A DNA stretch of 47,496 bases from Psychromonas sp. (GTDB lineage Bacteria > Pseudomonadota > Gammaproteobacteria > Enterobacterales > Psychromonadaceae). A program made the translations under genes and the position numbers. The DNA lies in the NCBI GenBank assembly GCA_013619145.1, contig JABXKR010000157.1, forward strand, positions 1 through 47,496. Direction: 5' to 3'. Of this stretch, positions 1 to 47,496 are shown one piece after another (position 1 is the stretch's first letter; the number at the start of each line of letters is the position of its first letter). The notes under the pieces are model-generated. The model was not told the DNA's origin. It saw only the letters and a list, made by a program, of their open reading frames with translations, and made no database searches.

Positions 1-366
1 AACACTAATCCCAATGCACCAGTAATAGGCAATCATTCTCTTTTCTGGAGTTTCAGTTCAGGTGATCAAGTATTACAGAACTTTGCAGGTGTTCTGATTA
101 AAAGCGTACGCACTTCGGATATGGTGTTTCGTTTAGGCGGTGATGAATTTGCTATTATTCTGCAGCCAGGGGGGCAAATTTCGGTTAATATCGTGATTAA
201 CCGCTTGCATACGGAAATCAAGAACAACGCTTTTTTAAGTGAGTTAAATTTTTCCAGCAGTGTTGGTTTTAGCCATTGGGAGATGGGGCGAAGTGCTAAC
301 GAACTGTTTTCAACCGCAGATCAAAACTTATACACGAATAAAGCTTCAAGCAAAATAGAGCGTTAA
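1..366 (+). CDS. C-terminal part of a GGDEF-domain (diguanylate cyclase) protein, 5' truncated by window edge
   Basis: Frame 1 is open from base 1; contains GDQVLQNFAGVLIKSVRTSDMVFRLGGDEFAII, with an intact GGDEF motif. Confidence 0.88.
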   Translation, partial: NTNPNAPVIGNHSLFWSFSSGDQVLQNFAGVLIKSVRTSDMVFRLGGDEFAIILQPGGQISVNIVINRLHTEIKNNAFLSELNFSSSVGFSHWEMGRSANELFSTADQNLYTNKASSKIER

Positions 367-379
367 AAAATCACAGTGA

Positions 380-441
380 TTTTATACCCATGATACTTGA
401 AGATGCAGATTCCAGCATCTTGAAGAGGTTTGGGTATAAAA
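380..441. repeat. Nested inverted repeat (REP/MITE-like) between convergent genes
   Basis: Outer arms TTTTATACCCA (380-390) / TGGGTATAAAA (431-441) are perfect; inner arms AAGATGC (400-406) / GCATCTT (415-421) are perfect. Confidence 0.7.
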
Positions 442-504
442 CAGCAGTAAGCTCTACGACGGTTTTATTGCAGTAAAAAAATTGACGGAGAGGTGATAGC
501 TGCA

Positions 505-2937
505 CTACTTCAATGGCTTTAATAATTGCTTAATCGCACTCATTAAACTGGCAAACACAATCAGCATCGCCAGTATGGGCACAACAAACCACATTCCAAT
601 ATGCAAGCTAGGCTCTAACTTAAAGCCCAATTTCATTAAACTAAACACAATGCCCTCTGCAGCGACTACGGCAACAAAACCCGCAGCGATTGCCATTACA
701 CCATATTCACTCCATAACGTTTTGCTGATAAGCTTTCTACTTGCCCCTAACGTTCGATAAAGTGTGATTTCACGCTGCCGTTGCTTCAAGCTCAAGCGCA
801 ATAGTGTGAAAATCAATAATACGCCACTTATCACTCCAAGCCCGGCCAATACAGTTAACGACCAGGTTATCTGCTTCAATATGGTTTGAACTTTCCCACC
901 CATAATTCGAAAGTCCAATAAGCTCACAGTTGGGTAATCTCGCCCCAGCTGATTCAGTATGGGGATTTGCTGTTCGGCAATACGAAAACTTACAAGCCAA
1001 GTGGCAGGCAACGCCGCAATCACATCTGGCGTGAAAATAAAGTAAAAGTTAGGTTTCATACTTTGCCATTGTACTGCTCGAATCGAATTAACGACCGCAC
1101 TAAAGTTCTGACTATTAACAGAGAAACTTAAGCTGTCTCCCACTTCAATGTCAAGATCCTGCGCCACACTTTGTTCTACAGAAACAGCATTAGTTTGTGT
1201 CCATTCACCAGCACGAACCTCATTATGAATTGGCAGTCGATCTGCCCAGGTAAAGTTAATTTCACGATGCAGAACATGTACCCTTTGCTGCTCTTTAGAG
1301 AGTGAGCTTTTGAGATTCAGACCATTAATTTCCGTCAATCGACCACGAATAATCGGATAAGCTTGCGATCTTTCAATATTGTTTTTATCCAATTTTTGTA
1401 GATATTCCTGCTGCTGCGCAGGGGCAATATTGATAGCAAAGACATTCGCGGCATCTGGTGGTAATGTCTGTTGCCAATCTCCCAATAAGTCCGTACGTAC
1501 CAGCCAGATAACAGCAAGCAGCATCAATGAACCGGATAATGCAGCCAACTGCATTATGCTTCTATTCGAAGAGCGTTTAATACGACTTAGTGCAAGGGTC
1601 ATCGCAGGCTCCCATTTGGATTGACTAAGCAAATTCAGTAAACCATAACTGCTGTTCGCCAGCACTAAAAACAACAAGATTAGACCGATAAATACCATCC
1701 ACACCAAAGCATTATTTCCATAGAAAAGTAAAAAAGCCACAGCAGGCACAGCAATCAGCCACAACCCTTTTTTCGGCGAGGTCGGCACTTGATCCTGCAG
1801 CACCGCAATGGCTGACGTATCTAATAATCTAATTAACGGAATGCCTAGTGCAGGCAAACCAATCAGCAATGCGACCGAAGCTGCAAATACAAAAGGCTGC
1901 CAACCGTAACTTGGTAATTGCTCAGGTAAAATACCCGTCAGGGGTAAACGCAACAGTAGCTCTAACCCGAGGCCAAGCAATGATCCTAACAATAAAGCTG
2001 TAGCAAACATTAAAACAACTTGTCCCAATAACCATCTAAGTAACCAGCGCTTACTCGCCCCCATGCTTTTTAGCATCGCCACCGTATTTGCCCGACCGCT
2101 GGCATAATGCTGGCATGTAAGCACTAAGGTCACTGACGCCATTAATATCACCATCAAAATAGTTAACGATAAATACTGCTTAGCTTTGAGAATTAAATCC
2201 GCAGTTCTACCTTGATTATCTTCACTGATCCAACCTTGTGAAGCTTGCAGCTTATAACCGCCCTGCAGCTGATTTAATGCGTTATTTTCACCTTTAAAAA
2301 AAGTTCGATATTGAACTCGACTGCCTAATTGAATAGCACCGGTTTTATGCAAATCAGATTGATGAATAAACACACTGGGCATGGTTCTAAAAGGGTTAAA
2401 AGTCAGTTCGGGTTGCGATTCAATTTTTCCCGAAACCATTAATTCTGCATCGCCAATGGCAATCAGATCACCAATGCGCACCTCCAATAATGAAAACAGA
2501 CGGTCTGCAAGCCATAACTCTCCCGGCTGCACCGATGATCTGATCTGTGCATCCTGCCCCACTAAAATCAAATCACCGCGTAATGGATAACTACTTTCGA
2601 CAGCCTTAGCATTGACTAACTGCATCTTGTTGTCGCTAAATGCCATGGTCTGGAAGCGAGTTTGAGCAGAAAAAGTTAACCCTAGATTGCGCGCATCAGA
2701 CAGTAACAATTCGGGTATTGGATTGGCTGAACGGAAGACCAAATCGGCGGCCATCATCGAACGACCTTGAGCTGTCATCAGCTTTTCAACTCGAATAGCC
2801 AATGCCGATAACGCAACGACACAAGCAATAATCAAAATAAGCGCAGCCATCACAGGCCAAAGTTGACCTTGCCAGATCTCGCGCAAACTCCAACGCAAGA
2901 CCATTTTATTGCCTGAAGAGGTTTTTACATTTTTCAT
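505..2937 (-). CDS. ybbP: ABC transporter permease, FtsX/MacB-like, YbbP family
   Basis: 810 aa, multiple TM segments with FtsX-like domains; adjacent to ybbA and divergent from tesA as in E. coli. Confidence 0.88.
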   Translation of the reverse strand: MKNVKTSSGNKMVLRWSLREIWQGQLWPVMAALILIIACVVALSALAIRVEKLMTAQGRSMMAADLVFRSANPIPELLLSDARNLGLTFSAQTRFQTMAFSDNKMQLVNAKAVESSYPLRGDLILVGQDAQIRSSVQPGELWLADRLFSLLEVRIGDLIAIGDAELMVSGKIESQPELTFNPFRTMPSVFIHQSDLHKTGAIQLGSRVQYRTFFKGENNALNQLQGGYKLQASQGWISEDNQGRTADLILKAKQYLSLTILMVILMASVTLVLTCQHYASGRANTVAMLKSMGASKRWLLRWLLGQVVLMFATALLLGSLLGLGLELLLRLPLTGILPEQLPSYGWQPFVFAASVALLIGLPALGIPLIRLLDTSAIAVLQDQVPTSPKKGLWLIAVPAVAFLLFYGNNALVWMVFIGLILLFLVLANSSYGLLNLLSQSKWEPAMTLALSRIKRSSNRSIMQLAALSGSLMLLAVIWLVRTDLLGDWQQTLPPDAANVFAINIAPAQQQEYLQKLDKNNIERSQAYPIIRGRLTEINGLNLKSSLSKEQQRVHVLHREINFTWADRLPIHNEVRAGEWTQTNAVSVEQSVAQDLDIEVGDSLSFSVNSQNFSAVVNSIRAVQWQSMKPNFYFIFTPDVIAALPATWLVSFRIAEQQIPILNQLGRDYPTVSLLDFRIMGGKVQTILKQITWSLTVLAGLGVISGVLLIFTLLRLSLKQRQREITLYRTLGASRKLISKTLWSEYGVMAIAAGFVAVVAAEGIVFSLMKLGFKLEPSLHIGMWFVVPILAMLIVFASLMSAIKQLLKPLK

Positions 2938-3611
2938 TACAGCTCCTGCAGTTGACCTGCATGGATAGCCAGTGTGCGATCACATCGTTTAGCGAGCATT
3001 GCATCATGGGTAATCAATACTAATGTAGTGTCATGATTACGGTTCATTGCAAATAACAGTTCAATAATATTTTCTGCGGTTTTTTGATCCAGATTTCCGG
3101 TCGGTTCATCAGCAAATAATATTTTGGGCTGTGTCATAAACGCCCGCGCTAATGCCACACGTTGCTGCTCTCCACCTGATAATTGCGCAGGCAGATGCGT
3201 TTCACGCCCAGCGAGCCCCACAGACTGTAACAGCTGCTTAGCTTTGTCGATATCCTCCCCGTCTCCTCGTAAAATAGCAGGCAAGATAACGTTTTCTAAT
3301 GCTGTGAGTGATGGGATCAATAAGAAACTTTGGAAAACAAAACCAATGGATTCACTGCGTATTTTTGCCCGCTGCTCATCATCCAACTGCGACAATGGCC
3401 GACCTAACAGCTCAATCTCACCTTTGCTTGGAATATCGAGTCCTGCTAATAGTGTCATTAAGGTTGATTTACCCGCACCAGATGTGCCAATAATAGCGAC
3501 AGTCTCACATGAAAAAACTTCAAATGAGATATCATTTAAAATGGCTATCTCAGCTTCATTTGCAATGACTGATTTACTTACCGATCTTGCTTTAATAATA
3601 GGTAATGACAT
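2937..3611 (-). CDS. ybbA: ABC transporter ATP-binding protein YbbA
   Basis: 224 aa; Walker A GTSGAGKST, signature LSGGEQQR, Walker B ILFADEPTGNLD. Confidence 0.92.
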   Translation of the reverse strand: MSLPIIKARSVSKSVIANEAEIAILNDISFEVFSCETVAIIGTSGAGKSTLMTLLAGLDIPSKGEIELLGRPLSQLDDEQRAKIRSESIGFVFQSFLLIPSLTALENVILPAILRGDGEDIDKAKQLLQSVGLAGRETHLPAQLSGGEQQRVALARAFMTQPKILFADEPTGNLDQKTAENIIELLFAMNRNHDTTLVLITHDAMLAKRCDRTLAIHAGQLQEL

Positions 3612-4215
3612 GACAAAAATTTTCCCCTTGCTATTTATTCTGCTATTTTCAGCACAAGCAAACAGTGCAACGCTTGTTATTCTCGGTGACAGTTTAAGTG
3701 CGGGTTATCGCATGCCCATAGAGCAGAGCTGGCCATCTTTGTTAAGTGAGCAGCTTAACCTGCTTGATAAACCAACCACAGTGGTTAACGGCAGTATTTC
3801 AGGCGATACCACAGGCAACGGTTTAGCACGTTTACCTGCGCTACTGGCACAACATAAACCCAGCACAGTATTAATTGAATTAGGTGCAAATGATGGTTTA
3901 CGTGGTTTTTCACCAGCAGGGATCATGGCTAATATTGAACAGATGATCACCTTGATTAAGGCGCAAAATGCGCAAGTGATTTTGATGCAAATCCATGTTC
4001 CACCTAACTATGGAAAACGATACACTCAAGCCTTTAGCTCACTTTATCCTGAATTGAGTAAAAAAAGTGACGTTCCATTGATCCCCTTTTTTCTAGATCA
4101 TCTGATCCTAAAACAACAATGGCTAATGAAAGACGGCTTGCACCCAACGCCACAAGCTCAACCTTGGATTGCACAGTTTATGGCAAAAGAGTTAGCGCCA
4201 TATCTGAAAGAGTAG
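3610..4215 (+). CDS. tesA: Multifunctional acyl-CoA thioesterase I / lysophospholipase L1 (GDSL family)
   Basis: ATG at 3610 inside the longer listed ORF 3124-4215; MTKIFPLLFILLFSAQANSATLVILGDSLSAGY (signal peptide plus GDS motif), GANDGLRG, DGLHPTPQAQ. Confidence 0.92.
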   Translation: MTKIFPLLFILLFSAQANSATLVILGDSLSAGYRMPIEQSWPSLLSEQLNLLDKPTTVVNGSISGDTTGNGLARLPALLAQHKPSTVLIELGANDGLRGFSPAGIMANIEQMITLIKAQNAQVILMQIHVPPNYGKRYTQAFSSLYPELSKKSDVPLIPFFLDHLILKQQWLMKDGLHPTPQAQPWIAQFMAKELAPYLKE

Positions 4216-4464
4216 TACAGGATTTGAAAGAGTAGTACAGGACTTGAAAGAGTAGTACAGGACTTGAAAGAGTAGTACAGGACTTGAAAGAGTAGTACAG
4301 GATTTGAAAGAGTAGTACAGGACTTGAAAGAGTAGTACAGGATTCGAAAGAGTAGTACAGGATTTGAAAGAGTAGTACAGGATTTGAAAGAGTAGTACAG
4401 GACTTAAAAGAGTAGTACAGGACTTGAAAGAGTAGTACAGGATTCGAAAGAGTAGTACAGGATT
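4201..4464. repeat. Tandem array of 13 units of 20 bp (consensus GAYTTGAAAGAGTAGTACAG), entire tesA-tilS gap
   Basis: Direct reading: units at 4201, 4221 ... 4441 in perfect 20-bp register; core AAAGAGTAGTACAG invariant; first unit overlaps the tesA 3' end. Confidence 0.98.
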
Positions 4465-5827
4465 AAGCAAATGAGATGCGTAAATTACACGACGGTGCTT
4501 CACTTGCTAAAGTTTGACACTGCCATAAACCAACGGCCAATCTCAGCTCACCATTTATCAAAATAAACGGCACCAAATCACGTAACCAGGGCGGAACATG
4601 GTATTCATGTAATAATTTTTTAATACTGCGGGAGCCTGTTCGACCAATTGGCTTGCAGGTTAATTGAGCCGGCAACTGCTGGCGAAAACAGATTTCAATT
4701 TTTGAATTTTCTTGGAATTTCAGCACTTCACTTAAGTTATCTTCGCCTTCAATATGATTGAAAAATAACTTTACCCGTCCATCCGCTAAACTTATTTTTT
4801 TTTCACCTTGCCAGACAATTGACTCACAGCAGTCTGCTGCGATATCTCGATCCCTTAGCAGGTAAATATGCTGGCGGTAGCGACGGATAGAATAACCTTT
4901 AAACTGCATAACGGGTAAAGCGTCATTTTTTGCTAAGACAACATCGGTCCAAATGGTTTGTAATTGTATCGCAGACGGGTAATCCAGCTCATTTTCTTTA
5001 AACCAAAAACGTAAAACATTATTGCGACGCCCGCTGCTTATTTTTTTTAATTGCTCAAAATTTAAAGCTTGCTGATTTAAAAAACAAAACACAGCAGTGC
5101 TGAAATCCTGTGCGGCTATTTCGTCTAAAATCTGTTGCTGTTCCTGACAAATAGTTGCGGTGCGAGCCACCGATTTACTGATGCCGGGCCAACGCATTTT
5201 TAATAATGGTGAAATAGTATGACGGATGAAATTTCGATCAAAAACTTGATCGTCATTACTTTCATCTTCAATCCAATCTAATTGAAACAGAGCTGCGTAG
5301 TCCTCTAACTGTGCCCGAGAGCAGTTTAATAATGGCCGGATTAAATAACCCGACTTAAGCTTCTGCTTGTGACGGATGCCCTGCAGCCCAGTATTACCAG
5401 AGCCTCTTTTTAATGCTAACAATACCGTTTCCAGCTGATCGTCTTGATGGTGGGCAGTAACTAAATAGCTATTGGCAGATAATCTTTCTCTTAAACAGGC
5501 ATAACGTTTTTCTCTGGCAAGAGCTTCAAGGCTAGTACGGGTTTGTTTGTTTAGATGCACCCTTGAGCAGGTAAAATCAATGACTAAATTAGCGCATAAA
5601 TCATGGCAGAAATCACTCCAGCTCTGCGCATTTTTACTTAGCCCATGATTAATATGATGAGCGCTAAGGGTTAAATTCGGCTCTATTTCGCGTAATCTGG
5701 CGAAAAGATGCAACAGCACAACGGAATCTAAACCGCCACTTAAGGCGATATGATAATCAATATTGTCAGTTACAGGTGCAGATAACAGCTGCTTGGCGAA
5801 TTCTTCTAACAAATCATCTTGTCGCAT
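4463..5827 (-). CDS. tilS: tRNA(Ile)-lysidine synthetase
   Basis: 454 aa; PP-loop SGGLDSVVLLHL, HINHGLS, GRTGSRSIKKLLHEYHVPPWLRD. Confidence 0.93.
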   Translation of the reverse strand: MRQDDLLEEFAKQLLSAPVTDNIDYHIALSGGLDSVVLLHLFARLREIEPNLTLSAHHINHGLSKNAQSWSDFCHDLCANLVIDFTCSRVHLNKQTRTSLEALAREKRYACLRERLSANSYLVTAHHQDDQLETVLLALKRGSGNTGLQGIRHKQKLKSGYLIRPLLNCSRAQLEDYAALFQLDWIEDESNDDQVFDRNFIRHTISPLLKMRWPGISKSVARTATICQEQQQILDEIAAQDFSTAVFCFLNQQALNFEQLKKISSGRRNNVLRFWFKENELDYPSAIQLQTIWTDVVLAKNDALPVMQFKGYSIRRYRQHIYLLRDRDIAADCCESIVWQGEKKISLADGRVKLFFNHIEGEDNLSEVLKFQENSKIEICFRQQLPAQLTCKPIGRTGSRSIKKLLHEYHVPPWLRDLVPFILINGELRLAVGLWQCQTLASEAPSCNLRISFA

Positions 5828-5871
5828 AAAATCACAAACCTTGCGAGACTAAAGTCTCACCTCCAATAAAA

Positions 5872-8800
5872 TTAACTGACATGATCAAAGTGTAAGCTAA
5901 CATTTTCTTCACCCACGAGACGCTCCAATGAAAACAATAGATCATCAGAGGGTGTTACCGACCAAGCGCGCCCTAATGACAGCTCTGTTTGTGCTTGTTG
6001 ATTTTTATATTCGATAAAAACAGGACACAAACCACCCTTTGCCGGTTGTAAAGCCTCATTTAACTGTGTTTGAAAATCAGCGCCTATTTGCAGGAAATTT
6101 ACTTTTAAACGTAATTTTGATGCAAAGCGTTCACGCGCCTGATCAATACTCATCACTTCACGGGCATTCATTTTTAAGCCGCCGTTAAAGAAATCTTCAC
6201 TCACTTGACCTTGTAACACCACAACACTATCTGTCACCAACAGTTCTTCATATTGATCCAGCAGATCTGCAAATACAGTAATATCCATACGCGAGCTTTT
6301 ATCATCAAGGGTAATAATCCCCATACGTTTACCCGCTTTAGTAACCATTACGCGCATGCTTAAAATAAGCCCTGCGACGCGGCTGTTTTGACCGCGACGG
6401 TTAGCGATAAGATCCACCAGTTTAGTACAATGAAAAGCTCGAATATGTGACTCATACTGGTTGATAGGGTGCCCTGTTAGATATAACCCAAGCGTCTCTT
6501 TTTCACCGGCTAACCACTGTTTTTCCGGCCATTCCGGCACCGATGCAAACTTATTGGCTATCTCTTCACTGTCAGTGGTCAACACACCAAACAGATCGCT
6601 TTGTCCGAATGATTCAGCTTTTTTATGCTGCACAGCTGATTGCAGTGCATTCGGTAGCGTTTCCATTAAAGCGGCACGATGAGGCCCAAGCTTATCTAAC
6701 GCACCGGCTAAAATCAGCTTTTCTAAGATACGTTTGTTACAACGCTTAAGATCAATACGGTTACAAAAATCAAAAAGATCTTTAAACTTGCCACCCGCTT
6801 CACGCGCTTCAATAATCGCATCAACAGGGCCTTCGCCCACCCCTTTCACCGCACCAATACCGTAAACAATGCGCAGATCCGGATCAACGTTAAATTTGAA
6901 TAAACCTTCGTTGACATCAGGGGGACCAAGATCTAATCCCATACTTTGACACTCTGCCACCAAAATAACGATTTTCTCGGTATTATCCATATCCGCAGAC
7001 ATAACCGCGGCCATAAAATAGGATGGGTAGAAGGTTTTCATCCACAGCGTTTGATATGAAACGAGTGCATAAGCTGCTGAGTGTGATTTATTAAAACCGT
7101 AACCAGCGAATTTTTCTACCAAGTCGAAGATCTTCATGGCCAGTTCGCCATCAACCCCATTGGCAATCGCGCCCTCTTCAAAGGTAGCGCGCTGTTTTGC
7201 CATCTCTTCCGGCTTTTTCTTACCCATAGCACGACGTAACATATCCGCGCCACCCAGTGTATAGCCGGATAAGACCTGAGCAATCTGCATTACCTGTTCT
7301 TGGTATAAAATAATGCCGTAGGTTGGTGATAAGATCTCTTTTAATGATTCATGCTGCCAGGTTGCATCAGGGTAGGAAACTTCCTCTCGACCATGTTTAC
7401 GCTCGATAAAGTTATCTACCATGCCGGACTGCAATGGTCCGGGACGAAACAGCGCAACCAGTGCGATCATATCTTCAAAAGAGTCAGGTTGTAATCGGCG
7501 GATCAGGTCTTTCATACCGCGCGACTCTAACTGGAATACTGCCGTAGTTTCATAGCGTTTTAATAACTCAAAGCAAGCCGGCTCTGTAAGATCTATTTTT
7601 TCGATAAAAATTGGCTCTTCACCGCGCGTTTTTTTATGCGCGTTAGCCATATCAATTGCCCACTGAATAATGGTCAGTGTACGTAAACCCAAAAAGTCGA
7701 ATTTAACCAAACCCGCAGTTTCAACATCATTTTTATCAAACTGAGTAACCGGGTTTTTACCCTCATCATCACAATAAAGCGGCGCAAAATCGGTAATCGT
7801 TGTTGGTGAAATAACCACACCACCAGCATGTTTACCGGCATTACGTATTGTGCCTTCAAGTGTGCGGCACATATCAATTAAATCTCGTACCTCTTCACTA
7901 CCGTCATAACGCTCTTGTAACCTAGGCTCTTCTTCAAATGCTTTTGTAAGCGTCATGCCCGGTGTCGGCGGCACCAATTTGGAGATACCGTCAACAAAAC
8001 CATAAGGATGGCCAAGCACACGTCCGACATCACGAATAACCGCTTTGGCGGCCATAGTACCGAAAGTGATAATCTGCGAAACGGCATCACGGCCATAAAG
8101 CTCGGCAACGTGATCTATTACTTCATCACGTCTATCCATGCAGAAGTCGATATCAAAATCGGGCATAGAGACACGTTCAGGATTCAAGAATCGTTCGAAT
8201 AGTAGTTCCAATTCAAGGGGATCAAGATCGGTAATTTTTAGTGCATACGCAACCAATGATCCCGCACCACTGCCTCGACCCGGTCCAACAGGAATATAAT
8301 TATCCTTACTCCACTGGATAAACTCCATTACGATTAAGAAGTAACCCGGGAAACCCATGGTATTAATCACGTCTAATTCAATCTGCAGACGTTCATCATA
8401 GGGTTTACGGATCTCAGCAAAATCAGGTGAATTTTTATCAAAAAGAAATTCTAAACGTGCCTCTAGCCCCTTGCGGGAAACCTCACAGAAGAAATCATTA
8501 ATCGACATATCGCCAGTCGGAAAATCAGGTAGAAAATATTCGCCTAAACGTAATGTGACATTACAGCGCTTGGCAATTTCGACACTATTTTCAAGTGCTT
8601 CTGGGATATCTGAAAAGAGCTCACACATCTCCTCTGAACTGCGTAGATATTGCTCGGGACTGTAATCTTTATGACGGCGATCATCACCTAATGTATAACC
8701 CTGGTTAATACAAACACGGATTTCGTGAGCGTCATACAACTCTTGATCAGCAAAAACAACCTGGTTAGTGGCAACCACCGGCAGTTTAAATTTTTCAGCC

Positions 8801-9393
8801 CAGGCAAGCGCAAAATGCAGGTAAGTTTCTTCTCCAGCTCGATTGGTACGAATTAGTTCAAGGTAATAACGCTGCGGAAAATATTGTGTATAAAAGTCAG
8901 TAATCTGCTCAGCAAGTTCATGATTGCCTTTTAATAATGCTTTACCAAGATCCCCCTCTTTTGCGCCAGAGAGTAAAATAACACCTTGATTATGTTCAAC
9001 CAACCACGCTTGATCAATAATGGCACGGCCAGCCACATGACCACGTAAATAGGCTTTCGAAATTAACTCAGTAACGTTTTTATAACCAACATCATCCATT
9101 GCCAATGCGGTAATTCGAAATTGTTCACCTTCAAGCAGTTCACTTTGTACCCAAAAATCAGCTCCGACAATCGGTTTGATACCCGCAGCATGAGCGGCGC
9201 CGTAAAACTTAACCAAGCCGCAAAAATTGGTTTGATCGGTTATCGCCAATGCAGGCATATTCATAGCGGCTGTTTTAGCAACTAACGGTTTTACCTTAGT
9301 TAAGCCATCCACCATAGAAAAATCACTATGGACCCTTAAATGGATAAATTTTGGTTGCAGTGTCGATATTGCAGTGCTTTGTGTTTCAGACAT
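5872..9393 (-). CDS. dnaE: DNA polymerase III subunit alpha
   Basis: 1173 aa; PHP domain [55 protein letters not shown]. Confidence 0.97.
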
Positions 9394-9446
9394 AGGTTCT
9401 CAATTAATAATGCTGAGTGCTTTAATGCTTTGTATCAATTTACTTT

Positions 9447-9905
9447 ATAAAATGCCAAGTGCTTTTTTTACAGGTTTAAAGCTTTTGCGATGCTCAGGAA
9501 TAACGCCAAACTTCTCTATAGCTGCAAAATGCGCTAATTGATGAGGATAACCTTAGCATGCACTTAGTATATCCTTAGTAAGCATGCACAGGGCCAATAG
9601 CTCTATATATTACAGCAAACCAAGTACTTTTTTTACAGGTTTAAAGCTTTTGCGATGCTCAGAAATAACGCCAAACTTCTCTATAGCTGCAAAATGCGCT
9701 ATTGATGGGGATAACCTTAGCATGCCAAAATATAGAGAGTGGCAATAGCTCTATATATTACAACAAACCAAGTGCTTTTTTTACGGGTTTAAAGCTTTTG
9801 CGATACTCAGGAATAACGCCAAACTTCTCTAAAGCTTCAAAATGCGCTATTGATGGGGATAACTTTAGCATGCCAAAATATAGAAAGTGGCAATATCCCT
9901 ATATC
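9447..9905 (-). repeat. Three extra partial copies of the rnhB 3' end (tandem, about 148-165 bp period)
   Basis: Homologous blocks aligned on CCAAGT at 9455, 9620, 9768 and the genuine gene at 9916; the copies encode AHF(E/A)A(L/I)EKFGVI(P/S)E(Y/H)RKSFKPVKK(A/V)LG(L/I)L*. Confidence 0.95.
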
Positions 9906-10520
9906 TTACAACAAACCAAGTGCTTTTTTTACGGGTTTAAAGCTTTTGCGATACTCAGGAATAACGCCAAACTTCTCTAAAGCTTCAAAATGCGCCTTGG
10001 TAGGATAGCCTTTATGTTTAGCAAAACCATATTCCGGATAACGAATATCCAGCTCAACCATTTCACGATCGCGTGTTACTTTAGCAATTATTGATGCTGC
10101 ACTTATCTCTGCAACACGCAGATCACCTTTCACGATCGCTTCACTCGGCATATTCAATTTCGGGCAGCGATTACCATCAATAAATACAAATTCAGGCTGA
10201 ATACTTAGCTGCTCAACCGCACGTTGCATCGCCAACATGGTTGCATGCAGGATATTAAGCTGATCAATTTCATCAGGACTGGCACGACCAACTGCAATAC
10301 ACAGTGCTTTTTCCTGTATCTGCTCAAATAACGACTGCAGTTTCTTTTCAGTTAATTTTTTAGAGTCAGTTAAACCTTCAATCGGATTATTGGCATCTAA
10401 AATAACAGCTGCGGTAACAACATCCCCGACCAGTGGGCCACGGCCGACCTCATCGACACCTGCAATTACATTAAAGTCGGGATAAACAACATCGGGAAAA
10501 TCGGTTTTTAACTTGCTCAT
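9906..10520 (-). CDS. rnhB: Ribonuclease HII
   Basis: 204 aa; [46 protein letters not shown]. Confidence 0.96.
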
Positions 10521-10538
10521 ATAACTCTCTATTAACGT

Positions 10539-11681
10539 TTAGCGCTTTTCTAATAAATTCACAACAGCTTGGGCAGCCTGCGAGTCTGCATCGCATTTTA
10601 TTAATTGATGTAACTCAGTGAAAGTCTTAATCATATCGCTATTGTCTTGCCCTAATAAACTATTCAATTCAGCAACAATATTTTCCACCGTACAATCGTG
10701 TTGACTTAACTCTTTAACCACTTCTTTATCTGCAATTAAGTTAGGCAATGATGTGTATTTTATATTAGTCATCGCTTTAGCTATCACATAGGTTATTGGT
10801 TTCACACGATAAGCAACCACCATAGGTGCTTTGGCAAGCATAGCTTCAAGAGCTGCTGTACCGGACGCAAGTAATACTGTGTCGGCAGATTGTAAAACGG
10901 CGCTTGCTTGACCATCAAAAACAGTTAAGGGTAAATCAGGTGCATATTGTTTTTGCAGGAGTAAAAACTGCTTTTTACGTGCCGCATTAACCATAGGTAC
11001 AATAAATTTAAGCTGCGGATATTGTTTGCTAATAATAGCTGCAGACTGTAAAAATATCGGCCCTAACAGTTCCACTTCTGCTTTACGGCTACCGGGCAAA
11101 ATTGCTAACAATTTATCTTGCTCTGCCAGTCCCAATTTTTGCCGCGCGATATTTTTCTCCGGAAGTAACGGCAACTGATCTGCAAGCGTATGACCGACAA
11201 ACTGACAGGGCACCTTAAACTTATCATAAAATGCTTTTTCAAAAGGTAAAAATGCTAAAACCAAATCGGTCGCTTTGGCTATTTTATGAATACGCCACTG
11301 TTTCCAAGCCCATACTGAAGGACTGACATAATGAATTGTTTTTATATTTTGTTGTTTTAATTTCAATTCAACCGTTAGATTAAAATCCGGCGCATCAATG
11401 CCAATAAAAATATCGGGAGGATTAGCGATAAAATGTTTAATAATAGATTTACGAATACGCAAAATGCTAGGTAATTTTCCTAGTACTTCTACAAAGCCCA
11501 TTACTGACAAGGCTTCAAGCGGATGTAACGCTTTACAGCCCTGCGCTATCATTTTCGGCCCTGCAATACCTTCAAAAACAGCATCAGGATAATGTTCTTT
11601 TAATGCCTTAATTAAACCTTCACCTAAAATATCACCGGAAGCTTCACCTGCAATTAACCCAATTCGTAGTGGTTTATTCAT
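10539..11681 (-). CDS. lpxB: Lipid-A-disaccharide synthase
   Basis: 380 aa; IGLIAGEASGDILGEGLIKAL, SPSVWAWKQWRIHKI, LPGSRKAEVELLGP. Confidence 0.96.
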   Translation of the reverse strand: MNKPLRIGLIAGEASGDILGEGLIKALKEHYPDAVFEGIAGPKMIAQGCKALHPLEALSVMGFVEVLGKLPSILRIRKSIIKHFIANPPDIFIGIDAPDFNLTVELKLKQQNIKTIHYVSPSVWAWKQWRIHKIAKATDLVLAFLPFEKAFYDKFKVPCQFVGHTLADQLPLLPEKNIARQKLGLAEQDKLLAILPGSRKAEVELLGPIFLQSAAIISKQYPQLKFIVPMVNAARKKQFLLLQKQYAPDLPLTVFDGQASAVLQSADTVLLASGTAALEAMLAKAPMVVAYRVKPITYVIAKAMTNIKYTSLPNLIADKEVVKELSQHDCTVENIVAELNSLLGQDNSDMIKTFTELHQLIKCDADSQAAQAVVNLLEKR

Positions 11682-11705
11682 AATCTTTTCTTATTCGATG
11701 TTTAA

Positions 11706-11733
11706 AAAAAAAGACTCAAATGAGCCTTTTTCT
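11706..11733 (-). terminator. Hairpin with flanking T/A tracts between lpxA and lpxB
   Basis: AAAAAGACTCAAATGAGCCTTTTT; minus strand AGGCTCATTTGAGTCTTTTTTT. Confidence 0.5.
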
Positions 11734-11756
11734 AATAATATATATTACCCAGGATC

Positions 11757-12545
11757 TTAACGCACAATGCCGCGACTGTCTTCACAGATAAAGTCATATA
11801 AGATTTGCAGTTCAGGGCAGGCTTCTAATTTCTCGGCAATTTCCAGTTTTGCTTGTTCAAGAGTATTACCTTGACGGCAGATAGCTTTATAGGCACGCTT
11901 GATTTCCATAATAGCAGCACTACTGAAACCACGACGTTTTAAACCAACCGAGTTAATACCTTGCGCTTTTGCATAATTACCGGTCGCCATAAAATAAGGC
12001 GGGATATCTTTATTTACCGCAGAGCATCCGCCAATCATGGCAAATTCACCAACACGTGTGAATTGATGCAGTGCAGAAAGACCACCAATAATCACGTTAT
12101 TAGCCAGCTTAGTATGACCAGCCAATGTTGCATTATTTGATAAAATAATATTATCACCAAGGATACAATCATGGGCTACATGCACATAAGCCATCAGTAA
12201 ATTATTATTACCAATACGGGTTGTGCCTTGATCCTGTGCCGTACCACGATGGATAGTACAGCTTTCACGAAACACATTATTGTCGCCGATTTCTAAAAAT
12301 GTTTCTTCACCATCATATTTTAGATCTTGGCAATCTTCACCGACAGAGGCAAATTGAAAAATCTTATTGCCTTTACCCATTTTAGTCGGGCCTTTGATAA
12401 CAACATGCGGTGCAATCCAGCAATTATCACCAATTTCAACTCGATCACCAATAATAGTATATGGACCAATTTCTACATTTTTACCGATTATGGCGTTTTC
12501 ATGCACAATTGCAGTTGGATGAATTCTTGCTGTTGAATTTGTCAT
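11757..12545 (-). CDS. lpxA: UDP-N-acetylglucosamine acyltransferase
   Basis: Likely start at 12545 ([21 protein letters not shown], 262 aa) rather than the ORF-track M at 12584; hexapeptide repeats; overlaps the fabZ stop. Confidence 0.95.
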
Positions 12546-12997
12546 TAGATCTCTCTTCTTGCACACATGATCATCGCCTGACAAACAACTTCACCGTCAA
12601 CTTTTGCCACACATTCAAATTTACCCATGCCGCGACGATCTTTCAAATAGATAACATGCAGGTTTAAAATATCACCAGGAACAACAGGCTTGCGAAAACG
12701 CACCTTATCGATAGAGGCTAAAAAATACAGCTCATTTTCAGCAGGTTTGCCGTAAGTTGCAAATGCTAATACACCCGTTGCCTGTGCTAATGCTTCAACA
12801 ATCATTACACCGGGAAATACCGGAGTACCAGGAAAATGTCCTTGAAACTGCGGTTCATTAAAAGAAATGTTTTTGACACCATGCAGTGTTTTACCAGGAA
12901 CATAATCTAATACACGATCCACTAATAAAAACGGGTAGCGATGCGGCAAAAGATCCATGATCTCTTTAATATCCAGTGAATTTAATTCATTACTCAC
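12545..12997 (-). CDS. fabZ: 3-hydroxyacyl-[ACP] dehydratase
   Basis: 150 aa; [37 protein letters not shown]. Confidence 0.96.
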
Positions 12998-13012
12998 GAT
13001 CTGTTCCTTTAT

Positions 13013-14029
13013 TTAATCTTTAAGTTGTTTTTCAAGTTCTTTAACACGTTTAAATAAATCATCAATTTTTAACGTATATGCGGTTGTTTTGCGCCATGCT
13101 CTATTTTTTTGTGCAGGTACACCTGATGAATAAACCCCAGCTTCATTAATACTGCGCATCACCATGCTGTCGCCGGTAATAACCACATTATCGGCAATAT
13201 TCAAATGGCCATTCATCGCAACCGAGCCGCCGAGTATACAGCTTTTACCAATTTTTGTACTGCCGGCAACATTTGAACCGCCGGCGATTGCCGTATGAGC
13301 GCCGATCGACACATTGTGAGCAATCTGACACTGATTATCAATTTTAACACCATCTGCAATGACTGTATTTGATAATGCACCGCGGTCAATGGTTGTTGAG
13401 GAGCCAATTTCAACATCATCCCCAATCAAAACCTGACCTATCTGAGGAATTTTAACCCAGGTACCTTGATAAGGTGCATTGCCAAAACCATCAGAGCCAA
13501 TCACACTGTTTGCATGGATAATACAACGTTTACCAAGTTGACAGTTATGATAAACGGTTACATTCGGGTAAATTTTACTCTGTTCACCAATTTGTGAATT
13601 TAAACCTATCACCACATTGGCAGAAATTTGACAGTTATCGCCAATTTTAACGCCGGCCTCGATCACAACATTAGCGGCAATCGCTACGTTTTCACCAATT
13701 TCCGCCGTTTCATGGATCACAGCAGAGGCAGCAATACCAGCTGCTAAATTCGGTGTTGTATCAAATAGGCGAGCTAATAATGCATAACCCACATAAGGGG
13801 TATCCATAAACAGGGCATTACCTTGATACTCTTCCTTTAAAGCTGTAGGCAGTACAATTGCACTCGCCTTACATTCATCAAGTTTGCTTAACAACTTCTT
13901 ATCAGAGACAAAAGTAATATCTCCTTGATTAGCTTGATCAAACGTTGCCAGGCGATCTATAAGCTGTTCAGCATCGCCACCAAGTTGCGCGTTTAATAAC
14001 TTAGCTAACTGTGCCAAATTGTATGTCAT
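13013..14029 (-). CDS. lpxD: UDP-3-O-(3-hydroxyacyl)glucosamine N-acyltransferase
   Basis: 338 aa; hexapeptide repeats, GSDGFGNAPYQGTWVKIPQIGQV, TTIDRGAL, IDNQCQIAHNVSIG. Confidence 0.95.
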   Translation of the reverse strand: MTYNLAQLAKLLNAQLGGDAEQLIDRLATFDQANQGDITFVSDKKLLSKLDECKASAIVLPTALKEEYQGNALFMDTPYVGYALLARLFDTTPNLAAGIAASAVIHETAEIGENVAIAANVVIEAGVKIGDNCQISANVVIGLNSQIGEQSKIYPNVTVYHNCQLGKRCIIHANSVIGSDGFGNAPYQGTWVKIPQIGQVLIGDDVEIGSSTTIDRGALSNTVIADGVKIDNQCQIAHNVSIGAHTAIAGGSNVAGSTKIGKSCILGGSVAMNGHLNIADNVVITGDSMVMRSINEAGVYSSGVPAQKNRAWRKTTAYTLKIDDLFKRVKELEKQLKD

Positions 14030-14039
14030 TTTTTAGAAC

Positions 14040-14552
14040 CTACTTTTTGCTGATTTCTTTAATAACAACATCAGAAATATCAAGTTCAGGTTTAGAAAAA
14101 ACAATCTGCTCTCCATTTAAAATAAGATCGTAGCCATCTTTCAAAGCGACTGCATTAATAACTTCACGTACCTGAATTAATGCTTTTTGTTGTTCTTCAC
14201 CTTGACGGCGACGATTATCTTCTTCAAATGCTTTACGTTTTAATTTGTACTCAGATAGTTTAACTTCAGCTTTACGTTTTAAGCTGGTTACTTCATTCGC
14301 CGCCATCATTTCGGCGTCACGTTCAAGTGTGGCTTCTATCTTAGTTATCTCTTTTTCCAGAACCTGCAGGTCCTCATAACGTCCTTTGAATTCATTTTCT
14401 AACTTCTTCATGGTTTTTTCACGTTGCGGTGATTGTTTCATAATTTTAGAAGGGAAAACTACGCCAATTTTTTGCGTTTCCTGCGCAGCGTTTGCTGTTG
14501 ATACTGAAACCATTGCAACTGCTAATGTAACTACTTTAAAAAAGCTTTTCAT
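14040..14552 (-). CDS. skp: Periplasmic chaperone OmpH/Skp
   Basis: 170 aa with signal peptide; coiled-coil OmpH-like; located between bamA and lpxD. Confidence 0.9.
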   Translation of the reverse strand: MKSFFKVVTLAVAMVSVSTANAAQETQKIGVVFPSKIMKQSPQREKTMKKLENEFKGRYEDLQVLEKEITKIEATLERDAEMMAANEVTSLKRKAEVKLSEYKLKRKAFEEDNRRRQGEEQQKALIQVREVINAVALKDGYDLILNGEQIVFSKPELDISDVVIKEISKK

Positions 14553-14660
14553 TTTGTAACTCCGTAATATAAAAAAGATAATAAGATAAAAAAGTAGCTA
14601 AACATATTAATCTATCAGTATGCGATTTAGCTAGTTATTATCATATTTGTAAATAAATAA

Positions 14661-17081
14661 TTAGAATGTTTCACCAATATTGAATGAGAATACTTCAGTT
14701 CTATCTCCTTCATACTCTTTTAGAGGCACTGCGAGTGTGAAAATTAAAGGTCCCATCGGCGATATCCAAGTGATTTGCGTCCCCAACGAAGCACGTATTC
14801 TGCCTGGTTTTGAATAATCTCCAAAATAATCGCAATTATATGAACAACTCATTTGACTATACTTATCATAATCAAATTCTGTATCCCAAACTTCGCCTGC
14901 ATCGATAAATATGCTACTGCGAACTTGTCTTGTATAGGCTTCATCTAAAAACGGAACCGGGAAAATCAACTCACCGCTAATAGTGTATTTAGCGTTACCA
15001 CCAACGGCACTATCCGTTAAAGCCAGAGTGCTATTACCGCCATCAGTTCCAACATACATAGCACGAGGGCCTACGGTATTACTTGAGAAACCGCGTAAAG
15101 TTCGGTAGCCACCTGCATAGTAATTTTCAAAGAAAGGTAATATTTGATCATTACCTTCAAATTGTCCGTAACCATTTCCGTATCCGGCAGATGCTCTTAT
15201 TAATGTTGTCCAATCACCGTCATCAGAAAGACGCTGGTAATTACTAAAGTCAAAATTGACTTTAAAATATTGTAAATCTGAACCGGGTATGGTCATTTTA
15301 GTCCAAAAGGAGTGTTTCATACCTTGAGTCGCTAACTGTCCTTTATCAAGATTATTTCGTGTCCACTTTAAAGAAACATCAAAATTTTGAAAATTAACAG
15401 CACCGTCAGAATCTAACTGTGAAGCGTAAATATCCCAGAATTGTCTTAATTGCTCATAGGATTTCAGTTGTGAAATGCCATTATTTTCCCAACCAAAACT
15501 TAAACCTAAGCGGTTAAGTTCGTCCACAGGAAATCCTGCATTTAATCGAGCACCGTAAGTGGTATTGGTGTAGTCGACAATATTCGCTTCACCCGCCTCA
15601 AATTTATCATAAAAGATTCGACCACCGCCACTAACTCCATCTTTGGTAAGATAAGGAGTAGTGTAATTGACATTTGCACTTAAGCTATATTGGTTTGTTT
15701 TTGCTTCAAAGCCAACTTTATCACCTGAACCCAGGAAGTTATTTTGCTGCACACCAGCAGTTAAACTTAATCCTGATTCAGTACCGAAACCAACACCCGC
15801 ATTAAATGAACCAGATGCTTGTTCTTCAACATTAACATTAACATCAACTAAATCATCACTCACTCTTTCGGTATTTATATCAACCTTAGAGAAGAAACCT
15901 AAACGATTTAAACGTGCTTTTGAGGTTTCAATACTTTCGCTAGATAACCAGCCACCTTCCATTTGACGCATCTCGCGACGCAAGACTACATCTTTGGTAG
16001 TGGTATTACCTGATATATTGATATGACGGACATATCCTCGCTGACCTGGTTCAACAGAAAAATTAACCACTACACTATTGGTTGCATCATCAATTTCAGG
16101 GTAGGTTGTTATTTCCGGGTAGGCATAACCTAAACGGCCGAAGTATTTACGAATACTTTGCTCTGTAAATGCCACATCTGATGCCGCATAAACATCACCG
16201 TTTGAAAAAGGGACTAATGAAGCTATTTCAGCATCATTATCTAACAGGTCACCAATAAATTTCACATCAGAAACTTTATATACTGCACCTTCATCAAGAT
16301 TAACGGTTACATAAACACCTTTTTTATTGGGGGTTAATGAAACTTGAGTGTCCTCAATCTGAAAACGAATATAACCACGATCTAAATAATAACTTTTGAT
16401 TACCTCTAAATCACCGGCAAGTTTTTGTTTTTGATAGTTATCATCAGCAAAAAAATCCCACCAACCACCAGAATCACTCAGTGTTAAGCGCTTTAACAGC
16501 TGCTGATCAGAAAAAACAGTATTACCGACAATATTTATCTGCTCAATTTTAGCAGACAGACCTTCGCGGAAAACAAACTGAAGGGAGACGCGATTACGTG
16601 GCAGAGTGGTGACAATTGTTTCAACTTGAGCACTGTACTTACCGACACTATGATAAAAGTCTTCCAGACTTTTTCCAATACCAGTAAGCGTTGTTCTGTC
16701 TAATGTTTCACCGACTTGTATCTGCGATGATTTCAACGAGTCAAAGATCTGTTCTTCTGTTAATTTATCATTACCAACCAATTCCACATTACTGATCGTT
16801 GGACGCTCTTTAACTTTAAAGATTAAAATATCACCTTCTCTAAATAACTCGATCGATTCAAAGTGACTACTTGCATAAAGCTTTTTCAGTGCTTTTGACA
16901 ATTCATAATCATCAATAACATCCCCTTCGCGAATAGGCAGGCTTAATAAGGCAGCCCCTAAAGTAACACGCTGTAAACCATCAAACTGCAAATCAGAAAT
17001 TGTAAATTTCTCTGCAGCAGAAAACAGAGGGAAACAGCTGCCAATTATTAGTGCAGAGGTAAGTAGGTATTTCTTGATCAT
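14661..17081 (-). CDS. bamA: Outer membrane protein assembly factor BamA
   Basis: 806 aa; POTRA repeats, [29 protein letters not shown] motif, C-terminal beta signal FNIGETF. Confidence 0.96.
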
Positions 17082-17289
17082 TTTATTCGTTAATCCTTTA
17101 CAACACTTATATTGTGTTTTTTATTTAGCCCGCTAAGTGCCGTTTTTTCTGATATAACCACAAATTCTAACACTATGGCCAAACTGAAAGCGATTAAAAT
17201 ACAATTATTCATTTAACAAGGTACGGAGTTTATAAAGTTATAAATACACTTTCAACACAATGATTTATCAACTACTAAATCACTGCAAT

Positions 17290-18666
17290 CTATAATAAAT
17301 CAAAATCATTAAGTATGGCGACGGTCATTAAGGTCATTAAAATAGCCCCGCCGATCCTAAACCCTATCTCTTGAATTTTCTCTGGAATAGGTTTTCCAGC
17401 TATCAGCTCCGCAAAGTAATAAAGCAGATGTCCTCCATCTAATACCGGTAATGGGATTAAATTCATCAAACCTAAATTAACACTAATTAAAGCTAAAAAG
17501 CCCAAAAAGTATTCAATGCCATAACCAGCACTCATTCCTGCACCTTTGGCAATAGAAACAGGGCCGCTTAAATTGGTAACAGAAATATCACCTATCACCA
17601 ACTTTATTAACGTATCAAAAGTCAGCTTAGTTAACTGCCCTGTTTTTTCAACGCCTTTAATAAAGGCGTTTAATGGAGAAAACTGCAATTTTACAAGATA
17701 TTCTTCCGGATACGGATCAACTACAGGCGATACTCCGATATATCCTTGTATAGAATCAGACTGTAGCTTTCTTGCCTCGGGTGTCAACTCAACAGTTGTG
17801 ACTATTGTGCCTCTTTCAATTTCAAGTTTCAGCGCCTGGTTAGCATTTTTCTGGATCAGTTCAACAAATTCCTGCCAATTGCTTAATTTAACACCATCAA
17901 TCGCACGTAACTTATCACCAATCTGCAGCCCTGCTCTATCACCAGCACCACCTTTTACTATATTTTCCACTTGCAAGTGGACATCAGGTGTATAAGGAAG
18001 CAGGCCTAAACTGCTTATAATTGACTCTTTTTTTGGATCAAATACCCAATTCAGCAATGAGACCTTAAAAGTTTTTGTTGGTTCAAAGCTATGACTATTT
18101 TTATCAGCAGTTAATGGCGTAATAGTGATATTAAACTCATTTTCACCAATTTGACTGATCAATGCCAGATTAAGGGCTTCCCAATCTCCAATCTGTTGCT
18201 CATTAATAGCGGTCACTTGAAAAGGAGTATCACTTTTAATAATGCTCAGAGGCGTATCAGCAAGCGTCTCTTGAATAATCGGTTTTGCACTATTAATACC
18301 AATCATATACATAAAAAAGAACGCAATAATTGCCAATAAAAAATTAGCAATTGGTCCGGCAGCTACGATAGCAATACGCTGCCAAACTGTTTTTTTATCA
18401 AAAGCGTACTGCTCATCTTCAGGTAATAAGCACTCTGCGCGCCCATCCAGCATTTTTACATAACCACCCAGTGGAAAGGCCGCAATTGCAAACTCAGTGC
18501 CCTGTTGATCTGTGCGTTTAAAAAGGACTTTACCAAAACCAATTGAAAAACGATGTACTTTTACACCACAACGTCTGGCCACCCAAAAGTGACCATATTC
18601 ATGGATCGCAACCAGAATACTAAGTGCGATAATAAATGAGCCTAAATTCCATAAAGCACTTAACAT
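17290..18666 (-). CDS. rseP: Intramembrane site-2 zinc metalloprotease (sigma-E regulation)
   Basis: 458 aa; [14 protein letters not shown] (HExxH), PDZ domain, [16 protein letters not shown]. Confidence 0.95.
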
Positions 18667-19795
18667 AAAAGATCTCGTTTAATTATTTTGTGTGCGGCCT
18701 CTTTAGCCTCAATGTCGATTGCTAACAGATGTTCAATCGAGTTAATCTGCTGAGTCTCGCTACTGTTTAATACACGCTCGGTAAGCTGTGAAATTTGAGT
18801 GAATTTTATCTGTTTATTTAAAAACGCTGCAACTGCCACTTCATTTACCGCATTTAAGGTGGTGGTTGCTTGTTGCCCTTGATAACAGGCATCAATCGCT
18901 AATTTCAAACAGGGATAACGATTAAAGTCAGGCTCTAAAAAGTTAAAGTTAACACCAGAGAAAAAGTCTAAAGGAGCCGCGCCACTATTGATACGCAGCC
19001 CTCCCCCCATCACATGAGCAATAGGAATACGCATATCCGGATTACCCATTTGTGCAATCACACTGCCATCTTTATATTGCACCATTGAATGAATAACAGA
19101 CTGAGGATGAATAACCACTTGTAACTGATCGACAGAGGCGTTAAACAACCAACGCGCTTCAATATACTCAAGCCCTTTATTCATCATGGTTGCTGAATCT
19201 ATCGATATTTTTTGTCCCATTGACCAATTAGGGTGTTTAACTGCTTGAGCCGGCGTTATCAGCGAAAATTCGCTTAACGGTTTTTCTAAAAAGGGGCCAC
19301 CCGATCCCGTCAGCAATATCTTTGCTACGCCTTGACCTTGCAGATCACAAGCACCAAGACTGTTTTGCAGATTTGTCGATAAAGCCTGGTATATCGCATT
19401 ATGTTCACTATCAACTGTTCTTTATTGGCAAGAAAAATCTCTTTGCCCGCATTTACAGCTGCTAATGTTGTTTTTAAGCCCGCACCACCAACAATGGCAG
19501 CCATCACACTATCAACATCGCAGCTTGCTAATAATTGCAGTAACTGTGCTTCGTTATCAAGCACCTGACAAGGTGAGTTTGCCTGTTTGAGTAACTCAGC
19601 TAAACGCAAGCGAGCATGTTTTTCACTCATGGAGACATATAAGGGAGAGAACTCCTGGCACAGCAAAAACATTTTATCAACGCTAGCAGAGGCTGCTAAT
19701 AAAGTAATTTTGTATAAATCAGGGTTAGCGCGACAAACACTCAGCGTACTTGCCCCTATTGACCCTGTGGCGCCTAAAATGGCTAATTTTTTCAT
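18660..19795 (-). pseudogene. dxr: 1-deoxy-D-xylulose 5-phosphate reductoisomerase, frameshifted by an apparent 64-bp deletion
   Basis: N-terminal part 19325-19795 (MKKLAILGATGSIG...[13 protein letters not shown]) and C-terminal part ([13 protein letters not shown]...LLTGSGGPF...RDLLC) are in different frames; junction at 19406-19415; residues matching E. coli 127-148 are missing. Confidence 0.88.
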
Positions 19796-19798
19796 CTT

Positions 19799-20650
19799 TT
19801 AATTAAGCCAAATCAGATATAGAACGGCAAAAACAGGTACAGCAGCCGTTAAACTATCGATGCGATCTAAAATACCACCATGGCCCGGTAATAAATTGCC
19901 ACTATCTTTAAGTCCCGCCTCGCGTTTGAAAATACTTTCGCTAAGATCACCCAACGCAGAAACAATATTAGTGACAAAAGCTGCGATAAAGAAGAAGACC
20001 ATCTTTTCTGCTGGAATAACAAAAAAAACACTGGCAATAAATGCCACAACCATTGAACTCATCATTCCACCTAGAAAACCTTCGATGGTTTTACCAGGAC
20101 TAACATTGGCTGCTAATTTATGTTTACCAAACTTTTTACCACAAAAATATGCGCCGGTATCCGCGGCCCATACTAATAAAAACACAAACATTAATAACTC
20201 AGCACCATAATAAAAATCATGATCAATATTCACTGAGCGTAATAACACCATGCCCCAGAAAAAAGGGATCAATGTAAATAAACCAAACAGGCTTTTAATT
20301 ATTTTATTATCTTTCCAAATAGATGCTGTTTTTGGGTAAGTGACTACCATCACTAGGGACAAACACCACCACGCAGCAGCAAGGGTTAAACCATTTGTGA
20401 GAAGAGGATTGACCGTACCGTTTAACCAGATCTGTTCAACTGGTATAAATAGCAATGTCGCACCGAGTAGCAAAGCAAATAGATAAAGCACTAAACTCGA
20501 AGGTTTTTTACTGACAAATCCGCCCCATTCTTTACTTGCTAATAAAAAGACAGCCGCACAAAACAGCATAAAGAATTTAAGTGGTAGGAAGAAAACACCT
20601 GCAATTGCGAGTGGTGCTAAAATCAAGGCGGTTATAATTCGTTGTTTCAC
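19799..20650 (-). CDS. cdsA: Phosphatidate cytidylyltransferase
   Basis: 283 aa polytopic; VSPGKTIEGFLGG and SIFKREAGLKDSGNLLPGHGGILDRIDSL. Confidence 0.95.
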   Translation of the reverse strand: MKQRIITALILAPLAIAGVFFLPLKFFMLFCAAVFLLASKEWGGFVSKKPSSLVLYLFALLLGATLLFIPVEQIWLNGTVNPLLTNGLTLAAAWWCLSLVMVVTYPKTASIWKDNKIIKSLFGLFTLIPFFWGMVLLRSVNIDHDFYYGAELLMFVFLLVWAADTGAYFCGKKFGKHKLAANVSPGKTIEGFLGGMMSSMVVAFIASVFFVIPAEKMVFFFIAAFVTNIVSALGDLSESIFKREAGLKDSGNLLPGHGGILDRIDSLTAAVPVFAVLYLIWLN

Positions 20651-20681
20651 AGAGGTATCCTGTTAAATTCGGTTGTAATTT

Positions 20682-21437
20682 TCAATTTGACTCAGATTTT
20701 GTCAAACTAACTTGCTCACTTGTTTGTCCAAAGCGACGTTCTTTACCTGAAAACATGTCGAGTGCACTTTGGAAAGTCAAAGCATCAAAGTCCGGCCACA
20801 ATACATCTGTAAAGTACAGTTCGGAATAAGCAAGTTGCCATAATAAAAAGTTACTTATACGGTGTTCGCCACCAGTACGGATCATTAAATCCACAGCCGG
20901 AAGTTTATGCAATGTAATTGCTCGGCTTAGTAATTCTTCATCGATATCATCTGCATCCAACTCGCCTGTTGCAACTAATTTTGCTAATTTTTTCGTCGCC
21001 TGAGTTATATCCCAACGCCCGCCATAATTAGCGGCAACATTAAGCACTAAGCCGGTATTATCCTTGGTTACCTTCTCAGCTTCAAAGACCTTTTTTTGTA
21101 AACGTTCACTGAAACCAGTTAGTTCGCCAATAATCTTTAATTTAATATTGTGCTTCTGTAATTTTTTCAGTTCGCTACCAAGCACAGTAAAAAACAGCTC
21201 CATCAACATATTGACTTCTTTTTCTGGTCGTTGCCAGTTTTCACTGCTAAAAGCAAAGATAGTTAACGCCTGAATATTGTTTTCGCTGGCAAAAGCAATC
21301 GCTTTACGTAAAGATTTAACACCATGTTTATGACCAAAAACACGATGTTTACCTTTAGCTTCAGCCCAACGCCCGTTGCCATCCATAATAATGGCAACAT
21401 GCTTGGGAATTTTTACTTGTTGATTTAACGTTGTCAC
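20682..21437 (-). CDS. uppS: Undecaprenyl diphosphate synthase
   Basis: 251 aa; [52 protein letters not shown]. Confidence 0.96.
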
Positions 21438-21476
21438 ATATAGCCTTAATAAATAGAACTAACGGCAATACTATTA

Positions 21477-21507
21477 ATTAACGTACCCGCTAATCAGGTA
21501 CGTTAAT
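21477..21507 (-). terminator. Hairpin between frr and uppS
   Basis: ATTAACGTACC...GGTACGTTAAT, perfect 11-bp arms. Confidence 0.5.
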
Positions 21508-21517
21508 TTTAATGTTA

Positions 21518-22075
21518 TTAAACTTCTAATAACTCTTTCTCTTTTACAGCCAGAACATCATCAATCTGTTTAATAAACTCATTAGTGATTTTTTGAACAT
21601 TTTCTTCACCAACACGTTGCTCATCTTCACTGATATCTTTATCTTTCTCTAATGCTTTAAGATCGTTATTTGCATCACGGCGGATATTACGAATCGCAAT
21701 ACGGCTATTCTCAGCTTCACCACGAACGACTTTAATCAAATCTTTACGACGCTCTTCTGTTAATGGTGGTAATGGAATACGAATTACCGTACCCGCAGAC
21801 ATAGGATTTAAACCAAGGTTTGAACCCATAATCGCTTTTTCTACCGCTTGAATCAGTGATGCATCAAAAACAGTTACCGTAAGTGTACGAGAGTCTTCAG
21901 TTGAAACATTACCCACTTGACGAAGTGGAGTATTGCTTCCGTAATATGGCACCATAATGCCGTCTAATAAACTTGGGTGTGCACGGCCAGTACGAACTTT
22001 TGCAAGTTGCCCCTTGAATGATTCAAGACTTTTACCCATACGCGTTTGTGCGTCAATTTTCACTTCATTAATCAT
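21518..22075 (-). CDS. frr: Ribosome recycling factor
   Basis: 185 aa; [28 protein letters not shown]. Confidence 0.97.
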
Positions 22076-22122
22076 AACAATTCTCTTAATTTAAATTTTT
22101 AAGTTTTTAAGTTTTTATTAGT

Positions 22123-22863
22123 TTATTTTACATCTGCACAGTGTGTGATTGTTGTACCTTCAGTATCACCTAATACTACACGACTTAATGCGCCTGGTTT
22201 ATTCATGTTAAAGACTCGAATAGGTAAACTGTGATCTCGTGCCAGGGTAAATGCAGCTAAATCCATCACTTGCAGCTCTTTTTCTAATACTACCTGGTAA
22301 TCAATCTCAGTGTATAATTTCGCATCCGGATTTTTAACTGGATCTGCATCATAAACACCATCAACTTTAGTACCTTTTAACACAGCATCTGCTTCAATCT
22401 CAATACCACGTAAACAAGCAGCAGAATCCGTTGTAAAGAACGGGTTGCCCGTACCTGCAGCAAAAATAACAACCGTACCAAGTTTAAGGTACTTGATAGC
22501 TTCCGCCCAGTTGTAGTCATCACAAACGCCATTTAGCGGGATAGCTGACATTAAACGAGAATTTACATGTGCACGATGCAGTGCATCACGCATTGCCAGA
22601 CCATTCATCACAGTTGCCAGCATGCCCATATGATCACCGACAACACGGTTCATGCCAGCTTCGGCAAGACCTGCACCACGGAAAATATTGCCGCCACCGA
22701 TAACTAAACCTACCTGAACACCCGCTTCAATTAAAGATTTAATTTCAAGTGCCATACGATCCAGTACTTTGGGGTCGATACCAAAACCTTCTTCACCGAC
22801 TAAGGCTTCACCACTTAATTTTAATAAAATACGACGATATGCAGATTTAGGATTTGTGCTCAT
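22123..22863 (-). CDS. pyrH: Uridylate kinase
   Basis: 246 aa; [56 protein letters not shown]. Confidence 0.97.
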
Positions 22864-22961
22864 AATGTTCTTTCCTCAAAGTGGACGTAATAGCGATTGC
22901 ATTAATAAATTTTCTGCTTTTTAAAGCAATTTATTAGTGAAATAGCTATATTTTTAATGTA

Positions 22962-22991
22962 AAAGAACCGCAGTCGTAGCCGCGGTTCTTT
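22962..22991 (-). terminator. Rho-independent-type terminator downstream of tsf
   Basis: AAAGAACCGC AGTCGTAGCC GCGGTTCTTT, perfect 10-bp arms. Confidence 0.75.
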
Positions 22992-23035
22992 TTAACAATA
23001 AACGCTAGCTTATTGTTTATAAAGCAGATTGCAAA

Positions 23036-23737
23036 TTACTGACCAGCAGCAGCTAGTGTCGCAGCAACTTCAGCAGCAAAATCTTCTTCTTTCTTCTCGA
23101 TACCTTCACCCACTTCTAAGCGGATGAATGTTTCAACGTCAGCACCAGCATCTTTAAGAAGCTTAGCCACTTTCATAGAAGGATCTTTAACAAATGCTTG
23201 ACCAGTAAGACTCACTTTATCTTTAGCAAGATCCGCATCACCACCTTTAAGTACAGAAACAACACCAATTTTGCCGCTGTGTACATATGCGCCTAGGTTT
23301 TCACCTTCAACGATTTGCAGACGACGAATAGAGATGTTTTCACCGATTTTAGCAACAAGAGTCGCACGTGCGTCTTCAACAGTTGTTTCATCGTATGCTA
23401 ATGCACTTAATGCTTCTACTGAATCAACTTTGTTTGCCAGCGCAATATCTGCAACTTTATTAGCAAACGCTAGGAAGCTTTTATCCATTGCTACGAAGTC
23501 TGTTTCACAGTTAACTTCAGCAATAAGCGCAACAGCACCTGCAGTTTTAGCTAAGATCACGCCTTCAGCAGCAACACGGCCCGCTTTTTTAGCGGCTTTA
23601 ATTGCGCCAGATTTACGCATGTTTTCAATTGCAAGCTCGATGTCACCATCTGCTTCAACTAATGCTTTTTTACAATCCATCATACCCGCAGCTGTGCGGT
23701 CACGAAGTTCTTTAACTTGCTTAGCTGTAATAGCCAT
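23036..23737 (-). CDS. tsf: Elongation factor Ts, short form lacking the coiled-coil region
   Basis: 233 aa; [66 protein letters not shown]; about 58 residues fewer than E. coli between DADLAK and KVSLTGQ. Confidence 0.93.
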
Positions 23738-23767
23738 TGTCGAATTCCTATTTTAAATCTATAAAAA

Positions 23768-23786
23768 AGGGGTCCTAAAGACCCCT
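23768..23786 (-). terminator. Hairpin plus T tract between rpsB and tsf (possible attenuator)
   Basis: AGGGGTC CTAAA GACCCCT; minus strand is followed by TTTTTTAT. Confidence 0.65.
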
Positions 23787-23836
23787 GATAACCAACCATT
23801 GATTGGCTAATAAGAGCTTCTAAATATTAGAAGAGC

Positions 23837-24574
23837 TTATTTTTCAGCTGTTTCTTCAACAAAACCGTCTGCTTCTGCTGCAACTACAACATCTTGCTCA
23901 CGACCTTCTTTAACAGTCAGAGCAGCTGCTTCTAAGTACAGTTTGATAGCACGGATAGCATCATCATTACCAGGAACAACGAAATCGATGTTATCTGGGC
24001 ATGAGTTAGTATCAACAATAGCGATAACAGGAATACCTAGGTTATTCGCTTCTTTGATTGCAATGTGCTCGTGATCTGCATCGATTACGAAGATTACATC
24101 AGGGATACCGCCCATGTTTTTGATACCACCAAGCGTTTTGTCAAGTTTGATTAACTCACGAGAACGCATAAGCGCTTCTTTTTTAGTTAACTTGTCAAAA
24201 GTACCGTCTTGGCTTTGAACTTCAAGGTCTTTCAAACGCTTGATCGATTGACGAACTGTTTTCCAGTTAGTCAACATACCACCTAACCAACGGTGATCAA
24301 CGTAGAATTGATCACAGCTAATCGCTGCTTCTTTAACCGCTTCAGAAGCTGCACGTTTAGTACCAACAAATAAAACTTTACCTTTTTTAGCCGCTTTCGC
24401 TTCTAAAAAGTTAAGTGCTTTGTTGAACATTGGAACAGTTTGCTCAAGGTTAATGATATGAACTTTATTACGAGCACCGAAAATGAAAGGTTTCATTTTT
24501 GGGTTCCAGTAACGAGTTTGGTGACCGAAGTGTACGCCAGCTTGTAGCATATCGCGCATTGATACATTTGCCAT
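23837..24574 (-). CDS. rpsB: 30S ribosomal protein S2
   Basis: 245 aa; [46 protein letters not shown]. Confidence 0.98.
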
Positions 24575-24579
24575 TAGAA

Positions 24580-24700
24580 TTTCCTCTTAAGGGGTTAGGC
24601 CTCCACACATCCCATACACTCGACCCAATACTCAAATAATGAATAACAGGCACCCCGAGTTACGTGTCGATGCGTGTGTGTTATGTAATTACGTCTTTAT
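24580..24700 (-). promoter_or_regulatory. Probable rpsB mRNA leader (S2 autoregulatory leader / t44-like)
   Basis: Minus strand CACGTAACTCGGGGTGCC...GGGATGTGTGGAGGCCTAACCCC just upstream of the rpsB ATG, resembling the enterobacterial rpsB leader from memory. Confidence 0.55.
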
Positions 24701-25102
24701 ATTTAACCTTTCAACACGTGAATAATTAAATAAAAAAAACCTAATAAGTTAAGTGAGATTTACCACAACAAATTGAAGCAATAATCTCGCGGCGTTTTAT
24801 ATCACATTTATCTATTCAACTCAATAATCGTCGAGTAAAACTTATCTCTGTATTTTGCATTTAGGAGATATTAATAATTAAAGTAGCTAATAGCTTTGAA
24901 TTATTGCATTCAACCTCTATTACAGACGTTGAAAAGGGGGAAATGGAGTCTCTAATTGTAATAACCTCAAGCCTCCAGTATACGAATAGATATAGCAGCC
25001 GCTGCGATTGTCTGCGCCTAACTTATCAAAACGCAAGACTTGCCCCTGATGACGCTACAGTGAAGGTGGTTAGTTACTTAAAAAAAACAGAAAGCAGGGA
25101 AT

Positions 25103-25337
25103 TTCTCGTTCCCACGCTCTGCGTGGTAATGTAAATACCGCATCGATTATTTTAAGCTTTCGCTTGTGGCGCTTGGTTTGACTTTCATTGTTGGGGTTTC
25201 GCCCTGTCGGTTTCTCAACGTCTAGTCGCCGACAAGGCGGAACTCCAAAAATGAAAGTTACAGAAAACGCTCACAAGCGAAGGCTTACAAATAACCAATA
25301 CGGCATCCACATTAGCAATATAGCGTGTAAACGAGAC
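25103..25337. repeat. Long imperfect inverted repeat (about 235 bp, arms about 105 nt), MITE-like
   Basis: Left arm TCTCGTTCCCACGCT...GTAATGTAAATACCGCATCGATTATTTTAAGCTTTCGCTTGTGG...ACTTTCATTGTTGGGGTTTCGCCCTGTCGG pairs with right arm CCGACAAGGCGGAACTCCAAAAATGAAAGT...CACAAGCGAAGGCTTACAAATAACCAATACGGCATCCACATTAG...AGCGTGTAAACGAGA. Confidence 0.85.
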
Positions 25338-25507
25338 AAAAAATAACACGTTATGACAAGGTGCGGATGCCCCGTCCAGTGAGCATTACCGGGAAAATCC
25401 ACAGTATCAGGAGGGGTTATTTTTCATAAACTTAACTAGCGTGCTAACGCTTAATTCTTTATAGTTAACCTTTATATTTATCAGTAACAATTAAAGAGAA
25501 GAAATAG

Positions 25508-26296
25508 ATGGCAGCAATCATTAAAACGGCAGATGAAATCGAGAAAATGCGCATTGCAGGACAAATGGCTGCAGATGTACTGACGATGATCGAACCTTTT
25601 ATCCAAAAAGGGGTGACTACCAATGAGTTAAACCAGCGCTGTCATGACATGATTGTTAACGAACAACAGGCGATTCCAGCACCACTTAATTACCACGGTT
25701 TCCCGAAATCAATCTGTACCTCCCTTAATTACGTTGTCTGTCATGGTATTCCAAATGATAAAGCACTTAAAGATGGTGATATTATCAATGTTGATATCAC
25801 TGTAATTAAAGATGGTTATCACGGTGATACTTCAAAAATGTTTATGGTTGGTAAGCCTTCTATTTTAGCCGAACGTTTAACCCGCATCGCACAAGAATGT
25901 TTATATATCGGTATTAACTTAGTTAAACCGGGGGCTAGATTAGGTGATTTAGGGGCCGCTATCCAAAAACATGCCGAAAAAAACAACTACTCAGTGGTAC
26001 GCGAATATTGTGGTCATGGTATCGGCGCGGGCTTCCATGAAGAACCACAGGTTTTACATTACGGTAAAGCCGGCACGGGTGAAATTTTAAAAGTCGGGCA
26101 ATGTTTTACCATAGAGCCGATGATCAATGCAGGAAAGAAAACCTGTAAAGTACTAACAGATGAGTGGACGGTAGTTACCAAAGATAAAAAACTATCTGCA
26201 CAATGGGAACATACTTTACTGGTCACTGAAACGGGCTGTGAAATTTTAACACTTCGCCCGGAAGAGACTATCGAACGTTTTATCACTCACGACTAA
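25508..26296 (+). CDS. map: Type I methionine aminopeptidase
   Basis: 262 aa; ICTSLNYVVCHGIPNDKALKDGDIINVDITVIKDGYHGDTSKMF, CGHGIGAGFHEEPQVLHYG. Confidence 0.97.
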   Translation: MAAIIKTADEIEKMRIAGQMAADVLTMIEPFIQKGVTTNELNQRCHDMIVNEQQAIPAPLNYHGFPKSICTSLNYVVCHGIPNDKALKDGDIINVDITVIKDGYHGDTSKMFMVGKPSILAERLTRIAQECLYIGINLVKPGARLGDLGAAIQKHAEKNNYSVVREYCGHGIGAGFHEEPQVLHYGKAGTGEILKVGQCFTIEPMINAGKKTCKVLTDEWTVVTKDKKLSAQWEHTLLVTETGCEILTLRPEETIERFITHD

Positions 26297-26302
26297 AAAA
26301 GT

Positions 26303-26331
26303 AAGCCTCTATCGACCAAAAATAGAGGCTT
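26303..26331 (+). terminator. Hairpin downstream of map
   Basis: AAGCCTCTAT ... ATAGAGGCTT, perfect 10-bp arms. Confidence 0.6.
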
Positions 26332-26363
26332 AACTCCTGCGCAACTTAATAACCTGCTCCGAG

Positions 26364-28982
26364 GTGAAAATGGATTTTGAAACACTCTCTCCGCTGAATA
26401 TTCCCGAAGATAATCTCACTCTGCCCTTTCTCAAAAAAAATCTGCAGCAGTTTCAACAGTGGCAAATTGAAAACTTTAAAGCGCGACAAGAGATCAATGA
26501 ATTAGTGAGTTGTCGTGCGCATTATATTGATGAGTTGTTAACACGTTTATGGCAACACTTTGGGCTTAACGAAAGTTATGAGTTAAGTCTAATCGCAGTA
26601 GGTGGTTATGGTCGAGGTGAATTACACCCAAAATCAGATATCGATATTCTGATCCTTTGCCAACAAAATATCCTCCCTGAAGATGAAACAAATATTAGCG
26701 CTTTTATTACTCTACTTTGGGATCTTAAACTCGATATTGGTCATAGTGTACGTACCCTGCACGACTGCTTTGAGCAGGGCAAAGCTGATATCACCATCGC
26801 CACCAGTATGATTGAAGCACGTTGTATTTCAGGTAATAAACAAAACTTCGCAAAACTCTTAGAAGTGATTGACTCAAAAGAGTTCTGGCCATCAGATCAG
26901 TTTTTCCTGGTAAAACGAGAAGAGCAGATAAATCGCCACAGAAACTGCCGGGGAGATGGTTACAGCCTGGAACCGGATCTTAAAAACGGATCAGGTGGAA
27001 TGCGTGATCTTCAAACTATCGCCTGGATTTCTAAACGTCATTTTGCTGCACACAGTTTGTTAGAGCTAACCAGTTATAACTATATTACCCAAGCTGAATA
27101 TCGGGAGTTAGTTGATTGCCAGGCACAACTTTGGACAATCCGCTTTGCACTGCACACGGTAACCAACCGTCCGGATAACCGCCTTTTATTTGACTTTCAA
27201 AATGAAGTAGCTGAACTGTTAGGTTATAAAGGCCAGGGTAACCAGGCCATTGAGCAGATGATGAAAACGTTTTATCAGACCATTCATCGCGTTAAAGAGC
27301 TCAACGAGATGTTACTGCAGTATTTTGATCAGGCCATTCTCGGTAATATTGCACAGCATATTGAAAGTATTGATGACCATTTTCAGCTTCGAGATAATAT
27401 GATCGAGCTAAAAACATCAGGTTTGTTTAATGAACAGCCGGAATCGATGTTAGAGCTGTTTTTACATATTGCTAAAGATCCCCGTATTAAGGGTATCTAC
27501 TCACCAACCCTGCGTGAATTGCGCGAAGCACGACGCTGTTTAACGTACTGGTTACAAAACATCCCGGAATGCCGGGATACCTTTTTAACCATTATCAAAC
27601 ATCCTAGAGGCATGGGACTTGCTTTTACTTTAATGCATGAATATGGCGTATTAGGCGCCTATATTCCGCAATGGAGCCGCATTATCGGACAGATGCAGTT
27701 TGATCTGTTCCACGCCTATACTGTTGATGAACATAGCCACAAACTGATTAAAAATATTTACAACTACCCCAATACAAAAGAACTGCACCCGCTTGCACAT
27801 GAAATTTACCGTTATTTAGAAAAAACTGAACTGCTCTTTTTAGCCGCTATTTTTCACGATATTGCTAAAGGGCAAAAAGGCGATCACTCTACACTTGGTG
27901 CTATTGATGCACTGGAGTTTTGTGAACTACACGGTTTCAGTCGTCATGAAGGTAAATTTGTCGCATGGTTAGTCAAGCATCATCTCACTATGTCAGTCAC
28001 CGCACAGCGTCGAGATATCAGCGACCCGCGCGTGATTATTGAATTTGCACATTTAGTGCGTGATGAAAAACATTTAAACTTCCTGTTTTGCTTAACCGTT
28101 GCCGATATTTGTGCAACCAACGAAGAGACATGGAACAGCTGGAAAGGCACACTGTTACGTGATTTATATTACAGCACCCTGAAAATGTTGCGCCGCGGAT
28201 TAGAAAACCCGCCCGATATTCGCGATCGTATTCGCGACAGGCAACACAAAACTCTGGGACTGCTACGTGAACAGGGGATTACAGAAAAACAAGTTAAGCC
28301 ACTCTGGAAACGCTTTAAACTTAACTATTTTTTCCGTTACAACTCGGCACAAATTGCCTGGCACACAGTTAACTTATTAAAACATCAAGACCATAGCCAA
28401 CCTATGGTGTTAATCAGTGACCAAAATGCACGTGGAGCGACCGAAGTTTTTGTTTACCACAAAGATATGCCTGCGCTATTTTCATCCGTGGTCACGGAAA
28501 TTGATAATAAAAGGCTCAGTGTGCATGATGCAAAAATTCTCTCAAGTCGTGATGATTTCTCACTCAGTACCTTTACAGTATTAGAGCAAGATGGCGAGCA
28601 TATTGATCCCGATAAAATTCAGCGTTTAAAACAGGCCATTGAAATGGCGCTGTTGGCACCTGAAAAAGTTAATACACAACAGACCCGTTTAGCCCGTGTT
28701 AAACGTCAGTTTAAATTTGAACCTGAAGTGACATTTTTAGCAACGCGCCGTAAACATACGCAAATTGAGGTAGTGGCCTTTGATGCGCCGGGTATTCTCG
28801 CTAATATCGGTGAAGTATTCCGCTGCAGTGGTTTGATGCTTGATACCGCCAAAATATCCACCATTGGTGAGCGCGCAGAAGATCTGTTTATTGTGTCAAC
28901 CGCAGAAGGAAATGCATTAACAGAGCAGCAGGAAGAGAACTTAAAAGCGAATTTAATCAGCGAACTAAGTCCGGAAAAATAA
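26364..28982 (+). CDS. glnD: [Protein-PII] uridylyltransferase / uridylyl-removing enzyme
   Basis: 872 aa; VGGYGRGELHPKSDIDILIL, HDIAKGQKGDHSTLG, C-terminal ACT domains; the likely start could also be 26370. Confidence 0.95.
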   Translation: MKMDFETLSPLNIPEDNLTLPFLKKNLQQFQQWQIENFKARQEINELVSCRAHYIDELLTRLWQHFGLNESYELSLIAVGGYGRGELHPKSDIDILILCQQNILPEDETNISAFITLLWDLKLDIGHSVRTLHDCFEQGKADITIATSMIEARCISGNKQNFAKLLEVIDSKEFWPSDQFFLVKREEQINRHRNCRGDGYSLEPDLKNGSGGMRDLQTIAWISKRHFAAHSLLELTSYNYITQAEYRELVDCQAQLWTIRFALHTVTNRPDNRLLFDFQNEVAELLGYKGQGNQAIEQMMKTFYQTIHRVKELNEMLLQYFDQAILGNIAQHIESIDDHFQLRDNMIELKTSGLFNEQPESMLELFLHIAKDPRIKGIYSPTLRELREARRCLTYWLQNIPECRDTFLTIIKHPRGMGLAFTLMHEYGVLGAYIPQWSRIIGQMQFDLFHAYTVDEHSHKLIKNIYNYPNTKELHPLAHEIYRYLEKTELLFLAAIFHDIAKGQKGDHSTLGAIDALEFCELHGFSRHEGKFVAWLVKHHLTMSVTAQRRDISDPRVIIEFAHLVRDEKHLNFLFCLTVADICATNEETWNSWKGTLLRDLYYSTLKMLRRGLENPPDIRDRIRDRQHKTLGLLREQGITEKQVKPLWKRFKLNYFFRYNSAQIAWHTVNLLKHQDHSQPMVLISDQNARGATEVFVYHKDMPALFSSVVTEIDNKRLSVHDAKILSSRDDFSLSTFTVLEQDGEHIDPDKIQRLKQAIEMALLAPEKVNTQQTRLARVKRQFKFEPEVTFLATRRKHTQIEVVAFDAPGILANIGEVFRCSGLMLDTAKISTIGERAEDLFIVSTAEGNALTEQQEENLKANLISELSPEK

Positions 28983-28986
28983 ATTT

Positions 28987-29010
28987 AGGGGCTGATGCCC
29001 CTTATTTTTT
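28987..29010 (+). terminator. Rho-independent terminator after glnD
   Basis: AGGGGC TGAT GCCCCT followed by TATTTTTTTT. Confidence 0.8.
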
Positions 29011-29022
29011 TTGAAAGCAGAA

Positions 29023-30072
29023 CTACTGTGTAAATACCACAAAATCATGGCTTAAAACGCTTAATGTTACTTTATCTCCCACTTTAAACTGCATGCAGTC
29101 CCCAAAGTGATTACTCTGTTTTATCCGGTAATCATTGTTCTGATAGCTCACCGTTATTTGCTGGTACGCCCCTAAAAAATCCACCTGTTTAACTGTGCCT
29201 AAACCATTAACAGCCGTTTCTATTGCTATCTGCTCCGGGCGTAATAACAGATTTAACGCTTTACCGGTTTCGAATTCAATAAGCGTATTACTGGTTAATA
29301 AACCAAGATCCGACTGATAACTGTATTTATCCTTTACGCACACTTTCAGGTAGTTACTCTGCCCCATAAAGTCTGCAACATACTTAGATTTAGGGTGGCT
29401 ATACAGGTTTTGTGCACTGCCAATTTGTACTATTTTACCCGCTTGCATCAGGGCTATTTTATCAGCAAAAGCAAACCCCTCCTCTTTTGAATGAGTGACA
29501 AACAGTGCACTCATCGAACGCACCTTGAGCAGCTCTCTAATCTCATGAATTAACTGAAAGCGGACATGATGATCCAAATTAGAAAAAGGCTCATCTAATA
29601 ACATTAAATCGGGCTGATAGGCTAAAGCTCGCGCAATGGCGATACGTTGCTGCTGACCGCCTGACAGTTGATGCGGAAAACGCTGCGCATAATCACAGAG
29701 TCGTACCAGAGCTAAAACATCATCAACGCGTTTTTTCTTCTCCTCTTTTGAATACTGAGATAGTGAGAATGCGACATTATCAAATACATTAAGGTGTGGA
29801 AAAAGCGCATAATCCTGAAAAATCAAACCTACTTTGCGTTTCTCCGGGGCAACATTGACACCATTATCATTAACGGTTTTACCATTAATCTTAACCTCTC
29901 CTGAAAGCTTAGTTTGCAAACCTGCAACCGCTTTTAAAAGTGTTGTTTTACCACAGCCGCTCTCCCCCAATAAACAGATGATCTCATTATTCTCAAGTTC
30001 CAAATCAAGTGACTCAAGCACTTGATTGTCTTGATAAAAACAACTTAATTTATTAACAACTAACGCAGACAT
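29023..30072 (-). CDS. fbpC: Iron(III) ABC transporter ATP-binding protein (FbpC-like)
   Basis: 349 aa; GESGCGKTTLLKAVAGL, LSGGQQQRIAIARALAYQPDLMLLDEPFSNLD, C-terminal TOBE-like region. Confidence 0.85.
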   Translation of the reverse strand: MSALVVNKLSCFYQDNQVLESLDLELENNEIICLLGESGCGKTTLLKAVAGLQTKLSGEVKINGKTVNDNGVNVAPEKRKVGLIFQDYALFPHLNVFDNVAFSLSQYSKEEKKKRVDDVLALVRLCDYAQRFPHQLSGGQQQRIAIARALAYQPDLMLLDEPFSNLDHHVRFQLIHEIRELLKVRSMSALFVTHSKEEGFAFADKIALMQAGKIVQIGSAQNLYSHPKSKYVADFMGQSNYLKVCVKDKYSYQSDLGLLTSNTLIEFETGKALNLLLRPEQIAIETAVNGLGTVKQVDFLGAYQQITVSYQNNDYRIKQSNHFGDCMQFKVGDKVTLSVLSHDFVVFTQ

Positions 30073-31703
30073 TAAGTGGCGTTCTCCAATAAACGGTTAA
30101 CAATAATAAATGGCAGCAGGCCCATTAATACGATTAATAATGCAGGCAAGGCTGCGAATTCTATCATCTCATCGGAAACAAACTGATAGACATAAGTGGC
30201 TAAGGTTTCAAAATTAAACGGACGTAATAACAGTGCCGTTGGTAACTCTTTCATCGCTTCAATAAAAACTAAAATAGTTGCGCTTAGCATCCCTTTTTTA
30301 ATTAAAGGCAGATTAACACGGCGAATAGTTTGTGCTGCATTTTGCCCAAGGGAGCGAGAGGCTAAATCTAATGAGGGAGAGACCTGCGCTAAACTGCTAT
30401 CAATACTGCCGACAGCAATCGCGCTAAAACGCACTAAGTAAGCAATCACTAAAATAAATAATGTACCTGAAAAGAGCAGGCCTACACGTGAAAAACCGAA
30501 CTCGACAAGTAACTGATTTAGCAACAGATCAATATTGGTAAAGGGGATAAGCACAGCAATCGCCACTACAGTACCCGGAACTGCATAACCTAATGATGAT
30601 AAACGTATACAGCTTTTAGCCAGGATTCCCGGAGATAGACGTTGATAAAAATTAACAATTAAAGCAATCACTAGCGCTAAACCAGCAACAATAATTGCCA
30701 GCCAAAAACTATTTAGCGTGTACTGCCATAATCTTGCATTTAACGATTCACTAAAATAACTCAGCGCATAATAAAAAAGCGTAAGCAGAGGCAGGATAAA
30801 AGCGCCAATAAGTAGCGACCAGGAAAAGAGCAGTGCGCCCCACTTTTTCCAGCCCCGTAAAACAAAACGCAGCTCGGTATGCGTTGCCCCGCTGCGCTGA
30901 TAAATTTTCTGTTTACGGCGACTATAATTTTCCAGCGTGATTAAAACCACTAAAGCTAATAGCATCAAGGATGAAATTTTAGCTGCCGTCGTTAAACTGC
31001 CAAGCTCTAACCAGGTATCGTAAACAGCTGTGGTTAATGTGCTCACCGCAAAATAATTAACGGTTGCAAAATCACCTAAACTTTCCATGGCAATCAAAGA
31101 TAATCCAACGGCAATAGCAGATCGGGAAAGCGGCAGCGAGACGCGGAAAAATGCAGCTAACGGCGATAAACCTAAGCTTCTAGCAGCTTGAAAAAGCGCG
31201 CCAGATTGCCCTAAAAAAGCGCTACGTAATAACAGGTAAAGGTAAGGATAGAGTGTCAGACTGAGGATTAAAATCGCTCCCAAAAGGCTGCGAATATCAG
31301 GAAAATAATAATCGGAGATCTGTTGCCAGCCCATTAAACTGCGTAAAAATTGCTGCACAGGCCCACTAAAATCAAGCAAGTCAGTATAAACAATGGCCAC
31401 AATATAGGGGGGAAGCGCCAGAGGAAGCATTAATGCCCACTGCAAAATTGTACGGCTGGGGAACTCACAACATGCAACAAACCAAGCTACGGGCAGCGCA
31501 AAAATAAAACTTAAACTCACCACGCCCAAAATTAAAAACAGGGTATTTAAGCTGTAAGTCAATAAAACAGTATCAATCAGATGCTGGAAAGTGCCACTAT
31601 TATCAATGCTAAAGGCATTAAAAATCAGTGCAATAATTGGTAAAATCAAAAGTAAAGTTACTGCCCAAGGCAGTAACTTGTAGAAATTAAAATTAGAGAT
31701 CAA
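30072..31703 (-). CDS. fbpB: Iron(III) ABC transporter permease (FbpB-like)
   Basis: 543 aa, two binding-protein-dependent permease domains; overlaps fbpC and fbpA ends. Confidence 0.85.
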   Translation of the reverse strand: MISNFNFYKLLPWAVTLLLILPIIALIFNAFSIDNSGTFQHLIDTVLLTYSLNTLFLILGVVSLSFIFALPVAWFVACCEFPSRTILQWALMLPLALPPYIVAIVYTDLLDFSGPVQQFLRSLMGWQQISDYYFPDIRSLLGAILILSLTLYPYLYLLLRSAFLGQSGALFQAARSLGLSPLAAFFRVSLPLSRSAIAVGLSLIAMESLGDFATVNYFAVSTLTTAVYDTWLELGSLTTAAKISSLMLLALVVLITLENYSRRKQKIYQRSGATHTELRFVLRGWKKWGALLFSWSLLIGAFILPLLTLFYYALSYFSESLNARLWQYTLNSFWLAIIVAGLALVIALIVNFYQRLSPGILAKSCIRLSSLGYAVPGTVVAIAVLIPFTNIDLLLNQLLVEFGFSRVGLLFSGTLFILVIAYLVRFSAIAVGSIDSSLAQVSPSLDLASRSLGQNAAQTIRRVNLPLIKKGMLSATILVFIEAMKELPTALLLRPFNFETLATYVYQFVSDEMIEFAALPALLIVLMGLLPFIIVNRLLENAT

Positions 31704-32709
31704 ACTTCACTTCATCCAATAATTTAATGGCAGCTTTATGTTGTTTGGCAATCTCAGCAAGTGGCAGTTGGTCTGCTTTAAAATCCCCCCAAGATGCAAC
31801 CAATTTTGAAGCTGGCACACTCTCTTTTACAGGGTACTCATAATTGACTTCTGCGTAGATCTGTTGCGCTAAATCATCTGATAAAAATTCCATTAGCTTG
31901 ATTGCATTGCTTTTGTTAGGTGCGTATTTAGCCAAGACTACACCACTAACATTAACATGCGCGCCGGTTGTTTTTTGATTTGGGAAATTAATATTTACCG
32001 CCTGCGCCCAAGGCACTTGCTTCGGATCTGCTAGCATCTTGCCTAAATAATAGTTATTACCTAATGCGTAATCACATAGACCGTCTTTAACCGCTTTGAC
32101 TTGCGCGCGATCATTACCTTGTGGTTTGCGTGCAAGATTAGCTTTAAGCCCTTCTAACCACACTTTTGCACTGGCTTCACCTTGATGTGCAATAACCGAG
32201 GCGACAAGTGATACATTGTAAGGATGTTTCCCGGAACGTGTACAAATTTTACCTTTAAATTCAGGGCTCGCTAAATCCTGATAGGTGATATTAGCGGGAC
32301 CGACACGCTCTGAAGATGAGTAAATATTACGTACGCGGGTAGTTAATGCAAACCAGTGTTGCTTTGGATCGCGATACTGGCTGGGAATATTTGCAGTTAA
32401 AACTTTACTATCAACCGCTTGTGTTAAATTCAGGTTGTTCAGTTTCATTAAACGGCTGATATCTGTTGTTAATACCAGATCAGCTGGGGAAAGTTCACCT
32501 TCACGTTTTACCCGTTCAATCAGCCCTTTTTTTGCAAATAAGATATTTACTTTAATCCCGGTTTGTTTTGTGAACTCCTGCATAATTGGTTCAATCAAAA
32601 AAGGTTGGCGAAATGAATAAACATTAACTTCATCAGCAAGCGAAGCAAATGTGATTAAACTTAATGTCGCCAATACAATGGCAGAGGTACATATTTTTTT
32701 TATCAGCAT
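31693..32709 (-). CDS. fbpA: Iron(III) ABC transporter substrate-binding protein (FbpA-like)
   Basis: 338 aa with signal peptide; EVNVYSFRQPFLIEPIMQEFTKQTGIKVNILFAKKGLIERVKREG. Confidence 0.85.
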   Translation of the reverse strand: MLIKKICTSAIVLATLSLITFASLADEVNVYSFRQPFLIEPIMQEFTKQTGIKVNILFAKKGLIERVKREGELSPADLVLTTDISRLMKLNNLNLTQAVDSKVLTANIPSQYRDPKQHWFALTTRVRNIYSSSERVGPANITYQDLASPEFKGKICTRSGKHPYNVSLVASVIAHQGEASAKVWLEGLKANLARKPQGNDRAQVKAVKDGLCDYALGNNYYLGKMLADPKQVPWAQAVNINFPNQKTTGAHVNVSGVVLAKYAPNKSNAIKLMEFLSDDLAQQIYAEVNYEYPVKESVPASKLVASWGDFKADQLPLAEIAKQHKAAIKLLDEVKFDL

Positions 32710-32751
32710 CTTCTTTCCAAATAATAATAGTTATCAATTACCATTAATAGT

Positions 32752-32770
32752 AATGATAATAGCTATCATT
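32752..32770 (-). promoter_or_regulatory. Candidate Fur box upstream of fbpA
   Basis: AATGATAATAGCTATCATT, AT-rich inverted repeat resembling GATAATGATAATCATTATC, about 45 nt from the fbpA start. Confidence 0.6.
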
Positions 32771-32895
32771 TGCAATAGTTGTTATTAATATCTTTTTTTT
32801 AAACAATCAAACTTGATAATTATCAATTTATACAATCACTTTCACAGCGTTCTGCGTTACCATAAAGGCTTTAAAATTTCTAATGGATAGATTAA

Positions 32896-33798
32896 ATGAA
32901 GATTGATTTAAGTAAACTCGTAACAGAAAGCCGCAACCAGGCCAGTGAACAGATTGATACTTTATCAACATTAGAGATCTTAAAAGTGATCAATAACGAA
33001 GATAAAAAAGTCGCACTTGCTGTGCAGCAGACTATTCCAGAAATAACACAAGTCGTTGATACTGTTGTAAATGCTTTTCAATCTGGGGGGCGTTTGATTT
33101 ATAGTGGCGCAGGAACATCTGGTCGATTAGGCATTTTAGATGCCAGTGAGTGTCCTCCTACGTTCGGCGCTAATCCTGATCTTGTGGTTGGTTTAATTGC
33201 AGGCGGTCATCAGGCCATTTTACAAGCGGTAGAAAATGCAGAAGACAATCGTGAACTGGGTGCAAGCGATCTTAAGCAGATCAATTTTAACGCTCAAGAT
33301 GTGCTGGTCGGCATCGCCGCAAGCGGCCGTACGCCTTATGTATTAGGGGCAATGGAATACGCATTATCAGCAGGTGCAACCGTTGTTTCACTTAGCTGTA
33401 ATCAACAAAGTCCAATGAGTGAATTAGCACAAATTAGTATTACGCCGATAGTGGGGCCGGAAGTAGTAACGGGCTCTTCGCGTATGAAAGCAGGTACAGC
33501 ACAAAAGCTGATACTAAACATGATCACAACAGCGGCGATGATCCGCTCTGGTAAAGTGTTCAGTAATTTAATGGTGGATGTTCAAGCAAGCAATGCCAAA
33601 TTGCTACAGCGTCAAAAAAATATCGTTATGGAAGCGACTGGCTGCAGCAAACAACAAGCAATACAAGCGCTAGAACAATCGGCTAACCACTGTAAAACAG
33701 CTATTTTAATGATACTTAGCGGTTTAGATGCACAAACTGCTCAGCAAAAACTCAGCAAACATAATGGCTTTATTCGCCATGCCTTAGCTGATAAGTAG
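32896..33798 (+). CDS. murQ: N-acetylmuramic acid 6-phosphate etherase
   Basis: 300 aa; [47 protein letters not shown]. Confidence 0.95.
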
Positions 33799-33840
33799 CC
33801 AAGCGGCCTAAAGAGAGTTATTCAAGCCGTTTGATATACA

Positions 33841-35250
33841 CTACACTGGCAGTGCAATACCCTGATCTTTCATTCGTGCGATTTTATAACGTAAGGTGCG
33901 CGGGCTAATACCTAACAGCTCAGCGACATCTTTACGTTTACCCTGGCAAGTATGCAGTGCATCTAAAATTATTTTTTGCTCTTGCTCTTTTAAACCCTGC
34001 CCTAATGCTGCCACTTCATCAGCAACAATTTCATTGTCAATATGTTGAGCATTATTGTTTAGCACAAGGTCATCATCAGCGATAACTTCGCTTGGTTTTT
34101 GTTGATCACAAATATGTTCAAACTGCATATCTTCTAAAATAAGCGATGATTGATCAACCGTTTCTCCATCAGATAAAATTAACGCACGCTGCATAACATT
34201 ATCAAGTTCACGTACATTACCCGGCCAAGGGTAAGCTAATAACATCGCTTTTGCGGCTTGTGTTAACACGGGAATGGCTTGAGACTGATCAACAGCATGG
34301 CGCATTAGCAGATGCTCCGCTAGCGGTAATATATCTCCTGTACGTTTTGCTAATGGCAGCCATTGCAATGGAAATACATTCAAGCGGTAATAAAGATCCT
34401 CACGGAAGCTTCCTTCTGCAACTGCTTTTTTAAGGTCACGGTTACTCGTTGCTATCACACGAATATTTAATTTAATGGTTTTACGTGCACCAAGGCGCTC
34501 TACTTCGCGCTCTTGTAATACTCGTAATAATTTAACTTGTAACTCCAGAGGCATTTCAGTGATTTCATCAAGTAAAATAGTGCCGTTTTGCGCTTGTTCA
34601 AATTTACCGGGGCAAGCTTGCACCGCGCCGGTAAATGCACCTTTCTCATAACCAAACAGAGTGGATTCAAGCATGGTTTCAGGAATTGCCGCACAGTTAA
34701 TCGCCACAAAAGCTTGCTCGCAGCGAGACGATTTATCGTGCAAGTAACGCGATAAAACCTCTTTACCTGATCCACTTGGACCGGTAATCATTACGGAAGC
34801 ATCGCTTGCCGCTACTTTTTCTGCCATTTTAAACAGTTTTTCAGTGCTGTTATCGCCGTAAATCGGAGTGCGTGATTCAACCTTATGAACAGGTGCATAG
34901 CGACTCACTTGATTTAACAAAACCTCAGGCGAAAATGGTTTGGCCAGATAATCAATTGCGCCATCACGCATCGCATTTACCGCATCATCAATGGTTGCAT
35001 AAGCGGTCATTAATAAAACCGGTAAAGTTGGGTATTTATCTTTAATATTCTGTAACAGGGTCAAACCCGACATGCCGCCCATTTGAATATCACTGATCAC
35101 CAGATCAAACTTCTGTTTGTTTAAAGCGACCAAAGCCGCCTCTCCGCTATCCACTTCCGAGCAGTTATAACCAGCAAGTAGTAAGGTATCAATCAAGGCT
35201 TCTCTTAAACCCGCATCATCTTCAACAACTAATAATTTACCCTGTGACAT
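33841..35250 (-). CDS. flrC: Flagellar sigma-54-dependent response regulator FlrC
   Basis: 469 aa; receiver domain LLVVEDDAGLREAL, AAA+ GAFTGA motif ([10 protein letters not shown]), Fis-type HTH; paired with flrB. Confidence 0.88.
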   Translation of the reverse strand: MSQGKLLVVEDDAGLREALIDTLLLAGYNCSEVDSGEAALVALNKQKFDLVISDIQMGGMSGLTLLQNIKDKYPTLPVLLMTAYATIDDAVNAMRDGAIDYLAKPFSPEVLLNQVSRYAPVHKVESRTPIYGDNSTEKLFKMAEKVAASDASVMITGPSGSGKEVLSRYLHDKSSRCEQAFVAINCAAIPETMLESTLFGYEKGAFTGAVQACPGKFEQAQNGTILLDEITEMPLELQVKLLRVLQEREVERLGARKTIKLNIRVIATSNRDLKKAVAEGSFREDLYYRLNVFPLQWLPLAKRTGDILPLAEHLLMRHAVDQSQAIPVLTQAAKAMLLAYPWPGNVRELDNVMQRALILSDGETVDQSSLILEDMQFEHICDQQKPSEVIADDDLVLNNNAQHIDNEIVADEVAALGQGLKEQEQKIILDALHTCQGKRKDVAELLGISPRTLRYKIARMKDQGIALPV

Positions 35251-35251
35251 A

Positions 35252-36364
35252 TTAGCCTCCTACCACTTGATTAAACTGCATATTATGTAACTGATGGCGG
35301 TATTCACCGACTCGATGTAACGGTAATACCAAGGTAAAGCAGCTGCCTTTGCCAAATTCTGATTTCACCTCAACGCTGCCTTTATGCGCCTGCGCAATAG
35401 ATTGCACAACAGCCAGCCCTAATCCCGTACCTTGTGATTTGGTGGTATAAAACGCTTCCATTACTTTAGCAATATGCCCTTTTTCGATACCCGGGCCATT
35501 GTCCATTACTGAAATTTCCACTAAGTTTTCATCTCTGCGCGCGGTTGTTATATAAAGCTGAGCCCCTTTGCCAGTGGCCTCAATTGCGTTGGAAATAAGA
35601 TTGGTCATTGCACTTGCCAGTGCATTTTTATTAGCCATAATAAGCAGATCGGGATCAGGCAGACGACATTGCAGATGTCCTTCAACCTGTAAAATCATGC
35701 TTTCACTTGCATCCTGCACCTCTTCAAGCAAGCCCACTAATGAAACCTCTTCAACAATTTTTTGATCACCGCTGCGTGCAAATAACAACATATCATTTAC
35801 TTGCGTTTCTAAATCATTCAAGCGATTCATTAATTTACCCTGAAAACGCGAACGAGAGCTTTCAGTCAGAGTTTTATTCGCAAGGTTTGCACCATATAAC
35901 ATAGCAGCTGAAAGTGGCGTTCTAATTTGATGAGCAAGAGAAGCAACCATTTTACCCAGTGAAGAGAGACGTTTTAATTTTGCAACATGCTCCTGCAGTT
36001 CACGGGTATCGGTCAAATCTGTTAATAAGATAAGTTGCCCTGGCTGGCCTTCAAGCGATGAGATAGAAAGTTGAATACGGCGACCATTTTTTAGAGAAAT
36101 TTCATGACCATCATCATTTTTAGGCGCAAATGAACGGTTAATGATATCACTCCATAACTGCCCTTTTAACGGCTCACCTAATAATGAAATTGCAACTCGG
36201 TTGACCTGTTCAACAACACCATTACCATCAATCACAATTAAACCAGATGGCAACTCACTATAAAGCTGCTCCATATAATTTGCTTGCGCACGCAACTGCT
36301 TAAGCTCGCCAGAAAAACTTTCCTGCTCCAGTGCCTTTGCTTGTTGATTGATTGTATTCATCAC
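35252..36364 (-). CDS. flrB: Flagellar sensor histidine kinase FlrB (PAS + HisKA + HATPase)
   Basis: 370 aa; LAHQIRTPLSAAMLYGANL, NLISNAIEATGKG, DNGPGIEKGH; apparent GTG start. Confidence 0.87.
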   Translation of the reverse strand: MMNTINQQAKALEQESFSGELKQLRAQANYMEQLYSELPSGLIVIDGNGVVEQVNRVAISLLGEPLKGQLWSDIINRSFAPKNDDGHEISLKNGRRIQLSISSLEGQPGQLILLTDLTDTRELQEHVAKLKRLSSLGKMVASLAHQIRTPLSAAMLYGANLANKTLTESSRSRFQGKLMNRLNDLETQVNDMLLFARSGDQKIVEEVSLVGLLEEVQDASESMILQVEGHLQCRLPDPDLLIMANKNALASAMTNLISNAIEATGKGAQLYITTARRDENLVEISVMDNGPGIEKGHIAKVMEAFYTTKSQGTGLGLAVVQSIAQAHKGSVEVKSEFGKGSCFTLVLPLHRVGEYRHQLHNMQFNQVVGG

Positions 36365-36400
36365 ATAACCCTGCTTTATAGTTTGCTCTTACACGCTATA

Positions 36401-36418
36401 AAGCAGTTTTTATGCCAA
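36401..36418 (-). promoter_or_regulatory. Candidate sigma-54 promoter of flrBC
   Basis: Minus strand TTGGCATAAAAACTGCTT; GG and GC are 12 bp apart as in the -24/-12 consensus. Confidence 0.6.
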
Positions 36419-36494
36419 CACTTAAAAGTAATTAAATTACAATAACTTAAAACCATTCAGCCATAAATATGACACTGTTTTTTGAGAAAAAAAA

Positions 36495-36521
36495 AGCCCG
36501 AGACAAACACTGTCACGGGCT
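36495..36521 (-). terminator. Rho-independent terminator of flrA
   Basis: Minus strand AGCCCGTGACAGTGTTTGTCTCGGGCTTTTTTTTT. Confidence 0.85.
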
Positions 36522-36546
36522 ATTTAATCACTGGCCAAAAGAGCAT

Positions 36547-37998
36547 TTAGCCATCTTTATTAAGACCGTATTTCTTCATTTTTTCAACCAGAGTAGTGCG
36601 TCGCATTGATAACAGTTCCGCCGCATGAGAAACAACTCCATCTTGACTTTCTAATGCTTGGCGAATCATCTCAATCTCAAACTCTGTGAGTTTACTCTTA
36701 AGGTTCATTCCCTCTGCAGGAAGGTGCCCTAAAAAGCCTAGCGACTCATCAAACGATTCAGATTCATCAGAAACCACTGGAGCATCACCAAACATACCAC
36801 ACAGTGCATCTCGCTCAGCTAACGCTTCTTCCTCTGGGCTATATTGAATCTGCTCAACAAAATCACCTTGTGCGTCAATATGACGGTATTTGATAGGTAA
36901 ATCACCAAGATCGATAATCTTATTGGCATGTAAAATAAGTAACCTTTCTAATAAGTTAGATAATTCTCGTACATTACCCGGCCAATCATGTTTCATTAAT
37001 GAATCAAGTGCGCGCTGTGTGAAACGTAATGTCGCTTTATGATCCCCCTCTAAGCGCGATAAAAGCTCTTGTAATAACAGCGGGATATCTTCCTGACGAT
37101 CACGAAGCGCAGGTTTTTCAATTGGGAATACATTTAAACGGTAATAAAGATCTTCGCGAAATTTACCTTCCGTAATCAATGCTTCGAGATCTCTATGGGT
37201 GGCAGCAACAACGCGCACATCGGCCTGTAAAGATTTTGTTCCACCTACACGTTCAAAAGTACGCTCTTGTAAAACACGCAACAGCTTTACCTGCATCGGC
37301 ATCGGCATATCACCAATTTCATCTAAAAACAGCGTGCCACCAGCTGCTAATTCAAAACGTCCTTTACGTGCAGAAAAAGCCCCTGTAAAAGCACCTTTTT
37401 CATGACCAAACAACTCACTTTCAAGTAATTCAGCAGGAATTGCACCACAGTTAATAGGTACAAATGGCCCTTTTTTACGGTTTGATATTTCGTGAATAGC
37501 ACGCGCAACCACTTCTTTACCGGTTCCCGATTCTCCAAGAATAAGTACATTAGCTTTACTATCTGAAACTTGCTCAACTAAATAGCGAATCTCTTGAATA
37601 CGTAAACCACGACCAACTAAAGATGACATTAGATATTTATTGGCTTTTTGCAGTTTTTTATCTGGATTATGAAATGACTGGCAGTAATGTAATAACTGCG
37701 TTAATTCAGCATAAACAATGGGCAAACTTAACACGCCAAGATGGTTTCTTTCTGTACTGGTGACTTGTCCTGATAATGTTAAAAAAGGCGTATTAGAAAA
37801 GTCCTTAAAAAGATCTTCAGAGGAAGCTATTGCCCCACCCAAAATAATACATAACGGGTTGTGCTCATTAACTTTATTTAATAAATCCACACTCGCGACA
37901 GCTTCACATGTTTCACCAATAAAATGTAAAACGGTTGCTAATGTATCGTATTGTTCTTGGCTAGTATCAACCAGGTAAATTGGAGATCGAGATTCCAT
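36547..37998 (-). CDS. flrA: Flagellar master regulator FlrA/FleQ (sigma-54 activator)
   Basis: 483 aa; degenerate FleQ-like receiver, [53 protein letters not shown], Fis HTH. Confidence 0.9.
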
Positions 37999-38162
37999 AT
38001 AAATTCACTTATAAAATTAAACTCGGCCAAGTTTATAATATTTTTCACAAATGAAAAACGATAAAAGTCAAAAACATGACGATGACCATATTCTGACAGC
38101 GAAGAGGACACCGAGTTGTTCAAATAATGAACAATCATTAAGCGATGACTGATCTATAATTG

Positions 38163-38179
38163 TTGGTATATATATTGCT
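38163..38179 (+). promoter_or_regulatory. Candidate sigma-54 promoter upstream of fliS
   Basis: TTGGTATATATATTGCT; GG (38165-38166) and GC (38177-38178) are 12 bp apart. Confidence 0.5.
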
Positions 38180-38327
38180 TTGTTGGTATATCACTAATGA
38201 AATTTACTTTAAAATTAATAAAGCGTCAAAAGACACATAGTTATTCTAAAAAAGATGCATTTATTAATACCAGATGTAAACTGATAAAGTTAACCTAAAA
38301 GTTAGTCAGTAAGGAAATAATCATATT

Positions 38328-38723
38328 ATGCGCGGTTCTATCAAAAAATATCAAAATACAAGCATGGCACACGTTGAACAAGCGGATCCACACACCCTGA
38401 TCTCACTTGTTATGCAACATATAATGGGTAATTTAGCAGCAGCAAAAGGGGCTATTGAGCGCAAAGAGATCGAAAACAAAAACAAAATGCTTAGCAAAGT
38501 AATTGGTTTGATTGGCGAGCTACAAAACAGCTTAGATATGGAACAAGGTGGCGAAATATCTGCAAACCTTTATAACCTCTACGCTTATATGATAAGCCAG
38601 GTAACCCAGGCCAATATCAAAAATGATATCGAGCCATTAACAGAAGTTATCAGCCTAATTGCAGAAATAAAATCAGGCTGGGATGCAATTCCGCATGATG
38701 TGCGTCAGCAGTACAAAAAATAG
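38328..38723 (+). CDS. fliS: Flagellar export chaperone FliS
   Basis: 131 aa; MRGSIKKYQNTSMAHVEQADPHTLISLVMQHIMGNLAAAKGAIE. Confidence 0.9.
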   Translation: MRGSIKKYQNTSMAHVEQADPHTLISLVMQHIMGNLAAAKGAIERKEIENKNKMLSKVIGLIGELQNSLDMEQGGEISANLYNLYAYMISQVTQANIKNDIEPLTEVISLIAEIKSGWDAIPHDVRQQYKK

Positions 38724-38819
38724 TACAAACGAGAGAAACGCTTCCTCTATAGCTGAAACGAACCTGACCAGGTTAGTATAATCTTCTCCAATATATTCAC
38801 CGATAAGATGGTAAAAATA

Positions 38820-39122
38820 ATGCAGAGTAAAATAGAACAACAACTTGACGAACTGTTTAAGCTTGAACAACAGCTGACTACTTTTCTTGATCAACAAGAG
38901 TATGATCTATTTCAGCAGCAGCAAGATATTTTTTCAAATCAAATTAAAACTTTATTAGATAGCAACTCAGCTGAAACATTAAGCACAGTTATAGAGCAAC
39001 TTAAAACGCTTGAAACAAATATTGCAACACTGCAGAACAAATCTGAACAGCATTTTAAGCAATTAAAAGAAATGTCTTTATTGCAAAAACGTAATAAAAA
39101 TAAATTAAAGGCTTATAAATAA
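38820..39122 (+). CDS. Small coiled-coil protein, probable FliT-like flagellar chaperone
   Basis: 100-104 aa, helical and Gln/Lys-rich, directly downstream of fliS; start could be 38808 or 38820. Confidence 0.5.
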   Translation: MQSKIEQQLDELFKLEQQLTTFLDQQEYDLFQQQQDIFSNQIKTLLDSNSAETLSTVIEQLKTLETNIATLQNKSEQHFKQLKEMSLLQKRNKNKLKAYK

Positions 39123-39219
39123 GTCATAATAAACAAATAATTAGCCATTTTTTAAAGCGAGATAAGTTATGTTTAATAATCAATATTGATTAGTCTATTC
39201 CCTTGTTCCTCAGTATAGA

Positions 39220-39240
39220 AACGCGCTAGTATTGCGCGTT
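39220..39240. terminator. GC-rich hairpin between convergent genes
   Basis: AACGCGC TAGTATT GCGCGTT. Confidence 0.5.
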
Positions 39241-39307
39241 GCAATATATTCAAGGTTATATACATTTATTAACAAACTACTTTATGAGAGCATTATAAAT
39301 TCCCGCA

Positions 39308-40681
39308 TCAAAGTAACTTAATTTCATCACAAAATTGTTGTACCACCCCACCCCAGTTTTTATGCTGACCTTGAAAAAAATCACGACTATTTTTAATAAA
39401 ATGGGAGTCTTTGAAGTTCTCTGGCTCTTTCGACTGACAGCTACCCGGTGAGAACATCCATGATTTAACGCCTAATCTTGATGCGAACATTAAGGCTGCA
39501 TTACTCGCTGAAATTACCAGATCTAAATTTGCAATCAGTGCCCCATAATGTTCAAAATCACCCGCTGCCGAGCAGTCTTCGAAATGACTTATTGATATAC
39601 CGTGTTTAGCTTTGAGGCTTTCAACCTCTTTCTGCCAATCACCAAATTGTAAATTAACCCACTCAATACCTTCGACTTTTAATAAAGGTAACAACTCTTC
39701 AAGATACATAGAAAACTTATTACCATCATTGATTCGCCCATGAAACCATGAAACCCCTATGCGTAATCTTTTTTTAGAAAAACGCGACTTTTTCGCTGCA
39801 ATCAACTCGCTAGGAATGGTTAGATTGGCTGGTTTGGCAAAAGATTCTTCACAAGGTCGATAAAGGTAAGATAATGAACCGGCTAAAATTTGCAGATCAA
39901 GATCTGCATTAATTGCTTGCTCTCGGTTCACATCTGCATAGGAAAGAATGTGTGCAGTTGGAAAATTATCCCGGTATAAAGCTTTTAGGCGATTATCACA
40001 AACAATATAAGATTTTTTTGCATCGGCTACAGCCTCTGCAAAACAGCTCGTATATGCAAGGTTATCACCTATACCCTGTTCAGGGTAAATCAGTATAGTT
40101 TTGTCAACAAGTGACTCTCCGCTCCATGGAGTGGCAAACCAATGCACCTGATCTTTTACTTCCTGTCGCTCAAGTCGACTATGGAAACACACCCACGCAT
40201 CTTGATACTCTTTAAAATGTAAAAGAATGGGATATAAATTAAATTTTGCCTGGTGATTATTTGGCTCTAACTCTATTAACTTCATATAAACATCGCGCGC
40301 ATTTTCATATTCATCTAAATTGAAATATGACAACGCAATGTCCAGTAAAACTTTACTATTACCCGTTTGATTAAATAGATCTTCCAGTATAGAAAGCGCT
40401 TTTTGATACTCTCGCTGGCTAATATAATTACACCCAAGCAGATGAAGTAGAGGATAAGATTCCTCTTCATTTACTAAGCGAATCACTTTTTTTAATATTT
40501 TTTCTGCTTCATCAAAGCGGCTTAGTTTGAGTAAATTCGTGACCAGTAACTTATAAGCAACCGCATAATTAGGCTCTTTTTTAATAATGCTTTTACATAG
40601 AGCTATCGACTTAATGTAATTTTCTTTGCTCGACTCTAAACTTGCCAGCTTTAGTTTAGCCACCAACTTGTTTTGTTGCAT
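39308..40681 (-). CDS. TPR protein with glycosyltransferase-like (heptosyltransferase-fold) C-terminal region
   Basis: 457 aa; N-terminal TPR repeats (ALSILEDLFNQTGNSKVLLDIALSYFNLDEYENARDVYMKLIELEPNNHQAK) and C-terminal IGVSWFHGRINDGNKFSMYL ... NLDLVISASNAALMFASRLGVKSWMF. Confidence 0.7.
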   Translation of the reverse strand: MQQNKLVAKLKLASLESSKENYIKSIALCKSIIKKEPNYAVAYKLLVTNLLKLSRFDEAEKILKKVIRLVNEEESYPLLHLLGCNYISQREYQKALSILEDLFNQTGNSKVLLDIALSYFNLDEYENARDVYMKLIELEPNNHQAKFNLYPILLHFKEYQDAWVCFHSRLERQEVKDQVHWFATPWSGESLVDKTILIYPEQGIGDNLAYTSCFAEAVADAKKSYIVCDNRLKALYRDNFPTAHILSYADVNREQAINADLDLQILAGSLSYLYRPCEESFAKPANLTIPSELIAAKKSRFSKKRLRIGVSWFHGRINDGNKFSMYLEELLPLLKVEGIEWVNLQFGDWQKEVESLKAKHGISISHFEDCSAAGDFEHYGALIANLDLVISASNAALMFASRLGVKSWMFSPGSCQSKEPENFKDSHFIKNSRDFFQGQHKNWGGVVQQFCDEIKLL

Positions 40682-40705
40682 ATTTATATTCCTTACTTGA
40701 TGGCA

Positions 40706-42694
40706 CTACGCTCTTGCTGGTTGATTATAATGGACTTTAAGATCCGCTAGTAACCAAACAAAATGTTGAGACATCTCTTTAATGCAAAATTGAATATACG
40801 CATGACGAGCTTGCTCATTATCGTAGCGACTTACATTACTCATAATACTGGTTTGTAAAAAGTTTAAAGATCCCTTAAAGAAACGATGGAAAAGCTTTAT
40901 CTCTTTATCATTATCAAGATCATTAATAAATCGGTACTGGGCAGAGAAAGCTTGGGTTAACTGCTCTTTTGTTTTCACCCCATCAAGCATGCTAAGCAGC
41001 TTTTGCATATACAGATCAAAATGCTTCATAACAGCATCGAATTCACTGAAAAGATCATGATTGATCATATAATCACTATCAAAACTACTACTTAAACAAT
41101 GTTCGACAACCTGCTGTTTATTTTTTATTTTAGCTAGTTTAGCAAGTTTCTCTACACGACATGGCGTCGTAAGTGAAATTTTAGCGCCATCACTACTATT
41201 AACGCACTTAACGTCTGGATTCTGTTCCAGCAACATCTCCAGCACACTGCGAGAGTTATCAAATATTCTCGTCGTTTGCACCGACTCAACAAAATTACCC
41301 GCGACGGTCAGCTCCCCCGATAAACTAAAGTCGGTATCAGCATCATAATAAGCACTGCCTTTTGAGTGATGTTTTTCTACAGATTTAAAGCCGTAATCTA
41401 AACCAAAAAGAAAGAATTTCTTAAAGCCCATCGCAATCGCACCTGCTGTCGAGGCATTGGTTACAGTTGGATTACAGAAAAATAATTCTTCATATTTATC
41501 TGAAATATGATCATGGATAAAACTCGTGCCAGCATCAGCAGCTTTGAGCATCAGATAGGGCTGCTTAAATAAGGCAAGAATTCGTGGGTAGACGGTATTC
41601 AAACAAAGAAGGGGAATCTCTTTTAATACTTCCTCATGCCCCACTTTTTTAATCCACGGATAGATAAATGCGGGACGCTCTTGCTCTACATGCATATCCG
41701 GTTGAATACCATAATCAAGTAGTGGTTTTAACGAGGTACCCGAGGAGATAATTATCGCATTTTCTTGGTTATCTTTAATAAACGGCAAGCACTCATCTAA
41801 AGAGGGGCCATTACCAATAATAAATACAGGCTGCTCTTTTACTTGAAATTTTGCATGTTGTAATAACGTATGTGCTTTATTAGTCGAAATATTCGTTAGA
41901 GTATGAGAAATCCCGATAATTTCATCTTCACAAAACCCCCAACCAGCCTGATAGCGGTGCATCACTTCTTTTATTTTTTTAAAGGCATCCGTCGTTTTAT
42001 CGCTTTTGTAGTGCCTGTATTGGTACATTTGCGCAAGATTAAAAAAGCCTTGTCTTTTGAAGCTGTGATAAATTTCATTAACAAATTCTCTTTCATTCCC
42101 CCCTATTTTAAAGCTAATTTCACCTCCTCTTTGCCGACAAGCATCTAATAATTTTGTGATATCTAGGGTATGCAGCGTTGCATAAAAACAATCCGGCTCA
42201 GGCTCATAAATAAAAGCGGAGCGGATAGCAAACTTTTCAAATAAGTCTTCAATATGATAACCAAGACCACTACCCATTATGGTCAAGTAATTAATGCTAT
42301 CTCCTACTTTTAATCTATTAAAACTGTTTGCCCCTAACTCATCGTGACGCTTATTAAATATGCGATGGATAACCCGTTCATGCTCATACTTGCTTTGATG
42401 ATTTTTAGCCACATAAACGTCATAATCAAACTGAGGTGGTTTGGTTATAAAAGCATCAACCTGCTGCTGAGAGGATAACTTAGGATCTTCTTGATACACA
42501 AATGCATTATCAGCAACTAAATTAATGAAGCCATTCTCGTCAAAGGCAAGCTGCACATTTTGCGGCGTATAATTTTCATAATAACGATAGATCTCCGGCA
42601 TTCTCTCCTTTAATGTCGCCATATTTTTCATAAAGGTCGCCCTTAATAATTGCGTTTGTATTTTTACTATTAAAGGATCTATCTGAGACGTCAT
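40706..42694 (-). CDS. Motility accessory factor (Maf) / DUF115 family, probable flagellin glycosyltransferase
   Basis: 662 aa; VFIIGNGPSLDECLPFIKDNQENAIIISSGTSLKPLLDYGIQPDMHVEQE, the characteristic DUF115 core; in the flagellin/fliD cluster. Confidence 0.8.
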   Translation of the reverse strand: MTSQIDPLIVKIQTQLLRATFMKNMATLKERMPEIYRYYENYTPQNVQLAFDENGFINLVADNAFVYQEDPKLSSQQQVDAFITKPPQFDYDVYVAKNHQSKYEHERVIHRIFNKRHDELGANSFNRLKVGDSINYLTIMGSGLGYHIEDLFEKFAIRSAFIYEPEPDCFYATLHTLDITKLLDACRQRGGEISFKIGGNEREFVNEIYHSFKRQGFFNLAQMYQYRHYKSDKTTDAFKKIKEVMHRYQAGWGFCEDEIIGISHTLTNISTNKAHTLLQHAKFQVKEQPVFIIGNGPSLDECLPFIKDNQENAIIISSGTSLKPLLDYGIQPDMHVEQERPAFIYPWIKKVGHEEVLKEIPLLCLNTVYPRILALFKQPYLMLKAADAGTSFIHDHISDKYEELFFCNPTVTNASTAGAIAMGFKKFFLFGLDYGFKSVEKHHSKGSAYYDADTDFSLSGELTVAGNFVESVQTTRIFDNSRSVLEMLLEQNPDVKCVNSSDGAKISLTTPCRVEKLAKLAKIKNKQQVVEHCLSSSFDSDYMINHDLFSEFDAVMKHFDLYMQKLLSMLDGVKTKEQLTQAFSAQYRFINDLDNDKEIKLFHRFFKGSLNFLQTSIMSNVSRYDNEQARHAYIQFCIKEMSQHFVWLLADLKVHYNQPARA

Positions 42695-42863
42695 CTAAGC
42701 ACCTAATTGAAATAAATTAATTCAGGGATCAATTATATAGGGAGGATAATTACAAAATAAGAGAAAATAGATAATATGTGCGCTATATCGTTAAATCTAT
42801 TGGAGATAATAGATAGGAAGGAGAGATTGATAATCAACACCCTCTCCCATTTACGCCAGCTAA

Positions 42864-44948
42864 TTATTTTTCACGGGTATACCCAGGTAACGCATCTAAA
42901 GCACTTTGCAAGTAGCTCATGGTATTATTCAAATTTGAAACCGCCATATCCATCGCATTAAACTCTTTATACAAGCGAGTCTCGAGTTTATCTGTGCGGT
43001 ATATCAGGGCTTTTTCCTGCTCTTCTAAGTTGGTTATTTTTTTGTACAATGAATCGATTTTACCATCAACAATGCCCTGACTTGACTCGATATCACCATT
43101 GGATTCAGAGACATTTTTATCTATAATTCCATCTAATATGTCATTCATCAACTTAGTCATCCCTTCGGCATAGGTGACATTTCCACGGCTGCCGAGGGCA
43201 CCACCTTCAATAAGCAGTTTAATACCGTCTGAGTCACCCGTTTCAGATAATAAGTACTGACCGCTGCCGCTCGCAGCGATTCCGTCAATCTTGCCTTCAA
43301 CATTTAATCCGGTAATACTAGTGGAGCCTGTAAAGCCTAAATTTGCTATAAAATTAGCATCGCTATTGGTAAATGCCACAGTAGAGGATGAACCGTATTT
43401 ATTGGAGCTAATAGAAAGCTTTCCAGCATCATTAATAATTTTAACGCTGATGCCGTTATCAACAAAATTTGTATCGGAATTGATCTTAGATTGTAAATCG
43501 AGCGCCAGCTCTTCAATGGTGCTGTAGGTACCGATATTTAAATCAATAGAGCTTGATTCATAACCATCGACCCGTATTTGAAAACTATTGTTGGTGTCAT
43601 CCATCACCAGACCCGGCCCTAGGGTAGCGGCTAAAGCACCTTGCGTTGCCAGTTGTGTCACTTCCACCGCGTAGGTGCCTGGTTTTGTTGCACTATCATT
43701 ACTATCAAATGAAATTTGCGAATCAGTAGCCGCGCCCGTTGCGGTGAAAAAGTCTGCAACACCTGACATATCATTTTTTAAAGCCTCGGCAAACTTAGTC
43801 GCATTTAGTTCGAGTGTTCCATCTCGCTGCGTTAACATACCTAAATCGGCAAAACTATGAATCGTTCCATCAATATGATCCACCTGTGTATTTAACACAC
43901 CGCGCATCATACTTTGAATATTTCGTATCGTTGAATCACCATTAAGCACACCGTTACCAGCTGCACCGACGCCATTAAAAGTAGTTAACTCATTCATTTT
44001 AGTGATAGTATTATTATAATTTTCAACAAAAGCTTGAATTTGCTCTTCCACTTTACTGGTATCGCTATCTATTTTTAAAGTAACTGTTTTACCTACTTCA
44101 GCGCCTTTTAAGTTTAACGTAACTCCTTCGATAACACTGTCTACCTCATTGGTCGCACTGGTAATAGTAATGCCGTTCATAACAATTTCAGCATCTTGAG
44201 CGTCTACAGTCTGGCTCATATTTTTGCTCGCCGCACTGAAAGTAAAGCGGTCTAAGCCCGTTCCTGCAGGAATAGGATCGCCCGCCAGATCGGTGGCGGT
44301 GAGTTCAACTGCGCTCTGCTCGCCTGTTTCTTTACTGGTTAATATTAAACGGTAGTTACTGCCATCATTTATAATCGATGCTGAGACACTATAATTGTTA
44401 TCTTTATCATTAATTTCATCACGCAGCCCTTCAAGCGAGTTATTACTTTTACCCGTGATGGGATCAATCGTATTCGAGATATTGATTGTTTCAAACGTTT
44501 TATCCGGATCTGCGGTAAAGGTACTGCCATCTGCGCTGTAACTGCCGAATGTCAGTTTAATAATCCCTTCACCTACTTCATCTGTTACCTCTGTAAAGGC
44601 ATTGGCTTCTGCAGAAACCAAGGTATGTGCTTGTGCACGCTGCTTGACTTCAAATTCCCACTGCCCGGTTTCAGCACCATAACCTAATGTCGCATCTAGA
44701 ATAGAGTTGTCACTGCTGGTTGCGGTGGCTGCGGCAAAACTAGAGGCATAGCCGAGATCTTTATAGGATGATTTAAAAGAGGAAAGTTCGCTATTAAGCA
44801 GACCGTAAGCGGAAATCATTGCCGTTGCTTCTCCGGCAGCTGCCGTCATTTTTGACAAAGCGGGATCTTTTTCAGCACCGACAATCGCAGTAACAATATC
44901 ATTTATATTAAGTCCAGAGCCCAGACCTGTAGAGGTGATTGAAGACAT
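42864..44948 (-). CDS. fliD: Flagellar hook-associated protein 2 (filament cap)
   Basis: 694 aa; MSSITSTGLGSGLNINDIVTAIVGAEKDPALSKM, C-terminal coiled coil ending ALDALPGYTREK. Confidence 0.93.
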   Translation of the reverse strand: MSSITSTGLGSGLNINDIVTAIVGAEKDPALSKMTAAAGEATAMISAYGLLNSELSSFKSSYKDLGYASSFAAATATSSDNSILDATLGYGAETGQWEFEVKQRAQAHTLVSAEANAFTEVTDEVGEGIIKLTFGSYSADGSTFTADPDKTFETINISNTIDPITGKSNNSLEGLRDEINDKDNNYSVSASIINDGSNYRLILTSKETGEQSAVELTATDLAGDPIPAGTGLDRFTFSAASKNMSQTVDAQDAEIVMNGITITSATNEVDSVIEGVTLNLKGAEVGKTVTLKIDSDTSKVEEQIQAFVENYNNTITKMNELTTFNGVGAAGNGVLNGDSTIRNIQSMMRGVLNTQVDHIDGTIHSFADLGMLTQRDGTLELNATKFAEALKNDMSGVADFFTATGAATDSQISFDSNDSATKPGTYAVEVTQLATQGALAATLGPGLVMDDTNNSFQIRVDGYESSSIDLNIGTYSTIEELALDLQSKINSDTNFVDNGISVKIINDAGKLSISSNKYGSSSTVAFTNSDANFIANLGFTGSTSITGLNVEGKIDGIAASGSGQYLLSETGDSDGIKLLIEGGALGSRGNVTYAEGMTKLMNDILDGIIDKNVSESNGDIESSQGIVDGKIDSLYKKITNLEEQEKALIYRTDKLETRLYKEFNAMDMAVSNLNNTMSYLQSALDALPGYTREK

Positions 44949-45235
44949 AAATACTCCTTACGAACTTGGCAAAATAAATAATATTATCGGCATAGGCAGA
45001 TAAACCCATCTACTTTAAAGCAATAATCAGACCATATTAAACTTTATAATAAAGTAAAGGTGAATAATATAACCGCTGATATTATATTACTTAACTTTAT
45101 TTTATTACTTAAGCGTATTTTATTACTTTACCGTCCCCATAAACACAGCGGAATAAAATAAATATTGTGTTAACAGATGCACAATAACAATAAATCGCCA
45201 ATAAGATTGCAGCGAAAAAACATGGGAATAAGCGG

Positions 45236-45655
45236 CTATACTTTTGTATCAAATAATATACCGACCACATCATCCATTTTTTTACGTAAAACAACTAATT
45301 CCTCGGATGGAATTTGTCGAATCACTTCATCAGTTTCCGTATCTGTCACAGAGATAATTTTCTCGCCAAGTTGCTCGTCAATAGTAAAGGAGAGGTTACG
45401 CTGCATACTTTGTACGAATGCGGTCATCTCTTCAACAGCTTCTTGCACCTCTGCTGGTGCCACTTCCTTTTTTTCCTGTTCAGCTTTAACTTCTGCAGCA
45501 TCAACTTCTGAGGTTTTCACTTCAAACTCAGTTTTTTTGTTGACAGGCTCAGCAGGCACTTTTTCCGACTCTAAGCCGATAAACCCCGATGATGAGACAT
45601 TAACACTTAAATCAGACATATAACCTCCACTTTCGTTCAATACTTTTAAAAGCAA
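45236..45655 (-). CDS. flaG: Flagellar protein FlaG
   Basis: 139 aa; C-terminal RNLSFTIDEQLGEKIISVTDTETDEVIRQIPSEELVVLRKKM. Confidence 0.9.
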   Translation of the reverse strand: MLLKVLNESGGYMSDLSVNVSSSGFIGLESEKVPAEPVNKKTEFEVKTSEVDAAEVKAEQEKKEVAPAEVQEAVEEMTAFVQSMQRNLSFTIDEQLGEKIISVTDTETDEVIRQIPSEELVVLRKKMDDVVGILFDTKV

Positions 45656-45656
45656 A

Positions 45657-45683
45657 AAAGCCCCCTATCACTAGGGAGCTATA
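45657..45683 (-). terminator. Rho-independent terminator downstream of flagellin
   Basis: Minus strand AGCTCCCTAGTGATAGGGGGCTTTTTTG. Confidence 0.7.
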
Positions 45684-45707
45684 TTGTATCCTTAACTAGC
45701 TACCCTT

Positions 45708-47420
45708 CTAACCAAGAAGAGAGAGTACACTTTGTGCTGACGCATTTGCCTGCGATAACATTGAGGTACCTGCTTGTTGTAAGATTTGCGCTTTACTCAT
45801 TTTAGAGGTTTCTGCCGCAAAGTCTGCATCTTGAATTCGCGAGTTAGAAGCCGATAAGTTTTGCGATACGTTTTCTAAGTTAGAAATCGTTGAACCTAAA
45901 CGGTTTTGAATCGCACCTAGGTTTGCTCGTGAACCACTGATTTTATCTAATGCTTCATCAATCTTATCAATCGTATTAGAGGCACCTGCTGCCGTGCTTA
46001 CGTTAGTTCCCATCGAGTCAATGACTTTACCACCCATCTCTTTGCTGAAACCAAGAGCTGCTAGTGAGGTATCACGTTCAGCTTGTGTATCCGCATTAGA
46101 GGTGATCTCTACAGCACTGCCATCGGCTGTCGAATATTGGATACCACCACTAGCATCTTCAGTTGCAGTTACACCAGTTTGATCCGTTAATCCATTAATT
46201 GCAGCGACATGACCAGCTATGGTAGCAGTTGTTGATACTAAGTCTACACCATTAATTTGTACGCCAGAAGTTTCTGTAAGTGCAGCAAAAGTACCCGCAG
46301 AGGCAAGAACAGAGCCAGCACCATTGGTTACACTGAAGCCCATATTAGTCGCATCTGATGCATCAGCAGGATCTTCTTGGTCATGTACAGTGATTGGACT
46401 ACCATCTTTACTATCAAGGGCAATGTAGCCTTCCTGTGCAGTGCCGTCAATATCAGTCATACCTGAGCCTGTTGTCAAACCATCAACAGTAATCGATGCA
46501 CCCGTATCATTTGATAATACTAACTCACCTTTATCACCTAATGAGGCAGTTACACCCTCAACATCACGGTTAATCGTTTCAACTAAGTTATCCATTGAAG
46601 AGGTGGCACCAAGTGTTACTGCAGCACCATTACCCACCGCAATACTCATACCTGATGTAACACCGCTTGGTGTTGCGCCATTAGAATCTAATGCATCTCC
46701 TTGTACCACGTTATAGGCACTTGCAGTTACACCTGTTTCAGCTGTTTTTTCATTAATAACACTGGCCATATTACCCGCAGCATTACCGTAGTCTTTGGCG
46801 GTTTCAACTTCACCAATTGCTACGCCATTAATAGCAACTTCTGTAGCAGTCATATCACCAACTGTTACACGACCACCGTTTACATCACCTTTATTTAAGT
46901 TACCGTTTAAACCTAAATCATTGGTTGTTACAGAATCAATTGAGAAGCTTAATGTTTGACCTGAGTTTGCACCAATTTGCAGTGTTGTTGAGCCAGCACT
47001 ACCGTCAAGTAATTTAGTACCATTGAATTCTGTAGTTTCAGCGATACGGTCAAGCTCACCATGCAGTTGGTCAACCTCTTTTTGGATTGCCTGTCTGTTT
47101 TCTGCTGAGTTAGTATCATTTGATGATTGTACAGATAGTTCACGCATACGTTGTAGGATGTTAGTCATCTCATCCATTGAACCCTCTGCAGTTTGCGCCA
47201 TTGAAACACCATCGTTGGCATTACGAACCGCTTGGTTGATACCTTTGATTTGTGACTGCATGCCAGTTGAGATTGCAAGACCCGCTGCATCATCTTTAGC
47301 ACTATTGATACGTAAGCCAGAAGATAAACGTTCCATAGCTTGGTTTTGTGTGCCTTGTGATTTGTTTAACTGACGTTGTGCATTCAGTGACATCACGTTT
47401 GTATTTACTACTGCTACCAT
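45708..47420 (-). CDS. Flagellin
   Basis: 570 aa; conserved N-terminal [48 protein letters not shown] and C-terminal [49 protein letters not shown] with a long variable centre; RBS AGGAG upstream. Confidence 0.96.
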
Positions 47421-47496
47421 AATAAGCTCCTAGGTTTCTTTATTTCTGACTTAAGTTATTTATAAAACTTGTAATCAGTTTGATTAAGTATGTATC

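Follow-up and report, generated by a model that had tools for sequence, protein, structure and literature searches.

The dxr gene of this Psychromonas draft genome is interrupted in the assembled sequence, with a net loss of exactly 64 nt relative to both reference genomes, G005 and G023. We consider this loss most likely to be an artefact of the amplification, sequencing or assembly of a fragmented draft, and dxr is probably intact in the organism itself. The window, which is the whole stretch of 47,496 nucleotides that was analysed, is contig C150 of this draft (3.95 Mb, 336 contigs, 85.6% complete). The original prediction had described a 64-nt loss that leaves a dead reading frame and had named a sequencing artefact among its options. 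The loss and the dead frame both stand, while the deletion between direct repeats that it also proposed does not, as the left copy is missing in relatives.

The break in the dxr reading frame

The closest named relatives belong to Psychromonas, and the P. aquimarina locus (L032) matches relative G023. Gene order around dxr is the usual uppS-cdsA-dxr-rseP-bamA, with dxr on the minus strand and cdsA and rseP on either side. Codons 1-126 of dxr are normal. CAGTTGATAGTGAACAT then comes immediately after the codon GAA, and the remaining part of the gene (VDSEHN...) reads in another frame, the minus-strand sequence at the break being ...GCCAATAAAGAACAGTTGATAGTGAACATAATGCG. Alignment to E. coli Dxr structures places the N-terminal part at residues 1-126, and the C-terminal part, queried from S151, aligns from residue 151. 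Residues 127-148 of E. coli Dxr are gone and the frame is shifted. The alignment of both parts bears out the earlier estimate that residues ~127-148 are absent, just as comparison with G005, G023 and 107 distinct intact relatives bears out the net 64-nt loss and frame shift. The junction sequence CACTATCAAC had been placed correctly at 19406-19415. Exact copies of GTTGATAGTG number two, compared with an expectation of 0.08.

Table 1. Features of the dxr and tsf loci in the window
Feature	Position	Strand	Description
dxr	19795..18660	-	interrupted at 19417/19416
dxr 5' part	19325..19795	-	Dxr residues 1-126 intact, plus 30 out-of-frame residues to the stop, giving a 156-aa ORF; PF02670, 127.7 bits
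dxr junction bases C-A right after GAA	19416..19417	-	64 nt absent here relative to all relatives; blunt join inferred
GTTGATAGTG at junction	19406..19415	-	right-hand VDS(E) codons; no remnant of an ancestral repeat pair
dxr 3' part	18660..19415	-	Dxr residues 149-end (VDSEHN...), other frame; PF08436, PF13288
Second exact GTTGATAGTG	19507..19516	-	lies in the N-terminal domain, encoding VDSV; no relation to the junction
tsf (EF-Ts)	23036..23737	-	171 nt lost internally, in frame, in this draft only; GATA|AAG junction near 23212

Repeated sequence occurs elsewhere in the window. A 20-bp unit (TGAAAGAGTAGTACAGGATT) is present 13 times in tandem at 4205-4464, running from the end of a gene, and its copies are 95% alike. 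Behind the 3' end of rnhB (9448-9995, minus strand) stand about three partial, diverging copies of it in tandem, with a 148-bp period. In G005, three partial copies match a 133-aa ORF of the draft (L120:5559-5960), which may point to an arrangement like that of rnhB.

The junction compared with intact relatives

All 40 relative genomes have an intact dxr, with a length of 396-449 aa, and 107 distinct relatives carry the 93-nt NKE..SEHN segment without a break. Across these 107, the residue after NKE is A in 70 and S in 37, followed in every case by L and V, and the first base of the codon after KE is never C, only G or T. Proline, encoded by CCN, precedes V/I-D-S in 107/107. Because the relatives have CCN before V/I-D-S and never a C-initial codon after KE, the C-A of the junction agrees with the last two bases of a proline codon CCA and with neither Ala nor Ser. 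These codons argue strongly for a blunt GAA|CA join without a repeat as the simplest reading of the junction, with CA deriving from the invariant Pro codon. The apparent QLIV, previously taken to continue an expected KE-S/Q-L-V motif, would then be a coincidence, a chance reading of proline-valine-aspartate codons in another frame; the relatives have [AS]LV in 107/107 and QLI never.

These comparisons bear directly on the mechanism first proposed, a deletion by recombination or slippage between two copies of GTTGATAGTG 64 bp apart, which we regard as highly improbable. The right-hand site is indeed ancestral, matching at 10/10 positions in 14 relatives and at 8-9/10 in 59, and the junction is plausible in both frames. 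The mechanism needs an ancestral KE-Q-L-I-V, however, where 107/107 relatives have KE-[AS]-L-V. The left-hand site matches at no more than 7/10 positions in 106/107 relatives and at 8/10 in one, with none better. The left copy is therefore missing in 107/107 relatives, a set that holds no same-species intact dxr, and the pair of copies 64 bp apart that was to be sought in them is not carried by them. Recombination with the other exact GTTGATAGTG (19507-19516) was also considered and rejected, as it would give a 165-nt in-frame loss, which is the wrong size.

Predicted product and possible bypass

An uninterrupted Dxr frame of ~400 aa is absent, and in its place are the 156-aa ORF and a remainder in a separate frame. 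The NAD(P)-binding, catalytic and C-terminal domains (PF02670, PF08436 and PF13288) are all matched across the two frames, with the 22 residues between them lost. The catalytic residues lie beyond the stop of the 5' ORF. In the 3' frame, a TAA stands three codons ahead of VDSEHN, and the earliest possible start codon is the TTG at 19316. A split functional Dxr was rejected because, with the TAA upstream and no start before 19316, the metal ligands D150/E152 are not translatable separately. The sequence as assembled is expected to yield no active Dxr enzyme.

E. coli does not survive the loss of DXR, save for rare suppressors, which arise at 2.4 per 10^9 cells and grow poorly (PMC3424233). PF02670 and PF08436 each have a single match in the draft, so that no second dxr or duplicated locus was found in this 85.6% complete assembly. 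A search of the same 85.6% complete assembly for HMG-CoA reductase (PF00368), with controls working, was also without a match, and a mevalonate bypass was rejected on this result. The earlier suggestion that the loss is compensated elsewhere is left unsupported, neither a second dxr nor HMG-CoA reductase having been found. Further down the pathway, ispG is intact.

The two dxr halves have pN/pS of 0.114/0.805 and 0.125/0.715, and the neighbouring cdsA, rseP and uppS have 0.100-0.132/0.71-0.74. Both halves are as strongly constrained as the neighbouring genes, and relaxed selection is not seen. With normal constraint on dxr and no bypass found, the loss either is very recent or never happened in the organism.

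Other clean losses and the origin of the dxr gap

A private loss is also present in tsf, 3.7 kb from dxr, where 171 nt between E. coli EF-Ts residues ~171 and ~224 are missing in frame. This takes out roughly, or most of, the EF-Ts coiled-coil region. The GATA|AAG junction is blunt, as at dxr, and an evident repeat is absent. tsf is intact in 30/30 relatives, and among the 31 genomes only the present draft has a split EF_TS match. Upstream of rpsB, the t44 RNA (24594-24698, minus strand; Rfam RF00127, 75 bits) is ordinary. E. coli tsf mutants altered in the coiled coil are resistant to some CdiA toxins (PMC9071432), and the tsf deletion would be notable for this reason if it were real; an artefact is the more likely reading of it.

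We set 653 kb of the draft, a sample that includes five small contigs reading as N, against 1.66 Mb from G005, a relative with a complete genome. Among 123 shared genes, two further clean losses were found. A GTPase, which we take to be CobW-like from its sequence by eye, has a private, net 103-nt frame-shifting internal loss relative to G005 (C1:52232; L155:12232). A DAHP synthase (C38:5469; L217:5469) is missing ~295 nt internally, a size estimated from a paralogue, and the frame is shifted; its reading ends at ILRGGK and resumes in another frame near the C-terminal end, DTEKLLAQLSDAV. Both losses show when adjacent matches in different frames are inspected, and a threshold-based scan misses both. 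No within-gene nonsense codons or 1-2 nt frameshifts were found in the sampled genes, where apparent stops lay upstream of the true starts (over-extended starts). General low base quality was rejected as a cause, since small frameshifts and nonsense are absent from these genes. In the reverse comparison, no comparable loss was found in G005. The count of 4 versus 0 losses (Fisher p = 0.12) is small and suggestive only.

A technical artefact is the best explanation for several losses of 64 to ~300 nt that are clean, blunt and private, in a fragmented draft where small frameshifts and stops are absent from the sampled genes. It is favoured further because two of the losses fall in normally essential genes, dxr and tsf, and because the dxr loss is private to the draft and bluntly joined without a direct repeat, unlike typical slippage. 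Normal constraint on dxr, an intact ispG and a draft of 336 contigs at 85.6% point the same way, as does the lack of nonsense codons and 1-2 nt frameshifts; natural gene decay looks different. In such an artefact, two sequences flanking a short uncovered gap would have been joined end to end. We infer that the similar clean losses in dxr, tsf, the GTPase and the DAHP synthase share one technical cause, for example collapsed scaffold gaps, removed Ns or chimeric amplification products. Against this, the in-frame tsf loss in the coiled-coil region could be tolerable, and real pseudogenes may account for the GTPase and one DAHP synthase copy.

In the main rival reading, the sequenced cell or strain would have undergone a real non-homologous deletion very recently, leaving it dxr-null and either dying, a minority variant, or rescued by a suppressor or by outside isoprenoids. 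The sequence is otherwise clean, and suppressors do arise in E. coli at the rate given above. We nevertheless judge this unlikely, as it requires dxr and tsf, within 4 kb of each other, to have been hit by independent private deletions, and further deletions elsewhere, all without small indels, in a draft with normal dxr constraint and with neither a second dxr nor HMG-CoA reductase found. Early genome decay, in which a host-restricted or declining lineage gathers pseudogenes including dxr, would fit the several broken genes, and a 1.69 Mb amphipod-gut Psychromonas shows genome reduction within the genus (PMC5893861). This draft measures 3.95 Mb, however, essential genes are among those affected, pN/pS is low, and the many small frameshifts and stops that decay predicts number 0 among 123 genes, making this reading very improbable. 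Hardly credible is a real deletion in a free-living Psychromonas whose isoprenoid synthesis does without Dxr, relying on an unrecognised DXP-to-MEP replacement, and whose EF-Ts also lacks its coiled-coil region. A real dxr loss would point to a cell surviving without Dxr, a drug target and normally an essential enzyme. The artefact carries a warning instead: small silent gaps probably affect many conserved genes of the draft, and gene-loss claims from it need checking against reads.

DXR type II (DRL) can replace Dxr (PMC3847144) and would be a possible replacement enzyme here; a search of the draft for DRL_cat (PF21135) gave 0 matches, with control genomes equally silent. The gene itself resembles type I Dxr/IspC, with all three domains strongly matched and the usual gene order kept, but differs in its missing residues 127-148 and its broken frame. 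Gap-collapse and chimera errors occur in draft, single-cell or metagenome assemblies. The likeness to such errors is read here from assembled sequence, with the technical step a candidate only, and it lies in losses that are clean, blunt and private to this draft, range from tens to hundreds of bases and fall in conserved genes.
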